NCBI GenBank assembly: GCA_003635185.1
Contig: PYJA01000044.1
Coordinates: forward strand, 24,680-88,679
From: Candidatus Poribacteria bacterium
Lineage (GTDB): Bacteria > Poribacteria > WGA-4E > WGA-3G
DNA: 64,000 nt
Direction: 5' to 3'
Below the pieces are notes generated by a model. That model ran no database searches and was not told the DNA's origin. It saw nothing but the letters and a program-made list of their open reading frames with translations. Both the position numbers and the translations under genes were made by a program. Shown here piece after piece: positions 1-64,000 of this stretch; within the stretch, counting starts at the first letter, position 1; the number at the start of each line of letters is the position of its first letter.

Positions 1-153
1 TGCTTCGTCTAACTTGAGTCCGCGTTCAGTTATAATATCTTCAATCTTGAACACAAGATGTGCCTTTGCTTGCATCTCCTCAGGATTAGGAAATCCTAAA
101 TCTTTGTATATATTGCCGCTGCCTTTTTCAACTTTAATTTTCTCATTACTCAT
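1..153 (-). CDS. HigA/XRE-like antitoxin, partial (C-terminus beyond the left edge)
   Basis: The reading frame opens with MSNEKIKVEKGSGNIYKDLG and stays open to base 1. It was too short for the ORF track. The residues FPNPEEMQAKAHLVFKIEDI are typical of the N-terminus of XRE/HigA-type antitoxins that bind DNA and neutralise a RelE/HigB-fold toxin. Its ATG overlaps the 3' end of the toxin gene by 8 nt, and GGAGGAGAAA lies just upstream inside the toxin gene, so the two are translationally coupled. The helix-turn-helix core lies outside the window, so the family call rests on the N-terminus and on the partner. Confidence 0.75.
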   Translation of the reverse strand, partial: MSNEKIKVEKGSGNIYKDLGFPNPEEMQAKAHLVFKIEDIITERGLKLDEA

Positions 154-511
154 TTTTCTCCTCCTGCTGTGCATGTTCTTTTGCCTGTGTTAAACGTTTA
201 CGGATTAAATCCATCTCACGCTTTGGTGTCTTTATTCCTCGCTTGGATTTCTTTTTAAAACAGTGTAAGACATAAATCGTTTCTCCAAGGTTCACTACGT
301 AAACCATACGATAAGCATCACCAGCATAATAACTCATAATCTCATGTACACCTGAAAAACCCCTTAAGTGCTTAATTTTATTTGAAATTCTACCAGCCTG
401 TACTCCTTCAAGGATATATCCTACTTTATCTTGGACTTTGTCCGGAAATTCTAATAGTCTCTCTTTGGAATCACCTATCCAGAAAACAGGCCTCATTCGT
501 TCATTTTGCAT
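146..511 (-). CDS. HigB/Gp49-family toxin (RelE superfamily)
   Basis: This 121-residue protein fits the phage-derived Gp49-like/HigB family of ribosome-dependent mRNA interferases. Visible family features are the central RMVYVVNLGETIYVLHCF strand pair followed by KKKSKRGIKTP, the usual basic stretch of these toxins. The order toxin then antitoxin is the HigBA arrangement. A promoter-like TTGCAA-17-TAGAAT ends about 6 nt before the first ATG, so the transcript may be nearly leaderless. Alternatively translation starts at the second Met (residue 6). No Shine-Dalgarno is visible for either start. Confidence 0.85.
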   Translation of the reverse strand: MQNERMRPVFWIGDSKERLLEFPDKVQDKVGYILEGVQAGRISNKIKHLRGFSGVHEIMSYYAGDAYRMVYVVNLGETIYVLHCFKKKSKRGIKTPKREMDLIRKRLTQAKEHAQQEEKNE

Positions 512-517
512 AAATAT

Positions 518-546
518 ATTCTACTAAATTCGGTGAGATATTGCAA
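518..546 (-). promoter_or_regulatory. sigma70-like promoter of the HigBA-like pair
   Basis: Reading on the minus strand, TTGCAA, a 17-nt spacer and TAGAAT lie directly in front of the toxin gene. The predicted transcription start falls at or within a few bases of the first ATG. Confidence 0.55.
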
Positions 547-640
547 GGGTTTTCTATTTTAACGGTTAACAACGTAGGGATAGGTCCAGAAACCTACCCC
601 TACAAATAGAAACAATTAAATTGGTTAGGATTGCCAGACT

Positions 641-2320
641 CTACCCCGTCACAGCACCTTCAGACGCAGACGAAACAGAATTTGCATATTTCGCCATAAC
701 GCCGCGTGTATAGCGAGGATCGGGAGGAGTCCATTTCTCAAAACGTGCTTGAATTTCAGCATCGGAGAGCGTAACGTCAAGTCTACGTGCCTTCGCATCG
801 ATTATGATTTCGTCACCCTCTTGGAGGATGGCTATGGGACCACCTGTTGCTGCCTCTGGGGCAACATGACAAATCATAAACCCGTGCGTAGCACCAGAGA
901 ATCTACCATCGGTCAAGAGAGCCACATCTTCACTTAAACCTGCCCCAACGATTGCCGCTGTAACGCCTAACATCTCACGCATACCGGGACCTCCGATAGG
1001 TCCCTCATAACGGATAACAACCACATCCCCAGGCTTAATTTCTCCGCCCTTGATAGCGGCGAAAGTGTCCTCTTCCCGTTCAAAAATGCGCGCGGGACCA
1101 CGATGCAGCGTTTTGTCCTGACCGGCTAACTTGATAACACACCCATCTGGTGCAAGATTACCTCTTAAGATGGCAAATCCGCCTGTCGGTTTGAGCGGTT
1201 TGTCTGCTGGTAAGACTACTTTTTGTCCTTCAGTTTCGGTAGCAGCGTTTGCCTCTTCACCAATAGTTTTTCCTGTAACCGTGAGTTCATCGGTATGGAT
1301 TAACTCGGCTTCTGCCAAACGTTTGGCTAAAAATTGAATACCGCCCGCCTCATACAGATCAGTCGCTACAAACTGTCCACCCGGTTTCAGGTCTGCCAAT
1401 ACCGGTGTTCTTTGGCTAATAGTGTGGAAATCCTCAAGCGTCAAAGGGATTTGTGCTTCATGTGCAATAGCAAGGAGGTGCAAAACACCGTTGGTAGAAC
1501 CACCAGTAGCAGCAACAGAGGTAATCGCGTTTTCAAGAGATTTGCGCGTGATAATCTGACTGGGACGACGGTCTGCAGCGAGCATGTCCATTACAAGTTG
1601 TCCCGCTTTATACGCCTCGTTGTCTTTCTCCTCTACCACAGCAGGTACACTGCCACTTCCCATCGGGGCAATGCCCAGCATTTCAACTGCAGTTGCCATC
1701 GTATTAGCAGTGAACTGTCCACCGCACGCACCAGGGCCGGGACATCCTTTGCTTATTAGATCATCTAATTCCTCTACTGTGATAGTGCCTTCTGCATGCT
1801 GGCCGACCGCTTCAAATACATCTTGGATAGTGACATCACGCCCCTGAAAATTGCCCGGCATAATAGAACCACCGTAAAGCGTGAGGGAGGGAATATCTAA
1901 ACGTGCCAATGCCATCACAGTACCGGGAACAGTTTTATCGCATCCGCACAGCGCTACAACAGCATCAAACATGTTGCCAATGGAAACTAACTCTATTGAG
2001 TCGGCTACAACCTCCCGGCTGATAAGCGATGTTTTCATGCCCTCCGTTCCCATTGTGATACCATCGGAGATGCTGACGGTATTGAATTCAAGCGGCGTTC
2101 CGCCCGCATCGCGAATTCCCGCTTTGACCTTCGCAGCGAGTCGTCTTAAGTGGAAATTACAAGGTCCGATCTCAATCCATGTATTTGCAACCCCGATAAT
2201 CGGTTTGTCAAGGTCCGCAGGTGTCAGTCCGCCATCACCGAACATAAGCATGGTGCGTGCAGCGGCGCGGTCAGGTCCATCGGTAATCACATAACTTCGG
2301 GGTTTTAGTGTGTTTGGCAT
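641..2320 (-). CDS. ilvD: dihydroxy-acid dehydratase
   Basis: IlvD dehydrates 2,3-dihydroxy-isovalerate and 2,3-dihydroxy-3-methylvalerate in valine, leucine and isoleucine synthesis, using an Fe-S cluster and Mg2+. All three cluster cysteines are visible: C54 in GPCNFH, C127 in CGCDKTVPG and C199 in [12 protein letters not shown]129 is the usual Mg-site lysine. I start at [15 protein letters not shown] (base 2320, AGGAAAA upstream), giving 559 residues, the normal family size. The longer track ORF would overlap the lipoprotein gene upstream. A diverged copy of its first 24 codons lies 0.9 kb upstream as part of a duplication scar. Confidence 0.97.
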
Positions 2321-2399
2321 CAATTCTATTTTCCTAACAATTGCAATAGTAGCAGGTACCTGTTGTTGTGCCGTAGTTGGCGCGTTGTTGACTATTGGA

Positions 2400-2975
2400 T
2401 TACTCTGTGAATGTGTAAACGAGATCAGTAGGGACATCGTTCGGAAAATTGACAATATGTAACCAGGCTAATATTCCGAGGTGGATGCTCCCGGCATCCT
2501 GTTTGTACTCCTCTTGATACTTCTTTTTAATTGGCGTAAGGTCAAAGTGATACGATTCTTCTACCCGTTGCTCACACATATCAAGGTTGGCATTGTGAAC
2601 GATTGAAATGCCGATCCCAGCGTCGACCCCGATCTGAAAGGGATCTCCTTCGATGAATGCAGATTCTGCAAGGAGGGTAAATTCGTGTGTTTCACAATTA
2701 CCACTGTAAGATACAGAGACTGTGAGAGTGTCCCCTGTTATTGTTGCGCTATTGAAATCATAAGGATTTTCTACCCATTCATCATTATCCTCTTCCTTCA
2801 GAATGACGACCTTCCCCATCAGTTTCGTATCATCAGGCGGAACTTCATTAGGTGTAACAACTTCATCAGTATCTGTGTCGGTTTCATCTATGATTTCATT
2901 TGGCCTCTTTTCGCAACCCATTGCAAATAAGATGGCAAGAGAAAACAAAAAATAGGCAACTTTTTTGAGGAACAT
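2400..2975 (-). CDS. small lipoprotein (copy B), unknown function
   Basis: The protein starts [23 protein letters not shown], a lipoprotein signal peptide with lipobox AMGC, followed by an acidic linker rich in D and T. I chose this start because AAAGGTGA precedes it; the track ORF begins 18 codons earlier. The mature domain shares its layout with the protein at 4372-4917: a central [10 protein letters not shown], then [22 protein letters not shown], and a YTFTE end. It lies just upstream of ilvD on the same strand and belongs to the duplicated hppA-lipoprotein-ilvD segment. Probably anchored in an envelope membrane; role unknown. Confidence 0.85.
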
Positions 2976-3086
2976 ATTCTTTTCACCTTTATTGAAATTT
3001 TGTTTTAGACACTGTTTATAACTGCACAACGATAAATAGAATACCTTTAAATGTGTTTGTTATGCAACTAATTTTCGGCATATTTC

Positions 3087-3180
3087 TTACATACCTAACC
3101 AATTACTGATGACACCACCATACTTCGCGATGAGTCCAGCAAACACAACAGAAACCGCAGACATCAACTTAATTAAGATG
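3087..3180 (-). pseudogene. fragment of the hppA 3' end
   Basis: The last 90 or so bases of hppA, including its stop codon and the downstream spacer that leads into the lipoprotein gene, are repeated here with scattered base changes (compare 5040-5133). The match ends abruptly near 3180 at aattaagat, where sequence matching the ilvD start begins. Confidence 0.85.
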
Positions 3181-3255
3181 TTACATGGTACGTGCGGTAG
3201 CGCGGTCAGGTCCATCGGTAATCACATAACTACGAGGTTTCAGTTTATTGGACAT
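3181..3255 (-). pseudogene. fragment of the ilvD 5' end (24-codon open remnant)
   Basis: The minus strand reads [20 protein letters not shown] and a few more codons to a TAA. The remnant follows a good Shine-Dalgarno (GGAGAA). It matches the first 24 codons of ilvD ([15 protein letters not shown]...) with mainly silent changes. The fusion to the hppA fragment is at about 3181-3184. The remnant could still be translated as a peptide but cannot make an enzyme. Confidence 0.85.
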
Positions 3256-3338
3256 TGACTTGTTCTCCTTTAAATAGGTAATACCATTTCTATGTGATTA
3301 TATTGCATTATTTTGTAGGTAGAGTTTCGCAAATTTTA

Positions 3339-3402
3339 CCCATAACTGTCAATTAGTCTCTGATCTTTCTTGTTAGAGGGTTTTGTCTGCACGATTGATA
3401 GG
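3339..3402. repeat. degenerate end of the TAGGTGTCAATTTA repeat family
   Basis: The sequence ataactgtcaattagtctct, continuing to ttgttagaggg, resembles the left end of the elements at 49494 and 57683 (tcaatttagtgcctgattttc, ttgttggaggg). It ends at gattgataggt. The rest of 3256-3458 shows nothing I can identify. Confidence 0.4.
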
Positions 3403-3458
3403 TATCGCATCTGCGGTATGCATTCGTTCTACCTAATCTGCACATATATCGCAATATA

Positions 3459-4097
3459 TCAAAAACCTTCAGGATAGATTATATCCGCGTTTCCTTGCTG
3501 CATAGATTTCCTGAAAAGTTCAATAAGCTCATTCTGAGACAAGTTATCGGACTCATATTCAAGTGCAATTCGCACATACTCGGCAATGATATCATCATAG
3601 GCACCGATGAATTCAAAATACGGTTCTCCTTTTTCCGATTCCACTTTTTCAAGATAGGTATCCCGAAAATTTTCATACCTTTCGACTGTGGCATCATCTA
3701 CTTCACCTGCCTGATGACGCTCGCGGAATGTTTCCTCCCAAACTGTTATCAATTCCATCGCAAAATCGCTTTCAGCGAATTCGAATAATCCTAACAGTGT
3801 TTCTTCAAAAATTGCATCAGATGCCTCGGGCAAGATCGTAAAATCTCCGGTTGTTTGCGCATCTGCGTATACTTTTCTTCTTTTCCCATTGATACGCTCC
3901 ATTACCCATCGTGATCCTTCCAAGGGGAGCGGATCAACAATCCCGTTACAAGACTGAATGTCCTGCTCATTTGTGCAAGTATCGTCAATATCTGGAGGAG
4001 GTATTATATTCGAAATAGGATTTTTCTCGCAACCAAGTGTGAAACAACAAATAATCAGCAGGCTAAACATCATAAGCAAGGAAAGGTTCAATTCCAT
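3459..4097 (-). CDS. lipoprotein of unknown function
   Basis: This 212-residue protein has a lipoprotein signal (MELNLSLLMMFSLLIICCFTLGC, lipobox TLGC) and starts after AAAGGAA. The mature part begins with a CEKNPIS linker and is largely acidic and probably helical (RERHQAGEVDDATVERYENF). It is not similar to the two MFLKKVAYF lipoproteins on either side. It lies inside the duplicated segment, between the copy-A lipoprotein and the ilvD-start remnant, with repeat fragments on both sides, so it may have entered after or with the duplication. I do not recognise a family. Confidence 0.75.
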   Translation of the reverse strand: MELNLSLLMMFSLLIICCFTLGCEKNPISNIIPPPDIDDTCTNEQDIQSCNGIVDPLPLEGSRWVMERINGKRRKVYADAQTTGDFTILPEASDAIFEETLLGLFEFAESDFAMELITVWEETFRERHQAGEVDDATVERYENFRDTYLEKVESEKGEPYFEFIGAYDDIIAEYVRIALEYESDNLSQNELIELFRKSMQQGNADIIYPEGF

Positions 4098-4156
4098 AGT
4101 AAATTCCTTTAGTTTTAATGGGGGTAGAGTCCGTGTTATAATATTTTGTCAATTAG

Positions 4157-4323
4157 ATATCTTACCCCAAGTTGCTACCTATAAGTTTTTAGACATGGAA
4201 ACACCGTCTTTAATGAAAACATGCTAATAATTAGCCAATATTGTAGCGTGAACTGCCAGTTTGCGCCTTTTATGACACAAACTGGCAGTTTGTGCTACAA
4301 GGTAGCAACTTGAGTTATCTTAT
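4157..4323. repeat. short interspersed inverted-repeat element (CAAGTTGCTACC ends)
   Basis: The outer ends are imperfect inverted repeats (gatatcttaccccaagttgc against gtagcaacttgagttatctt). Inside is a hairpin of gcgtgaactgccagtttgcg and acaaactggcagtttgtgct. The same end sequences occur at 38929-39161 and 50283-50612, so this is an interspersed family without coding capacity. Confidence 0.6.
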
Positions 4324-4371
4324 AAAAAGCGAAAGCAAAGGAGTAATCCCTATAATGATTGATTATTGTGA

Positions 4372-4917
4372 TTACATTGTGAATTCATAGACAAGATCTG
4401 TGTTCGGTGCGTCTTTGAGACGTAAAATAATCGTACCTGCTTCCTGTTGGTACGCTTCTTGATACATAGTTTTGATTGGTGTGAGATCGAAGTGATACTC
4501 TTCAGTTGGGTACGCTTCACAAGGGTCATTGTTGGCATTGTGAACAATAGAAACACCGAGCTGAACGGGATCCGATTCCATGAATGCATTATTTGCGATG
4601 AGAGTGAATTCGTGTTTTTTACAACCACCGCTGTAAGATACAGAGATTGTAAGGGTATCATCTGCTATGGTAGCACTGTTGAGTTCGTAAGCATCGTTTC
4701 CCCATTTATCCGTGTCATTCACGCCAGGTTCTAAAATGACGACATCACCCCACACTTTTGGGACATCAACGGGGGCATCATCCCGTGAAATGGAAATGAG
4801 ACCGTCAGGGTCTGAATCTGTGTCGGTTCCATTTAGGGCAGACTTCATCTTTTCGCAACCCATGGCAAATAGGATGACAAGAAAAAACAAAAAATAGGCA
4901 ACTTTTTTAAGGAACAT
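4372..4917 (-). CDS. small lipoprotein (copy A), paralogue of 2400-2975
   Basis: Start at [23 protein letters not shown] after GGAGAG. The signal peptide is nearly identical to that of copy B, and the conserved core blocks ([62 protein letters not shown]) line up along the length. The linker (NGTDTDSDPDG) is acidic, as in copy B. It is the first gene downstream of hppA and is preceded by the same spacer found in front of copy B. Two Cys in the mature part (GGC and DPC) recur in copy B as GNC and DMC and may form a disulfide. Function unknown. Confidence 0.87.
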   Translation of the reverse strand: MFLKKVAYFLFFLVILFAMGCEKMKSALNGTDTDSDPDGLISISRDDAPVDVPKVWGDVVILEPGVNDTDKWGNDAYELNSATIADDTLTISVSYSGGCKKHEFTLIANNAFMESDPVQLGVSIVHNANNDPCEAYPTEEYHFDLTPIKTMYQEAYQQEAGTIILRLKDAPNTDLVYEFTM

Positions 4918-5039
4918 ATTTTCTCTCCTTTATTCAAATTTTGTTTTAGACACTGTTTATAACTGCACAACGATAAATAGGATACCTTAAAAGGTGTTTG
5001 TTATGCAACTAATTCTCAGAACGTACTTTGGCATATTTC

Positions 5040-7430
5040 TTACATGCCTAACCAATTACTGATGACACCACCATATTTTGCAATGAGACCTGCAAACACA
5101 ACAGAAACCATAGACATCAACTTAATTAAGATATTGAGAGAAGGTCCTGAAGTATCTTTGAAGGGATCGCCAACGGTATCACCGACAACGGTAGCTTTGT
5201 GTTGTTCTGAGCCTTTTTCCCCGTATTCGTCTTTGTGGCTACCTTCTTCAATAAACTTTTTCGCGTTGTCCCATGCACCACCAGCGTTTGCCATCATAAT
5301 TGCTAAGACAAAACCTGTGGCTAATCCGCCTGCAAGTAAACCTAACACACCAGCAACATTAAAAATTAATCCGACAGCGACAGGTACAACGATAGCAATT
5401 AGTGAAGGAAAAATCATCTCGCGTTGTGCGCCAACAGTAGAGATAGCGACACATCGGGCGTAATCCGGCTTTTCCTCACCTTTCATAATGCCGGGTTTCT
5501 CTCGAAATTGACGGCGAACCTCGTCTACCATAGCACTCGCAGCACGTCCGACAGCTTTCATCGTCAACGCGCAGAAATAGAATGCCATGACCGCACCGAT
5601 AAATAGACCAATAAGAACTTGGGGATTCATCAGTGTAACGTTATAATAATCCATGAATTGACTCACTGTGACCTTCAAGGTATCTATACTCCCTTCACCG
5701 GGGATATTTAGTTCCTCTTTGCCTGCTAAATGGATAAGTCCGTGCCGAATTTCTTCAAGATAAGCTGCAAGAAGTGCAAGTGCTGTTAGTGCAGCAGAAC
5801 CGATAGCAAAGCCCTTACCTGTTGCGGCTGTTGTATTACCGAGCGCATCTAACTGATCCGTACGTCCGCGAACGCTTTCGTCCAGTTTTGCCATTTCTGC
5901 GTTTCCGCCAGCGTTATCTGCGATGGGGCCATAAGCATCTGTGGCAAGCGTAATACCGAGTGTGGCAAGCATACCAACAGCAGCGATGCCGACACCGTAA
6001 AGTCCCATCAGTGGTTGAAACTCATCAAATGCATCTGCACCACCGGGAAGATAGTAGCTAACGGCAACTGCACCGATAATTGTAATAACAGGTATTGCAG
6101 TTGATTCCATGCCAACAGCAACACCTTCAATAATCACCGTTGCCGGACCGGTTTGTGCCTGCTTCGCGATAGCACGCGTCGGTTTATACTCGTGAGAGGT
6201 AAAGATTTCGGTAACCTTACCGATAATCAGACCTGCGACAAGTCCAGCGATAATCGCACCCCAAACCTGCCACTTATTGGGAAGGTCAAGGTAAATAAGC
6301 ACCGGAAGTGACACAATAGCGATGCCCAAAGCACTACCATTGATACCAAGATTCAAGGAACCCATCAACTGCCTCATTGATGCCCCCTCTTTTGTGCGCA
6401 CCATATAGATACCCAAAATAGAGAGAAGTACACCGATACCAGCGATAATCATTGGGGCGGAGAGGTATTTGAGTTGAAGGGCAAGGTTATTGTAGTCATT
6501 CGCAGCAACAGCAGCAACACCGAGGGCAGCCGTTGCAAGGATTGAGCCTGCATAAGATTCATAAAGATCAGCACCCATACCCGCAACATCACCGACGTTA
6601 TCACCGACGTTATCTGCAATCACGGCGGGGTTGCGCGGATCGTCTTCAGGGATTCCCGCCTCAACTTTTCCCACAAGATCAGCACCGACATCCGCTGCTT
6701 TGGTATAAATACCACCACCAACGCGGGCAAACAGTGCCTGTGTTGAAGCACCCATACCGAAACTGAGCATAATCACAGTAATCTGAGGTAGCGGATTTAC
6801 GCCTAAAAAATCGGTGCCTATCCAAGGAATCTTAGGAAAAACGTAATAGAGAATGAGAAACCATCCCGTAATGTCAAGTAGTGCAAATCCGACAACTATC
6901 AATCCCATCACAGCGCCTGCGCGGAACGAAACTCTTAGACCGGCATTAAGTCCTTGCATCGCCGCACTTGTCGTACGCGCAGATGCGTTAGTTGCAGTTT
7001 TCATGCCGAGAAAACCGCAGAGTCCTGAGAAAAAACCGCCAGTGAGAAATGCAAACGGAACAACCTGATTTTGTGCCTTAAGAACAAAAGCCATAAAGAT
7101 AAAAATCAGGCAGAGAACAGCGAAAACAATGCCTACGACTTTATATTGTTGTCTAAGATACGCCATCGCACCTTCACGCACAGATTGTGCGATTTCACGC
7201 ATTGTGTCATTCCCTTCGTCCTGTTTCATCACAGAGCGATAAAAGTGGAATGCAAAACCTAAAGCGATAAGTGACCCGATCGGGGCAATCCACCAAATTA
7301 AAGGTACGGGTGGATTTTCTGTAATGGTGTCTGATTGGGCAAAAGCTACGGTGGCTAAACAAAATACAGTTAAGCAGATTAGAATTAACTTCCAATTTAA
7401 CCACCGTCTTTTGCAAGTAATTTCACGCAT
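5040..7430 (-). CDS. hppA: membrane-bound pyrophosphatase, K+-dependent type
   Basis: A multi-spanning pump that couples pyrophosphate hydrolysis to H+ and/or Na+ export. The family's substrate-site signatures are present: DVGADLVGKVEAGIPEDDPRNP, IADNVGDNVGD, and the second acidic cluster around DTVGDPFKDTSGPS. The motif LDALGNTTAATGKG has Ala where K+-independent enzymes have Lys (GNTTKA), so this is a K+-dependent enzyme by established family rules. A signal-peptide-like segment ending near FAQS precedes the first membrane helix. At 796 residues it is longer than many homologues because of this N-terminus. Start supported by AGAGAGG. Ion specificity cannot be settled by eye. Confidence 0.96.
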   Translation of the reverse strand: MREITCKRRWLNWKLILICLTVFCLATVAFAQSDTITENPPVPLIWWIAPIGSLIALGFAFHFYRSVMKQDEGNDTMREIAQSVREGAMAYLRQQYKVVGIVFAVLCLIFIFMAFVLKAQNQVVPFAFLTGGFFSGLCGFLGMKTATNASARTTSAAMQGLNAGLRVSFRAGAVMGLIVVGFALLDITGWFLILYYVFPKIPWIGTDFLGVNPLPQITVIMLSFGMGASTQALFARVGGGIYTKAADVGADLVGKVEAGIPEDDPRNPAVIADNVGDNVGDVAGMGADLYESYAGSILATAALGVAAVAANDYNNLALQLKYLSAPMIIAGIGVLLSILGIYMVRTKEGASMRQLMGSLNLGINGSALGIAIVSLPVLIYLDLPNKWQVWGAIIAGLVAGLIIGKVTEIFTSHEYKPTRAIAKQAQTGPATVIIEGVAVGMESTAIPVITIIGAVAVSYYLPGGADAFDEFQPLMGLYGVGIAAVGMLATLGITLATDAYGPIADNAGGNAEMAKLDESVRGRTDQLDALGNTTAATGKGFAIGSAALTALALLAAYLEEIRHGLIHLAGKEELNIPGEGSIDTLKVTVSQFMDYYNVTLMNPQVLIGLFIGAVMAFYFCALTMKAVGRAASAMVDEVRRQFREKPGIMKGEEKPDYARCVAISTVGAQREMIFPSLIAIVVPVAVGLIFNVAGVLGLLAGGLATGFVLAIMMANAGGAWDNAKKFIEEGSHKDEYGEKGSEQHKATVVGDTVGDPFKDTSGPSLNILIKLMSMVSVVFAGLIAKYGGVISNWLGM

Positions 7431-7459
7431 TAAAAACCTCTCTTTTTATATTTATATTC

Positions 7460-7578
7460 AGGACGGACGCATTTTTCTTAAAGTCCCCTTGATAAGGGGG
7501 ATTTAGGGGGTTAAATAACAGAATAGCGGCTTTTTAACCCCCCTAACCCCCCTTATCAAGGGGGAATGCGTAAGTCCT
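7460..7578. mobile_element. MITE-like palindromic element, AGGACTTACGCA family (copy 1)
   Basis: Terminal inverted repeats (aggacggacgca at the left, tgcgtaagtcct at the right) enclose a large hairpin made of tccccttgataagggggat and its complement. The middle, about 27 nt, is not palindromic. There is no coding capacity. Close relatives lie at 12749, 13238 and, degenerate, at 36389. It sits between hppA and folC and could fold as a transcription barrier. Confidence 0.8.
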
Positions 7579-7582
7579 ATAT

Positions 7583-8941
7583 TTATTCATAATCCCAATT
7601 GAAAAATTTGAGTGCTTGTCCGACAAGATAAAGTGAACCTGTCACACAGACCAAATCTGTAGGAGATGCGGACGATAAGCCTTTCTTGATTGCTAATTCT
7701 GGGGTTAGACATGTTGTGATCTTCGGACATACACCCGACCAAGCATCTTGTATTGTTTCTGCGGGTAGGACACGCGGATTATTGGAAACTTGTGTTGCAA
7801 TCACGTGATCAGCGGTTTTTGAAATAATCTCGCCAATTGCGGTTAAGTCCTTATCTTTCATAATACTAACGATAAAAGTAACCTGTGTGTAACGAAAATT
7901 TTCACGAATAGCACGACACAACGCTTCCATTGAAATAGATGAATGTGCCCCATCCAGCACAACAAGCGGCGAAGGCATAACTTGTTGAATCCGCCCGTGC
8001 CATTGAACGTTCTTGAAACCAGCATAAACACTGTCTTTTGAAATTACATATCCTTTCTGTTTCAGACATTCAATTGCTGCGATAGCAGTTGTCCCATTCA
8101 CATATTGATGGTATCCAAGTAGTGGCAACGTGAGTTCTGAATAACACTCAGAATCTGTTTCAACATCAAATTGTTGTGCCACCGGGCCGCCTTCAGAATT
8201 CAAAATGACTTGTGAAGCTGAAATATCAGGGGTTTGTGGGACAAAATTTTTGACTTCAATAATCGGTGCATTCCGTTCATTCGCTACCTTTTCAATAACA
8301 GCACGTGCTTCAGGGTGTTGCGGTGCAAGTGCTACGGGACACTCCTGTTTTATAATTTCCGCTTTTTCGCTTGCTATCTCGGTATATGTTTCTCCTAATA
8401 TAGCCGTGTGTTCTAAACCAATTGGTGTAATAACAGATGTCACGGGTGAGACAACATTCGTTGCGTCAAGTCGTCCTCCTAAACCAACTTCAATCACGGC
8501 AAAATCGGTTGCTTTGTCAGCAAAATAGGTAAACGCAAGTGCCGTGTATATTTCAAAAAATGAAACACGCCCGAATTCTGAAGCGGAGACGGTTTCAATC
8601 GCAGGGCTGAGTTTATCTATGTAGAATGCAACTTCTGCTTCTGAAATAAGTTTGCCATCAATACGACACCGTTCCCGCGGTGTTATGAGATGTGGCGACG
8701 TAAACAAACCTGTTTCATAGCCTGCATGTGTTAGCACCGAAGCAATAAGCGCAGCGGTTGATCCCTTCCCTTTACTTCCTGCAACATGGATCACTTTTAA
8801 TCTATTATGTGGATTTCCGAGCAGGTTTAATAACTGCAAGATGCGATTCAGATTATAGAATCGTGCTTGCCGTGAAAAATCCGGACTTCTTTCATAGTCA
8901 ATGAATTGCTCAATATAGGCGAGTGCCGCTTTGTAGTCCAA
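7583..8941 (-). CDS. folC: bifunctional folylpolyglutamate/dihydrofolate synthase
   Basis: FolC adds glutamate to dihydropteroate and to folates in the cytoplasm, using ATP. The ATP-binding loop HVAGSKGKGSTAA is at residues 52-64. Other family blocks are TSPHLITPRERCRIDG, the FAVIEVGLGGRLDATNVV region (Mur-ligase-like centre), GLEHTAILG, and the C-terminal LDGAHS and VCVTGSLYLVG. At 452 residues the length is normal. The start MDYKAALAYIEQFIDYERSP matches the usual FolC N-terminus. The gene lies between a MITE-like element and a small membrane protein gene on the same strand. Confidence 0.96.
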   Translation of the reverse strand: MDYKAALAYIEQFIDYERSPDFSRQARFYNLNRILQLLNLLGNPHNRLKVIHVAGSKGKGSTAALIASVLTHAGYETGLFTSPHLITPRERCRIDGKLISEAEVAFYIDKLSPAIETVSASEFGRVSFFEIYTALAFTYFADKATDFAVIEVGLGGRLDATNVVSPVTSVITPIGLEHTAILGETYTEIASEKAEIIKQECPVALAPQHPEARAVIEKVANERNAPIIEVKNFVPQTPDISASQVILNSEGGPVAQQFDVETDSECYSELTLPLLGYHQYVNGTTAIAAIECLKQKGYVISKDSVYAGFKNVQWHGRIQQVMPSPLVVLDGAHSSISMEALCRAIRENFRYTQVTFIVSIMKDKDLTAIGEIISKTADHVIATQVSNNPRVLPAETIQDAWSGVCPKITTCLTPELAIKKGLSSASPTDLVCVTGSLYLVGQALKFFNWDYE

Positions 8942-9043
8942 ATTTTTGATATTATCGGTTACAGCACACGGAATGTGCCTAATTTTAGATTTAAGATAGT
9001 ATAAAAACTAACAACGAAAAATCTTTCATAATATCTCTTGTTG

Positions 9044-9256
9044 TTAGTGCGGAGGTTCATTGTCTGTTCTCCTATAATATCTAACAACGATCCATAACGC
9101 TATCACAAAACCAACAAATCCTAATATACTGAACACACCACTAATGGATTTGAAAAATTCGGATTCAGACAAAATGTTATAACTGAAGTAGGCTGCGAGA
9201 GAACCTACTATTAAGCTTATTACAAATATTAACATCATCCATCTTCTCTTTTCCAT
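9044..9256 (-). CDS. small two-helix membrane protein, unknown function
   Basis: I start at MEKRRWMMLIF rather than at the track's TTG, because GGAGGAAAG sits 7 nt upstream of this ATG. The product has 70 residues: two hydrophobic segments (about LIFVISLIVGSLAAYFSYNI and ISGVFSILGFVGFVIALWIVV) and an ionic tail RYYRRTDNEPPH. It lies between glyA and folC on the same strand. I recognise no family; a membrane-embedded accessory protein is all that can be said. Confidence 0.65.
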   Translation of the reverse strand: MEKRRWMMLIFVISLIVGSLAAYFSYNILSESEFFKSISGVFSILGFVGFVIALWIVVRYYRRTDNEPPH

Positions 9257-9300
9257 CTGTCTTTCCTCCAATAATGCGCGGAATCAATGCTAAATACACA

Positions 9301-10554
9301 TTAATTTAGATATTCATAAATTGGGAATTGCGCGCAGAATTCTTGAACCTTTTCTCGAATTCGCTGCTTTATAGATGCCTTCTGCCTATTCTCAAGTGCC
9401 TCAGTAATAAAATCCGCGATGTGAAGCATCTCATCTTCTTTCATGCCGCGCGTCGTAACCATTGGTGTGCCAAGCCTTATACCGCTTGTCGTTTTCGGTT
9501 TCCTTTTGTCAAACGGAATTGTGTTCTTATTCACAATAATGCCTGCATCCTCAAGGTGATCCGCTGCCTGTCTACCACTCAATTTCTCATATTTTGAAGT
9601 CAAGTCTAACAACATTAGGTGATTATCTGTACCACCACTCACTAATCGGAACCCATTCTCCATTAATCTCTCGGCAAGTGCTTTAGCATTTTTAACGATT
9701 TGTGCTTGATATGTTTTAAACTCAGGTTCGCTTGCTTCCTTAAAAGCAACGGCTCTGGCAGCGATTGTATGCAAAAAAGGCCCGCCTTGTAAACCGGGAA
9801 AAACAGCACGGTCTATTTTAGCTGCATGCTCAGATTTACACATTATCATCGCCCCACGAGGACCACGTAAGGTTTTGTGTGTTGTTGTCGTAACCACATC
9901 ACTATAAGGAACAGGATCAGGATGAACACCACCCGCGATCAGACCCGCAATGTGCGCTATATCCGCAAGCAGATATGCCCCAACGGAGTCGGCAACCTGC
10001 CGCCACGCAGCGAAATCAAAATGACGTGGATACGCTGTTGCCCCGACAACGATGAGCTTCGGACGATGTTGTTCCGCAAGACTCGCCACCGCTTCCATGT
10101 CAATTAGTTCCGTTTCAGCGTCAACTCCATAAGCTACAACATTGTAATAACGCCCAGAAAAGTTCACCTTATCGCCATGACTCAAATGCCCACCGTGACT
10201 GAGTGACATAGCTAAAATAGTGTCACCTGGGTCAAGCAGTGCATGATAAGCTGCCATATTCGCTTGTGTGCCAGCGTGCGGTTGCACATTCACATGCTCA
10301 GCACCGAAAAGTGCTTTGGCACGTTCAATTGCAAGCGATTCCACGTCATCCATAAACTCACAACCGTTATAGTAACGTTCACCAGGATACCCTTCAGCGT
10401 ATTTATTCGCTAAAATACTCCCCTGAATCTCCATAACGGCACGGCTGGCATAGTTCTCTGATGGAATCAGCATAAGAGAATTTTGCTGACGTGCCAAGTC
10501 CTTGGCGGTAATTTCTACGATTTGTGGGTCTACCTCTGCCAATAATTTGTTCAT
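9301..10554 (-). CDS. glyA: serine hydroxymethyltransferase
   Basis: GlyA converts serine and tetrahydrofolate to glycine and methylene-tetrahydrofolate, feeding one-carbon metabolism. The PLP lysine is K227 in [13 protein letters not shown]. Family blocks [47 protein letters not shown], and [19 protein letters not shown] are present. I start at [20 protein letters not shown] (base 10554), giving the typical 417 residues; the track ORF adds 19 unlikely residues. It neighbours folC, which acts on the same folate pool. Confidence 0.97.
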
Positions 10555-10737
10555 TTCTTCACCGTTTTTAACTTGACATGGTGTTGTTTCATGAAAATCA
10601 AATTGTAACACAAAATCAAAGGATTTTCAAGAAAACTTGATATATCTATGGCAATCTGCTATATTAGTGGTAACGGATTTTCGTTACTTCACAAATTCTG
10701 CACGTTTCTAACTACTGCTACGTCCATCCAAATTTGG

Positions 10738-10839
10738 TTTGTAGGTCAGGTAGATCGCAAGCGAAACCCATAAGTGTAAACTTAAGGATTTTTCTATGCA
10801 AAAGCCTCTCCAGTCCCGTAGGGACGATATGTTTATATG
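10738..10839. repeat. repeat fragments in the glyA upstream gap
   Basis: In the 358-base gap 10555-10912, two repeat pieces are visible. gtaggtcaggtagatcgcaa, running on to gcgaaaccc, is a relative of the GTAGGTTGGGTAGAGCGC family seen at 51206 and 57660. tcccgtagggacgatatg is a half copy of the REP-like palindrome at 30245 and 50364. Nothing else is evident apart from AT-rich DNA in front of the metalloprotease gene. Confidence 0.6.
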
Positions 10840-10912
10840 ACAATTTGTAATATCTATGAAATCACAAAACAATTAGTTAACTGGCACAAGTCGTAATTTA
10901 AGGTAATATAGC

Positions 10913-12514
10913 ATGTTCAAAAAAGTTATCTTAACGAGTATTATTTCAACAATTCTATCTCTTAGCGTAATATTCCTAACCACAAACACCAATGCAGCAC
11001 AAGAACACATAATAAAAGCAGTATATTTTATCCCTAAAAACCGTCCAGTCCAAAAACACATACCACCCAAATTATCAGATCAGATTAAACAAACTCAAGA
11101 ATTCTACGCAGACCAAATGGAAATGCATGGTTACGGTAGAATGACATTTAAATATGAAAAAGATGCCAATAATAACCCCGTAATCCATCAAGTTATAGGT
11201 AAATTTGATGATGCCTATTACCACAATAACACTATTGATAAAGTAGAAACAGAAATAAGACAAAGGTTTCATGATGTAGATGACAATATCTATATCATAT
11301 CCATTGACGTTAGTAACGGACTAATAGGCGGTTATTGTGGTAAGGCACGATATGAAGGCGGTCCAGTTTTCATTCCGTCAACAGGTAATTGCGTCCGAGA
11401 AGATGATGTTGTAAATTTGATCGCACATGAACTGGGACACGCCTTAAATCTACACCACGATTTCCGTGACGTGAAATATATCATGGCAAGGGGAGGCCCC
11501 CAACGTACGCAGTTTTCAGAATGTTCGGCAATGCTTTTGTCTGTTAGTTTTTTCTTAAACAAAGTCCACACACATGAAAATGCCAAAGGACAAATTGAGA
11601 TGTTAACGCCAAAGACATACACTATCAACCACAGAGAACATAAGCTAAAATTCAAGGCAAGTGATCCTGATAAAATAAATCAAGTATTTTTAGAATACTC
11701 AATACCCGACAGACTTGCAGGAATAGCAGATTGTAAGTCCATATCTAATAAAATAACAGCAGAGATAACGTTTGATATGCCCGACGATGCGATAAAGTCT
11801 CAAAAGACACATATATGGTTACACGTCATAGACATAAACGGTCATAAAACGACAAAGGAATATGAACTCACAGGTTCAGAAAAGAAAGACTTAGGTTTTA
11901 CATATCTAACGCTTGAATACGATAATCCAAACGCGCTTACACCCATAAATCCACAAATAGATTGGGGTTGGGATTGGGGAGGATGGAAACACTTTTGGGA
12001 AAAGAAGCCTAATGAACCCATACCCGACCGCCCCCATCAAGGATTTCAACGCCCCGAACACATATTTTTTATAGAAAAATGGGATCACTGGTTTTACGCA
12101 CACGTTGAAGGTCATTTTGTATACGATCTTACACTAACAGACATTGATCATAAAGTTTTTGATGCCTATTTTTACTTGCCGAACCCTTGTGGAAATATAG
12201 CATCAGTAGAAATGATATGTAATGCAGATAATGTAGAGATATACCGATCAGGAATGATCAAATGGGCGCAAGCACAAAACAAGCACATCAGATTCAACAT
12301 TCCTGAAAATACAAAAGAATTTGTCATACAGATGGATGATGCAGGAGATGACGGAGTTTGTGATCACTACATAATAGCAAATGCAAAACTCTTAACAATT
12401 GAACCTGAAGAATCTGAAGAGGAAATAAATGAAACAGAAAAAGAAGAACCCAGATCCGTTGAAGCAAAATCAAAATTAGTCTTAACTTGGGCAAGACTTA
12501 AAAAGGGTCAATAG
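10913..12514 (+). CDS. secreted zinc metalloprotease (metzincin-like)
   Basis: A Sec signal peptide (residues 1-29, ending NTNAA) leads a 533-residue exported protein. The zinc site HELGHALNLHH gives H172, E173, H176 and H182 (HExxHxxxxxH), and YIMARGG (M191) fits a metzincin Met-turn. Downstream are beta-rich regions with W-rich motifs (IDWGWDWGGWKHFWEK, FFIEKWDHWFYAHVEGHF), probably substrate- or surface-binding domains. Two pairs of Cys may form disulfides. The C-terminus (EEEINETEKEEPRSVEAKSK then LVLTWARLKKGQ) is an acidic linker followed by a short tail resembling the end of the LamG protein at 34962. Base use is notably A-rich compared with the neighbours. Confidence 0.88.
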   Translation: MFKKVILTSIISTILSLSVIFLTTNTNAAQEHIIKAVYFIPKNRPVQKHIPPKLSDQIKQTQEFYADQMEMHGYGRMTFKYEKDANNNPVIHQVIGKFDDAYYHNNTIDKVETEIRQRFHDVDDNIYIISIDVSNGLIGGYCGKARYEGGPVFIPSTGNCVREDDVVNLIAHELGHALNLHHDFRDVKYIMARGGPQRTQFSECSAMLLSVSFFLNKVHTHENAKGQIEMLTPKTYTINHREHKLKFKASDPDKINQVFLEYSIPDRLAGIADCKSISNKITAEITFDMPDDAIKSQKTHIWLHVIDINGHKTTKEYELTGSEKKDLGFTYLTLEYDNPNALTPINPQIDWGWDWGGWKHFWEKKPNEPIPDRPHQGFQRPEHIFFIEKWDHWFYAHVEGHFVYDLTLTDIDHKVFDAYFYLPNPCGNIASVEMICNADNVEIYRSGMIKWAQAQNKHIRFNIPENTKEFVIQMDDAGDDGVCDHYIIANAKLLTIEPEESEEEINETEKEEPRSVEAKSKLVLTWARLKKGQ

Positions 12515-12748
12515 TTTATCAGTGAATAAACAGGTATGTAGTTGAAAGTATAATAATTGCAAAGACAATTAAACTGTAAAATGTCCAAAATTACTAATTG
12601 CGATAGATTTTACATTAAAGATACACCTTGATCGGCGCGCTTACAAAGTGCTAAATCAACGCCGAATGTGCGTATGGCATTTATCGGAGTTGAAAACCCC
12701 TCCTACAAAAGAGATGTAGTATTCACGCCAAAAACTTTACATACCCTC

Positions 12749-12879
12749 AGGACTTACGCATTTTCTCTTAAAGTCCCCTTGATAAGGGGGATTTAGGGGG
12801 TTAAAAAGACTAAAAACAGTGAAATACGGACTATTTAACCCCCCTAACCCCCCTTATCAAGGGGGAATGCGTAAGTCCT
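12749..12879. mobile_element. MITE-like element, AGGACTTACGCA family (copy 2)
   Basis: 131 bp with terminal inverted repeats aggacttacgca / tgcgtaagtcct and the long internal hairpin of cttgataagggggatttagg. Its inner segment agactaaaaacagtgaaata is shared with copy 3 at 13238, so these two are recent sister copies. It is immediately preceded by ccaaaaactttacataccct, another repeat end. The stretch 12515-12748 otherwise shows only scattered repeat fragments and no gene. Confidence 0.85.
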
Positions 12880-13116
12880 GAACATTATAATAACAATTCG
12901 TCAAGGAATTTTATTATCAAATTCACTAAATGGTTGACTCGGTAAGTATTTGCGTTTTGAATTCTCTAAATACACCCCCCTTTATCCCCCCGCAAGCGAG
13001 GGGAAGGGACTTTTGAACCTATTACGTAAGTTTTGTACATAATAAATGTTTAGCGAGTAAACCACTAAAGAAATCCCAGAAAAGTTAACTTCTAAAAATT
13101 GACGCTAATGGTGCTA

Positions 13117-13170
13117 CAACATGCACAATCTAACAGAATGTGGGACAACATGCACAATCTAACAGAATGT
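13117..13170. repeat. short direct repeat (two units)
   Basis: Two neighbouring copies of acaacatgcacaatctaaca, each continuing cagaat, separated by a few bases. Only two units, so this is not a CRISPR array. It follows a partial end of the CAATTTA repeat family (aaaattgacgctaatggtgc). Confidence 0.6.
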
Positions 13171-13237
13171 CTATTATTGGCGGAGGTATTGCTTACCTTA
13201 ACACAATCTAAATGCCAACATCAAATAAACTCTTTAC

Positions 13238-13368
13238 AGGACTTACGCATTTTCTCTTAAAGTCCCCCTTGATAAGGGGATTTAGGGGGTTAAAAAGACT
13301 AAAAACAGTGAAATACGGACTATTTAACCCCCCTAACCCCCCTTATCAAGGGGGAATGCGTAAGTCCT
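13238..13368. mobile_element. MITE-like element, AGGACTTACGCA family (copy 3)
   Basis: Same size, ends and internal sequence as copy 2 (12749-12879), differing by only a few bases. The flanks are ttta-c at the left and g-ttta at the right; no convincing target duplication can be called. A track ORF of 64 residues over this element is a shadow of the palindrome. Confidence 0.85.
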
Positions 13369-13438
13369 GTTTATATACCCTTGACCTTTTCCCTGGTGTA
13401 TGGTAAGCTTAAGATGCCTATGACCGGGGTATGAGATG

Positions 13439-13716
13439 GGTGTGTAAAGTTTTTGTCACCCTTTTTTGTCTGAATCGCGGATTGCCACCAAATCAACGGT
13501 ATGAATGCCATTTAGGCATTCCCCGGATTTCACAGATTTCGCGGATTTCCGAGTCTGGTTCTCTAAGCATCCTATCAAAAGTTTGCATTTAGTGGTTGAA
13601 GCGGGATTTGGAATGTGAAGACTCAATAATCCGCGAAATCTGTGAAATCCGCGATAATCCGTGATTCTGACAAACCCCGCGATTCAGACAGGACACATGC
13701 CAAAAACTTTACACAC
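13439..13716. repeat. nested inverted-repeat element (GTGTGTAAAGTTTTTG outer ends, TGTCTGAATCGCG inner ends)
   Basis: The outer ends gtgtgtaaagtttttg and caaaaactttacacac are exact inverted repeats. Inside are a second pair, tgtctgaatcgcg and cgcgattcagaca, and a third, tttcacagatttcgcggatt against its complement aatccgcgaaatctgtgaaa. The same outer end occurs at 60489 next to atpC tail copy 3 and, as accaaaaactttaca-like sequence, at 12731. No coding capacity. Together with the two MITEs this makes 12515-13754 a 1.2 kb repeat island without genes. Confidence 0.75.
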
Positions 13717-13754
13717 CCGTATAAGATTTAATTTTCGTAATTCAGGAAAATAGA

Positions 13755-14024
13755 ATGACAACTTACATTGTTACTTTTGAAGTCGCTGATGATTCTAAAA
13801 AGAATGCTTTTAAAGAAAATCTTAGAAAATATAGCGGTTATTGTCCTATTCACGATAACTGCTGGGCAATCATTTCTAATCAAACACCCACTCAAATTCT
13901 GGATTTTTTGGGACAAGTTGTGTCCGAAACAGATAGAATATTTGTTATTCGATCTGGGATATACTCTGCATGGCTAAACGCCTACAGTCCTAAAAATAGT
14001 GAGTGGCTAAAGGAGAGATTGTAA
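13755..14024 (+). CDS. orphan Cas2-like / SinR-family small protein
   Basis: This 89-residue protein begins MTTYIVTFEVADDSKKNAF and has a central NCWAIIS strand, a second NDR-like strand DRIFVIRSGIYSAWL and a C-terminal SEWLKERL helix. This strand-helix-strand pattern resembles small Cas2-like/SinR-annotated proteins with a ferredoxin fold. No cas1, other cas gene or CRISPR array lies nearby, so a role in spacer acquisition is not supported. AGGAAAA precedes the ATG. The family assignment is from memory of the pattern and is moderate; the gene itself looks real. Confidence 0.6.
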   Translation: MTTYIVTFEVADDSKKNAFKENLRKYSGYCPIHDNCWAIISNQTPTQILDFLGQVVSETDRIFVIRSGIYSAWLNAYSPKNSEWLKERL

Positions 14025-14102
14025 AATGCTTGATCCGAACTCTCCTTACAGCGATGAAAGACTTCTAATAAAACGGGGCAGAATTGATCTCTGAATATAT
14101 AT

Positions 14103-15284
14103 ATGAATATGAAGCAGATAGGACTTATTTTTTTTATAATTGTTTTCTTTAGTGTCCAACCGCTGTTTGGGCAGTTACCAGATTCGCAAACTGAGCCTGC
14201 TTCTCCACCTACGCAAGAAGAAAAACCTGTGGAGAACGACAAAGAGGACGCGGAACTCGTTTCACCATCCAATAATGAGAAACAGGAGACCGAAAACGCA
14301 TCACAATCTACACCTGAAGAAACCTCTGTAGATAACGAGAAGCAGGAGACCGAAAACGCATCACAATCTACACCTGAAGAAACCTCTGTAGATAACGACA
14401 AACAGGAGGAAATACCGAATAGTGAGAAAGTAGAAACCGAAGAGCAGCTGGATGCATCGGATCCAACACTGCCAAAGTGGCAAGGGCGGCAGCGGATTTT
14501 CAAACTGGTTAACGATTATCAGTTAAAAGCAGATGATGTCATCACAACGCTTGTGATGATTGCCGGTGACGCGACTATACAAGGGACAGTAACAGGTAAT
14601 ATTTTAATAATCGGTGGAGATGTTGCGCTCGCGCCTGGTGCACAAGTGAAAGGAATGCTAAAGGTAATTGGAGGGCAGATAACTGGAAACCTTGAATCGG
14701 CAAAGAATTCCAGTGTGAGTAACCATTGGAGAACCTTACCTGCTGTAGCGAATATATTGATGCATCCTCACACTGTTTGGGATATCAAAAAACATCGGAA
14801 TTTTCGCTTGACAACCTTAAAATTCGCCCTGCTACTTTTGGCATACCTGTTAATTGCGCTGGTATTTCCAAGACCGATAAATGCGATAAGTTCACTGCTG
14901 GCCCGTAGACCGATTGAGTGTATTCTATTTAGCATTTTAATGTTTGTTGTTATTCCAGCAGTTTTTGTTGTCCTAATACTTTCTATTATAGGATATCCGT
15001 TCTTGTTGCTGTGCATTTGCCTTTTGGTACCGTTGGCATTATGTGGAAAAGCGGCAATTTTTTACACACTTGGCAGCACACTTCTTGCCGGACGTTTAAA
15101 ACCGCTTGCAGTTATTTTTGGCTTTATTCCCTACTTCATGGCAACTGAAATTCCACATGTGGATTGGATAGCCTTCCTTACTTTTAATGGCATCGGTATT
15201 AGTCTCTGTATACTGGCAATCTTAAGTGCCACGTCATCACAAAGGCAAGGCAAAAACACCCATTGGTCTGAAAGGGTGCGCTGA
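14103..15284 (+). CDS. exported acidic-linker protein with bactofilin-like region and C-terminal membrane helices
   Basis: A signal peptide (ending near PLFGQ) is followed by a low-complexity acidic linker that contains two perfect 20-residue units, NEKQETENASQSTPEETSVD, encoded by a perfect 60-bp tandem repeat (14274-14333 and 14334-14393). Next comes a beta-helix-like stretch resembling polymer-forming bactofilin repeats (GDATIQGTVTGNILIIGGDV, APGAQVKGMLKVIGGQITGN). The C-terminal third has about four hydrophobic segments. A polymer-forming domain tethered to a membrane channel-like domain is plausible. It ends 2 nt before the BatA-like gene, so the two form an operon. Confidence 0.75.
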   Translation: MNMKQIGLIFFIIVFFSVQPLFGQLPDSQTEPASPPTQEEKPVENDKEDAELVSPSNNEKQETENASQSTPEETSVDNEKQETENASQSTPEETSVDNDKQEEIPNSEKVETEEQLDASDPTLPKWQGRQRIFKLVNDYQLKADDVITTLVMIAGDATIQGTVTGNILIIGGDVALAPGAQVKGMLKVIGGQITGNLESAKNSSVSNHWRTLPAVANILMHPHTVWDIKKHRNFRLTTLKFALLLLAYLLIALVFPRPINAISSLLARRPIECILFSILMFVVIPAVFVVLILSIIGYPFLLLCICLLVPLALCGKAAIFYTLGSTLLAGRLKPLAVIFGFIPYFMATEIPHVDWIAFLTFNGIGISLCILAILSATSSQRQGKNTHWSERVR

Positions 15285-15286
15285 TA

Positions 15287-16288
15287 ATGCATCTTCAATC
15301 CCCTATTTTTCTCAGTCTATTCCTCATATTGCCGCTGTTGATAATATATTTCTGGTGGATACGGAAATACGCAACTTTGCATGCTATTCGCTTCAGCGAA
15401 CTTGAAGGTGTTCGACAAATTCCGAAAACGTCCGCTGTCAAACTACTACCGTTGCTCAAGGTAATTAGGTTCATCGTAATAGCACTTCTTATTTTTACCC
15501 TTGCGCGTCCACAACTCTCCCAAAGTCAGGAGCGGCGTTTCGTGGAAGGCATTCATATTTTTTTGGCACTTGATGTTTCTGAAAGTATGCGGGCAGAGGA
15601 TTTTAAGAACGCTAATCGGCTCCAAACAGCGAAATCGGTTATTCGAGATTTTTTGAGGAACCGTGAAAGCGATCAGATCGGATTAGTCGTCTTTCCAGGG
15701 GAAAGTTTCACAATTTGCCCGCTCACACTGGATTATTCATTTTTGATAGAAAGACTTGATGACGTGGAAATTGCCATGGGAGGTCAGTTAAAAGACGGCA
15801 CGGCTATCGGTGACGCAATCGCCACTGCTACATATCGGCTGCGAGATTCAGAGGCAAAGACAAAAATTGCCATTCTTTTAACAGATGGTGAAAACAATGC
15901 CGGCACAATTGACCCTAAAACAGCAGCAGCGTTAGCACAATCTTTTGGCATTAAGGTTTACACCATTGGCATGGGGAAAGAAGGAGGCGCGCGTATCCCT
16001 TATGAGGATACTACATTTGGGAAGCGATATCGAGAGGAATTAACCTATCTTGATGAAGGGACACTCCAGCAGATCGCCAATACCACTGGTGCCCGTTATT
16101 TTCGCGCCACGGACGTAGAATCGCTAAAAAATATTTATGCAGAAATCGATAAACTCGAAAAGACAAAATTTAAGGTTGTTAACTGGACTAAACGCAAAGA
16201 ATTAGCAGCGTATTTTCTAATACCTGCAGCCCTTCTGTTAGGGCTTGAAATTGTATTAAGTAATACGGTTCTAAGGAAAATCCCATAG
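15287..16288 (+). CDS. BatA-like von Willebrand A domain membrane protein
   Basis: Two N-terminal membrane segments (about residues 8-25 and 58-77) flank a basic loop. A vWA domain follows with an intact MIDAS: DVSES (DxSxS), KDGTAIGDAI (Thr) and LLTDGENN (Asp). One more membrane helix lies near the C-terminus (AAYFLIPAALLLGLEIVLSN). This is the architecture of BatA in the aerotolerance/MoxR-associated operons, where MoxR ATPases act on vWA proteins. The usual partners (moxR, DUF58, batB, batC) are not in this window. The gene follows the bactofilin-like gene with 2 nt spacing. Confidence 0.85.
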   Translation: MHLQSPIFLSLFLILPLLIIYFWWIRKYATLHAIRFSELEGVRQIPKTSAVKLLPLLKVIRFIVIALLIFTLARPQLSQSQERRFVEGIHIFLALDVSESMRAEDFKNANRLQTAKSVIRDFLRNRESDQIGLVVFPGESFTICPLTLDYSFLIERLDDVEIAMGGQLKDGTAIGDAIATATYRLRDSEAKTKIAILLTDGENNAGTIDPKTAAALAQSFGIKVYTIGMGKEGGARIPYEDTTFGKRYREELTYLDEGTLQQIANTTGARYFRATDVESLKNIYAEIDKLEKTKFKVVNWTKRKELAAYFLIPAALLLGLEIVLSNTVLRKIP

Positions 16289-16326
16289 AACCACTATCAT
16301 TTCCAATCATTCTCAAGGAGATTATT

Positions 16327-17088
16327 ATGAAAAACATTATTGCATGTAATTTAGGGAGTTATCGGCAGTTCGGAGCAAATGCTTATTCACACTTAGCAGA
16401 AATCGGTCTGACCAACGTAGAGATCGGTGTACCTTCAGCTGATTCGATTGACACTGTACAGGAAGGTTTGAAAGCGCACGGCCTCACAGCAACAAGCCTA
16501 CTTGGCAGATGTGATGTTCAATCTGACACGGTTGTTGATGATTTTCAAACGACGTTAGATGTCGCAAACGGGATGGGTGTGAAGGTTATTTTTGTAAGCG
16601 TTCATGCTGGTGAAACAGACCGAAACGTTGTCCATGACCGTCTCCGTGCTATTGGTGAAAATGCTGAACCGCTGGGTGTTAAAGTGTGTTTAGAAACGCA
16701 TCCAGATATGGCACACAACGGGGACATCGCGCTTGAGACAATGAAAGGCGTTAATCACCCGAATATATGCATCAACTTTGATACGGGTAACGTCTATTAT
16801 TACAACCATAACGTGACAGCTGTTACAGAGGTGCAAAAAATTGTTGAATATGTTGGTGCAGTTCATCTTAAAGATACAAATGGCGGTTATCGGACGTGGC
16901 ATTTTCCAACCCTCGGAGAAGGTGTAGTTGATTACAAAGCCGTATTTCAGACACTGAACGAGGCGGGTTTTTATGGCCCCTTCACGATGGAATTAGAAGG
17001 GATTGAAGGTGAGAATCTTGATGAAGCAGGCGTTAAGGCTCGCGTTGCAGATTCACTACAGCACCTGAAAGATATTGGGGTCATCTAA
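16327..17088 (+). CDS. sugar phosphate isomerase/epimerase family TIM-barrel protein
   Basis: A 253-residue xylose-isomerase-like TIM barrel. Candidate metal ligands follow the family pattern: Glu in VCLETHPD, Asp in CINFDTGN, His in AVHLKDTNG and Glu in TMELEGIEG. The GEGVVDYKAVFQTLNEAGFYG block is typical of myo-inosose dehydratase- and hydroxypyruvate-isomerase-like members. The substrate cannot be read from the sequence. CTCAAGGAG precedes the ATG. Its stop overlaps the ATG of the cupin gene by one base, so the pair is translationally coupled and likely acts on the same sugar or inositol-type substrate. Confidence 0.9.
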   Translation: MKNIIACNLGSYRQFGANAYSHLAEIGLTNVEIGVPSADSIDTVQEGLKAHGLTATSLLGRCDVQSDTVVDDFQTTLDVANGMGVKVIFVSVHAGETDRNVVHDRLRAIGENAEPLGVKVCLETHPDMAHNGDIALETMKGVNHPNICINFDTGNVYYYNHNVTAVTEVQKIVEYVGAVHLKDTNGGYRTWHFPTLGEGVVDYKAVFQTLNEAGFYGPFTMELEGIEGENLDEAGVKARVADSLQHLKDIGVI

Positions 17089-17462
17089 TGGATACGAATC
17101 TTTGTATCATTCGGCTCGGTGAGGGTGAACGGGTCGGAGGTGCGCTCGGAGAAATCTTGGATACCCCAGATATGACAACGATTGGAGCTTTTGCTGTATC
17201 TAAAGAACATCCGACTGAGCTGCATTTCCACGATTTTGATGAGTACTGGTATTTTACGGAAGGCACGACAACGGTAACGCTCCGTACTGCTGATGGTCAA
17301 TCCAAATCCTATCGCATCGGTCCAGGGGACTTAGTCGTCACGCCTAAGGGCGTTGAACATGGACACATTCCTGACGATGTTGTTAAAGGTGTGCAATGGG
17401 TGAGTGTGATTCATCCTGATGCACGTCGTGGGCATTTGCACCGAGAATTCCCATCGGTATAA
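17088..17462 (+). CDS. cupin-domain protein
   Basis: A 124-residue single cupin. Motif 1 is seen in PTELHFHDFDEYWYFTEG (H, H, E) and motif 2 in GPGDLVVTPKGVEHGH. Small cupins of this type are sugar isomerases, dioxygenases or ligand sensors, and the exact reaction is not evident. Coupled to the sugar isomerase gene by a TAATG overlap. Confidence 0.88.
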   Translation: MDTNLCIIRLGEGERVGGALGEILDTPDMTTIGAFAVSKEHPTELHFHDFDEYWYFTEGTTTVTLRTADGQSKSYRIGPGDLVVTPKGVEHGHIPDDVVKGVQWVSVIHPDARRGHLHREFPSV

Positions 17463-17506
17463 AGTTGTAGGCATATCTTGTTGTGCCGTAACACGGATAG
17501 TAGAAA

Positions 17507-17815
17507 ATGGATACAACAATCTTTACCAAACGCGAGATTAAACAAACGCTTCTCAGCCATCAGAACACGCTGAGAACATACGGTGTGAAACGCCTTGGAC
17601 TTTTTGGATCCTATGTTAAAGACACCGCTCATAGCGAAAGTGACATCGATCTGCTTGTAGAACTTGAGGAAGTGTCATTTGATCGATATATGGAGCTCCG
17701 TATTTTTCTCGAGGACCTATTTCAGAAAAAGATTGACCTCGTCATCGCTGATTCGCTCAAACCACGTTTGCGCCCACACATCGAAAAGGAAGTTGAGTAT
17801 GTCGCAGGACTTTGA
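17507..17815 (+). CDS. mntA: MntA-type minimal nucleotidyltransferase antitoxin
   Basis: A 102-residue protein with a complete polymerase-beta-type active site: G34-S35, ten residues, then D46-I-D48 (GSx10DxD), with a third acidic candidate in KKIDLVIAD. In the MntA-HepT system this antitoxin AMPylates a tyrosine of the HEPN toxin to silence it. The gene overlaps hepT by 17 nt. Assignment rests on the motif and on the partner. Confidence 0.9.
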   Translation: MDTTIFTKREIKQTLLSHQNTLRTYGVKRLGLFGSYVKDTAHSESDIDLLVELEEVSFDRYMELRIFLEDLFQKKIDLVIADSLKPRLRPHIEKEVEYVAGL

Positions 17816-18152
17816 CATCTATTTTGAGGATATATTAGAGGCAATAGAGAGGATTCAAGAATATGTCCAGGATGTTACACGCGAGACTTTTGAAACGGAT
17901 CGGATGCGAATTGACGCGGTCATCCGAAACCTTGAAGTCATTGGTAAGACTGTTAAACAGGTGCCTGGTTCCGTTCGAGAAAAGTATCCAAGTGTCGCAT
18001 GGTGGAAGATTGCTGGGTTGAGAGATGTCCTCATTCATAAATATTTTGATGTCAATCTTGAGATTGTCTGGGGTGTGGTGCAATCAAATATTCCGATTTT
18101 GCAGACAGATTTTGCAGACAGAAATCCAACAGATCCTTCAGGAGAAAAGTGA
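17799..18152 (+). CDS. hepT: HepT-type HEPN-domain ribonuclease toxin
   Basis: The true start is the ATG at 17799 (MSQDFDIYFEDILEAIERIQ), overlapping mntA; the track ORF begins earlier inside mntA. The 117-residue helical protein carries the HEPN catalytic motif R75-DVLI-H80 followed by K-Y82; this HxY tyrosine is the residue modified by MntA in characterised systems. The nuclease is toxic unless modified, and the pair often provides phage defence or plasmid-type addiction. Its presence between metabolic genes suggests past mobility. Confidence 0.92.
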   Translation: MSQDFDIYFEDILEAIERIQEYVQDVTRETFETDRMRIDAVIRNLEVIGKTVKQVPGSVREKYPSVAWWKIAGLRDVLIHKYFDVNLEIVWGVVQSNIPILQTDFADRNPTDPSGEK

Positions 18153-18191
18153 ATAATTCTATAGCGCACGCTCGTTAAGAAAGGTTAAATT

Positions 18192-19079
18192 ATGTCAACA
18201 CCAAAACATCCGCTGCCCTTGCGGCGGTTAGGACGCACAGAATTAGATGTCACATGCCTCAGTATGGGTGGTGCTGGTATCGGCAGAGGGGAAATCACCG
18301 ATGATGAAGCGATAGAGGCAGTCCGCTGCGCTATTACATTAGGCATAAATTATCTTGATACGTCACCTCTTTACGGTGAGAGCGAAAGACGGGTTGGACT
18401 GGCACTTGCAGATGGGTGGCGTGAGAAGATTTATCTTGCTACGAAAACGGGGACACACCCAAAATGGCGAGGTGATTACAGCGCTGCAGGCACACGGCGC
18501 AGTGTAGAAAATAGTCTCCGTCTGTTGCGGACTGATTACCTGGATGTTTGTTTAGTGCATGACCCGTCAAGTATGGATCCGGTTGTTGCCAAAGGCGGTG
18601 CTTTAGATGAACTACAGCGGATGCGCGAGGAAGGATTGGTTAAATTCATCGGTCTTGGTGTCCGAGAACACGAATTCCATAAAATTGCTATAGAAACTGG
18701 TATCGTAGATGTCATCCTAACCCATTTGGATTATACGTTACTTAGCCAAACTGCAAATGAGTGGTTATTATCCTTTGCTCATGAAAACGACATTGGTGTC
18801 ATCAACGGCAGTCCTTTGGGAATGGCGTTACTGACTGGACTTGAACCGGATATCGAAAACAAATCACCTGAGGCAGAAAAAGCACGCCAACTCTGGCAGT
18901 GGGCAACTGACAACAATTTGAGTTTGTTGAACCTCGCTATCCAATTTTCCCTACGTCAGCCGTTAATTGCAACAACCTTGACAGGTTCTAAGAATGCGAT
19001 AGAGGTGGAGCAAAATTTTGCTGCTGCTACAACACCTGTCTCTGACGATGTGTGGCAACAACTCCAGGTACTTTTGTAG
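18192..19079 (+). CDS. aldo/keto reductase
   Basis: A 295-residue NADPH-dependent TIM-barrel oxidoreductase. The catalytic tetrad is visible: Asp and Tyr in NYLDTSPLYGESE, Lys in LATKTGTH and His in VCLVHDP. The N-terminus (LRRLGRTELDVTCLSMGGAG) and the GINYLDTSPLYG block resemble L-fucose/D-threo-aldose dehydrogenase-like members. AAGAAAGG lies upstream. The downstream SDR gene follows closely on the same strand, which points to a sugar oxidation pathway together with the isomerase at 16327. Confidence 0.93.
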   Translation: MSTPKHPLPLRRLGRTELDVTCLSMGGAGIGRGEITDDEAIEAVRCAITLGINYLDTSPLYGESERRVGLALADGWREKIYLATKTGTHPKWRGDYSAAGTRRSVENSLRLLRTDYLDVCLVHDPSSMDPVVAKGGALDELQRMREEGLVKFIGLGVREHEFHKIAIETGIVDVILTHLDYTLLSQTANEWLLSFAHENDIGVINGSPLGMALLTGLEPDIENKSPEAEKARQLWQWATDNNLSLLNLAIQFSLRQPLIATTLTGSKNAIEVEQNFAAATTPVSDDVWQQLQVLL

Positions 19080-19090
19080 GAGAAGATTTA

Positions 19091-19840
19091 ATGAAATTTC
19101 AAGGAAAGGTTGCATTAGTAACCGGAGGTAGCCGCGGTATAGGGAAGGCAACTGCTCTCAAACTTGCAGGTGAAGGTGCAACCGTTGCCGTACACTATTC
19201 CCGATCAGCTGCCAAGGCGAGAGAGGTTTGCGATCAGATTCATGTCTTGGGACAAAAAGCAATACCTGTCCAAGCCGACATCTCGGACAGAGAAGCAGTA
19301 AATAGAATGGTTGCGGTGGTAACAAAAGAACTCGGCACAATAGAATTATTAGTAAACAACGCTGGTGATGTCGGTGATATGGTATTTGAAGATCTCACCC
19401 CTGAACATTGGGATCGGATAATCGCAATTAATTTAACCGGCCCCTTCAATGTGTTATGGGCAGTCAAACCCGGGATGATCAAACAACAGTTCGGGCGTAT
19501 TGTAAATGTATCGTCAATTGCAGCGTTAGCAGTCCGCCCGAATCAAATGCCTTACGCGGCAGCAAAAGCAGGTGTTATTTCTCTGACGAAATCGTGTTGT
19601 GGCCCACTTGCCCAGCATAATATCCGCATCAATTCTGTAGCACCGGGTGCAATCGCGACAGATATGCTGAGCGAAGTTTCGCCAGAAATGGTGGAACAAC
19701 TCCGATCAACTACTCCGCTTGGCAGGCTCGGTGAACCGGAAGAGATGGCAGATGTAATAGCGTTTCTCTTAAGTGAGGAATCCAGTTATATGACGGGGGC
19801 AACTGTGATTGCAAGTGGAGGGCGTATTCTCATACCGTAA
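19091..19840 (+). CDS. short-chain dehydrogenase/reductase (FabG-like)
   Basis: A classical SDR of 249 residues. The Rossmann glycine motif is TGGSRGIG, the structural motif is NNAG, and the catalytic triad is Ser in NVSSIAAL with YAAAK (Tyr and Lys). The C-terminal GATVIASGG matches FabG-like enzymes. I start at MKFQGKVALVTGG (19091) because AGGAGAAG sits just upstream and the track start lies inside the aldo/keto reductase gene. The substrate is unknown. The stop overlaps the convergent gene 19830-21110 by 11 nt. Confidence 0.94.
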   Translation: MKFQGKVALVTGGSRGIGKATALKLAGEGATVAVHYSRSAAKAREVCDQIHVLGQKAIPVQADISDREAVNRMVAVVTKELGTIELLVNNAGDVGDMVFEDLTPEHWDRIIAINLTGPFNVLWAVKPGMIKQQFGRIVNVSSIAALAVRPNQMPYAAAKAGVISLTKSCCGPLAQHNIRINSVAPGAIATDMLSEVSPEMVEQLRSTTPLGRLGEPEEMADVIAFLLSEESSYMTGATVIASGGRILIP

Positions 19841-21110
19841 CTACCAGCTTTGTTTCTCCAATTTCCAGATCAAAAGCAACATAAGTGTGCTTACCTTCAC
19901 AGAGAAACGTGTCTCTCTGAAAGTCGCGCCGAGAATGAACCTCGCGCAGATCCCATCCGTTTACTTGGATATGACGGACCGGTGCATCAATCACTAACGT
20001 AAAGTTTGCTGTCGGGAATTGTGTGTAAAGATTTATTTGCTCTTGTTCTTCAAGGATAGTAACGTCTGTGAATTCACGTGCCATCCAATAGTGTCCGATT
20101 TCCGATGTTTTCATCCAGAGCGTTTTCGTTCTATCAGGATCGTAATTATCTAACCTTGATTTGACGGTTTTTAAAATATCAAATCCGAGTTTTTCTCCAT
20201 TAAAATAGAAACCGGGCCAATGTCCTACAAGGACACACGGCAGTTCCTTCTCAAGAATTGGTGGCAAACGCCCGCCTTGCCCATCTTCTGTAATGAACCG
20301 ATCAGCATTTCCTAAATCGTAACCTGTCCACCCGCCAAACCAATCACCTGCACACGCTACAATACTTGCAATAGCGATCCCTTTCTCCTTGTCGGCGTGC
20401 CAGATAGGGACATCTGGCAATTCATCGTGTTTAAGCCAAAGAAAATAGAAGGGGCGTGGATCATTGTTGACCTCCTGTGATGCGGCTAACACCGCCTTTG
20501 AATATGCTGCCTCTTGTCGTTTTCCGAATGCGCCAGGGCTCGTTACACCTTCACATGGAATGCCAACACTGTTTAGCATTTCCATCGCAGTGATAATATA
20601 ATCTGTTAATCTATTGTCAACAGGTGGATCTACCCACTCAACTTGTTCCCACTCTTCAGTCAGTGAGAACGTCTTCAAATCAACGACAGCGGTATGCGTG
20701 AGCATCTCCGGTGTTAAATCGAAGTTTGGCCAGATAATTTCTCTGTAAATTCGCAGCCACGACTGATATTCGTGTGTCTGACTTTTTTCGAAAACTTGGG
20801 CGGGAAACCCTTCATCAACGCGCCCAACTCCTGCGGGATAAGGAATAAGGCTAAACTTTCCTTTCACACCGTTTTCCCAGCACCATTCTGCCCACTCCCA
20901 CGCAAAGTCTGCAGGGATTGTTGGTGGTATTTTTTTTAGTTGAGCCGCATCACCTTCCCATCGATCTGGCGGGATATTCGGTTGATGTCGTGCTTTCCAC
21001 GCATGTCTTTGTTGTATCCAATAATAGGCGAGATTAATTACCGGACATGAATCGTCAACAATAAGGGATAATGGTGTTCTGAGGAGTGGATTACAGATAG
21101 TAACATTCAT
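19830..21110 (-). CDS. conserved hypothetical, possible polysaccharide-deacetylase-like barrel
   Basis: A 426-residue cytoplasmic protein without a signal peptide. The N-terminal TPLSLIVDDSCPVINLAYYW, then ENGVKGKFSLIPYPAGVGRV, resemble the first two strands of NodB-type deacetylase barrels (acidic pair, then a change in beta strand), and PCVLVGHWPGFYFNGEKLGF could supply a later histidine. The rest is unlike any family I can name. It is probably co-transcribed with the GDPD gene upstream (12-nt gap). The deacetylase idea is a weak inference. Confidence 0.7.
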   Translation of the reverse strand: MNVTICNPLLRTPLSLIVDDSCPVINLAYYWIQQRHAWKARHQPNIPPDRWEGDAAQLKKIPPTIPADFAWEWAEWCWENGVKGKFSLIPYPAGVGRVDEGFPAQVFEKSQTHEYQSWLRIYREIIWPNFDLTPEMLTHTAVVDLKTFSLTEEWEQVEWVDPPVDNRLTDYIITAMEMLNSVGIPCEGVTSPGAFGKRQEAAYSKAVLAASQEVNNDPRPFYFLWLKHDELPDVPIWHADKEKGIAIASIVACAGDWFGGWTGYDLGNADRFITEDGQGGRLPPILEKELPCVLVGHWPGFYFNGEKLGFDILKTVKSRLDNYDPDRTKTLWMKTSEIGHYWMAREFTDVTILEEQEQINLYTQFPTANFTLVIDAPVRHIQVNGWDLREVHSRRDFQRDTFLCEGKHTYVAFDLEIGETKLVVTV

Positions 21111-21122
21111 TCTTTTCTGCTT

Positions 21123-21896
21123 CTATAGTCCAGTTTCATTGGTAATTTGTTTAACACAGTTTCTGATGTAGGGTACATCGTCTACCCATAGCCCTTGAAT
21201 ACCATTTTTTAGTGCCCAAGCAACATCCTGGGATGTCAAGATAAATCCAGCCTCAACAACAATTCCTTTTGCACACAATTCATTAACTTGTCGTGGAATG
21301 GAACGTGTAAAGGCGTTGTAGATTCCAAAATGATTAATTTTGTGCCATCCCAAGATAATACGGTTTGCATCAATCTCGGTGGCTGCTTTGAGAAAGTTTG
21401 CCATCGGATTAATGAAAATCACGCTCGTCTGGAGTTTCGGTTCTAATCGTTTCGCATCAACAAGCAATTGTTTTCGAAGATAAAAGGTGAGAATGCTGAC
21501 AAGATGAACGACATCAAAGTGATAAATACGTTCTATGATGATAGGGAGGAGTTCAGGTGTGTCCGATTTCGGTTCAACAAAACACGGCATCAGGTTTTCC
21601 TGTGCAAATCTAAGTGCGTCATCAAGGTGTGCCACAGGTTCATCTGAGTTTTTTGATTTTAATTGCTGTACCTCTTTCCAGTTTAATTGGCTGAGGGGCA
21701 TCGAGCATCCAGTGGCTTCGCTAATATCGTATCGGTTAAAATCAACATGAATCAACACTGGTTGCTTATCTTGGGTGAGGCAGACATCACATTCAAATCC
21801 ATCAGCACCGTCTGAGAGTGCTTGTTTAAAAGAGGCAAGTGTGTTTTCGGGTGCGCGTCCCATGCCGCCGCGATGTGCCAGAAGTTGAATGTTCAT
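21123..21896 (-). CDS. glycerophosphodiester phosphodiesterase family protein
   Basis: A GDPD-type TIM barrel of 257 residues. The family signature is clear at the N-terminus: LLAHRGGMGRAPENTLASF (catalytic HRG and EN) and DGFECDVCLTQDKQPVLIHV (E, D and the second His). GDPDs release glycerol 3-phosphate from lipid head groups, or cleave related phosphodiesters. No signal peptide, so it should be cytoplasmic. The start codon overlaps the stop of the HNH gene by 4 nt (ATGA), indicating one operon. Confidence 0.93.
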   Translation of the reverse strand: MNIQLLAHRGGMGRAPENTLASFKQALSDGADGFECDVCLTQDKQPVLIHVDFNRYDISEATGCSMPLSQLNWKEVQQLKSKNSDEPVAHLDDALRFAQENLMPCFVEPKSDTPELLPIIIERIYHFDVVHLVSILTFYLRKQLLVDAKRLEPKLQTSVIFINPMANFLKAATEIDANRIILGWHKINHFGIYNAFTRSIPRQVNELCAKGIVVEAGFILTSQDVAWALKNGIQGLWVDDVPYIRNCVKQITNETGL

Positions 21897-22330
21897 AAAC
21901 TAATTTGTGCCGGATGTTCTCCTAAACTTAATAAGGCTCTACGCAGATTTATCCGCTGTGGAAGATTCATATTCAGTACCTCAGCTGTTGCCCTACCTGT
22001 CCGCGTACGACCTAAAATGAGGAGAAGGTCTTCACTCCACATAAAATGGCGATTCCAGTTTTTTAAACGAGGATTGAAGAGTGGAACACGTTGTCCTGTT
22101 TGTGGGTCTTGTGCATGTGTTTTTGCATGCTTGTGGTTGTTACACCTTGGGCATGCCCACGCTAAATTATCTAATGAATTAGTTCCACCCGTTTTTTGAG
22201 GAATGATATGTTCACAATGAAAAGAGGAGGTGGCGAAATTGTCAGGTGTTCTGCAATATTCACAAAATCCTTTCGCACGTCCTTGAACTTGTCGGCGTAT
22301 ACGAGCAGAAATACGATCAACGAACATCAT
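21893..22330 (-). CDS. HNH endonuclease
   Basis: A 145-residue protein with an HNH/zinc core: CEYCRTPDNF, then FHCEHIIPQKTGGTNSLDNL and WACPRCNNHK. The CxxC...H...N...CxxCN pattern is complete. Such free-standing nucleases are found with mobile elements, in restriction-like systems and in cyanobacterial gene pairs. It overlaps the upstream gene (22327-22821) by 4 nt and the downstream GDPD gene by 4 nt. The coupled upstream gene is probably its partner; the biological role is not known. Confidence 0.92.
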   Translation of the reverse strand: MMFVDRISARIRRQVQGRAKGFCEYCRTPDNFATSSFHCEHIIPQKTGGTNSLDNLAWACPRCNNHKHAKTHAQDPQTGQRVPLFNPRLKNWNRHFMWSEDLLLILGRTRTGRATAEVLNMNLPQRINLRRALLSLGEHPAQISL

Positions 22331-22821
22331 CCTTTACTATATTCCTGCCTTTTGGTTTCCGAATGAATTAATTGGGAAATAGATTCATAATAATCGGGTT
22401 CATCATGTTGGGAAATATGGAGACCATATTCTGAGAGAATTTCGCTTGCTGGTTTTTTCCAACGATGTACTAAGATAGTGAGTGCTTCAAGACGTTTGAC
22501 ACTCATTTCTGCCAACTTTGTTAAAAAATTCTCGTATTCAACCGTTTCGTCATCGCATAAGTCTGTATCCTCTCGCTTAAGTCGCAATTCCCAATATCGT
22601 CGATTCTCTTTTTCGGGTAAACGGGTGTTTTTCTTGATAAATGCTAATACCTCATCATCAGAGGCATCAGGATCGACGTTTTCATCTACTATGCTCCCCT
22701 GCTGTTGCTGCCATTCTGCCAACTTCTGCGTGAATTGATCCAGTTCGCCCGGCGATAACTGTTTAACGCTATTCAGTAAATGTTCTACTCTTAGTTCAGC
22801 GGGGACATCAACGATAGACAT
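22327..22821 (-). CDS. hypothetical partner of the HNH nuclease
   Basis: 164 residues, mostly helical and charged, starting MSIVDVPAELRVEHLLNSVK. I pick the second ATG (22821) because GGAGGA lies 7 nt before it but only 1 nt before the first. Central RRYWELRLKREDTDL, MSVKRLEALTILVHRWKK and ILSEYGLHI blocks look conserved-type. I recall proteins of this pattern next to HNH genes in other bacteria, which the ATGA overlap here supports, but no function is established. An antitoxin, inhibitor or DNA-targeting subunit are all possible. Confidence 0.8.
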   Translation of the reverse strand: MSIVDVPAELRVEHLLNSVKQLSPGELDQFTQKLAEWQQQQGSIVDENVDPDASDDEVLAFIKKNTRLPEKENRRYWELRLKREDTDLCDDETVEYENFLTKLAEMSVKRLEALTILVHRWKKPASEILSEYGLHISQHDEPDYYESISQLIHSETKRQEYSKG

Positions 22822-22935
22822 TAGCATTCCTCCGAGGATGTAATGATATAGCGATTACAAATCGCTTTATATACCACAAGTTTAACACAGATTGTTGCAG
22901 GTTGCAAGTCGTTCTGTGTTGGCGTACGGAACAGG

Positions 22936-23667
22936 TTAGACTTCCTTTTTCTTATGCCACATCCACTCAAAGTTATCCTGCGGTTGAAATCCTAAAATCC
23001 GTTTCGTCTTCACATTTGAGAATTGCTGATGGGGCAAGTCTGCGAAGATATTGAAAATCTCACATTTTGATGGTAGTTCTTCCAGATCAATTTCCAGCCC
23101 CAACCGAAACGCCTCACCCGCATCGCGCCAGCTCACGGAAAATGGATTGAGATCGGTACCTTCTGCTTCATAGTTGAGGTCTTGGAAACTGAGAAATAGA
23201 TAACAGAGAACATAGATGTCGTAATGTTCAGTAAATATCTTACAGATTTCTTGTCCAAGCCCCTTCGTTAACGGATAGAGTCCCGTGCTGGTATGCGGTG
23301 GCACATCAGGGTTGATTTCATAATCGTAGGAAGTATAACTCTCACCTTGGATGGTAAAATGCGGACCGGTATTGATAACGCGGCGTATGCCGTGTTCAAC
23401 AGCAGCACGCATCATGTTATAACATCCACGGGTGCTAACATCAAATGCTAATTGCCGGTCATGACGAAGCACTGAGCAGTTGATAATAGTGTCCATTCCC
23501 TCTGCTGCGTGCATCACTTGGTCTAATGAACCGACATCAATGTGCATAGATTCATGTTTCGTTTCAATCTCATTTATGTCTGTTACGCGCAAAGTGTAGT
23601 AGGGTTCCAATGCCTTAACAACATGGGGACCGAGGTAACCGTTTCCACCTAAAATAAGAACTTTCAT
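22936..23667 (-). CDS. NAD-dependent epimerase/dehydratase family protein
   Basis: An extended-SDR protein of 243 residues. The Rossmann motif is GGNGYLG at the N-terminus; the catalytic region is TSTGLYPLTKGLGQ, where Y-x3-K is complete. I start at MKVLILGGNGYLG (23667) because GGAGGAAA lies upstream. It is shorter than most sugar epimerases (about 310 residues). It is tandem with a second epimerase-like gene (23690-24409), 22 nt apart on the same strand, suggesting joint action on one nucleotide sugar or a related compound. Confidence 0.88.
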   Translation of the reverse strand: MKVLILGGNGYLGPHVVKALEPYYTLRVTDINEIETKHESMHIDVGSLDQVMHAAEGMDTIINCSVLRHDRQLAFDVSTRGCYNMMRAAVEHGIRRVINTGPHFTIQGESYTSYDYEINPDVPPHTSTGLYPLTKGLGQEICKIFTEHYDIYVLCYLFLSFQDLNYEAEGTDLNPFSVSWRDAGEAFRLGLEIDLEELPSKCEIFNIFADLPHQQFSNVKTKRILGFQPQDNFEWMWHKKKEV

Positions 23668-23689
23668 TGCTATATTTCCTCCGGGCCAG

Positions 23690-24409
23690 CTATTTTGTCG
23701 TTGGCACAAATTGTGGATTGAATTTCAAATGTCCCTTCGCTTTTCCGATATTAAAACGGGAACCGGAAAAGTCCGATTGGACATGAAAAATGCCCCATTT
23801 CGACGGTGCATCAATTGCGCCTTGGAATGCTGCAACAGCATCGTTTATTTCAAGCCACATAGCGTTGAACTCCGCCTCAGCTGCTTCTTCAGCTGTAGTA
23901 ATTGTGCCAAGTCTAAGGCATGTTACTTGGATTTTTCCTTCCCGTGCGAATTCACGACATGTAAATTCACCAAGGTGTTTTGCCAGTACGAAACTATCCG
24001 TACTCGGACGCGGCCTCCAATTCTCTTTAACAGTCCAATCTTCACTGTGTTGCTCAAACAAGCGAAGTGTGCTGGCATAGATAAAGTGTTGGACACCTTC
24101 TGCCGATGCAGCCATCAACAAGTTGTAGGTGCAACGTGTCTGATAATCAATCTCAAAGTTTTCTGGTTGGTCGGCATTTGCCACAAGATCGGACGGGACT
24201 TCTGCGATATGGACAATAGCGTCTATGCCCTTCACCAATTCGTTTGTTGACTCGTCGTGTCCTAACGCACTCTGCACAAACTCACATCCATGTAAATTGG
24301 CGCTATCAATAGGTTGAAGTTCAGTTAGACGGATCGTATGCGATTTAGATGCAGCGGCTACTAATTTGCGTGCCAATTCAGAAGCTGCTGAGGTAATCAA
24401 AACTTTCAT
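23690..24409 (-). CDS. NAD-dependent epimerase/dehydratase family protein (second)
   Basis: A 239-residue extended-SDR protein. The N-terminal KVLITSAASELARKLV has a poor glycine motif: the usual GxxGxxG is replaced by SAASELA, so cofactor binding may be weak or altered. The VLAKHLGEF segment retains the Lys of YxxxK, but the Tyr position holds Phe in STDSFVLAKH. Both changes suggest a non-catalytic or regulatory homologue, perhaps forming a heterodimer with the intact neighbour at 22936. The track translation spans the whole ORF without interruption. Confidence 0.82.
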   Translation of the reverse strand: MKVLITSAASELARKLVAAASKSHTIRLTELQPIDSANLHGCEFVQSALGHDESTNELVKGIDAIVHIAEVPSDLVANADQPENFEIDYQTRCTYNLLMAASAEGVQHFIYASTLRLFEQHSEDWTVKENWRPRPSTDSFVLAKHLGEFTCREFAREGKIQVTCLRLGTITTAEEAAEAEFNAMWLEINDAVAAFQGAIDAPSKWGIFHVQSDFSGSRFNIGKAKGHLKFNPQFVPTTK

Positions 24410-24445
24410 AGGATTTCTCTCAAAATTTGGGATATTAGGTTTGTT

Positions 24446-24856
24446 CTATAAAACTTCTCGAATTTTCGTTGCAATGTTTTTAATCTCTTCAATATTTCCT
24501 TCACCCCTCGGTTGCCAAAGTGGCTGCAATGAATCTGCTTTCCACCGCGGAATGAGGTGCAGATGAAAATGGAAAACCGTCTGAAATCCGGCTGGTTCGT
24601 TATTTTGAATTAGGTTGAGACCATCTGGGTTTAGTGCCTCACGAATCGCTGTAGCAAGCGGGATTGCGGCTTCCATTATTTTACTGCCTACTTCTGTAGG
24701 TATATCAAAGATATTCCGATAGTGTTGCTTCGGTATAATCACTAAATGTCCCGGGGTTGCAGGGGCAATATCCATAAAAGCAAAAACGTGTTCGTTTTCA
24801 TATACTTTGGCAGAGGGAATTTGGCCTTCAGCAATCGCACAAAAGATACATTCCAT
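24446..24856 (-). CDS. HIT family nucleotide hydrolase/transferase
   Basis: A 136-residue histidine-triad protein. The triad H96-F-H98-L-H100 (HFHLHLIPR) is complete, and the N-terminal CIFCAIAEGQIPSAKVYE plus DIAPATPGHLVIIPKQHY are standard. HIT proteins hydrolyse AMP-linked substrates such as adenosine phosphoramidates. I use the ATG at 24856 (MECIFC) with GAGGA upstream rather than the track start six codons earlier. Confidence 0.94.
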   Translation of the reverse strand: MECIFCAIAEGQIPSAKVYENEHVFAFMDIAPATPGHLVIIPKQHYRNIFDIPTEVGSKIMEAAIPLATAIREALNPDGLNLIQNNEPAGFQTVFHFHLHLIPRWKADSLQPLWQPRGEGNIEEIKNIATKIREVL

Positions 24857-24923
24857 TAATTCGTATCCTCGCAAGAATTTTGGGTAATTTTAGCAAATTC
24901 GGATTTGAATATCAAGAATAAAT

Positions 24924-25094
24924 ATGAGTTCGTTTACGACACCTGTCAACTCGTTGACATCTGTTCAGGAGATATGTTATCATTTCAAGCAAGGTGGGAA
25001 GAATTTTGTAGCCTTAAAAATTATTGATGACGGAGATGTGATTGGAGGTTTTGATTTTCAAGTTACAGCACCAAAGGATCGGAGACATAGTTAA
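24924..25094 (+). CDS. possible small ORF (56 codons), doubtful
   Basis: An open frame between the HIT gene and the first PhyH gene encodes MSSFTTPVNSLTSVQEICYH and ends in a basic KDRRHS tail. No Shine-Dalgarno is evident and no family is recognised. It might be a remnant of a larger gene. I list it only because it fills the 270-base gap. Confidence 0.25.
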   Translation: MSSFTTPVNSLTSVQEICYHFKQGGKNFVALKIIDDGDVIGGFDFQVTAPKDRRHS

Positions 25095-25147
25095 ACCTGT
25101 AACTATTGAACCAGTGAAAATGTCTTGAATTAGGAGGAGTTCCATAA

Positions 25148-25882
25148 ATGATAGGTGAAGAAAAATTTAAGGTAGACCTTGAAGGCTATCTCGTCATTAA
25201 GAACGTTTTGACTGAAGACGAAGTGGCAGAAATGAACGCCTTTATAGACAAAGGCGATATGGATAGGCGACCGAGTCTTTGGGGAGAACCGTTTAAGAAT
25301 TTGATTGACCATCCAAAAATACTTCCGTACCTTATTGAGTTATTGGGACCGCATGTCCGTCTCGATCATGATTACGCAATCTTGATGAACGCAGGCGAAA
25401 AAAGGGGTGGATTGCACGGCGGTGAAGATGGTGGACATGCACGCGGAAACGTGGGGGATCACTGGTATAAATACCGCGATGGCGTGATGCGGAATGGATT
25501 GTGTGTGATGACCTACAATTTGGCAGATGCCCCGGAAGGTGCAGGCGGGTTTGCGTGTATTCCAGCAAGTCATAAAAGCAATTTTGCACCAGAAATTCCG
25601 AGAGAGGTTCGACTCTTTGAACGTGCAGCACACTATGTCGTTCAACCGCCACTTGAAGCGGGAGATGTGCTGTTTTTTACTGAAGCACTTATTCACGGTA
25701 CAATGCCGTGGACAGCAACGCATCAGCGGCGTGCTTTGCTATATAAATATAGTCCCGGACATTCCGCGTGGTCGGGGAATTACTATGACATTAGCCAGTA
25801 TAACGACTTGACAGAACAGCAGAAACGAATGCTCTTGCCACCATCTATAGGTAGGAGGCCGCGCGTTGTAGAAGCGAATTGA
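25148..25882 (+). CDS. PhyH (phytanoyl-CoA dioxygenase) family protein
   Basis: A 244-residue member of the Fe(II)/2-oxoglutarate dioxygenase superfamily. Visible blocks are the N-terminal EGYLVIKNVLTEDEVAEMNA, the jelly-roll stretch PEGAGGFACIPASHKSNF, and the distal VLFFTEALIHGTMPW with RRALLYKYSPGH (distal His and 2OG-binding Arg). The first ligand motif is not the plain HxD; the candidate is LHGGEDGG (HxxE), so metal coordination may be atypical. The substrate is unknown. AGGAGG precedes the ATG. A close paralogue follows at 26057. Confidence 0.9.
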   Translation: MIGEEKFKVDLEGYLVIKNVLTEDEVAEMNAFIDKGDMDRRPSLWGEPFKNLIDHPKILPYLIELLGPHVRLDHDYAILMNAGEKRGGLHGGEDGGHARGNVGDHWYKYRDGVMRNGLCVMTYNLADAPEGAGGFACIPASHKSNFAPEIPREVRLFERAAHYVVQPPLEAGDVLFFTEALIHGTMPWTATHQRRALLYKYSPGHSAWSGNYYDISQYNDLTEQQKRMLLPPSIGRRPRVVEAN

Positions 25883-26056
25883 GATTGACTGTTATAGTGA
25901 AATCCACAATTACCTGGACATTGGCAAGGTTAGGAAACCTTGCCAGCGTTATGGTGTGGGGATGTTGTTCATTGAAATGTGAACATATTTTCGGATTTTA
26001 CTATAAGAATCTGGTGCTAAAACTGATAACCACTACATAGAAAGGAATTTATATCC

Positions 26057-26791
26057 ATGACAGGTGAAGAGAAATTTGCCGCAGACCTTGAGGGATATCT
26101 GATAATTAAGAACGTTTTGACAGATGATGAAGTTGGTGAGATGAACGCCTTTATTGACAGAGGTGAGCTGCAAGGACCTCCGAGTCTTTGGGGTGAACCC
26201 TTTAAACGTCTCATTGACCATCCGAAAATTCTACCCTATCTTATAGAAATGCTGGGTCCAAATGTCCGTCTGGATCACGATTACCCCATTTTTATGAAAG
26301 ATGGCGATGGACGCGGAGGACTACACGGTGGTGAAGATGGTGGTCGGCCCGGTGGTCCCGAAGGCGATCATTGGTATAAGTATCGTGACGGTGTGATGCG
26401 GAATGGGTTATGTGTCATGACATACAACCTTGCAGATGCACCTGAAGGCGCAGGCGGTTTTGCATGTATTCCGGGGAGCCACAAAAGCAACTTTTTGAGA
26501 GAAATACCACCAGAAGTTCGCAACTTTGAACGTCCAGTACACTATGTCGTTCAACCTGCGCTTGGAGCAGGAGATGTGTTGTTTTTTACGGAGGCACTTG
26601 TTCATGGCACAATGCCGTGGAAAGCGGACCATCAACGTCGTTCCTTGTTATACAAATACAGTCCGGGACATTCCGCGTGGTCCGGAAATTACTACGACAT
26701 TAGCAAATACGGCGAGTTGACTGAGCAGCAGAAACGGATGCTGATGGCACCGTCCATTGGTGGGAGACCGCGCGTCGTAGATTCAAATTAA
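26057..26791 (+). CDS. PhyH family protein, tandem paralogue
   Basis: Identical length (244 residues) to the gene at 25148, and the two proteins align without gaps end to end, with most residues the same; this is a tandem duplication of a whole gene. All functional blocks are kept: EGYLIIKNVLTDDEVGEMNA, GLHGGEDGG, HKSNFLREIP, VLFFTEALVHGTMPW and RRSLLYKYSPGH. The intergenic stretch 25883-26056 contains a small hairpin (ggcaaggttaggaaaccttg). The ankyrin protein gene starts 12 nt after its stop and is probably co-transcribed. Confidence 0.9.
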   Translation: MTGEEKFAADLEGYLIIKNVLTDDEVGEMNAFIDRGELQGPPSLWGEPFKRLIDHPKILPYLIEMLGPNVRLDHDYPIFMKDGDGRGGLHGGEDGGRPGGPEGDHWYKYRDGVMRNGLCVMTYNLADAPEGAGGFACIPGSHKSNFLREIPPEVRNFERPVHYVVQPALGAGDVLFFTEALVHGTMPWKADHQRRSLLYKYSPGHSAWSGNYYDISKYGELTEQQKRMLMAPSIGGRPRVVDSN

Positions 26792-26803
26792 GAGGAAGGT
26801 GTA

Positions 26804-27970
26804 ATGCCAAAAACCCAACTGACAGGCAAACAGAGCGACTTCCTTAAAATCGTTGTTGCTGCGGCAGGACGTGGTGACCTTGAGGCAGTTCGGCAATTTT
26901 TAGAAGACAGACCTGAATGGCTTCACACCATCGGTTCGCACGGTAGAACAATGTTATGGGAGGCTGCATATCGTGGAAAATTAGAAGTCGTTAAATTTCT
27001 GGTAGAACAAGGTGCGGATATAAATCTTCCCGGTTGCCATCTTAGTCAACACGATCTTGAAATAACACCCTACTGTGTTGCACGGCACGAAGGACGCGAC
27101 GAGGTAGCGGATTATCTGTTACAGCAAGGCGCAATTGTGGATATTCATACCGCTGCCTATCTCGCTGACTATGAAACGACTCTTTCGATCCTTGATAACG
27201 ACCCTAATCTTGTCAATAGCAGATACCTCCAGTCCGTGATGCTGCCATCAGGTGAACCGGATTCCTTTGAATATCGTGATACGGAGTGGGCTACACCGCT
27301 CTGCTATGCGATTGTTGGAGGGAATATACGGATTGTTAAACTGCTTATTTCAAGAGGTGCTATAATTGAACCGCACAGTAAACTTTTGTTGGATCACGCC
27401 GTATCAGCGGATCGGGTAGACATTGTTAAATTGCTAATTAATAATGGAGCGGACCCAAGCGAAGCACCACGAATTTATGATGATAATTCTGAGATGAGTG
27501 TACTGCTCAAGTCTCATGGTGTCCCGTCCAAGGACATAAACGCCTTTGACTGGATGGGTTGGCCTCCACTTCCTTATGCATGCCGTGGGGATAAAGGAGA
27601 ACATCCTGAAGCAGTTCTGAGACTTTTGGAACTGGGTGCAGATATAAATGTCCAAAGTAGCAAAGGGAAAACAGCACTGCACTGTGCTGCGAAGGCAGGT
27701 TTTCTCAAAGTAATTGATGTTTTGATGGAAAATGGCGCGACTATTGATGCAACCGACAACAACGGTGAAACGCCGCTGTTTGAAGCAATTCGTTCAACAA
27801 TAAAAGATAGAGACAAACAACGTGCATCAATAGAAGCACTGCTTGTAAAAGGCGCAAACCCGAATCATAAGAATAAGAGAGAGTTAACGCCGCTACAAGT
27901 TGCTCAGCAGATGCGGAGAGCAGACGCAGAAAAAGTTGTTGCATTATTGAAAAAGTATCGTGCTGCCTAA
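26804..27970 (+). CDS. ankyrin-repeat protein
   Basis: A 388-residue soluble protein made largely of ankyrin repeats. Clear units include GRTMLWEAAYRGKLEVVKFL, ATPLCYAIVGGNIRIVKLLI, DHAVSADRVDIVKLLINNGA, GKTALHCAAKAGFLKVIDVL and GETPLFEAIR. There is no signal peptide. Ankyrin stacks bind protein partners; the partner is not apparent. AGAGGAAGG precedes the ATG, and the gene follows the second PhyH gene by 12 nt. Ankyrin proteins are unusually common in sponge symbionts, which fits the suggested lineage but does not prove it. Confidence 0.92.
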   Translation: MPKTQLTGKQSDFLKIVVAAAGRGDLEAVRQFLEDRPEWLHTIGSHGRTMLWEAAYRGKLEVVKFLVEQGADINLPGCHLSQHDLEITPYCVARHEGRDEVADYLLQQGAIVDIHTAAYLADYETTLSILDNDPNLVNSRYLQSVMLPSGEPDSFEYRDTEWATPLCYAIVGGNIRIVKLLISRGAIIEPHSKLLLDHAVSADRVDIVKLLINNGADPSEAPRIYDDNSEMSVLLKSHGVPSKDINAFDWMGWPPLPYACRGDKGEHPEAVLRLLELGADINVQSSKGKTALHCAAKAGFLKVIDVLMENGATIDATDNNGETPLFEAIRSTIKDRDKQRASIEALLVKGANPNHKNKRELTPLQVAQQMRRADAEKVVALLKKYRAA

Positions 27971-28013
27971 CTTGTCCTATCCACTTTTAGTTTTGTAACC
28001 TGACTTTATAAAA

Positions 28014-28745
28014 ATGAAAACTCCGTATACACGCGAAAAACTCATCCAAGATTTTTCCGATCTGGGCATTGAAAAAGCAGATACGCTTTTTATCCATTCG
28101 TCCTTCAAGAGTTTAGGTGCTGTTGAAGGCGGAGCTGGTACTGTTATTTCTGCGCTTGAGGCGGTCATCCGACAAGATGGATTGATTTTGATGCCTTCGT
28201 TTAACCTTCTACCGAGTCGTGAGGAACGTGTGGGATCCTGGGATGTTGAAAAAACTCCCTCCACAGTAGGATGGTTGACAGAGTTTTTTCGGCAGATGCC
28301 CGGCACCTATCGTTCTGACCACTATTCGCATTCTGTTGCTGCACGCGGGAAAGGTGCGGAGAAGTTTGTCGCTGATCATCTCCGATGTGACGGCTATCAA
28401 TCTCCGTGGGATTACCCGCCTTGGGGAAAGACTTATGGCACGCATTCGCCAATGTTCCGCGCATACAAGGCTAATGGCAAACTTCTCATGCTTGGTGTTG
28501 ATTACCAAACCTCAACTTATATTCATCTGGTTGAGGTAATTTATTGGAATAAACGCCTTGCTGATAATTCTGAAGCAAACTTTGTTGGATTAAATCGTCC
28601 AAAACTGGGTGAATTTTGGGATGGACTCGGTAATCTGAGACGGAGTCAGGTCGGAGATTCAGACTGTCGTTTGTCTAACATAAAGACGTATGTAGATACT
28701 CTTCTCGCAGAAGTTGAAAGGAATCCTAACCCTTACGTTGCGTAA
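28014..28745 (+). CDS. AAC(3)-like N-acetyltransferase (antibiotic_NAT family)
   Basis: 243 residues with the aminoglycoside 3-N-acetyltransferase fold blocks: TLFIHSSFKSLGAVEGGAGT, the LILMPSFNLLPS strand, STVGWLTEFFRQMPGTYRSD, and HYSHSVAARG with the family histidine. Members acetylate amino groups with acetyl-CoA, and many environmental homologues (FrbF- and YokD-like) act on unknown metabolites rather than antibiotics. The weakly spaced upstream region gives no obvious Shine-Dalgarno. Resistance should not be assumed. Confidence 0.88.
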   Translation: MKTPYTREKLIQDFSDLGIEKADTLFIHSSFKSLGAVEGGAGTVISALEAVIRQDGLILMPSFNLLPSREERVGSWDVEKTPSTVGWLTEFFRQMPGTYRSDHYSHSVAARGKGAEKFVADHLRCDGYQSPWDYPPWGKTYGTHSPMFRAYKANGKLLMLGVDYQTSTYIHLVEVIYWNKRLADNSEANFVGLNRPKLGEFWDGLGNLRRSQVGDSDCRLSNIKTYVDTLLAEVERNPNPYVA

Positions 28746-28789
28746 AGTGTATAATTGAAAAGGATTACTCATCTCCATAGGAGTTATTG

Positions 28790-29383
28790 ATGACCGACAA
28801 AGAGATTATTACGCATTCACGTTCGCTACGGAACGAAGCAAGCAACCTGCTTAATCACGAAGGTTTGCTGCCAATGTTAAAATATTTCGGGACAACTCGT
28901 GTTATCGGTAGTTATACATTGGATACGATGACATGGCGTGATATTGACATTAGTATGATACTGCCGGATGAACAGGATGTTGAACTTTTCTTTGAAATTG
29001 GGAGCAGAATCGCAACGAAGTTTCACGTTACAAAAATGTCGTATTCAAATCACTTTATTCGCAATTTTCCAGGGTTTGATCACGGGCTTTATTGGGGTAT
29101 TCGGCTTTGCTATGCGGAACGGGAATGGAAGATAGACCTATGGGGATATGGCGAAACAGATTATGAAACACACATGGCTGACTTTGATGTGTTGCACAAC
29201 CAGCTGCAGCAGGCAGATCGCACTGCAATCCTTCGTATCAAACACGCTGTATCTCAACGTCCCGACTATCGGGGAGATGTCTATAATAGTATGGCGATCT
29301 ACCGCGCAGTACTTGAGGGAAAGGTTAAATCTTTAGAGGAATTCAACGCCTGGATTGAAAGGAATTCACATGCTAACACTTGA
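28790..29383 (+). CDS. nucleotidyltransferase-fold protein
   Basis: A 197-residue protein with a polymerase-beta-like core: VIGSYTLDTMTWRDIDISM (GS, nine residues, DxD) and a third Asp in EWKIDLWGYG. I start at the second ATG-like codon (28790) after AGGAG; the track used a TTG one codon earlier. The C-terminal IKHAVSQRPDYRGDVYNSMA helix is seen in similar stand-alone NTases. Its 3' end overlaps the next PhyH gene by 14 nt, so the two are coupled. It is not paired with a HEPN gene. Confidence 0.8.
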   Translation: MTDKEIITHSRSLRNEASNLLNHEGLLPMLKYFGTTRVIGSYTLDTMTWRDIDISMILPDEQDVELFFEIGSRIATKFHVTKMSYSNHFIRNFPGFDHGLYWGIRLCYAEREWKIDLWGYGETDYETHMADFDVLHNQLQQADRTAILRIKHAVSQRPDYRGDVYNSMAIYRAVLEGKVKSLEEFNAWIERNSHANT

Positions 29384-30155
29384 AGAAAAATGGTTTTTTG
29401 ACCACCACGGATTTATCATTCTCCGCAATGTCGTACCCTCCGAAGATATCCAACGAATGATAGAATTGGGCAATCTTTGGCACGACATGACGTTAGAAGA
29501 ATTGCCGCCTCCGTTAACTTCTACTTCGCGCAACAGCCCCTATTCTTCAACGATTGCACACTGGATAAATAATGTCCAATACGGTGATGCAGTTTTCCAG
29601 CGATTAGTGCTTAATCTTGAGATTATGCGCGTCGTTATTGCACTAACGCGAGCAGCACCATGCCTCGTAGACTGTGCCTTGACCAAAAACTATACAACCT
29701 CTGATGACATCAATTTTCATGCGTCTGGGCAGGATTACGGCGTGGAGAATGGTGAACCGCACGCTGGTTTTATCAATGCTGGCACATCTTTAGTTGATGT
29801 CCCTGAAGGAACCGGTTTTGTCTGCCTACCCGGAAGCCATAAACGAAACTTTGACCCACCTGATAATCTGTCAATTTATGACGGTCCCCCTACAGTAAGC
29901 AATGTTCCCGTCAATGCTGGTGATTGCGTTATCTTCACAGAAGCACTCTACCACGGTGCCAGACGTTGGACAGAAGATTATCCTCGTTTTACTGTTTTTA
30001 ACCGATACATTGATAACGGATCGCATGGCGCGTTGCCTAAAGAGGAACATAAACATCTGATCTCGGATGAGGTTTACGAATTGGAACAGCCAGCGATTCG
30101 TGGGCAACAGAAACAAGTTGTAAAACGTATTTTAAATGACTTGGGTTCAGTTTAA
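29370..30155 (+). CDS. PhyH family protein (third)
   Basis: 261 residues, only distantly related to the 25148/26057 pair. Blocks: DHHGFIILRNVVPSEDIQRM, NFHASGQDYG (first metal motif candidate), DVPEGTGFVCLPGSHKRNF, and DCVIFTEALYHGARRW with RFTVFNRY. I start at MLTLEEKWFFDHHGF (29370) because AGGA lies just upstream; the track start is five codons earlier. Coupled to the nucleotidyltransferase gene by overlap. Substrate unknown. Confidence 0.88.
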   Translation: MLTLEEKWFFDHHGFIILRNVVPSEDIQRMIELGNLWHDMTLEELPPPLTSTSRNSPYSSTIAHWINNVQYGDAVFQRLVLNLEIMRVVIALTRAAPCLVDCALTKNYTTSDDINFHASGQDYGVENGEPHAGFINAGTSLVDVPEGTGFVCLPGSHKRNFDPPDNLSIYDGPPTVSNVPVNAGDCVIFTEALYHGARRWTEDYPRFTVFNRYIDNGSHGALPKEEHKHLISDEVYELEQPAIRGQQKQVVKRILNDLGSV

Positions 30156-30163
30156 AACTTTCT

Positions 30164-30391
30164 CCATAGGTGTCAATTTAAGAAAATATTTCTTGTTCTA
30201 AAATCCCTTCTGAATAGGCATGACGATTGGAACTGTCCACATCTTAGTCCCGTAGGGACGATATGTTTATAGAAGAATGTTGTCCTCCCTCTCTTGAGTT
30301 CCGTAGGAACGGCATAGAAAGATAAACATATCGTCCCTACGGGACTGAAGGTACTACCACAGCGAATTTATCCCTAAATTGACACCTATGG
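30164..30391. repeat. composite element: TAGGTGTCAATTTA inverted ends around a REP-like palindrome
   Basis: The left end ccataggtgtcaattta and right end taaattgacacctatgg are exact inverted repeats. Between them sits a second inverted pair, tcccgtagggacgatatgtt and its complement (30245-30346). This looks like one repeat family inserted into another. It occupies most of the 372-base gap after the third PhyH gene; the remainder (30392-30527) is AT-rich with no gene. Confidence 0.75.
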
Positions 30392-30527
30392 TGCTGCTCC
30401 GTTTCTGCACAACCTAACAGGTTATGCTACAGAAATGTCCAAGTAATTATATGCTTACTATATATCTCAACATGGAATAATGAATTGGGAAATGTTTATG
30501 AAAGAAAACTTGGTATCAAACTCCTAA

Positions 30528-32405
30528 CTATTCTCTTTTCATCTCAATCAAATGCGCACCTTCCAACCCAGCACGCACCTCTTCATCATAACTTGTCACA
30601 ACGACTTGGTGATCTTCAGCAAGTTGACGAATAAAGTCTACCATCAACGTTTTTCGTTGTTCATCTAAATGAAGTGTTGGATCATCAAACACAAAGAAAC
30701 CGGGGTTGCCTAAAACTTTGGCGAGTGCTACCTTGAAACAGAGATAGAGGAACATTTTTTCACTACCACTGAGCAACATCAAACTCCGATCGACACCATC
30801 AATTTTAACCGAAGGAAGCAGATGTTGTTTCTGTAAGTCAATACGCGTTCTTCCAAAAAGTTCCATCTGTTCGAGTCGGCGATGGAGTTCCTCCTCCGCA
30901 GGTTTAAGGATTTGGCGTTGAAGTGTCTCAATGGTCTTGTCAACCCCAGCACAAGCGAGTTCAAGACTGAGCGTTGTTCTTTCAACCTGTTCTGCTTCAG
31001 CATTTACCTTCTGAAGCCGCTCAAGTCTATCTAATTGCACTGCTTCTTCCTGCTTCAGTTTTTCAAGTTTTTTGCGTTCACTGGCAATTTGCGCTTTCAA
31101 TTGACGTTTGTCTAAATTTTCGGTGATAGATTCTGCAGATTGCACATCGTTATTGAATGATTCATCCGTTCCTTCTTCTGATACACCTTTCTCACTTAAC
31201 CGTGTTTTAATCGTGTCAAGTTCAGTTTGGACTTTATCAATATCCTGCTCAAGTTGTTCTAACCGAGTCGCTTTCGTCTGCAGGGTGCGTAGTCGCTGTT
31301 CAAGTTCCTGCCGACTTTCTAAATTGTCCGTTTTTTCGGTCAACGTTTTCTTATGGACATCTAATTCTGTAGATAGTTGCGATTTTTCGGTATCCTTCTC
31401 TTGAATAATCTTCTGAACGATTTCTTGTTCGATCTTCTGATGGCAGGTGGGACAGTGTCCATCGCCATTCTCAATCAGTGTACGCAGCGTGTCGCGGACC
31501 TTCGTTAATGCTGCAATTTGAGAATCCATACTACCTATTTTTTGGATAAGTTCTTCACGTTCCTTTTCTAATCCAACGGCTTCTTTAACTGCTGTCTCAA
31601 TAGTAGTCATCATTTCGCGTAGGTGGGAAATATTGTTAAAACCGCTCAAAACTTCTGTGCGTTCCTGTGTTAAATTATTTAATTGTGTTTGTGTCTGTTC
31701 GCGATTCTGTTTCCATTCAGCGATTAATTCTGCATCTCCTGTTTCCATGCTGTCTGCCGCCTCAAGTTCTTTCAATTTTGCTTCTATTTTTTCAATTTCT
31801 GTTTTGTGTGCGGTCTGTGCGCTAAACCGCAGGCTATTTTGATGTGCCTGGATCCTGTTCCGCTCGCGTTTTGCAAGACGACGTGCGTCAATGAATCGTT
31901 CACGGACTTCAATCAATCTGTCAATACCGAGGAGCGCGAATAAGATATCACGACGGGTTGCGGGTTGTCGGGCAAGAAATTCAAAAATCTCACCTTCGCG
32001 CAGGAATGTCGTCAAAGCAAGTCGGTCATGCATAATCCCAAATCGTTCTTTCAAAGTAGCTTCAACGACTGTGATGCGTTTCTCATCAAAGACAATATGC
32101 CATTCTCCGTTTTTTTCTTGCCTAAGCTGAAAACGTTTACCCGTTCCACGAAAGAGCATGTAACGTTCACTATCTTCCACAAATTGAAGTCCGGCTGTTC
32201 CGCTATACGATTTTGCACTTTTTATTGCTGCAGCATCAACACGTGGCACGATTGGTTTACCAGTTAAAGTAAAAAAGATGGCGTTGACAAGCGTACTTTT
32301 GCCACTGAAGTTGGGACCAAAAATGAGATTGATGCCATCGGACAGTTCAAAATCTTGCTGTTGAAAACAACCGAATGTCTTGAGGCGAATCCGCTCTAAC
32401 TGCAT
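30528..32405 (-). CDS. Rad50/SbcC-like SMC-type ATPase with zinc hook
   Basis: 625 residues: N-terminal Walker A in LIFGPNFSGKSTLVNAIFF, long coiled coils, a hook HCPTCHQKI (CxxC) in the middle, and C-terminal LSGSEKMFLYLCFKVAL signature, Walker B FFVFDDPTLHLD and a TSYDEE end. The size is much smaller than SbcC or most Rad50. No SbcD/Mre11 nuclease is adjacent. I start at MQLERIRLKTFGCF (32405). The small gene 32407-32613 ends one base upstream, so they form an operon. Likely roles are DNA end processing or defence. Confidence 0.88.
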   Translation of the reverse strand: MQLERIRLKTFGCFQQQDFELSDGINLIFGPNFSGKSTLVNAIFFTLTGKPIVPRVDAAAIKSAKSYSGTAGLQFVEDSERYMLFRGTGKRFQLRQEKNGEWHIVFDEKRITVVEATLKERFGIMHDRLALTTFLREGEIFEFLARQPATRRDILFALLGIDRLIEVRERFIDARRLAKRERNRIQAHQNSLRFSAQTAHKTEIEKIEAKLKELEAADSMETGDAELIAEWKQNREQTQTQLNNLTQERTEVLSGFNNISHLREMMTTIETAVKEAVGLEKEREELIQKIGSMDSQIAALTKVRDTLRTLIENGDGHCPTCHQKIEQEIVQKIIQEKDTEKSQLSTELDVHKKTLTEKTDNLESRQELEQRLRTLQTKATRLEQLEQDIDKVQTELDTIKTRLSEKGVSEEGTDESFNNDVQSAESITENLDKRQLKAQIASERKKLEKLKQEEAVQLDRLERLQKVNAEAEQVERTTLSLELACAGVDKTIETLQRQILKPAEEELHRRLEQMELFGRTRIDLQKQHLLPSVKIDGVDRSLMLLSGSEKMFLYLCFKVALAKVLGNPGFFVFDDPTLHLDEQRKTLMVDFIRQLAEDHQVVVTSYDEEVRAGLEGAHLIEMKRE

Positions 32406-32406
32406 A

Positions 32407-32613
32407 TTAGTTGCCTCGTTTTTCTTGGATGAGGTCATATATCATTTGCGCTCTGACCTTCTCACGCCCATTTTTCAGAGTGAATTCAAAGGCGTTCACA
32501 ATTGCTTCAAACTCATCAGGACCGAGGGTAATATATTTCGGGTCGTGTTGGATGATCGCTTCTATTTCTGCTTTATAGATTTCTCGTGTTTCATTTTCAA
32601 GAACAGTATCCAT
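32407..32613 (-). CDS. small hypothetical protein paired with the Rad50-like ATPase
   Basis: 68 residues, acidic and helical (MDTVLENETREIYKAEIEAI, then EAIVNAFEFTLKNGREKVRA). Its stop codon lies one base before the ATPase start (taatATG), so translation is coupled. I know no family. It is too small to be the Mre11-type nuclease; an adaptor or regulatory subunit is possible. Confidence 0.7.
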   Translation of the reverse strand: MDTVLENETREIYKAEIEAIIQHDPKYITLGPDEFEAIVNAFEFTLKNGREKVRAQMIYDLIQEKRGN

Positions 32614-32657
32614 ACTTATATCCTTGTGAATTTTCGCTTCAAACCCATCACTGTAGA

Positions 32658-33788
32658 TTAGATTTTGGATTTAATTTTCATCAACCGTTCGCCTGCTTCC
32701 ACAAGGACATCATCTGCCATGCTAAACATAAACCTGAACTTTGTTTTACCAAGATGTGAATGACTGTAGAAACTGGAACCCGGGACACCACCAACGCCAA
32801 TTTCTTTGACCAACCAATGCGCAAATGCTGTGTCATCAGGGAAGCCAAAATCAGTAATGTCTGTCATAATGTAATAGGCAGCCTCTGGTGGATGACAACG
32901 AAATCCTGCTGCTCTAAGTGTATTAACGAGTCTTTTGCGATTTCGGTCATATTTTTCCACTAACTCTTGGTAGTAAGTTGGTGGCAAGTTGAGTGCAGCG
33001 ATACCTGCACGTTGTAACGGATGCGGCGCGCCGACGGTTAAGAAATCGTGCATTTTGCGAATTGCATCTGTTAAGACTTCTGACGCTACGACATATCCTA
33101 AACGCCATCCTGTCATGGAATATGTTTTGCTCAATCCGGATACAGTAATTGTCCGATCTCGCATCTGCGGCAATGATCCGATACTAAGATGCGATTTGTC
33201 GTCATAGATCATGTGCTCGTATATCTCATCCGTTACAGCGATGCAGTCATATTCACAGCAGAGATCAGCGATCTGTTGGAGTTCGTCTTGCGTAAAGACC
33301 TTGCCAAGCGGATTGTTGGGAGTGTTTATAATTATCGCCTTTGTGTTGGCAGAGAAAGCATTTCGGAGTTCAGTTGGGTCATAGGTAAACCGCATAATAC
33401 CATCTGCAGACTGTGTCTCATGTAGTGAAACATAGACAGGCTTTGCACCAGAGATAATCGTATCCGGCCCATAGTTTTCATAAAAAGGTTCAAAGATGAT
33501 TACCTCATCCCCAGGATTGATAATCGCGAGCAGCGCGGACAGCATGCCTTCCGTTGAACCACAAGTAACAGTAATATTTTTAGCAGCATCGGTAGGAATG
33601 TGGTTGAAAGTCGTCATTTTATGTGCGATTGCTTCGCGAAAATCAGGTGCTCCCCAGGTAATGCTATATTGGTTATATCCTTCTTGAATTGCCTCAACTG
33701 CTGCTGCTTTGACAACCTCTGGCGGTTGATAGGCAGGTGTGCCTTGCGACAGATTAATCGCATTATGACGCAAACAGAGCTGCGTCAT
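32658..33788 (-). CDS. PLP-dependent aminotransferase, class I/II
   Basis: The fold-type I lysine is in TVSGLSKTYSMTGWRLGYVV; other markers are GSTEGMLSALLAI, IINTPNNPLGKVFTQDEL and AVTDEIYEHMIYD. It resembles the AspC/kynurenine-aminotransferase group; the substrate is not determined. Coding similarity continues upstream of the ATG: the frame stays open for 20 more codons (SLQSKLSDKSTRFTESVIRG), typical of family N-termini, to base 33851 with no ATG/GTG/TTG. A GAGGAT followed 8 nt later by ATT at 33851 might be the real start. The coordinates here use the first conventional ATG. Confidence 0.88.
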   Translation of the reverse strand: MTQLCLRHNAINLSQGTPAYQPPEVVKAAAVEAIQEGYNQYSITWGAPDFREAIAHKMTTFNHIPTDAAKNITVTCGSTEGMLSALLAIINPGDEVIIFEPFYENYGPDTIISGAKPVYVSLHETQSADGIMRFTYDPTELRNAFSANTKAIIINTPNNPLGKVFTQDELQQIADLCCEYDCIAVTDEIYEHMIYDDKSHLSIGSLPQMRDRTITVSGLSKTYSMTGWRLGYVVASEVLTDAIRKMHDFLTVGAPHPLQRAGIAALNLPPTYYQELVEKYDRNRKRLVNTLRAAGFRCHPPEAAYYIMTDITDFGFPDDTAFAHWLVKEIGVGGVPGSSFYSHSHLGKTKFRFMFSMADDVLVEAGERLMKIKSKI

Positions 33789-33888
33789 GCCACGGATAAC
33801 AGATTCAGTAAAACGGGTGGATTTGTCTGAGAGTTTGGATTGAAGGGAAATTTGAATATCCTCTATCTGCTTTTATTGTGGAAGACTA

Positions 33889-34800
33889 TCAAAGTCTATT
33901 TTCAAAAAGGGACGACTCTTGATGATCTTCATCTCTACGGGCGTTTTTTGGTGCATCAATGGCTGGCGGTTCAAAATTAGTAACGAGTGCTTCCAACATT
34001 GGCTTTCTATTTGATTCGTTGGCACCGACATGATAAAAATGTTCTCGCGTAATGACATTAAAATCAGACCAAAGTTTTAGAATAGCCTGATTTTCTCTGT
34101 GTTCATTACTATGCCAAGTTGAGAGAATGAATCGGGCTTTGGATGCTTTCAGTCCTTGATAGAGTGATTTTTCGTCCGTTTTGTTCCAGCTATTAAAATA
34201 ATCTGTATGTCGTCCAGCATAAGGCGGATCACAATATATAAAGTCCGCTTCGGTTGCCCCAGATAAGGTAAGGCGAAAATCTTGATGCAAAAAAGTCCAG
34301 TCACTGAGGCTTGCAAGTTTGGAAACCCAATCAACTTGATTCACGATTTTGGTAATATATGCTTTAGAAAAACGTTCCGGTTTGTGCCCGAACGGCACGT
34401 TAAAGTCGCCTTTCCTATTAAAGCGAATAAGTCCGTTAAAGCAAGCACGGTTCAAAAACAGGAAATCAAGCGGAGATTTCTGGGTATTAAACCGTTGACG
34501 TACTTCATAATAATAATCTGCTCCCTGCTTTGCTAACTTACTTCCTTCTGATACAAGGAATTCACGTACGACAATCGGATTGATGGTGCCGTCGTTAATT
34601 CCCTGATAAAAGGAGATAAGGTGTGGGTTTGTATCACAGAAAAGTGCCTTGTGCGGTTTAAGGTTAAACCCTACAACACCAGACCCCATAAACGGTTCAA
34701 TCCAGAGACCTTTGCCATCCCATTGGAATGCCTCTGCTATCCAGGTAACCAATTTGCTTTTGATACCTTGACATTTTATCGGTGGAATAAGGACCTTCAT
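33889..34800 (-). CDS. Dam-like adenine-N6 DNA methyltransferase (D12 class), orphan
   Basis: 303 residues. The SAM motif is EPFMGSGVVGFNL and the catalytic motif is CDPPYAGRHTDYF (DPPY), with NRACFNGLIRFNRKGDFNVP between, the order of Dam/DpnII-type alpha-class methyltransferases. I start at MKVLIPPIKCQGIKSKLV (34800). No restriction endonuclease gene is next to it, so it may act in gene regulation or guard against a restriction system elsewhere. Recognition of GATC is plausible from the family but cannot be shown here. Confidence 0.92.
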   Translation of the reverse strand: MKVLIPPIKCQGIKSKLVTWIAEAFQWDGKGLWIEPFMGSGVVGFNLKPHKALFCDTNPHLISFYQGINDGTINPIVVREFLVSEGSKLAKQGADYYYEVRQRFNTQKSPLDFLFLNRACFNGLIRFNRKGDFNVPFGHKPERFSKAYITKIVNQVDWVSKLASLSDWTFLHQDFRLTLSGATEADFIYCDPPYAGRHTDYFNSWNKTDEKSLYQGLKASKARFILSTWHSNEHRENQAILKLWSDFNVITREHFYHVGANESNRKPMLEALVTNFEPPAIDAPKNARRDEDHQESSLFENRL

Positions 34801-34961
34801 TATGAGTTGAATGCTTCCTGCATATAATATAACCACAAAAAATTAAGGATATGATGTTAGGCACGCAGTTATACTCTCAATACATGTAACGAAATAACCC
34901 AAGCTCCAGTACGCTCTCGCAAAATGCCTATCGGAGCGTGTCTATTTACTAATCGTGACTA

Positions 34962-35750
34962 TCAATTTTCCGTATATCCTACCTTAATTTTTCCCCAAAT
35001 TATTGCAGCTTTGTCCGCTGCTTCAACCGCGAGTGCTTCTTCTAAGCCATTTTTCATTAACATCTGAATGTCCTTTTCCTCTAATGAGACATTGAAGAGC
35101 AGCATTTCATCGAACATCCCTTGCCACTCTCTGCCGCCGTTAGACCATGAACCGATGCGGCCAGGTCCAAATTCACCGGGCAGAGCCCCCTCCCATTTCC
35201 CTCCGGCATCAAGTTCCCCATCAAAGTAGACGCGAACCGATTCTTCAATACTGCTGTATGCAACTGCAAGATGGTACCATCTATTCAAGATGCTTTGGTC
35301 TGCTGTGAAATCCGAATCTGCATACCCTGGGTGTCGCGCAGGATTGTTGGAATGAATACCGAATTCCATCTTATTGTCCGGACGAAATTGGTAATGGACG
35401 AACCCTCGAGCCCAACCATCATGGTTAAAAAAACATCTCCACGCCCCAACCCTACCTGTCAAATTGAACCACTTTAGCAGTGTAAATTCTTTAAGTGGTG
35501 CAATCGCTGGAACGGTGACCCAAGCGTCTGTGCCATTGAGTTCAATAGCGTTGCCAAATTTTCCTTCTACCCACTTCGCGCCGCCAACAAGGTTGCCATC
35601 ATTGCCATTGTCAGATGAATCTGCAGCGACTTTTCCATCTATTTCATCAAACAACCACGCACCGACAATAGTATCCGGATCAATTTCAGCTATGCTGAGT
35701 TGTACAAGCATGAAACATAAGGTTATAAAACTAATTGTTAAGCGTCCCAT
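34962..35750 (-). CDS. secreted LamG/concanavalin-like domain protein
   Basis: A signal peptide (MGRLTISFITLCFMLVQLSIA) is followed by a LamG-type jelly roll: VGAWLFDEIDGKVAADSSDN, GKFGNAIELNGTDAWVTVP, ILNRWYHLAVAYSS, VRVYFDGELDAGG and WQGMFDEMLLFN. The C-terminus (EALAVEAADKAAIIWGKIKV) resembles that of the metalloprotease at 10913 (VEAKSKLVLTWARLK). GGAGG lies 7 nt before the ATG. Probably binds surface carbohydrate or another ligand; secreted LamG proteins are abundant in Poribacteria by my recollection. Confidence 0.92.
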   Translation of the reverse strand: MGRLTISFITLCFMLVQLSIAEIDPDTIVGAWLFDEIDGKVAADSSDNGNDGNLVGGAKWVEGKFGNAIELNGTDAWVTVPAIAPLKEFTLLKWFNLTGRVGAWRCFFNHDGWARGFVHYQFRPDNKMEFGIHSNNPARHPGYADSDFTADQSILNRWYHLAVAYSSIEESVRVYFDGELDAGGKWEGALPGEFGPGRIGSWSNGGREWQGMFDEMLLFNVSLEEKDIQMLMKNGLEEALAVEAADKAAIIWGKIKVGYTEN

Positions 35751-35852
35751 TTTGGTTCCTCCTTAAGTTGTCGGTTATAAATTTCTAAAAACTTGGTAAA
35801 TCCACGAATTCGCTTGTATCGCAGATCGTCATAAAAATGTGTCGTCAACACT

Positions 35853-36388
35853 CTACACTTCGGTTCTATAACTTAAAATTATACCATCTTCCAGGGGAAT
35901 GTCAACAGAATTTAATAGCGGTGTGTAAAAAACGAATTCTACATAATCTAACATCTCAGCGCGCATCGTCACGGTATCATCAGCTACGATTAACCCGCCC
36001 GAACGGATATTGGGCAACACTAATTCTAAATATCGCCTATACTCGCCTTTATCCGCATCAAGAAACACAAGATCAAAAATGGCATCACACTTTGGAATTT
36101 CGTCAAGTGCATTTCCGACCCGGACTTCAACAATATCGTCTAACTGAGCTTCTTTGAGATGTGCCTGTGCCTCAGCTGCACGTTTTGGGTCAAATTCCAA
36201 TGTGATGAGCCTGCCGCCAGTTTCCTTCAGTGCAGCAGCAAGCCATATTGTGGAATATCCATTACTTGTCCCGACTTCAAGGACGTTTTGTGCCTGAATA
36301 GAACGGATGAGGATAGAAAGAAATTGTCCGTTTTCGGGTGCGATATTCGTATACTGTTTTGCGGTTCTTTCAGGCCGTTTTAAAATAG
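35853..36388 (-). pseudogene. class I O-methyltransferase, 5'-truncated by a repeat element
   Basis: The track ORF begins at a TTG inside the protein. Reading on upstream in the same frame gives intact family sequence, QFLSILIRSIQAQNVLEVGT then SNGYSTIWLAAALKETGG (SAM motif I), up to LKRPERTAKQYTNIAPENG. At 36389 the frame runs into the end of an AGGACTTACGCA-family element, whose sequence supplies a TAA. No ATG, GTG or TTG lies in the remaining 5' part, and no missing N-terminus is found beyond the element. Residual expression from an unusual start cannot be excluded, but loss of roughly 20-40 residues is likely. Confidence 0.75.
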
Positions 36389-36530
36389 ACAGGACTTACG
36401 CAATAATATCAGGACGGACGCATTCCCCTCGCTTGCGGGGGGTTAGGGGGACCAATAGGCAGAAATTGGAGTTTTTATCTCCCCGGACGCTATCGCTATG
36501 GGGGCCGCCCCCTAAATCCCTCTTATAGTA
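36389..36530. mobile_element. degenerate AGGACTTACGCA-family element
   Basis: It starts caggacttacgcaataatat, immediately followed by another start, caggacggacgcattcccct, and a ggggggttagggggacc arm. The right part (ggggccgccccctaaatccct) lacks the far TIR. It looks like one element inserted at the end of another, partly deleted. It forms the broken 5' end of the O-methyltransferase gene. Confidence 0.65.
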
Positions 36531-36653
36531 AATTATGTAAATAAGTTTACATATATTCTGTCCGAGCGATCTCCGAATCGCGACGAAACCACTAATAGTC
36601 GGGAATCGGAGTTCCCTCCTACAGCTGATATGTAAAGTTAATTGTAAAATCCA
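36531..36653. repeat. inverted-repeat element
   Basis: tatagtaaattatgtaaata at the left is mirrored imperfectly by gtaaagttaattgtaaaatc and cactata at the right. The middle has gatctccgaatcgcgacgaa and cgggaatcggagttccctcc, a further short hairpin. The rest of the 600-base gap to 36988 holds only AT-rich DNA and a fragment (tttgtagcacaaactgttag) of the TGTAGCACAA family. Confidence 0.5.
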
Positions 36654-36988
36654 CTATATCAGGGGAACTTTTTATCGTGAGCCGGAACCCTTCCCTCCAT
36701 AAAATAACGACTAAAAATTCAAATTTTTTCCTCATGATGCACGTTTTTTGGTCAAACTTTCGTCAATTAGTACAGTGTCAACCGTTTCGCACTGTTTAAT
36801 TTCCAAACTTAACATTTGATCGTGTCTTTTGGTGAATGCAAACACGATCTAATACCAGTTCTAACATATAATGTCTCTTTTTGTAGCACAAACTGTTAGT
36901 TTGTGTCCTGAAGAATAACTACCATAACAACCGTCCATGAGACAATAATTTATAGAAATGGTTAATTTGTTCAATAGGAGAAAGTTTC

Positions 36989-38698
36989 GTGGAAAGAGAT
37001 GACGATGTTCAACTGATTCGCAGAATCTTATCGGGTGACGACGCTGCGTTTAACATTTTGGTTGAAAAATACCAAGAGAGCATTCATGCCCTTGCATGGC
37101 GGAAAATTCGAGATTTTCACTATGCGGAAGAGATTATGCAAGACACTTTCCTTAAAGCATATAAAAAACTTCCGACACTCAAGAATCACAATCAATTTGC
37201 TGGGTGGCTCCATGTCATCGCAAATCATCTTTGCATTGATTGGGTCCGAAAACAAAAGCCTGCAATGCAATCCTTGGAGGATACACGTTTGGAAGAGATC
37301 GAGGAATCCTCTTATACACAACACATCTCGGAACAGCGGATGACAGAGAGAACTGAGTATTGCCATGAGCTTGTCCAACAACTCTTGGAAAAATTGCCAG
37401 AAAACGAACGCGAGGTCGTAACACTCTACTATCTTGACGAAATGTCAACGAAAGAGATTGGTGAAGTCATGGGAGTGTCAGTAAATACAATTACGAGTCG
37501 ACTCCAACGCGCACGAAAACGTTTACAAACTGATCAGGAACTCTTAGATCAAGAATTCTTTGGTCATTTACAATTATCAGATAATCTGAAGGAGAATATT
37601 ATGAGTCAATTAGAGCAACTTCGCAACAAGTTCAATTCATTCATGGAACAGGTAAAATCTGATCCTGCATCAAGAGAGGATATTCTTAAAGAGGCATCCA
37701 TCGAGATTGATGACGCGCTTAAGGGTGAAATTACACCTGAGTTGGCGCATCTTGTGGTTGATGATATATACCCACACATGGGTAAGCAGGGAATAGAAAA
37801 ACGACTCTCTCTTCTACATAAGTTCTTGGATGACGCACCAGATAATAAAGAACGTTTTTGGGCACATCAAGAGTTAGCTTCAAGCCTTGCCTTTCTTGGA
37901 AGACACCGAGAATCAGTAGAGGAACAATTACAACTTTACCGATGGGCATGCAAAAATGACATTCCAGATAAGGATGTATTACATATTTTCTGTCCTAATC
38001 TTGAGAACCCAGCATCTTGGTCTGCAGAAGGTCGAATTGATGAATGGATTAAACTATATCGTGAGGCATCGGAACGTCTAAAAAAACCTGATATAAGTTA
38101 TCTTGACCGCTGCGAATTTCTACAAATCGGTGCAGAAGTACTTCGAGCAAACGGAAAATCGGATGAGGCATTAATTGAACTCGAAAAGTTGGAAAAAACG
38201 AATACTAAACAGGATTGGAGACACTATTTTCGATTTTGGTTAATTGTGAAAACAAATCGTTTGCTACTGTATAACAGACGGAATGAATCGGAACGTTTTG
38301 ATGAAATCATAACGGAACTCAAGAACTATATGGAAGGTGAGTATAAGAAATATAATGCGGGTCAACCGGTAAATACTGGTGATCTCATCTGGCTTTCTCA
38401 CGACATTGGCTGTTGTCTGGTGTGGATAAATAAGTACAGTATAGCAAGAAGTTTTTTACAAGTCGCTTGTGATTTGGGAGGTGAGAATCACTATGGACAC
38501 TTCATGCTCGCTGTAAGTATCTGGGCATCAGATAAGGACCGTGAGAAGACTCTACATCATCTCAAGATTGCTGAGGAAGATTATGCTGTAGCTTCCTATA
38601 ATTTTCGTGATAGTTACTACTCATCTTTCGTTAATACACCCGAATTTTCGGATGTAAAGGATGATCCGGAGTTTCTGAAGGTCCTGGGGCAGAAGTAG
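36989..38698 (+). CDS. ECF sigma factor with large C-terminal helical/TPR-like extension
   Basis: 569 residues from a GTG start after GGAG. Sigma-2 is at about residues 20-90 (AFNILVEKYQESIHALAWRK, YAEEIMQDTFLKAYKKL), and sigma-4 at about 130-185 (LPENEREVVTLYYLDEMSTK, EIGEVMGVSVNTITSRLQRA). The remaining 370 residues are helical, with TPR-like pairs such as FWAHQELASSLAFLGRHRES and GAEVLRANGKSDEALIELEK. Such extensions may replace an anti-sigma factor by sensing partners directly. No anti-sigma gene adjoins. Its target promoters cannot be inferred. Confidence 0.92.
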   Translation: MERDDDVQLIRRILSGDDAAFNILVEKYQESIHALAWRKIRDFHYAEEIMQDTFLKAYKKLPTLKNHNQFAGWLHVIANHLCIDWVRKQKPAMQSLEDTRLEEIEESSYTQHISEQRMTERTEYCHELVQQLLEKLPENEREVVTLYYLDEMSTKEIGEVMGVSVNTITSRLQRARKRLQTDQELLDQEFFGHLQLSDNLKENIMSQLEQLRNKFNSFMEQVKSDPASREDILKEASIEIDDALKGEITPELAHLVVDDIYPHMGKQGIEKRLSLLHKFLDDAPDNKERFWAHQELASSLAFLGRHRESVEEQLQLYRWACKNDIPDKDVLHIFCPNLENPASWSAEGRIDEWIKLYREASERLKKPDISYLDRCEFLQIGAEVLRANGKSDEALIELEKLEKTNTKQDWRHYFRFWLIVKTNRLLLYNRRNESERFDEIITELKNYMEGEYKKYNAGQPVNTGDLIWLSHDIGCCLVWINKYSIARSFLQVACDLGGENHYGHFMLAVSIWASDKDREKTLHHLKIAEEDYAVASYNFRDSYYSSFVNTPEFSDVKDDPEFLKVLGQK

Positions 38699-38767
38699 GA
38701 TAAATAGTCCCGTTACCTATACTTGCATTCGGTTAGGAGGGAAACCTTATCCGCCCAATTTACTTCT

Positions 38768-38811
38768 TGTAGGATCGACCTCCTGGTCGCGACCGGGAGG
38801 TCGATCCTACA
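38768..38811 (+). terminator. strong hairpin downstream of the ECF sigma gene
   Basis: tgtaggatcgacctcctggt and its near-perfect complement (gggaggtcgatcctaca) form a stem of about 17 bp. It lacks a U tract, so it is either a rho-independent-like pause or simply a REP-type repeat. It lies 70 bases after the sigma factor stop. Confidence 0.4.
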
Positions 38812-38928
38812 GAAGAATTGTCCTCTGCACTCAACCCGAGATTCAGATAACTCATTTTTGTGTCAAAGGGGCGCAAAACTGGAAGTTCACGGGATAAAAT
38901 ATTGGCTAATTAACAGTATTTTTCACTT

Positions 38929-39161
38929 GTAGCACAATCTGTATGAAGTTTAAATAAATATTTCGGTAAGGGGGCGAGGTTTGGAAACCTCGCCAGCAGT
39001 AGGTGTACATCTCTGCTGGTGAGGTTTCCTAACCCCACCAAATTACCCAATTTATTTTTTAATCTTCATTTAGATTGGGCATATTAGGGCGCAAACTGAC
39101 AGTTTGCGCTACAAAAACGGTGTTCGCCTGTCTAAAATCTTGCAATAGCAACTTGAGTTAT
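38929..39161. repeat. interspersed element, TGTAGCACAATCTG ... GCAACTTGAGTTA family
   Basis: The left end tgtagcacaatctgtatgaa and the right part ttaatcttcatttagattgg are inverted. A central hairpin ggcgaggtttggaaacctcg is followed by ctgctggtgaggtttcctaa. The right end gcaatagcaacttgagttat lies just before the S9 peptidase gene. The family recurs at 50283 (between atpF and atpH) and in part at 4157. Confidence 0.65.
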
Positions 39162-39175
39162 GGGAGAAGAATAGA

Positions 39176-39931
39176 ATGAATTTCAAAAATCTTGTTAACA
39201 TTTGCTATGGCTTACTCTTATGTTTTGTGGTTTCTACATCAATAACAATTAGCGAAGGAGAAGAAATGAATCCTTTGACACTTGAAGATTTGCTCAAATT
39301 TAACACATTTGTTGGGCGCGTTCCCATTGATATTACCTCCGATGGAAACTGGATTGCCTACAACACGCAGAACCGTGAACAGTATGAAGGTGGAGGCGGA
39401 GACTCATTTTATTCTAAAACAGGTGTGATGATTAAAATGGCGTACGCGACGGTTTGGGTGACAAATACGCGTACGGGAGAACACCATAATTTAACCCCGG
39501 ATTGGGGTTCAAGTTGGGCACCAAGATGGTCCCCTGATGGAACGCGTCTTGCGTTTTATTCAGATCGGATGGGTAAGCCGCATCTATATGTCTGGAACCG
39601 AGAAACTGACGATATGCAGGAGTTTGCATCGGTAACCGTTCGGACGTTCTTTGGCTTTGAGGTGCCGAAATGGACACCAGATGGACGTTATGTTCTTTTC
39701 AAATCCATTTCCGCGATAGATACATCCATCAAAGAGGAATCTGTGGAAGACAAATCTGAAATTTCGCCTAAACCTTCCTTTGTTGAAATTTGGGACTGGC
39801 CCAAAAAACAATCTCAAAAACGGGAAGAGGAGTCAATACAGGAAAACGAACAACCTAAAGAAAAAAACGAGGAAGAGGGAATCGAGACTTGGCTATTGCT
39901 GATACTAAAACCGGCAAAACACTGCCGTTAA
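39176..39931 (+). CDS. S9 (prolyl oligopeptidase-like) peptidase, N-terminal part before a frame change
   Basis: A signal peptide (ending near ITISEG) and the first blades of a beta propeller: GRVPIDITSDGNWIAYNTQN, PRWSPDGTRLAFYSDRMGKP and VPKWTPDGRYVLFKS. The frame then enters an acidic low-complexity stretch (EEESIQENEQPKEKNEEEG) and stops after LKPAKHCR. The rest of the protein continues in the -1 frame (39889 ORF). A 7-A run in the codons gaa-aaa-aac forms A AAA AAC, the canonical -1 slippery heptamer. Slipping there joins this ORF to the second without a stop. A sequencing error or a real disabling indel are alternatives. Confidence 0.75.
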   Translation: MNFKNLVNICYGLLLCFVVSTSITISEGEEMNPLTLEDLLKFNTFVGRVPIDITSDGNWIAYNTQNREQYEGGGGDSFYSKTGVMIKMAYATVWVTNTRTGEHHNLTPDWGSSWAPRWSPDGTRLAFYSDRMGKPHLYVWNRETDDMQEFASVTVRTFFGFEVPKWTPDGRYVLFKSISAIDTSIKEESVEDKSEISPKPSFVEIWDWPKKQSQKREEESIQENEQPKEKNEEEGIETWLLLILKPAKHCR

Positions 39932-41484
39932 TGAAGGGATATAACATTAGAAATTTCGATATAGATCCCAATGGTGAACGTGTAGCTATCACGGTTGATG
40001 TAGGTACACAGGGATATGATCTCTATGTTCTACCTCTTCCAAAAGAACTACACGAGGCTTCATCCGCGGAAACTGAGCCGCTTGTCAGGGCAATTCCTCT
40101 CGGAGACGGAATTACTGTTAGTTGGTCGCCGGATTCAAAATATGTTGCCTGGGTAACGGTAAGTAAAGGAGGTGAGTTCGCATCAGGGAAGGCTTATGTT
40201 GTTAACGTAGAGACAAGTATGGTCCGTAATCTTACAGACAGTCTTGACGATTACCTTGGAAATCCGTATCGACCACCGTTGTGGATAGGAGAAAGCGATG
40301 CACTTCTTTGCGTTAATGGGTATGTATGGAAAGTGCCTCTTAACGGTGACGCGGTACAAAATTTGACGGAAAATTTTGGTTCTTTTGCTAATGTATTTTA
40401 TCCAGGCGAAGGGTATACACCTTGGACGGTAGACGGTACCATGATACTAACGACTTATGACGATGGTTTCTATTGTCTGAGTCTTACGGATAACACAATG
40501 ACACTTCTGCACAAAGACGAACATCGGAATGTTCAGGCGGGCCGCTTTCGTCAAGATGTGGCAGAGGAAACCGGAGAATGCGTTTACGTTGTTGAGAGCA
40601 ATCAAGAACCACCGAATATCTGGATGAGCGATGCTACTTTTGAATCCCCGCGGCAAATTACAGATATCAATCCACACTTAAAGGCAATTGACTTTGGCAC
40701 AGGCGAACTTATTGAGTGGACACTTGAGGATGGGCGAAAGGTAAAAGGTGCCCTCGTGCTACCGCCTGAGGCATCTGAGGAAAATCCAGTACCGATGATT
40801 GTAAGCGTCTACGCAGGCAGTTTCAGGTTACATTCCTTCAACAGGTTTGCTTTCGGGGAGAACGTAGGAGGTGCCCATCCAGGTATGTTTGTCTCACGAG
40901 GCTATGCACTTTTCTTGCCCGACTTCCCCGTCCCGAAGATTGAGCCGTCTAAGCAGTTTGCTAATGTAATTCTTCCAGGAATTGATGCAGCAATTGGGAC
41001 TAAAAAGGTAGATGCGGAACGGTTGGGTGTCATCGGTCACAGTTTCGGTGGATATACCGTGAATGTTCTTATCACACAAACGACGCGATTTAAAGCGGCA
41101 GTTGCTTCTGCAGCTATGGGTAACTTAATCAGTGGATACCTTGGTAGTGGACTTGGTACCGGTTGGTACGAGACTGGACAGGCCGGGATGGGTGGACCCC
41201 TATGGGAATTTCCGCAGCGCTATATTGATGGCTCACCAGTCTTCCATCTGGATAAGGTTGAAACGCCTTTGCTTCTGATTCACGGAGATCAAGATTTCAT
41301 CCCCTTTGAACAGGCGCAGGAAATGTTCATTGGGCTTGCAAATCTTGAGAAAGAGGTTGTGTTGTTGAAATACAAAGAGGCAGACCATTGGCAGGGCTTC
41401 TGGTCAAACGAAAAACTTGCCGATTATTGGGAGCGCGTACTAAACTGGTTTGACGAATATCTAAAATCGGAGAAAACTAATTAA
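39889..41484 (+). CDS. S9 peptidase, C-terminal part (propeller and alpha/beta hydrolase domain)
   Basis: The track starts it at TTG 39889. It continues the propeller (LAIADTKTGKTLPLMKGYNI, VSWSPDSKYVAWVTVS, IWMSDATFESPRQITD) and then the catalytic domain: nucleophile GHSFGGY, acid LLIHGDQDFIPF and histidine KEADHWQGF. All catalytic residues are therefore in this part. A GAGGAAGAGGG stretch lies 10-20 nt before the TTG, so internal re-initiation could make the catalytic half without the signal peptide. Full-length product needs a frameshift or correction of an indel. Its stop overlaps the next ATG by one base. Confidence 0.8.
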   Translation: MAIADTKTGKTLPLMKGYNIRNFDIDPNGERVAITVDVGTQGYDLYVLPLPKELHEASSAETEPLVRAIPLGDGITVSWSPDSKYVAWVTVSKGGEFASGKAYVVNVETSMVRNLTDSLDDYLGNPYRPPLWIGESDALLCVNGYVWKVPLNGDAVQNLTENFGSFANVFYPGEGYTPWTVDGTMILTTYDDGFYCLSLTDNTMTLLHKDEHRNVQAGRFRQDVAEETGECVYVVESNQEPPNIWMSDATFESPRQITDINPHLKAIDFGTGELIEWTLEDGRKVKGALVLPPEASEENPVPMIVSVYAGSFRLHSFNRFAFGENVGGAHPGMFVSRGYALFLPDFPVPKIEPSKQFANVILPGIDAAIGTKKVDAERLGVIGHSFGGYTVNVLITQTTRFKAAVASAAMGNLISGYLGSGLGTGWYETGQAGMGGPLWEFPQRYIDGSPVFHLDKVETPLLLIHGDQDFIPFEQAQEMFIGLANLEKEVVLLKYKEADHWQGFWSNEKLADYWERVLNWFDEYLKSEKTN

Positions 41485-43493
41485 TGAAACTACAAAAAAC
41501 TTATGCGATAGTGTTGCTTATTACACTATCGCTTATTTTAATGGTAAACGGACAGAACATAGCGGCACAAAACATACAAACCGTTAAAAAAGAACTCCCC
41601 GCAGTCAAAACCGAACAACCACCTACCATTGATGGTATTCTTAATGACGCATGCTGGCAAGACGCACCAAAAGCCGTTGGCTTTACCGACCAACGCACCG
41701 AAAAACCTGCCAAGAATCAATCTGTCGGTAGGGTTGTTTATACCGACGAAGCTATCTACGTTGGACTTCACCTCTACGATGAAATACCCGATAAAATCGT
41801 GGCGCGTCAAACCAAAGATCAAACCGGCATCGGTGGAGAAGACTGGGTTTCTTTCACTATCGATCCATTCCACACACACCAATATTCTGATAGGAATTTC
41901 TTCATTGTAAATCCACTCGGCACGAAATTCGCACATCTTGCCACAGGACGTGCTGCAAAAAGCGAATGGATCGGACTTTGGAAAGCTGCAGCACAGATTG
42001 TCCAAGACGGATGGGTCGTAGAGATGGAAATTCCATGGCAGATACTGGACTACCCCAACACAACAGAACCTATTCGGATGGGTATAAATCTTGACAGATT
42101 TCAACAACGCACAGGCGAACGTTCATGGTGGTGTAATCTTGGCGTTCAAGAATTCCGAGAAAACGATGGACATTGGATTGATGTGTTACCTCCGCCGCGA
42201 AAACGTGACCTAAAATTCTTACCCTACCTGATTAGCGGCATTAGTGAAACAGAAACCGATGTAGGAGCAACCTCCCGGTCGCGCCGAGAATATACTGCCC
42301 GCGCAGGAGCAGACCTACGCTATGAAGTTACGCCACAACTGCGCCTCATCGGCACAGCCAACCCAGATTTTGATAACATTGAACAATCTGTTGAAGGTAT
42401 TGATTTTTCTTACAGTGAACGCTATGTAAGTGATCGGCGTCCGTTCTTTTCTGAAGGTGGGAATGTCTACAATCTTGGTAATCTTTTCTATTCGCGTAGG
42501 ATAATGGATATGGACGGAGGGCTTAAACTCTTTGGAAAAGTAGCAAAAAACACATCAGTCGGCACATTAGGCACCTATCACCGGAACAACCAGAACTTTA
42601 TCCTACGCGCAAAACAATCCTTGACAGCAACTTCTCACATCATCGCGGGGTTCCTAACGCACCATCGTCCCGATACAGATACAAACAGTATAGGACACCT
42701 TTCAGGTAGCGTTAGACACGGTAAGCTTTCGGCCGAATCAAGTTTCACCCAAAGTTGGGAAGGGGAATCAGATGGAAGAAAAGGAGATGCATACATAAAA
42801 TACAATGGTTCGCTTTTTCAATCAACGTTATTTGGGTATTTTGTGGATCCAGATTTCGTAAATAACCTCGGCTATCAACCGTTCACCAGCCTCCGTGGGG
42901 GTGGCGTAGAGGGAATTATCTCAAACGAATGGCGGCAGGGCTTAATCCGTAGTATTTTCGTTGGAGCGAATTTCATAGCTGCTAACAATTACGATGGTGA
43001 ACTATTTCAGCAAGATGTCTCTGTCTTTTCAAATCTCTCAACACATAGTGATTACGGGCTTTCTATTAATTGGTATGGTGGACGATTTCAAGAATTCACT
43101 GATAGTGTCTTTAGCATCAGATTAAGAGCACGTACATCAGATCAGTTCAACAATGTCAATGTTAGCTATAACTGGGGAGAACAAGCAGATAAGCGGCTTC
43201 ATCGCGTCAGTGGAAATCTGAATCTCCGTGCTTACGGCTTTACTGCAGGTCTCTCCTCCAATATTCAATGGCATTTTGAAAGACGCTATCAGCATATCCT
43301 AACCCTCGGCTACGATTTCAGTCCCGCCTTAAGCCTCGGTAGCCGTTTAATTTGGCAGATAGAAGGATTTAATATCTACTTCGCGTTGCGCCGTTCCGGG
43401 TATGCTGGCACAGACTTTTTTATCATCCTCGGAGATCCAAACGCATCCAAATTCAAAGAACGTCTGGTAGCAAAAGTTATCCGGGCATTTTAG
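41484..43493 (+). CDS. outer-membrane CBM9-like/DUF5916-type protein
   Basis: 669 residues. A signal peptide (ending near NIAAQ) precedes a CBM9/DOMON-like domain: PPTIDGILNDACWQDAPKAV, VYTDEAIYVGLHLYDEIPDK, WVVEMEIPWQILDYPN. From about residue 240 the sequence is an amphipathic beta-barrel pattern typical of DUF5916 (RRPFFSEGGNVYNLGNLFYS, then alternating strands to the end at VIRAF). Likely an outer-membrane protein that binds carbohydrate. The ATG overlaps the peptidase stop (TAATGA), so the peptidase and this protein are coupled and may act in one uptake system. Confidence 0.9.
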   Translation: MKLQKTYAIVLLITLSLILMVNGQNIAAQNIQTVKKELPAVKTEQPPTIDGILNDACWQDAPKAVGFTDQRTEKPAKNQSVGRVVYTDEAIYVGLHLYDEIPDKIVARQTKDQTGIGGEDWVSFTIDPFHTHQYSDRNFFIVNPLGTKFAHLATGRAAKSEWIGLWKAAAQIVQDGWVVEMEIPWQILDYPNTTEPIRMGINLDRFQQRTGERSWWCNLGVQEFRENDGHWIDVLPPPRKRDLKFLPYLISGISETETDVGATSRSRREYTARAGADLRYEVTPQLRLIGTANPDFDNIEQSVEGIDFSYSERYVSDRRPFFSEGGNVYNLGNLFYSRRIMDMDGGLKLFGKVAKNTSVGTLGTYHRNNQNFILRAKQSLTATSHIIAGFLTHHRPDTDTNSIGHLSGSVRHGKLSAESSFTQSWEGESDGRKGDAYIKYNGSLFQSTLFGYFVDPDFVNNLGYQPFTSLRGGGVEGIISNEWRQGLIRSIFVGANFIAANNYDGELFQQDVSVFSNLSTHSDYGLSINWYGGRFQEFTDSVFSIRLRARTSDQFNNVNVSYNWGEQADKRLHRVSGNLNLRAYGFTAGLSSNIQWHFERRYQHILTLGYDFSPALSLGSRLIWQIEGFNIYFALRRSGYAGTDFFIILGDPNASKFKERLVAKVIRAF

Positions 43494-43545
43494 GGTTTTC
43501 ACGGATATCCGTGTGTTGTTCATAAACGGGTTAATTATTTCTGCT

Positions 43546-43588
43546 ACCTCTCATGTTATAATATATGACGTGAGAGGTGTTTTATTTT
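43546..43588 (+). terminator. probable rho-independent terminator
   Basis: The stem acctctca / tgagaggt (8 bp, loop about 17 nt) is followed by gttttatttt, about 50 bases after the DUF5916-type gene. A perfect palindrome cacggatatccgtg also lies at its start (43499-43512). Confidence 0.55.
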
Positions 43589-43700
43589 AATGACAAATAT
43601 ACAAACAGAACGTTGTAAGCTCGTAATAAATAAGGTTAAAAAATATAGATCGCTAAACATCTTTTAGAAAATAAACCCTTATGTTCAGGAGGCAAATCTT

Positions 43701-45134
43701 ATGAAAAGTCTGTGGAGACCGGACTTCGTTAGCAAGTTTGTGTTGACTTTGCTGATATTCGTATCCGTTTGCTCAGTAGTAGCACAGGATACCAAAGCCA
43801 AAAAGGGGACAGAGATGGAAAAAAACAGAATTCAGATTTACAAAGAAAACCCGCGTTACTGGCAGTATAAAGGTGAACCGATTCTCCTAATCGGCGGTTC
43901 AGTTGAAGATAACCTATTTCAAATACCGAATCTCAAAGAGCATCTTGAACTGCTAAAGTCAGTTGGCGGTAACTATGTGCGGTCTACGATGGGGTGGAAT
44001 GATGAAGGCGATATACCACCTTTTAAAAAAGTCGGCGACAAATATGACTTAAATCAATGGAATGAAGAATTTTGGACACGTTTCCGCAACTTCATCACTT
44101 GGACTCATGAGATGGATATTATTGTCCAGATAGAAGTATGGGCAACTTTCACCTATTACCGAGATAATTGGGATGTCAACCCCTACAATCCAAAAAATAA
44201 TAGCAATTACACCGCAGAAGAAACGGGATTACCGACTGTTGTCAAAGACCATCCTGTTGCAACGGGGAATAACTTTTTTTGGTCTGTTCCGAAAGAGCGC
44301 AATCAGCAGAACGTCTTAAAATATCAGGAAATGTTTGTAGATAAACTGCTCTCAGAGACACTTCCTTATGGACATATACTCTACTGTATGGACAATGAGA
44401 CAGCCGTCACGGCTGCATGGGGTGAATATTGGGCAACGTATATCCAGAAAAAAGCAAAGGAAGCAGGCCGTGTCGCCGAAACGACTGAGATGTGGGATCC
44501 GTGGGATTTGTCCGATGAGAAACATAGAGCCACTTTTGACCATCCCGAAACCTATTCGTTTTGTGATATATCACAAAATAATCATCAGAAACGGCAGCGG
44601 CATTGGGATAACGCCCAGAAAATTCGAGCGAACCTCTCACCGATCCGTCCCATCAATAATATTAAGATTTACGGTGCTGATGGTGGGCGATTCGGCAGTA
44701 CGCGAGATGGATTAGAGCGATTTTGGCGAAACATTTTTGGCGGGTTTGCATCAGCGCGGTTCCACCGTCCGGATAGCGGCGTTGGCTTGAGCAAAATCGC
44801 ACAGGCACACCTTAAGAGTATGCGCGCTGTCACAGATGAGATAGACGTTTTTACATGCGAACCACATAACGATCTACTTTCCAACAGAGAAGAAAACGAA
44901 GCATACACCTTTGCAAATCCGGGAAAGGAATATGCAGTCTATTTTCCAAAAGGTGGCTCGGTTGATCTCAATTTAAGTCTTGGCAAAAACGCAGATGCGA
45001 AAACGGTAAAAGTCAGATGGTTGAATATCAACAAAAGCGAATGGAAAAAAGAAGAGGAAATCCCCTTTAGTGATAGCATAACATTAGTCGCAGAGACCGA
45101 AGAGCATTGGGCAGTTTTGGTTCAAGTAAAATAA
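43701..45134 (+). CDS. secreted putative glycosidase-like protein (copy 1)
   Basis: 477 residues with a signal peptide (ending VCSVVAQ). The core resembles TIM-barrel glycosidase-like proteins of the DUF4038 type: RYWQYKGEPILLIGGSVEDN, HLELLKSVGGNYVRSTMGWN, RNFITWTHEMDIIVQIEVWA and ILYCMDNETAVTAAWGEYWA, which offers candidate acid residues. The C-terminal YAVYFPKGGSVDLNLSLGKN block looks like a small beta-sandwich of the collagen-binding/PF12904 type. AGGAGG precedes the ATG. The enzymatic call is from pattern resemblance only. Confidence 0.75.
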   Translation: MKSLWRPDFVSKFVLTLLIFVSVCSVVAQDTKAKKGTEMEKNRIQIYKENPRYWQYKGEPILLIGGSVEDNLFQIPNLKEHLELLKSVGGNYVRSTMGWNDEGDIPPFKKVGDKYDLNQWNEEFWTRFRNFITWTHEMDIIVQIEVWATFTYYRDNWDVNPYNPKNNSNYTAEETGLPTVVKDHPVATGNNFFWSVPKERNQQNVLKYQEMFVDKLLSETLPYGHILYCMDNETAVTAAWGEYWATYIQKKAKEAGRVAETTEMWDPWDLSDEKHRATFDHPETYSFCDISQNNHQKRQRHWDNAQKIRANLSPIRPINNIKIYGADGGRFGSTRDGLERFWRNIFGGFASARFHRPDSGVGLSKIAQAHLKSMRAVTDEIDVFTCEPHNDLLSNREENEAYTFANPGKEYAVYFPKGGSVDLNLSLGKNADAKTVKVRWLNINKSEWKKEEEIPFSDSITLVAETEEHWAVLVQVK

Positions 45135-45162
45135 GATGTATTCATATTTCAGGGGTAACCTT

Positions 45163-46599
45163 ATGAAAAATATGTGGCGACTACACTTAGTTATCAACAA
45201 ATTCGTGTTGGTTTTACTTATATGCATGTTCGTTTGCTCAGCAGTAGCATGGGATACCAAAGCCAAAAAGGATACACAGATGGAAAAAAACAGAATCCAG
45301 ATTTACAAAGAAAATCCGCGTTACTGGCAATATAAAGGCAAACCCGTTCTGCTAATAGGCGGTTCTGTTGATGACAATCTGTTTCAGATACCGAATCTCA
45401 AAGAGCATCTTGAGTTATTGAAGTCTGTCGGAGGAAACTATGTTAGGTCTACGATGGGATGGACTGAGGCAGTCGATGTGCCGCCCTTCAAAAAAGTTGG
45501 TGATCTGTATGACTTAAATCAGTGGAACAATGAATTCTGGACGCGTTTTCGTAACTTCATCACTTGGACACACGAGATGAATATTATCGTCCAGATTGAA
45601 GTGTGGGCAACTTTCAACTATTATAGAGATTACTGGGATGTCAATCCCTTCAATCCAAAAAATAATAGCAATTATACCGCTGAGGAAACAGGATTACCCA
45701 CCGTCGTCAATAGCCATCCAAGCGCAGCGAAAAATAACTTTTTCCGGTCTGTGCCGAAAAAGAATAATCAGGAAATCGTCCTAAAATATCAACAAAAATA
45801 TGTGGATAAACTGCTCTCAGAGACACTTTCTTATGGACACATACTCTACTGTATGGACAATGAGACAGCCGTTACACCTGCGTGGGGTGAATATTGGTCA
45901 ACGTATATCAAAAAACGGGCAGCCGAAGCTGGACGCGGCGTTGAAACAACTGAGAGTTGGAATCCTTGGGAATTGTACCATGAACAACACCGAAATACAA
46001 AAGAGCATCCAGAAATATATTCGTTTTGTGATATATCACAGAATAACATGCAGAAGCAGCAGACACATTGGGACAATGCTCAGAGATATCGGGCAGAACT
46101 TTTACCGATCCGTCCCATGAATAATGTTAAGATTTACGGTGCCGATACTGGGAAATACGGTACGACGCGAAACGGGTTGGAACGGTTCTGGCGAAATATC
46201 TTTGGTGGATTGGCATCAGCACGGTTCCATCGTCCACCTAACGGACTCGGTTTGACCGAAACTGCACAAGCGAGCATCAAGAGTATGCGAATGATAACAG
46301 ACGAGATGGACGTTTTTACATGCGAACCTCACAATGACCTGCTTTCTAACAGAGAAGAAAACGGAGCGTACGCCTTCGCAAATCCCGGAAAGGAATACGC
46401 AGTCTATTTTCCAAAAGGTGGCTCAGTTGATCTCAATTTGAGTATCGGTAAAAACACAGATGCCAAAACGGTAACAATTAAATCGCTAAATATCCGCAAA
46501 AGTGAATGGACTGCGGAACAGGAAACCTCCTTCAGTGATAGCATGGCATTAGTCGTAGAGACCGAAGAGCATTGGGCAGTTTTGATCCAAATAAAATAA
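45163..46599 (+). CDS. secreted putative glycosidase-like protein (copy 2, tandem paralogue)
   Basis: Roughly three quarters of residues match copy 1 along the full length, including RYWQYKGKPVLLIGGSVDDN, NYVRSTMGW, ILYCMDNETAVTPAWGEYWS and the C-terminal YAVYFPKGGSVDLNLS. I start at MKNMWRLHLVINKF (45163) with AGGGG upstream; the track start lies nine codons earlier. It follows copy 1 by about 28 bases and shares its operon. Differences cluster in surface-looking loops, suggesting a different but related substrate. Confidence 0.75.
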   Translation: MKNMWRLHLVINKFVLVLLICMFVCSAVAWDTKAKKDTQMEKNRIQIYKENPRYWQYKGKPVLLIGGSVDDNLFQIPNLKEHLELLKSVGGNYVRSTMGWTEAVDVPPFKKVGDLYDLNQWNNEFWTRFRNFITWTHEMNIIVQIEVWATFNYYRDYWDVNPFNPKNNSNYTAEETGLPTVVNSHPSAAKNNFFRSVPKKNNQEIVLKYQQKYVDKLLSETLSYGHILYCMDNETAVTPAWGEYWSTYIKKRAAEAGRGVETTESWNPWELYHEQHRNTKEHPEIYSFCDISQNNMQKQQTHWDNAQRYRAELLPIRPMNNVKIYGADTGKYGTTRNGLERFWRNIFGGLASARFHRPPNGLGLTETAQASIKSMRMITDEMDVFTCEPHNDLLSNREENGAYAFANPGKEYAVYFPKGGSVDLNLSIGKNTDAKTVTIKSLNIRKSEWTAEQETSFSDSMALVVETEEHWAVLIQIK

Positions 46600-46629
46600 A
46601 GTTGAAGTTGAGAAAATGTGTCAAATTTT

Positions 46630-46658
46630 TTGCATTAACACAAATCTTGTAGTATAAT
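46630..46658 (+). promoter_or_regulatory. sigma70-like promoter of the atp operon
   Basis: TTGCAT, a 17-nt spacer and TATAAT lie 65 bases before the atpZ start, right after the second glycosidase-like gene. This is the only consensus-quality promoter seen ahead of the ATP synthase genes. Confidence 0.65.
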
Positions 46659-46722
46659 TTATAGCGTTGCTTAAGGGGGAAATCAGTACTAACACCGTTT
46701 TCACAATATCGGGGCAATCGCC

Positions 46723-47016
46723 ATGCTTAAACGACGGTTAGACCAATTCAAACATGAAAATATCGGAATGTTTGATCTTGCTTCTATCGGGATAACGCTT
46801 GCACTCGCAATTACTATCGGTTATTTCGGAGGCAAGTGGATTGGCGGGAAATTAGGCCACGCAGAAATCGGATCATACATCGGGTTTGTGCTTGGAGTCG
46901 CTGCCGGATTCATGGAGATGTTTCGGTCAATAGCGCGATGGAATAGAAAAATGGAACGCATGGAAAAACAACACCGTGATGAAGCACAACAAGCACAAGA
47001 AGGTGAAGGAGAGTAA
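46723..47016 (+). CDS. atpZ: AtpZ/AtpI-family small membrane protein
   Basis: 97 residues with two hydrophobic helices: ASIGITLALAITIGYFGGKW and IGSYIGFVLGVAAGFMEMFR, joined by IGGKLGHAE. This is the AtpZ pattern of proteins encoded first in atp operons, thought to assist assembly of the c ring or Mg2+/Ca2+ uptake. A charged tail rich in K, E and Q follows. The second half (GYFGGKW through GF) is repeated in the chimeric gene just downstream. Confidence 0.88.
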   Translation: MLKRRLDQFKHENIGMFDLASIGITLALAITIGYFGGKWIGGKLGHAEIGSYIGFVLGVAAGFMEMFRSIARWNRKMERMEKQHRDEAQQAQEGEGE

Positions 47017-47086
47017 CGCCTAAAGTAATGGGGACAGAGGTTTTTTTGCGTCCGTAAATCGTCGTTGTTTGACAAAGGAGCCGCTC

Positions 47087-47746
47087 ATGAAGAGTGCCGT
47101 TTTGGAACCTCAAGACTGGTATATCCGACACGTCTATCTCTTTACAATCGGTCTCACCGTAGCTGTTATCGTGGAAGCAGTGATAACAGGCGAAGCTTCT
47201 ATGCTTTCTTCTACGATTCCGATTTTTCTCATTAGAATTACTATCGGGTTTAGTCTATGCTGGTCTATTGAACTTGCAGTTCGGAGATTTATTTTAACTG
47301 GAAAAACGAAGCAAACAAAGTCCTTGCGGGGTATCATCTTTCTCAGTAGGTATACAATCTCTGGCGGCCTACTCTATTTTCTATTTGCTTCAATTGATAT
47401 CATATTCGCGATCATAAGTTGCATCGCTTATTATTTCGTAAGCGGGGAGAGCAGTAGCAAGTTAGGTGATGCGAAAAGAATAACAGAAGAAAATATGGTC
47501 AACATCGCTTCGGGTTGTCTAATAGTTGTTCTCGCTTTTTGTGTCGGTTATTTCGGGGGTAGGTGGATCGGAAGATATTTCGGCAACGCAGAAATCGGAT
47601 CTTATGTCGGGTTGGCTCTCGGCTTCGTTGCTGCGTTTGTGCTGGGGCATCGAATGCAAAAACAACGGAGTGAAGCTGCGCAACAAGCACAAGACATGAA
47701 AAAGGATAACCTATTGAGACTCAGCAACGATTCTTCGTTACTTTGA
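47087..47746 (+). CDS. in-frame AtpI-AtpZ chimeric membrane protein
   Basis: 219 residues from the ATG at 47087 (AAAGGAG upstream; the track start is six codons earlier). The N-terminal part matches the AtpI protein encoded next (YIRHVYLFTIGLTVAVIV; FSLCWSIELAVRRFILTGKT against MFWSIEFVIRRLIRPGKT). The C-terminal part matches AtpZ encoded before it (CVGYFGGRWIGRYFGNAEIG, SYVGLALGFVAAF, then QAQ-rich tail). The order Z, I/Z, I is what a tandem duplication with breakpoints inside both genes gives. The frame is open throughout, so it may be expressed. Confidence 0.85.
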   Translation: MKSAVLEPQDWYIRHVYLFTIGLTVAVIVEAVITGEASMLSSTIPIFLIRITIGFSLCWSIELAVRRFILTGKTKQTKSLRGIIFLSRYTISGGLLYFLFASIDIIFAIISCIAYYFVSGESSSKLGDAKRITEENMVNIASGCLIVVLAFCVGYFGGRWIGRYFGNAEIGSYVGLALGFVAAFVLGHRMQKQRSEAAQQAQDMKKDNLLRLSNDSSLL

Positions 47747-47762
47747 CAAAGGAGTCACTTAA

Positions 47763-48170
47763 ATGGGGCCCACACTTGAATTTGGTGACCGGTTTATTCG
47801 ACAAGTTTATATCTTAACAATTTGCCTCACCGTTGTAATTGGTGCTGTATTGTTAGGTTTCAAACGTCCCGCACTCCCAAGTTTTCTAATCGGCAGTGCC
47901 ATTGGTCTGAGTATGTTCTGGTCAATCGAATTCGTAATTCGGAGGTTGATTCGTCCGGGAAAGACACAGAAAACAAAGTACTTGCTCGGCTTTATCGCTC
48001 TCGGTAAATATACTGTACTCGGTGTGCTACTCTTTTTCCTGTTTAAAATGGAATGGTTGAATATTTACGCGTTCGGCGGCGGAATTGTTTTAGTTCAAGG
48101 TGCTATCATTATCAAAGCAATCGGGTTGATGATAAATGTTCTTAGAAAAAAAGATCCTGATCAACCATAA
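47763..48170 (+). CDS. atpI: AtpI-like ATP synthase subunit I
   Basis: 135 residues, four hydrophobic helices: FIRQVYILTICLTVVIGAVL, PSFLIGSAIGLSMFWSIEFV, TKYLLGFIALGKYTVLGVLL and ALGG-type final helix (FGGGIVLVQGAIIIKAIGLM). AtpI promotes c-ring assembly. AAGGAGTCA precedes the ATG. A diverged copy of its N-terminal 85 residues forms the front part of the preceding chimera. Confidence 0.85.
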   Translation: MGPTLEFGDRFIRQVYILTICLTVVIGAVLLGFKRPALPSFLIGSAIGLSMFWSIEFVIRRLIRPGKTQKTKYLLGFIALGKYTVLGVLLFFLFKMEWLNIYAFGGGIVLVQGAIIIKAIGLMINVLRKKDPDQP

Positions 48171-48215
48171 AGTGGATGAAGTAATCCCAAATTTAAGAAA
48201 TATAAAAAATAAAAT

Positions 48216-49046
48216 ATGAAAAAAATATCGTTTATCTGTTTGGTTGTCGGACTCACTTTGATTATTGTAGTAGCTGGGAGTTTCGCAGCCGACAATGGCC
48301 ACCGTAGTTTGCTCTCTCCGATTTCAAAGTTGTTACCGGATAACATCATTCCTGAACCGACTCGGTGGCATCAACCGGATCTAATTCCCAATACATACTT
48401 TGCTGTTGTCGTCTTAACACTGTTTTTTGTCTTCGTCACCCGGAAGTTGAAACGGGTCCCTGAAGGAAAAGGACAAACTCTGTTAGAGGTATTTGTAGGC
48501 GGTATCACGGACTTCTTCGGCGGTATTTTAGGCGACCACGGCAAAAAATATGTCCCATTCGTTGGATCCCTCTTCATCTTCATTCTCTTCCTGAACTTTC
48601 TTGGAATCATTCCGGGGCTTCAACCCCCGACAGCAGATTTGAACACAACGCTTGCCCTCGGCATAACGGCTGTATTAGGTGTTCAAATTATTGCTATTAA
48701 AGAACTTGGGATAGGAGGCTATCTGAGACATTTAGCTGGTGATCCTCCGTTGTTAGGGATTTTGATGTTCCCACTTGAAGTTATAGCGCAGTTATCGCGT
48801 GCGGGTTCACTTGCTGTGCGGCTTTTCGGAAATATTTTTGGTGAAAAATCGGTTGTTATTGAACTCACAGCTCTGGGGATTGTTACCATAGGATCATTTT
48901 TTCTCCCAATACCAGTTCAGATACCAATGCTGTTCTTTGGATTGTTTGCTGGCTTTTTGCAGGCATTCGTTTTTACAATATTAACATCTATCTATATCGT
49001 GCTGTTCATTGAACACGACGAAGAAGCGCATGAAGCGCATCATTAA
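48216..49046 (+). CDS. atpB: F1F0 ATP synthase subunit a
   Basis: 276 residues. The essential arginine is in AGSLAVRLFGNIFGEKSVVI, and the FLNFLGIIPGLQPPTADLNT stretch is diagnostic. The N-terminus MKKISFICLVVGLTLIIVVA then GSFAAD looks like a cleavable signal peptide, as found in some a subunits. The C-terminal helices (LQAFVFTILTSIYIVLFIEH) end in a His-rich tail. No good Shine-Dalgarno precedes the ATG, only A-rich sequence. Confidence 0.97.
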   Translation: MKKISFICLVVGLTLIIVVAGSFAADNGHRSLLSPISKLLPDNIIPEPTRWHQPDLIPNTYFAVVVLTLFFVFVTRKLKRVPEGKGQTLLEVFVGGITDFFGGILGDHGKKYVPFVGSLFIFILFLNFLGIIPGLQPPTADLNTTLALGITAVLGVQIIAIKELGIGGYLRHLAGDPPLLGILMFPLEVIAQLSRAGSLAVRLFGNIFGEKSVVIELTALGIVTIGSFFLPIPVQIPMLFFGLFAGFLQAFVFTILTSIYIVLFIEHDEEAHEAHH

Positions 49047-49099
49047 TTTTCTATGGGTCAAGTGTTAACTTGCCCCTATCCGTCCAAGGAGGACATTTC

Positions 49100-49453
49100 A
49101 TGATTTATTTAGCAGTGTTAGCGTTTGGTGTAACTTTAGGGTTGCCGATCGCTGTTATTTTTGCCTCAACGGCGCAAGGAAAGGCAACAAGTACTGCTCT
49201 TGAAGGTATTGCGCGTCAACCTGAGTCATCTGGAAAAATTCAGACCGCGATGATTATCGGTTTGGCACTCATTGAATCGCTTGTTATTTACGCACTATTA
49301 ATGTTCTTTATTCTGCAAGCAAAACTTCCAGCAGATGAAATGCTGAGAGGAATGATTGATGCCGATGCAGGAAATGCTCCGGTTGAACAGGTGCAGGAAG
49401 ACACCGCTAAAGCTAACGGTGTTGAAATGGAAGATGCAGGCGAAAACGAATAA
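49100..49453 (+). CDS. atpE: F1F0 ATP synthase subunit c, with Na+-type ion-site residues
   Basis: 117 residues from the ATG at 49100 (AAGGAGGA upstream). Helix 1 carries QGKATSTALEGIARQPE, and helix 2 MIIGLALIESLVIYALLMFF. Aligning on ARQPE, the Gln occupies the position of Q32, and ES..Y those of E65, S66 and Y70, of the Na+-binding c subunit of Ilyobacter tartaricus; the spacing is identical in both helices. T67 is replaced by Leu. The protein has an unusual 40-residue acidic C-terminal tail after the second helix (PADEMLRGMIDADAGNAPVE and on), which c subunits normally lack. Confidence 0.95.
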   Translation: MIYLAVLAFGVTLGLPIAVIFASTAQGKATSTALEGIARQPESSGKIQTAMIIGLALIESLVIYALLMFFILQAKLPADEMLRGMIDADAGNAPVEQVQEDTAKANGVEMEDAGENE

Positions 49454-49493
49454 ACGTAACCTCCAACATATTGGGGCATCCCAAAATTGCCCG

Positions 49494-49623
49494 TAAATGT
49501 CAATTGAGTGCCTGATTTTCTTGTTGGAGGGCTTTGGAAGCCCGATTTTTTGAAACCTAATCCGTTAAATCGGGGTTAGAAACCCCTCCAACAATAGGAT
49601 ATATCCTTAAATTGACACCTATG
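49494..49623. repeat. interspersed element, TAGGTGTCAATTTA family, between atpE and atpF
   Basis: taaatgtcaattgagtgcct, a ttgttggagggctttggaag / aaacccctccaacaa hairpin, and ccttaaattgacacctatga. It is a near-copy of the element at 57683. Both flanks carry a similar gcatcc...gccc stretch (49476 and 49625), which may be an old direct duplication of about 20 bp. Confidence 0.75.
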
Positions 49624-49680
49624 AGGCATCCGAAAGAAATGCCCAAAAAAGTTGGGACCTATTAGCGAGTCCAGAAACTC

Positions 49681-50265
49681 ATGAGAAAAAAGATATATGC
49701 ATGTTGTCTCATTTTAATGGGAATGTGTCTCACCAGTGTATTCGCCGCGGATCCTCCCGCAGAAGGTGGACTTTTAGACTTGCTTGGGATTGATTCGAAG
49801 ACGATCATCATGCAAGTCATCGGTTTCCTTGTTGTACTCTTAGTGCTTTGGAAGTTCGTTTTCGGCAAGGTAGGCGGGCTTTTAGAGGAACGCCGAACTG
49901 AAATCGTGACCCAGTTGGAACAATTGAAAACAGACCGAGAAGAATTGGACCAACTCACCGCTGAAACACGACAACGTTTAGGCGACATTGAAAACGAGTC
50001 GCAAGCTAAAATCCAAGCTGCGATTGAGCAGGGAAACACAGAACGACAGCAAATCGTTGCACAAGCGCGGCAAGAGGCTGAAGATGAGATCGCAAGAGCA
50101 CGTGCTGAAATTCAACGTGAAAAAGATGAGGCTATCTCTGAACTGCGGGGTGTTATTGCTGAACTCGCGATTGATGCAGCCGGTAAAATCATCAGTGCGG
50201 AACTCACACCAGAGAGACACCAAAATATTATTGATGCGTCCATTAGTAGGTTGTCAGTGGAATAG
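49681..50265 (+). CDS. atpF: F1F0 ATP synthase subunit b
   Basis: 194 residues. A signal-peptide-like N-terminus (MRKKIYACCLILMGMCLTSVFAA) precedes a membrane helix (IIMQVIGFLVVLLVLWKFVF) and a long amphipathic coiled-coil stalk (RRTEIVTQLEQLKTDREELD to the end). Most b subunits lack a separate signal peptide; the a subunit in this operon also has one. It is separated from atpE by a repeat element, and its Shine-Dalgarno is weak (agtccagaaactc). Confidence 0.94.
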   Translation: MRKKIYACCLILMGMCLTSVFAADPPAEGGLLDLLGIDSKTIIMQVIGFLVVLLVLWKFVFGKVGGLLEERRTEIVTQLEQLKTDREELDQLTAETRQRLGDIENESQAKIQAAIEQGNTERQQIVAQARQEAEDEIARARAEIQREKDEAISELRGVIAELAIDAAGKIISAELTPERHQNIIDASISRLSVE

Positions 50266-50282
50266 TAATCAGTAATCAGTGC

Positions 50283-50612
50283 TGTAGCACAATCTGTATG
50301 AAGATTAAGTAATTAAATCGGTAATTTTTCATTATGTATATTCAGAACATTTTAAGTGCTCTTCAGTCCCGTAGGGACGATATGTGTCCGCCAACGACAT
50401 ATTTTGGACATATCGTCCCTACGGGACTAAAGAGGAGTTGTTCAACGTTTTCTATAAACATATCGTCCCTACGGGACTAAGGAAAATACCGAAATATTTA
50501 TTTAATCTTCATCAAAACGCGCTTACAGGGTTTAATGGAAATGAGTATTACCGGATTAATCTTCATTTTAGATTGTGCCTGTCTAAAATTTATAGGTAGC
50601 AATCTGAGTTAA
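50283..50612. repeat. composite element between atpF and atpH: TGTAGCACAATCTG ends with three REP-like palindromes
   Basis: tgtagcacaatctgtatgaa at the left and taatcttcattttagattgt plus aggtagcaatctgagttaac at the right define the outer element. Inside are three copies of the REP-like core tcccgtagggacgatatg: one forward (50364) and two reversed (ending near 50427 and 50480). These can pair with each other. It fills the 383-base gap and contains no gene; the track ORF over it is a shadow. Confidence 0.75.
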
Positions 50613-50648
50613 CTGACGACTGAAAACTATTATAGGCAAAGACGAACT

Positions 50649-51188
50649 ATGAGAGATATTCGGGTCGCAAAACCTTATGCTCGTGCCTTATACGAGGCGG
50701 CTGTTGAACAAGAAGTGCTGCCATCTATTACCGCTGATATTGATAAGCTGCGGGAACTGCTTGAACAGTCAGAGGAATTGACACAATTTATTAATTCACC
50801 TCTGCTGACCCCACAAATTAAAAGCGACACGTTTCAGCAACTATTTTCCGACGGTATGCATCCGCTGATGATTAATTTCTTCAAACTTCTTGCATTAAAG
50901 CAACGTGAACGTTATCTTGTCGCAATAATGGATGTTTTTTCTGCAATTGTTGATGAAGCTGCTGGCAGGGTTGTCGCAAAAGTAACGACAGCAGTGCCGA
51001 TTACGCAAAATCAAGAGCAACAGCTTGTCCAACAATTAAGCGCATATTCGGGAAAACAGGTGCGGTTGGAAACCGAAACTGATGAGCAGATTCAAGGTGG
51101 GTTTGTTGTGCAATTAGGCGACACCGTTTTTGATGCAAGTGTCACGACACAACTCCAACGTTTGAAACGACAACTCGCAAAAGGGTAA
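50649..51188 (+). CDS. atpH: F1F0 ATP synthase subunit delta
   Basis: 179 residues, a normal delta length. The N-terminal helical domain (VAKPYARALYEAAVEQEVLP, FINSPLLTPQIKSDTFQQLF) and the C-terminal AKVTTAVPITQNQEQQLVQQ, ...GGFVVQLGDTVFDASVTTQL are standard. It connects F1 to the peripheral stalk. The upstream gap is filled by repeats, and the start ATG at 50649 has only GGCAAAGACGAA before it. Confidence 0.95.
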   Translation: MRDIRVAKPYARALYEAAVEQEVLPSITADIDKLRELLEQSEELTQFINSPLLTPQIKSDTFQQLFSDGMHPLMINFFKLLALKQRERYLVAIMDVFSAIVDEAAGRVVAKVTTAVPITQNQEQQLVQQLSAYSGKQVRLETETDEQIQGGFVVQLGDTVFDASVTTQLQRLKRQLAKG

Positions 51189-51205
51189 AATATATACAAT
51201 CCCTT

Positions 51206-51420
51206 GTAGGTTGGGTAGAACGGATCAGAGAAAGAGAGTGATGATACCCAACATATCTGGAAATTACATACCTACACATTCCAGCGAGGTGGTAGTGAAA
51301 CTCGTGTATGTAGCCGACGGCGAAACCGAAACGGTAGACTACACATTCCAGCGAGGTGGTAGTGAAACCCAACAAGGAACTTACAAAGTCGGGTTTCGCT
51401 GCGCTCTACCCGACCTACGA
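51206..51420. repeat. GTAGGTTGGGTAGA inverted-end element between atpH and atpA
   Basis: Ends gtaggttgggtaga and tctacccgacctac are inverted. Inside, tacacattccagcgaggtgg (continuing tagtgaaac) occurs twice as a direct repeat, 67-70 bases apart. The 73-residue track ORF across it is most likely a chance frame of the repeat. The rest of the 320-base gap (51421-51508) contains AGAGGATTG in front of atpA. Confidence 0.65.
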
Positions 51421-51508
51421 CATATCTATTAGCAGAAGTGATTAACACGAAATTTGCAGGTTTCCCTTATGAATGTAGACAATTACCACTCCATAGAGGA
51501 TTGAAAAT

Positions 51509-53107
51509 ATGGCAAGAGAAGTCCGACCGGACGAAATATCTAATATACTAAAACAGCAGCTGCAACAGTTTGAACAGGACGTAGATGTCTACGACTCTGG
51601 CACTGTGCTGGAGGTAGGCGACGGTATCGCACGGGTGCATGGGCTTGCCAACGCAATGGCGAGCGAAATGATTGAATTCCCGAACGATATTTACGGCATC
51701 GCTTTTAACCTTGAAGAAGACAACGTCGGTTGTGTGCTGTTCGGTGAAGACCAACTTATACATGAAGGCGATACCGTAAAACGCACAAATAGGCTGCCTG
51801 AAGTGCCTGTCGGTGAGGCACTCCTCGGACGGATCGTTGATGCACTCGGACAACCCATTGATGGCTTGGGAGATATTCACACAGAACATAGACTCCCTGT
51901 GGAACAGAAAGGGTTAGGTATCGTTCAACGGCAACCTGTCAGTGAACCACTTTACACAGGCTTAAAAGCTATTGATAGTTTAACACCAATCGGTAGAGGA
52001 CAGCGGGAACTCATTATCGGTGACCGCAGAACTGGTAAAACTGCAATCGCAATAGATGCAATCCTCAGCCAGAAGAACACAGATGTTTATTGCTTTTATG
52101 TTGCTATCGGTCAAAAGGGTTCTACGCTGGCGCAAGTTGCGAATACCCTTCGTGAACATAATGCGATGGAATATACCACCATCGTCTCAGCACCTGCAAG
52201 TGCGCCGTCACCGCTGCAATATCTTGCTCCCTACTCTGGCACTTCAATGGCGGAATACTTCTGCCATAACGGCAAACACGCGCTTATCATCTACGATGAT
52301 CTGACAAAACATGCGTGGGCATACCGCCAAATGTCACTGCTTTCACGCAGACCGCCGGGGCGTGAAGCATATCCTGGTGATGTGTTCTATCTACATTCAC
52401 GCCTATTAGAACGGGCTGCGAAACTTAGCGACGAGTTGGGAGGCGGTTCACTCACCGCGCTACCGATTATTGAAATCTTTGAAGGTGATTTGACGACCTA
52501 TATTCCGACAAACGTTATCTCAATCACTGATGGGCAGATATACTTAACAACGGATCTATTCAATCAAGGTGTGAGACCCGCTATTGATGTTGGTACGTCT
52601 GTTTCGCGTGTTGGAGGTGATGCGCAGGTCAAAGCAATGAAATCGGACGAAGTTGCAGGCACACTAAAACTTGATCTTGCAAGTTTCCGAGAAGTTGCTG
52701 CCTTTGCACAATTCGGATCGGATCTGGATGCATTAACACAATCTCTGCTCTTACGCGGCACGAGGCTTGTAGAATTGCTGAAACAACCGCAATATCAACC
52801 GATGCCTGTTGAAAGAGAAGTTGCCTCTATCTTCTGCGGTACAAACGGCTATTTAGATGATGTTCCTGAATCAGAAGTTGCACGGTTTGAATCTGAATTC
52901 CTGCAGTCCCTTGACAGGAATCATGCAGAACTCCTTTCAGAAATCGCAGAAACCGGTCTGTTGAGTGATGAATTGCTTGAAACCTTGCACGCCGCAGCAA
53001 AGGCATTCAAGGAAAATTGGAGTGATACACCGCCAGCGCATCCGCAAATTGAGGAAGTGCCAGCAGCAGAGGACACAGGCACAGAAACACCGACAGAAGG
53101 TGAATAA
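51509..53107 (+). CDS. atpA: F1F0 ATP synthase subunit alpha
   Basis: 532 residues. The P-loop is [11 protein letters not shown], with the catalytic-site arginine region [14 protein letters not shown] and the alpha-specific [20 protein letters not shown]. The C-terminus extends into an acidic tail ([20 protein letters not shown]) absent from most alpha subunits. This tail region is repeated at 55219-55313, on the other side of the restriction-modification genes, reading TPPYQPQTEEVQTEETEEAP there. The intact copy used by the cell is this one. Confidence 0.97.
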
Positions 53108-53163
53108 CCATGGCAACGTTACGAGAAATTCGGTGCCGTATCGCCAGCATTAAAAACATTGAG
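53009..53163 (+). repeat. left copy of the atpA-end/atpG-start duplication
   Basis: Runs from aaggaaaattggagtgatac in atpA through the atpA stop and the first 18 codons of an atpG copy (ATG at 53110, MATLREIRCRIASIKNIE). After attgag at 53163 similarity to atpG stops. The truncated atpG frame goes on for 21 further codons and ends with a TAA at 53230-53232, overlapping the ATG of the restriction gene at 53226. Compare 55219-55370. Confidence 0.92.
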
Positions 53164-53225
53164 TTTTCAGGAAGTTTTAAAAATGTGAGTTTAGTTCGCT
53201 TCCGATCTGAAATAAGGACAATAAA

Positions 53226-54206
53226 ATGGTAAAGACCATTGATGAGAAAGTCAATACCGTTTTAACGCAAAATACTTTCTGGTTTCAGGATAGAGAGTTT
53301 GAGGAAAAGTACGAAGCGAATATTACTGTTCTGAAAGAAACCTTACTTGTGTTGAGAAATGAGATTCAAAATCAAGGTCTGACCAAGAAATTACTTGAAG
53401 ACTTACTTTTGAAAAAAGCAAACGGGTTAAAGGTTTTGCTGACACTCACAGGATTATCCAACGAATCCTTTAAGCGGTTAGTTAGTTTTATTAGGGTCGT
53501 TGATGATGCGGAACTTTCAAAATTCTCTTTTAGAGATCAATGGATAGAAGAATCAGAATTAGAAAGCCTTGATATAAGAGAGTGGTCTGATTCAAAAATC
53601 GAAAGTAAAATTCGGGAGAATGTATATTTTAGAAAAGGTATTGTCAACCTTTTTTATGAAGGTTCAACTATTCCTTTGCTATCTAAAACTCTCCCACTGT
53701 TTGAGTTAAAAAAGTTAAGCTGTTCTAAACTGAAATTTGACATTGAAGCAATGATTGATACTTTGATCCGCTATAAAGAAAAAGGCTCTTATTCGGGCAA
53801 AATGAAAAATAATCCAGAAGTCACTATCGGTAAACTCTTAGACGACATAGAAATTAGTTTTGAGAGCGGCGACCTAAATAAACTGAAAGAACACGCTCCA
53901 ACCGAGAAACGTACAATGGATTTTATCATTCCCAATCAAGAAAATCCCCAAATTATTATTGAGTCATCATATTTGACAACGACTTCTTCAGGCCAAGGCG
54001 ACAAAGCGAAAACTGAGAATCACATTAGACACTTACTTAAAGAACATTACCCTAACGCGCGCTTTTGGGGATTTGTTGACGGTATCGGGTGGTATGTTCG
54101 GAAAAACGATTTGCGAAGAATGGTTGAAGCGTTTGAAGATGTTTTCACTTTGGAAGAATCGGAACTTAAACGTTTCCAACAATCGTTAATTGCCGTTTTA
54201 AAATAA
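53226..54206 (+). CDS. putative type II restriction endonuclease
   Basis: 326 residues with no close match I can name. Position beside a DNA methyltransferase on the same strand, 41 nt apart, identifies it as the likely restriction partner. A possible PD-(D/E)xK core is TMDFIIPNQENPQIIIESSY (D, then E after a strand), followed by GQGDKAKTENHIRHLLKEHY and a last strand RFWGFVDGIGWYV, the order seen in many type II enzymes. AGGA precedes the ATG. The gene appears AT-richer than atpA and atpG. Specificity unknown. Confidence 0.78.
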   Translation: MVKTIDEKVNTVLTQNTFWFQDREFEEKYEANITVLKETLLVLRNEIQNQGLTKKLLEDLLLKKANGLKVLLTLTGLSNESFKRLVSFIRVVDDAELSKFSFRDQWIEESELESLDIREWSDSKIESKIRENVYFRKGIVNLFYEGSTIPLLSKTLPLFELKKLSCSKLKFDIEAMIDTLIRYKEKGSYSGKMKNNPEVTIGKLLDDIEISFESGDLNKLKEHAPTEKRTMDFIIPNQENPQIIIESSYLTTTSSGQGDKAKTENHIRHLLKEHYPNARFWGFVDGIGWYVRKNDLRRMVEAFEDVFTLEESELKRFQQSLIAVLK

Positions 54207-54247
54207 CAGAACGTTAATAATCCCTCATGATTTATTTAAGGTGTACT

Positions 54248-55219
54248 ATGGACAAATTTATCAACAAAATCATTCACGGCGATTGTATAGAGGTTATGCA
54301 GCAAATTCCTTCAGATAGCATTGATGTTACATTTGCTGATCCGCCTTTTAATCTGAAAAAAAATTACGGGAATTACAAGGACGAAAAGAATACAGACGAT
54401 TATCTCAGTTGGTGTAAACAGTGGATCCTTGAAATGATAAGAATAACAAAACCGAGTGGATCCATTTTTCTTCACAATATCCCTAAATGGCTTACCTATT
54501 ATGCTGAGTTTCTAAACGAAGTTGCAGATTTTCGCCATTGGATCGCATGGGACGCGCCAACTGCACCTATGGGCAAAACTTTGCAACCCTCGCACTATGG
54601 CATTTTGTTTTATGCAAAGAATCAACAGGAAAACAAATTTTATGAAATTCGGTATCCACATAAGCGATGTCGCAAATGTGGATACTTGTTAAAAGACTAC
54701 GGTGGAAAAAAGAAAATTCTACACCCTTTTGGACCGCTTGTTTCTGATATATGGTCGGATATTCACCGCATTCGTCATAATAAACATAGAGACCCACATC
54801 CATGCCAACTTCCAGTACATCTTTTAGAACGTATTCTTTTAATGAGCACAGACGAAGGGGATGTCGTTTTAGATCCATTTATGGGGACAGGCACAACCGC
54901 CGTTGCTGCCGCAAGATTGGGAAGGAACGTTATCGGCATAGATATCGATCCTCAATATGTCCAAATTACTAAAAAGAAATTAGCACAGGAATCCCCAAAC
55001 TCTAAAATTGAGGATATTTGGGTAAGTTTTTATCTCGGTGAAATTGTTACAATTGTTGATAAAGATTGGGAACTGTTGAAGTCGTCCTTTGTGATACCAG
55101 AAGATATGAAGTGTATTGACTTCAAAAAAATCAAAACTAATGGCGGAGTCATTACCACGGCACCGCAGACCCGTCAACTTTCTTTAGATCTTAAAGAGGA
55201 AAAATGTGACTGTTATTAA
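54248..55219 (+). CDS. type II DNA methyltransferase (beta-class, N6-adenine or N4-cytosine)
   Basis: 323 residues from the ATG at 54248 (AAGGTG upstream; the track start is seven codons earlier). The catalytic motif TFADPPFNLKKNYG comes first and the SAM motif VLDPFMGTGTTAVAAARLGR later, the beta-class order; DPPF favours adenine-N6. CRKCGYLLKDYGG looks like a small metal-binding insert, although only one CxxC is present. The stop codon at 55217-55219 falls exactly where the right copy of the atpA/atpG duplication begins, so the unit is very compact. Confidence 0.93.
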   Translation: MDKFINKIIHGDCIEVMQQIPSDSIDVTFADPPFNLKKNYGNYKDEKNTDDYLSWCKQWILEMIRITKPSGSIFLHNIPKWLTYYAEFLNEVADFRHWIAWDAPTAPMGKTLQPSHYGILFYAKNQQENKFYEIRYPHKRCRKCGYLLKDYGGKKKILHPFGPLVSDIWSDIHRIRHNKHRDPHPCQLPVHLLERILLMSTDEGDVVLDPFMGTGTTAVAAARLGRNVIGIDIDPQYVQITKKKLAQESPNSKIEDIWVSFYLGEIVTIVDKDWELLKSSFVIPEDMKCIDFKKIKTNGGVITTAPQTRQLSLDLKEEKCDCY

Positions 55220-55313
55220 AGGAAAATTGGAGGGACACACCACCATACCAACCACAAACCGAGGAAGTGCAAACTGAAGAAACAGAAGAAGCACCCACAG
55301 AAGGTGAATAACC

Positions 55314-57651
<2,338 letters not shown>

Positions 57652-57659
57652 TTCGTAGG

Positions 57660-57835
57660 TTGGGTAGAGCGCCAGCGAAACCTATAGGTATCAATTTAGT
57701 GCCTGATTTTCTTGTTGGAGGGCTTTGGAAGCCCGATTTTGTGAAACCTAATCTGTTAAATCGGGGTTGAAAACCCCTCCAACAATAGGATATTTTCTTA
57801 AATTGACACCTATGGGTAGAGCGCCAGCGAAACCC
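57660..57835. mobile_element. TAGGTGTCAATTTA-family element flanked by 22-bp direct repeats, between atpD and atpC
   Basis: The element (57683-57812) has ends ataggtatcaattta and taaattgacacctat and the ttgttggagggctttggaag hairpin. On both sides stands tgggtagagcgccagcgaaa (57661-57682 and 57813-57835), itself a piece of the GTAGGTTGGGTAGA family. This is best read as insertion into that older repeat with a target duplication of about 22 bp. The 290-base gap holds no gene. Confidence 0.75.
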
Positions 57836-57941
57836 AACTTATAGACTGCATGTAGTTTTGCCAAACTGGCAAAACGGATTACGTGAATAATTATTATTTG
57901 CCAAGAGAAACCTAACCGAACGCTTGGCGCAAGGTTAAAAA

Positions 57942-58349
57942 ATGTTAAACAGAAGTTTTCACCTTGAAATACGCACACCAGAAAAACTGATTTACGAAGG
58001 CGATGTGACCAGCGTTAACGCGCCGGGAATTGAAGGCAACTTCCAAATTCTATACGGACACATCCCTTTCCTTACAGCCTTAGATGTCGGTGAAATCCGT
58101 GTCAATGAATCGGAAACGCCGCGGTCAATGGCGACAAGTGGCGGCGTTTTTGAAGTGCTACGCACGGGTGTCACCGCATTGGTTGAAACAGCAGAATGGG
58201 CATCGGATATTGACGTGACACGTGCTGAAAATGCACTTGAACGGGCCCAAGAGCAACTTGCTGCAGATACACCGGATTTAAATCGCCCACGTGCTGAAGC
58301 GGCCCTTGCGCGTGCGCAAAATCGGATTAAGGTTGCAAGCGATTTGTAA
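57942..58349 (+). CDS. atpC: F1F0 ATP synthase subunit epsilon
   Basis: 135 residues. N-terminal beta sandwich: FHLEIRTPEKLIYEGDVTSV, PGIEGNFQILYGHIPFLTAL, and GGVFEVLRTGVTALVETAEW. The C-terminal helical hairpin DVTRAENALERAQEQLAADT ... LARAQNRIKVAS is the domain that can inhibit ATP hydrolysis. The segment from base 58181 to about 58377 (end of the sandwich, helical domain, stop, and 28 downstream bases) recurs in three further diverged copies downstream, each separated by foreign genes. This first copy is attached to the complete gene. Confidence 0.96.
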   Translation: MLNRSFHLEIRTPEKLIYEGDVTSVNAPGIEGNFQILYGHIPFLTALDVGEIRVNESETPRSMATSGGVFEVLRTGVTALVETAEWASDIDVTRAENALERAQEQLAADTPDLNRPRAEAALARAQNRIKVASDL

Positions 58350-58385
58350 GTATCACTCCGATGCGTCCATTTTTACACAAAAAAC

Positions 58386-58414
58386 TTGAGACAGATCAGA
58401 ATTGTCAGTATAAT
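58386..58414 (+). promoter_or_regulatory. promoter of cargo module 1
   Basis: TTGAGA, 17 nt, TATAAT, starting about 10 bases after the end of the repeated atpC tail and 23 bases ahead of the first module gene. It makes the module independent of the atp operon. Confidence 0.65.
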
Positions 58415-58436
58415 TAACCATAAGAAGACTTAATTG

Positions 58437-58877
58437 ATGCCGCTTCCTAATTTGAACGATGCAGGTGAATTGCCTATAGGAATACATCAAGCTACAATTG
58501 ATGAGGTGATTGCTCAATTTGGCAGCGGAACCTTACAGCGAAAAATTGTGACTACACGTTTGCAAAGAATCTATCAAATCGTTAAAGGGACGGGAAACCT
58601 TCAGCAATTGATTATTTTTGGAAGCTATATTACGGCGAAGCCCGAACCTAACGATGTGGATGTTGTGGTTATCTTTAGTGACGATTTTGACCTAACGGTT
58701 TGCAACGAGGAAGTAAAAAGACTTTTGGACCATCAACAAGCAGAAAACGAATTCGGAGCCAGTATATTTTGGATACGTCCATCGTTACTGTTGTTTCAGA
58801 CACTTGAGGAGTTTATTGAAAGTTGGCAAGTTAAACGTGACGGGACGCGGCGCGGTATCGTAGAGGTGAGAAAATGA
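58437..58877 (+). CDS. module 1: nucleotidyltransferase-fold protein (DUF6932-like)
   Basis: 146 residues. The active-site pattern is complete: FGSYITAKPEPNDVDVVVIF with G62-S63, nine residues, then D73-V-D75. The third acid candidate lies in the GASIFWIRPS region but is not clear. I start at the ATG one codon after the track TTG. The gene overlaps the following small gene by 4 nt (ATGA). The arrangement NTase plus small partner resembles MNT-type toxin-antitoxin pairs, but the partner is not a HEPN protein. Function inferred from fold and context only. Confidence 0.82.
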   Translation: MPLPNLNDAGELPIGIHQATIDEVIAQFGSGTLQRKIVTTRLQRIYQIVKGTGNLQQLIIFGSYITAKPEPNDVDVVVIFSDDFDLTVCNEEVKRLLDHQQAENEFGASIFWIRPSLLLFQTLEEFIESWQVKRDGTRRGIVEVRK

Positions 58878-59119
58878 TTCAGAATGACAAAGAGCTCAAA
58901 GTAAGTCAAGAACGCATAGCGTATTTTCAAGACTTGCTCTTACAACTGCGGGTTAAGGCAACACCTGAAGAATTTGCGCTCATCTCAACTGGATATCGGA
59001 CTGAAATTCTGAAAATGCAAGATGAAGTGCTCGAATACTTGACTCGCCATTCATGTGAACCGATACCTACGAATACGACTGCTGCAGAGATATCAGGTGC
59101 TTCAACTAATGGGAACTGA
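58874..59119 (+). CDS. module 1: small partner protein
   Basis: 81 residues: VSQERIAYFQDLLLQLRVKA then EFALISTGYRTEILKMQDEV and a short disordered tail rich in T, S and N. Two predicted helices and acidic-basic alternation suggest an antitoxin- or adaptor-like protein. It is translationally coupled to the nucleotidyltransferase (ATGA overlap). I recall this pair occurring together elsewhere, but no function is known to me. The atpC tail copy 2 starts 24 bases after its stop. Confidence 0.75.
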   Translation: MIQNDKELKVSQERIAYFQDLLLQLRVKATPEEFALISTGYRTEILKMQDEVLEYLTRHSCEPIPTNTTAAEISGASTNGN

Positions 59120-59142
59120 TAATCGTTCAAACATTTGTCCTG

Positions 59143-59337
59143 GGTTGAAACAGTAGGGTGGGCATCGGATATTGACGTAGCACGTGCTGAAAGTGCGCTT
59201 GAACGTGCCAAAGAACAACTTGCGACAGATGCGCCCGATTTGAATCGTCCACGTGCAGAAGCGGCACTTGCCCGCGCACAAAATCGGATTAAGGTTGCAA
59301 GCGATTTGTAAGCATCGCTCCGATGCGTCGATTTTCC
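59143..59337 (+). pseudogene. atpC 3' tail copy 2
   Basis: Begins at ggttgaaacagtagggtggg and encodes VETVGWASDIDVARAESALE and onward to VASDL and a stop, plus about 26 bases of the atpC downstream sequence. By my count there are about 19 differences from atpC in 150 nt, with the frame intact and most changes silent or conservative. No start codon, so it is not a gene. Confidence 0.93.
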
Positions 59338-59371
59338 AATTAAAATCTTATACGCTTTTATTTAAAATTTA

Positions 59372-59400
59372 TTGATGTTTTTGCTGTGATATGTTAAAAT
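59372..59400 (+). promoter_or_regulatory. promoter of cargo module 2
   Basis: TTGATG, 17 nt, TAAAAT, located about 35 bases after tail copy 2 and 34 bases before the first gene of the module. Confidence 0.6.
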
Positions 59401-59433
59401 GGTTTCTAAGTCTACGAGAGGTTTGTCCACAAT

Positions 59434-59856
59434 ATGCGCCTTGAGAATTATGAACCTGCCGAATATAAACTCAGCAAGTCCCAAGTCGAAAAGCAAAAGC
59501 GTGAAATATCAGCGCAATTTGATATCCTATCACAACGGGAAGATAATTGGGATGGACGCGGTTCACAAAAACCAACCGAATTAACATTAGTGCACGCGAA
59601 AGTGATTATGAACGCATTGTTAGATTCTGTCACTTCCGTCGGATATCAGTGCGATATGCCATCTATCTCCAGCGATGGAGACGGCTATGTAACCGCAGTA
59701 TGGTACAAAAACGAACGGCAATTACACCTTCAAATTGGAGAACATGAGGCTGAATACTTCAAAGTTTGGGGCACGAATATTGATACAGAGATGGACGCAG
59801 ACTTTCTAAAACCTGAAAATTACCTACCGCTTTGGAAATGGTTAATTGATGAATAG
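59434..59856 (+). CDS. module 2: hypothetical protein with NWDGRGS motif
   Basis: 140 residues. A helical N-terminus (KSQVEKQKREISAQFDILSQ) leads to REDNWDGRGSQKPTELTLVH, a W-D-G-x-G-S/P motif I have seen in small conserved proteins of unknown role, then a beta-rich part (PSISSDGDGYVTAVWYKNER, QLHLQIGEHEAEYFKVWG) and a tryptophan-rich end LPLWKWLIDE. The next gene begins inside its last codons (ATGAATAG), so they are a coupled pair. No enzyme motif is apparent. Confidence 0.75.
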   Translation: MRLENYEPAEYKLSKSQVEKQKREISAQFDILSQREDNWDGRGSQKPTELTLVHAKVIMNALLDSVTSVGYQCDMPSISSDGDGYVTAVWYKNERQLHLQIGEHEAEYFKVWGTNIDTEMDADFLKPENYLPLWKWLIDE

Positions 59857-60316
59857 CAGAAAGCCCGTGCAAGATAATGAGGAACTTTATCGAAACGTAC
59901 GAGGCAAATTGGAAGATAAGGAATATACAATTCAAGATGGAAAACTCATAATTGAGTATCACGCCTTTTGGGATTCATCTTTGAAACCGTCTGTAGATAG
60001 AGCGAAGTTAAAAGATTTCGAGCCTACTTCGGCTCTATTATGTGAAACGAATGGTATTGTTAGCATTCAAGCGGGTGATGTCCGCGCAATAGGAACTGTA
60101 AAAACGAAACATAAGAATGAAGTGATAGCTGTTCATGCCGTAGATGTTATCCCTGATCCAACACCTGAAAATCCAGCACATGCCATAATTATTGTAAAAC
60201 CTGAATTTTTTGATTCTAAAAGCAAGCAGAAAAATGCATTCAAGTTACTACAAATCGCACTTGCTCAGCTTGCTACTAAAAGCGGATGGACTTTAGAACC
60301 AAACCCGCAGGAATAA
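59849..60316 (+). CDS. module 2: hypothetical partner protein
   Basis: 155 residues from the ATG at 59849. N-terminal NEELYRNVRGKLEDKEYTIQ, central KDFEPTSALLCETNGIVSIQ, AGDVRAIGTVKTKHKNEVIA, and C-terminal VIPDPTPENPAHAIIIVKPE with KNAFKLLQIALAQLA. A compact mixed alpha/beta protein with a conserved-looking PxHA segment. The 8-nt overlap with the preceding gene and their joint capture between atpC tails point to a two-component unit, perhaps toxin-antitoxin-like. Its stop is 13 bases before tail copy 3. Confidence 0.75.
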   Translation: MNSRKPVQDNEELYRNVRGKLEDKEYTIQDGKLIIEYHAFWDSSLKPSVDRAKLKDFEPTSALLCETNGIVSIQAGDVRAIGTVKTKHKNEVIAVHAVDVIPDPTPENPAHAIIIVKPEFFDSKSKQKNAFKLLQIALAQLATKSGWTLEPNPQE

Positions 60317-60329
60317 CCAAAAGCGTTTT

Positions 60330-60488
60330 TCGGATATTGACGTAGCGCGTGCTGAAAATGCACTTGAACGTGCCAAAGAACAACTTGCGGCAGATGCGCC
60401 CGATTTGAATCGTCCACGTGCTGAAGCGGCACTTGCCCGCGCACAAAATCGGATTAAGGTTGCCAGTAATTCGTAAGCATCACTTTGC
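60330..60488 (+). pseudogene. atpC 3' tail copy 3
   Basis: Encodes SDIDVARAENALERAKEQLA to IKVASNS and a stop. Closer to copy 2 than to atpC itself at shared differences (gtagcRcg, gatgcgcccg, cttgcccgcgcac), but ending NS like copy 4. It is followed at 60489 by ggtgtgtaaagtttttggc, the end of the repeat family seen at 13439. Confidence 0.93.
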
Positions 60489-60545
60489 AGGTGTGTAAAG
60501 TTTTTGGCAAAGTTGTCAGGACATTTAGAAATCTTCTAATCTTTG

Positions 60546-60782
60546 CTAAGCAGACCTTAACAATTTTTCGACATTCCATTTAATAGTTGGTGGTGGAAGT
60601 GTTTCATTTTCTTGGCGTGCAACTTCTATCCATTCATCAACAATCTCACACAACTCGCGATACACCTCAACTTCATCATCACCATGACAACACGTGCCGA
60701 TAATTCCTGGGCAAAACCCAATAAAACATTGGTCCTCGTCTGACCATTTCACAATTTTAATATACTTTGCGCTATCTGTCAT
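60546..60782 (-). CDS. orphan HicB-like antitoxin
   Basis: 78 residues, starting MTDSAKYIKIVKWSDEDQCF with IGFCPGIIGTCCHGDDEVEV and YRELCEIVDEWIEVARQENE. The first 50 residues are the partial RNase H-like fold of HicB family proteins. The C-terminal DNA-binding part is short or absent. No hicA toxin ORF is found on either side, so either this is a stand-alone member or the toxin was lost. GAGGAG precedes the ATG. Confidence 0.78.
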   Translation of the reverse strand: MTDSAKYIKIVKWSDEDQCFIGFCPGIIGTCCHGDDEVEVYRELCEIVDEWIEVARQENETLPPPTIKWNVEKLLRSA

Positions 60783-60850
60783 TATTGAGACTCCTCAATT
60801 TTTCTTTTAACTTCCTTTAATAGTAACACACATGCCTTGTTGAATTGAGA

Positions 60851-61354
60851 TTAGAGATAACCTGCCTCGGAGAGTAAGTTCGCGAGGTTATTTTTTCTGC
60901 CACAACGTCCTGTCAGGACCGTCAAAGTTTTACCTTTGAATTTCATCTTAAGTTCTCGTTTTTGATGTTTTGGATTAGCCTCTCTAATACCCCTCTTGGT
61001 AAACACAATTGGAACGTAGACAGGCTCTTTTAAATCCTGCACGAGTGTAGCGGCAAATTCTAAACCGCTTTTCAACTGATCAAGCACTTGTGATTCGTCG
61101 CCTTTACCACGACCTTTGAGTTCAATTGGAACAGCAAAGAGGATATTTCTATTCCTGTAAAACAGCAGCCGGTCACACCGTTTTCTGCTATCTCCGCGTA
61201 AATCAAACTCTTTCTCTACATTTATCACGATCTTCTGTCTGGGTATGTCGGTCCGGTATACCTTACACCCTTCTCCGCCGCAGTCATTAGTGAGGCTGTC
61301 TGGAGACACCTGCTCTTGAACGTGCGTAAGTCCTTTACTCAGATTCAACCGCAT
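60851..61354 (-). CDS. module 3: candidate PD-(D/E)xK-type nuclease partner of an ATPase
   Basis: About 167 residues, start ambiguous between GTG 61357 and ATG 61354. The central block RKRCDRLLFYRNRNILFAVP then IELKGRGKGDESQVLDQLKS shows an acidic residue followed by a strand and E-L-K, the pattern of PD-(D/E)xK nucleases (D, then ExK), with a helix after it. The gene overlaps the end of the upstream ATPase gene by about 20 nt, so the two are translated together. Two-gene ATPase plus nuclease units are common in antiphage systems. The family is not identified. Confidence 0.65.
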   Translation of the reverse strand: MRLNLSKGLTHVQEQVSPDSLTNDCGGEGCKVYRTDIPRQKIVINVEKEFDLRGDSRKRCDRLLFYRNRNILFAVPIELKGRGKGDESQVLDQLKSGLEFAATLVQDLKEPVYVPIVFTKRGIREANPKHQKRELKMKFKGKTLTVLTGRCGRKNNLANLLSEAGYL

Positions 61355-62777
61355 CACTCCCTTTCATTTGCTCAATTCTATTTTGTAATCCTGCCGAACG
61401 GTTATAGAGATCCTCCGCTATATCCAAATGATCCTCCGGTTCTATACCTTCAACAAGGTCAAATGGGAGTTCTGTGACCGGCTCGTTCTTATGGAACTGC
61501 CACGCGCCTACCTCTTCCGCTTTCAGCCAGTCTGCTGATTCACTTGTGGGTTTTCCGTGTTTTTGCAATTCACCTTCGCGAATTAGGTTGCTGATTTGTT
61601 GGAGGAGATAGTTGCTATGGGTTGTAATCACGACGCGAACACCGGCTCGGATCAAACGAGCAAGGGTTTGGGCGATCTTAGTTTGCGCACCTGGGTGCAG
61701 GTGAGATTCAGGTTCTTCAATAATGAGCAAGTCACCCTGTTTAACAATACTTCGCAGAAAGAGGACTAAAGGCGCAAGCTCAGACACCATTGCAGAGGAG
61801 TGACTCATCCGCAGTGCCTCTTCTGCCTGATCTGGACGGTACAGAAATTCCGGAGACGCTTCTGGTGTGGGGCGTTCAACCTCTATTTTCCCCTCCAGCA
61901 GCTCTGCTTCCAGTTGTTCAGCAACGCGACGTATATTACTTGACGATCCCTTGTGTTCCTTGTAGTTAACGATCTGCTGCAGAAAATCTGCTACCATTCC
62001 CGAAAACATAGATAATTCAAAGCGATCTAAACCGAGACGCGTCGACCACTTGATAAGGGCAGTCGCAAGCACATCGCGGCTTTGCATGATCCCGCTGCGG
62101 ACAGCAGGCAAGTAATATGAATACCCTTCCTGCCACTGATCAGTACGTAAAGTCTGCAATAGGTGTTCAACATCAGGCACCGGACAGAATTCTGTCTTAC
62201 GTTTTGCGTCAAGAAGAACCATGTCTGGATTGATACGACCTATTATCGTAGGATCAGCGGATCCAGAGGCACGTACCTCAAAATCCCAAAACTTATGTTC
62301 TTTATCCCGAACCGTCAGTGAAACTTTCATTTCTTTGTCTTGACTCTCAGTGAATCGAATTAACTTGGAAACATCCTCAAGATTGAAACACCGTTTCAGC
62401 TCATTTGGGAAGTCTTCCTGATGTGTAAGTCCATACGCCAACGTGACTTGTATCCGTTGCGGTAAGTCGGAAAATTTGAACGGACGCTCAGGCGTGTTTA
62501 ACTTGTCGAGTGCCGCTAACATCTCTTGTTCTAACGCCTCCCATTGATCTTGTGGATAATGGTCAGGTGAACGGAGAACAAAATCGAAATAAGAAGCAGT
62601 AGAGTCTGCCCAAGGAAATTGTGAGATGCCCCCAAAATTCTCGTATAATGCGTAAATGAGAGCGGCGAGATATGTCTTACCAGTGTTACTCTCACCGACA
62701 AATACAGTCAGCGGGCGCAGGTCTATCTCTGCCTTTTCTATGGGACCGAAGTTTTTTACGTTAATATAGGCGTTCAC
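61335..62777 (-). CDS. module 3: AAA15/OLD-like ABC-type ATPase
   Basis: 480 residues from the GTG at 62777 (GGAG 8 nt upstream). Walker A FVGESNTGKTYLAAL is at residues 27-41; late in the protein LRMSHSSAMVSELAPLVLFL (signature-like), Walker B LLIIEEPESHLHPGAQTKIA and the H-loop VVITTHSNYLLQQI follow. This is the AAA15/21 arrangement of OLD-, Gabija- or PARIS-related defence ATPases. The track start at 62900 is upstream of a consensus promoter (62812-62840) and inside tail copy 4, hence rejected. Partner nuclease gene overlaps its 3' end. Confidence 0.88.
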   Translation of the reverse strand: MNAYINVKNFGPIEKAEIDLRPLTVFVGESNTGKTYLAALIYALYENFGGISQFPWADSTASYFDFVLRSPDHYPQDQWEALEQEMLAALDKLNTPERPFKFSDLPQRIQVTLAYGLTHQEDFPNELKRCFNLEDVSKLIRFTESQDKEMKVSLTVRDKEHKFWDFEVRASGSADPTIIGRINPDMVLLDAKRKTEFCPVPDVEHLLQTLRTDQWQEGYSYYLPAVRSGIMQSRDVLATALIKWSTRLGLDRFELSMFSGMVADFLQQIVNYKEHKGSSSNIRRVAEQLEAELLEGKIEVERPTPEASPEFLYRPDQAEEALRMSHSSAMVSELAPLVLFLRSIVKQGDLLIIEEPESHLHPGAQTKIAQTLARLIRAGVRVVITTHSNYLLQQISNLIREGELQKHGKPTSESADWLKAEEVGAWQFHKNEPVTELPFDLVEGIEPEDHLDIAEDLYNRSAGLQNRIEQMKGSDAVESE

Positions 62778-62811
62778 TGCTTCTTCTCCTATTGGTGATG
62801 ACTTTGAATTA

Positions 62812-62840
62812 ATTATATATTCATCAGTGATCAATAGCAA
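62812..62840 (-). promoter_or_regulatory. promoter of cargo module 3
   Basis: On the minus strand: TTGCTA, 17 nt, TATAAT, with the -10 about 35 bases ahead of the GTG start of the ATPase gene and about 20 bases from tail copy 4. Confidence 0.65.
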
Positions 62841-62859
62841 GGAAATGAATCGATAAATC

Positions 62860-62907
62860 GCACTTGCGCGTGCGCAAAATCGTATTAAGGTTATGAACAA
62901 TTCGTAA
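62860..62907 (+). pseudogene. atpC 3' tail copy 4 (short)
   Basis: gcacttgcgcgtgcgcaaaa to ttcgtaa, encoding ALARAQNRIKVMNNS and a stop. Only the last 15 codons remain. The final residues NS agree with copy 3 rather than with atpC (DL). It borders the resident-looking protease gene, so it may be the original atpC end displaced by the insertions. Confidence 0.88.
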
Positions 62908-62964
62908 TTACTTCTTCCAGTTTTCCGGTAAGCGCGCTTTGTAAGCGTGCTTTACCTTCCCGCC

Positions 62965-64000
62965 TTACTCATTGAGGATACGAAGCACATCCTCAATTTC
63001 GGCTTTGAGATTTGCATCGCCTGCTTTTATTGCAAGCCGCAAAGCATTACGTAGGTCTTGCCTTGCTTCCAGCGTGCGACCTAAAAGAGCCTTCGCAAGT
63101 CCCCGAGTGTAGTATGCCAAAGCATCATCAGGTTTGAGTCGGATAGCCATAGTATAGTCTGCAATTGCACCCACATGATCTCCAGTTTTCAACTTCGCAA
63201 TTCCCCGATTGACGTATGCTTCGGCATCATCAGGTTTTAGTCTTATAGCGATGTCAAAATCGGCAATCGCAGCAAAGTATTGTTCTAAGTCAGCCTTCGC
63301 AACTCCCCGATTGACGTAGGCATTGGCAGCATCAGGTTTGAGTCGGATAGCATGGGTATAGTCTGCAATAGCACCCTTATAATCTCCAAGTTTATGTTTT
63401 GTATATGCCCACAAGAAGTATGTCTCAGCAGATATAGATTGTTTTCCTTGTGATAAAGGTTTTGCTGGCTTCTTCTGCTCCAGCAGTTTCTTGAGATATT
63501 TTGATGGTATAGCAAAATTGAGATTCTGTGCATCCAAAGATTTATAGACAGCAAAGGACACCCCAATCACTTCACCTTTCCTATTTAGCACAGGTCCGCC
63601 ACTGCTCCCTGGAGAAATCGGCGCAGTCATCTGCAGGCGTTCTTTCGTGAGTTTATCTCTGCGGCTACTGATAATACCATCCGAAAACGTGCCTTCCAAA
63701 CCTTTCGGATTTCCCGCAACGTAAACCGTCTCACCAACCCGAACTTTATCACTATCTCCGAGAGAAAGCGGTTTAATACCGAACGCTGTTACTTTTAGCA
63801 GTGCAAGGTCGTTTGTCTTGTCAGTAGCAGTAACGCCTTCAATATTGTATGTTGTGTTTTTACCGACTAACTTTGCAGTGCCTTTGGCTGCGCCTTCAAT
63901 CACGTGGTAGTTGGTAGCAATAAGGTTGGATTTCACAAAGAATCCGCTGCCAATGCCCAAAGTTTTGCCATTTTTATCCTGCATTTCCAAGTATACTGTC
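62965..64000 (-). CDS. HtrA-like serine protease with TPR repeats, partial at the right edge
   Basis: The frame is open to the window edge, so the N-terminus is missing. The trypsin-like domain has all three catalytic residues: His in IATNYHVIEGA, Asp in TNDLALLKVT and Ser in ISPGSSGGPVLN. It lacks a PDZ domain; instead three or more TPRs follow (KLGDYKGAIADYTHAIRLKP, DLEQYFAAIADFDIAIRLKP, KTGDHVGAIADYTMAIRLKP). TPRs probably bring it to partners. It is convergent with the atp operon and may be the original neighbour of atpC. The track ORF 63285-63566 is a shadow. Confidence 0.9.
   Translation of the reverse strand, partial: TVYLEMQDKNGKTLGIGSGFFVKSNLIATNYHVIEGAAKGTAKLVGKNTTYNIEGVTATDKTNDLALLKVTAFGIKPLSLGDSDKVRVGETVYVAGNPKGLEGTFSDGIISSRRDKLTKERLQMTAPISPGSSGGPVLNRKGEVIGVSFAVYKSLDAQNLNFAIPSKYLKKLLEQKKPAKPLSQGKQSISAETYFLWAYTKHKLGDYKGAIADYTHAIRLKPDAANAYVNRGVAKADLEQYFAAIADFDIAIRLKPDDAEAYVNRGIAKLKTGDHVGAIADYTMAIRLKPDDALAYYTRGLAKALLGRTLEARQDLRNALRLAIKAGDANLKAEIEDVLRILNE

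Follow-up and report, generated by a model that had tools for sequence, protein, structure and literature searches.

An in-frame AtpI–AtpZ chimera between its two parent genes in the atp operon of a Candidatus Poribacteria genus

The head of the atp operon in the window (the whole 64,000-nucleotide stretch of Candidatus Poribacteria DNA analysed here) consists of atpZ, a 219-codon chimeric gene, atpI and atpB. The middle gene is an in-frame AtpI–AtpZ chimera produced by head-to-tail duplication. The fusion arose once, in the stem of the genus, and the gene is fast-evolving yet maintained, loosely. Judged from alignments, its parts run in the order AtpI helices 1-3, AtpZ helix 1, AtpZ helices 1-2. 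The features of the locus are as follows.

46723-47016, + strand: atpZ (parent), 97 aa, two helices; PF09527 E 5e-11
47017-47086, + strand: atpZ-chimera spacer, of the ancestral (outgroup) atpZ-atpI type; matches the sister-genus atpZ-atpI spacer, z 5.1
47074-47080, + strand: Shine-Dalgarno sequence of the chimera, AAAGGAG, read from the sequence
47087-47746, + strand: chimeric gene, 219 aa from ATG; AtpI (1-95), AtpZ helix 1, AtpZ (about 10 to the end)
47087-47386, + strand: AtpI-derived part of the chimera, aa 1-100, AtpI helices 1-3; by alignment, and by a profile match to AtpI 1-95 only
47387-47467, + strand: extra copy of AtpZ helix 1, aa 101-127, serving as helix 4; by orthologue alignments, weak in the window genome
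47477-47695, + strand: AtpZ-derived part of the chimera, aa 131-203, helices 5-6; profile match to AtpZ 10-97
47696-47743, + strand: chimera tail, aa 204-219; aligns with the atpZ-atpI spacers of chimera-less members of the genus
47747-47762, + strand: chimera-atpI spacer with the atpI Shine-Dalgarno sequence (AAAGGAG, 47748-47754), read from the sequence
47763-48170, + strand: atpI (parent), 135 aa, four helices; PF03899 E 6e-6
48216-49046: atpB, downstream of atpI
46799-47386, + strand: direct DNA repeat, first copy, from atpZ to the AtpI part of the chimera; by DNA alignment
47526-48044, + strand: direct DNA repeat, second copy, from the AtpZ part of the chimera to atpI; by DNA alignment

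The peptide across the chimera junction is LLYFLFASIDIIF.

Homology and single origin of the chimeric gene

The original prediction, made from the window alone, had placed AtpZ, a 219-residue chimera and AtpI in this order within 46723-48170, and both the order and the coordinates hold. It had also described the front of the chimera as AtpI-like and its back as AtpZ-like, and each half was aligned with its presumed parent. Chimera residues 5-100 matched AtpI 4-94 with 46 identities in 90 positions, and residues 136-203 matched AtpZ with 34 identities in 67. The scores were 194 and 157, where the best among 5000 shuffles reached 65 and 60, so that the C-terminal half is AtpZ-like far above background. 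Crossed comparisons (the front against AtpZ, the back against AtpI) gave scores within the shuffle range. The comparison was repeated at profile level with every AtpI and AtpZ sequence in the family. Against the AtpI profile the homology of the chimera ended at residue 95 of 135 (probability 99.8), and against the AtpZ profile hhalign gave a probability of 99.8 over 78 columns (AtpZ 10-97).

At the DNA level, 46799-47386 and 47526-48044 aligned as a single block (score 261; best of 200 shuffles 47) that spans the intergenic spacer and the Shine-Dalgarno sequence. As this contiguous direct repeat extends across the spacer and the ribosome-binding site, with an intact parent on each side, it represents a true head-to-tail duplication. 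The breakpoints lie inside both genes, as had been proposed; the one in atpI falls near codon 95 of 135, and the one in atpZ near codon 20 of 97. The frame is intact and the gene has its own Shine-Dalgarno sequence, again in agreement with the proposal.

In Pfam searches, PF09527 scored 23.1 bits on the window copy, below its gathering cut-off of 26.6, and matched eight of the ten known copies at E<=0.01 (best 2.6e-6). PF03899 (AtpI) gave no match to the window copy at E<=1, nor to any of the ten at E<=0.01. The GYFxGxWIG motif is kept in nine of the ten copies and reads GHF in the other; nine copies have lost the same 11 residues after the last AtpZ helix; and all ten keep the GxF/GxWxG positions of the AtpZ part together with the W and E of AtpI helix 2.

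Full-length chimeras were found as ten copies in nine of the 16 readable genomes of the genus, and were absent from the rest of the 84 searchable genomes of the phylum. An origin older than the genus was rejected, as none of the 66 phylum genomes outside it contains the gene. The genome to which the window belongs is incomplete (82% complete, 4.57 Mb); the chimera is not an assembly accident, since the independent assemblies of eight other genomes contain it, one of them a single 5.3-Mb contig. The window chimera is 38-64% identical to the other copies, and the window atpZ is 80-97% identical to that of the other genus members that carry the chimera. Among the genus's nine other genomes, seven have atpZ adjoining atpI, and one has a contig that stops at atpB. 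No match to F-type atpA or atpB was found in G016, a member of the genus called 96% complete; this genome may lack the F-type ATP synthase.

In phylogenetic trees, all ten AtpI parts formed one clade (support 100/100), as did nine of the ten AtpZ parts (100/99), and forcing all ten AtpZ parts together was not rejected (AU p 0.56). In G006 the AtpZ part is altered and the 11-residue deletion is absent; an early stop removes the tail, and the shared tail sequence persists behind the stop codon. The AtpI tree placed the chimera outside the genus, and a grouping with the parents of the genus fitted equally well (AU p 0.50). The original prediction had considered that the chimera might turn out to be an ancient separate gene in relatives: it is indeed as old as the genus, but this does not overturn its descent from the atpZ/atpI pair.

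The extra helix and the predicted topology

The approximately 35 residues between the AtpI and AtpZ parts hold one further hydrophobic helix (helix 4). In G004 this helix aligned without gaps to AtpZ 20-45, with 14 of 26 residues identical (54%, z 12; ASIDIIFAIISCIGYFGSAWFSSKLG against ASIGITLALAITIGYFGGKWIGGKLG). The resemblance was also clear in G012 and in copy 1 of G013 (z 8 in both) and in G015 (z 5), and these four clear matches span AtpZ from about 17-20 to 45-48. It was weak in G000, G001 and G009 (z 3-4), and no resemblance to AtpZ was detected in G006, G011 or copy 2 of G013. When the G004 segment was used to search four whole genomes in all six frames, only helix 1 of atpZ and the chimeras matched, the atpZ matches having 52-54% identity and E-values of 8e-4 to 3e-3 per genome. 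As a match to helix 4, AtpZ was ranked together with 319 further frames from the window and came first for four copies. For the window's own copy AtpZ ranked only sixth, and the identity of helix 4 in this genome is therefore taken from its orthology with G004, to which the segment is 78% identical.

Three other sources for the segment were rejected. It is not a diverged AtpI helix 4, as it scored above shuffles against that helix in no copy; the four-helix arrangement of the AtpI family is thus incomplete in the chimera, with AtpI helix 4 absent. The region upstream of atpZ and the AtpI-AtpB border each gave only chance-level DNA matches. The extra copy of AtpZ helix 1 means that a simple single duplication is insufficient and that at least two rearrangements were needed. 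In this respect the original prediction, which derived the present protein from one duplication, fell short.

An AlphaFold2 model of the window copy, based on a 51-row alignment, had a mean pLDDT of 74 and six long helices (9-33, 43-70, 77-99, 103-123, 135-164 and 168-216); a first model from ten rows was too weak (pLDDT 58.6) and was discarded. In those copies where a hydropathy scan separates six helices, the segments predicted to lie inside contain 15-23 Lys and Arg residues, compared with 1-3 outside. In G000, G004 and copy 1 of G013 the scan fuses helices 3 and 4 into one hydrophobic run; AlphaFold2 splits the two in the window copy (77-99 and 103-123). A Foldseek comparison of the model with the PDB returned nothing (best E-value 2.7), and a search of solved structures by sequence returned none for the chimera or AtpZ and chance hits only for AtpI. 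The model and the charge distribution point to a protein of six helices with its N- and C-termini both inside.

This topology suggests a role for the extra helix. From the positive-inside pattern of four-helix AtpI, an AtpI cut after helix 3 would end outside. Joining AtpZ directly to this point would invert the AtpZ hairpin and leave its basic tail outside, and an additional helix would restore parity, with the hairpin in its normal orientation. The extra helix may thus be read as a repair of topology. A more tentative proposal, to which we give slightly less than even odds, is that the fusion was born with a defect (an odd number of preceding helices, inverting AtpZ) and that internal duplication of a helix repaired it, giving a new, selected six-helix Fo accessory protein.

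Selection and candidate function

The rate of protein change was estimated over five independent pairs of chimeras, which gave an omega of 0.64 (p 4e-6 against 1). Single pairs had values of 0.34-0.85. In the same species the omega of each parent was 0.087, and that of the chimera is thus about seven-fold higher. No segment of the chimera had an omega above 1. At dS 0.2-1.6, every one of the ten frames stays open across both domains. Neutral change would predict 5-14 nonsense hits in each of four close pairs; none was found inside the shared domains, and the sole early stop, in G006, removes only the tail. The proposal that the chimera is kept is borne out by the omega value and the open frames. 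The repeated loss of the gene (described below) and its omega of 0.64 together imply that it is dispensable and loosely constrained, and it may do little.

AtpI helps c-ring assembly, and atpZ supports Mg2+ acquisition in alkaliphilic Bacillus (PMC4453477, PMC4154653); atpI- and atpZ-type genes have themselves been argued to be old duplicates (PMC4154653). The back part of the chimera resembles AtpZ (PF09527; atpZ of Bacillus pseudofirmus OF4) in its two helices, its GYFxGxWIG motif, its basic cytoplasmic tail and its position in the atp operon. It differs in being joined behind AtpI helices, in its additional diverged copy of helix 1, in the 11-residue deletion after the last helix and in its roughly seven-fold higher omega. 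The front part resembles the c-ring assembly helper AtpI/UncI (PF03899, ATP-synt_I) in helices 1-3, in the W and E of helix 2 and in the basic loop between helices 2 and 3. It differs in that helix 4 is replaced by an AtpZ helix, and the Pfam model does not recognise it. In-locus duplications of atpI-type genes are likewise found at the head of the atp operon (PMC4154653); those are described as gene copies, whereas the present case, with breakpoints inside both genes, is a fusion beside both intact parents. A search of titles and abstracts for both gene names, with partial coverage of the literature, found no report of an AtpI–AtpZ fusion.

The reading that we favour, with a probability of roughly 0.55, is that the chimera acts at Fo as AtpI and AtpZ joined covalently in one unit, with a variant function that is dispensable. 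This role is suggested by its homology, its operon position and its conserved motifs; it is encoded in the atp operon, just ahead of the a subunit. On this reading atpZ-atpI was duplicated in tandem in the stem lineage of the genus, leaving the fusion gene between its two parents, with AtpI helices 1-3 followed by the extra AtpZ helix 1 and then by the AtpZ hairpin, whose charged tail is cytoplasmic. The product would be a paralogue of the accessory pair in which AtpI helps the c-ring to assemble and AtpZ/AtpI help to supply Mg2+. The essential work would stay with the parents, and the fusion would perform a dispensable, fast-evolving variant of it.

The strongest competitor, which we consider unlikely, holds that the gene is a by-product of a repeat-prone locus, with little or no present function, whose slow decay is hidden by weak constraint and by fresh copies taken in from other species. 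The high omega in every pair, the repeated losses, the truncation in G006 and the run-on frame of copy 2 in G013 would all be expected of such a gene, as would the presence of another tandem duplication next door. Ten open frames at these values of dS, despite the nonsense hits expected in each close pair, speak against it, as do an omega significantly below 1 and the retention of both parents' motifs.

Several other features of the operon were recorded. Directly upstream of atpZ (43701-46599), two neighbouring genes (477 and 487 aa) are tandem copies, 78% identical, and the neighbourhood has thus had another tandem duplication. Between atpA and atpG, within the atp operon (53226-55219), sit a restriction endonuclease of the DpnII type (PF04556, 28.7 bits) and, next to it, a DNA methyltransferase-like gene. 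The c subunit (49070-49453) has a helix 1 without the usual glycine-rich motif, a C-terminal extension that is charged and about 40 residues long, and a Q...E-S-x-x-x-Y pattern that we take to resemble that of Na+-binding c subunits. Its core is nearly identical in chimera-bearing and chimera-less genomes, and a comparison of c-subunit sequence with chimera presence revealed no obvious link.

Spread, exchange and apparent loss within the genus

The chimera is not a local novelty of one genome. It is genus-wide, has been exchanged between species and has apparently been lost several times, leaving a scar. The order atpZ, chimera, atpI, atpB is found in the window and its eight chimera-bearing relatives, with two exceptions. 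G013 has two tandem chimeras (locus L045, 1983-3402) on a contig that ends just after atpI; its copy 2 has lost the usual stop, and the reading continues into the beginning of atpI in a different frame. In G004 a 0.9-kb insertion (locus L037, 2306-3242) separates the chimera from atpI; it contains an open frame whose product is probably exported. In chimera-less G017 (locus L048, 2544-3442), about 0.9 kb lies between atpI and atpB, where the gap in most others is a few tens of bases.

Mapped on an atpA and rpoB tree, the chimera occurs in every main subclade and its distribution requires five changes. The atpZ-chimera spacers match the atpZ-atpI spacers of the sister genus in seven of nine genomes (z 4-13). 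The atpZ-atpI spacers of six of the seven chimera-less genomes match the 3' end of the chimera (z 8-14), and the same six gave z values of -1 to 5 against the outgroup spacer; the spacer of the seventh, G007, matches neither the chimera 3' end nor the sister-genus spacer. Because the 3' end of the chimera sits downstream of atpZ in six of the seven chimera-less relatives, it is strongly suggested that they once carried the gene and that recombination of atpZ with the chimera's AtpZ part removed it. In the favoured reading, this recombination would have deleted the gene in several species.

A different birth can be envisaged, in which unequal crossing-over between an imported atpZ-atpI pair (with the old spacer) and a resident pair (with the new spacer) produced the fusion, and the chimera-less species never had it. 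This is a rival on origin and is compatible with either function. It would account for the two different types of spacer on either side of the chimera (atpZ-chimera and chimera-atpI) and for the strong divergence of the chimera parts from the parents. Yet atpZ sequences from chimera-bearing and chimera-less species are intermixed in the tree, every main subclade has chimeras, and for the closest species their dS is near that of the parents. Such a birth is possible, less likely than loss by recombination, and in our estimate improbable.

Short-linker and long-linker alleles of the chimera cross species borders and do not follow the species tree: the linker allele of G001 is unlike those of its sisters G000 and G004, and that of G015 is unlike that of G012. 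Copy 1 of G013 is closer to the G015 chimera (dS 0.24) than are the flanking parents (0.58 and 1.49). In the AtpI tree, copy 2 of G013 falls with the chimera of G006, a sister species; this grouping is less sure, as both are long branches. The chimera tree thus conflicts with the species tree in places, and vertical descent is not the whole story. A diversifying decoy or immunity-type paralogue, protecting the ATP synthase against some phage or bacteriocin factor, would explain the fast change, the two allele types spread off the species tree, the close G013 and G015 copies and the repeated loss, but it is very unlikely, as no segment has an omega above 1, no phage or toxin partner was seen and exchange between species is common in general.

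The partnership of AtpI and AtpZ, and the role of each, are still poorly settled. Their covalent joining in this fusion supports the view that the two work next to each other. Few loci show so plainly how tandem duplication can give rise to a gene while both parents remain in place, and its scars suggest deletion through the same repeats. In the more tentative proposal above, living species would thus retain successive stages in the birth and death of a gene, from the old spacer through the single and the double fusion to the scars of deletion. These scars call for care in studies of gene presence and absence, since the lack of a gene in a relative may mean that it was lost, and not that it was never present.
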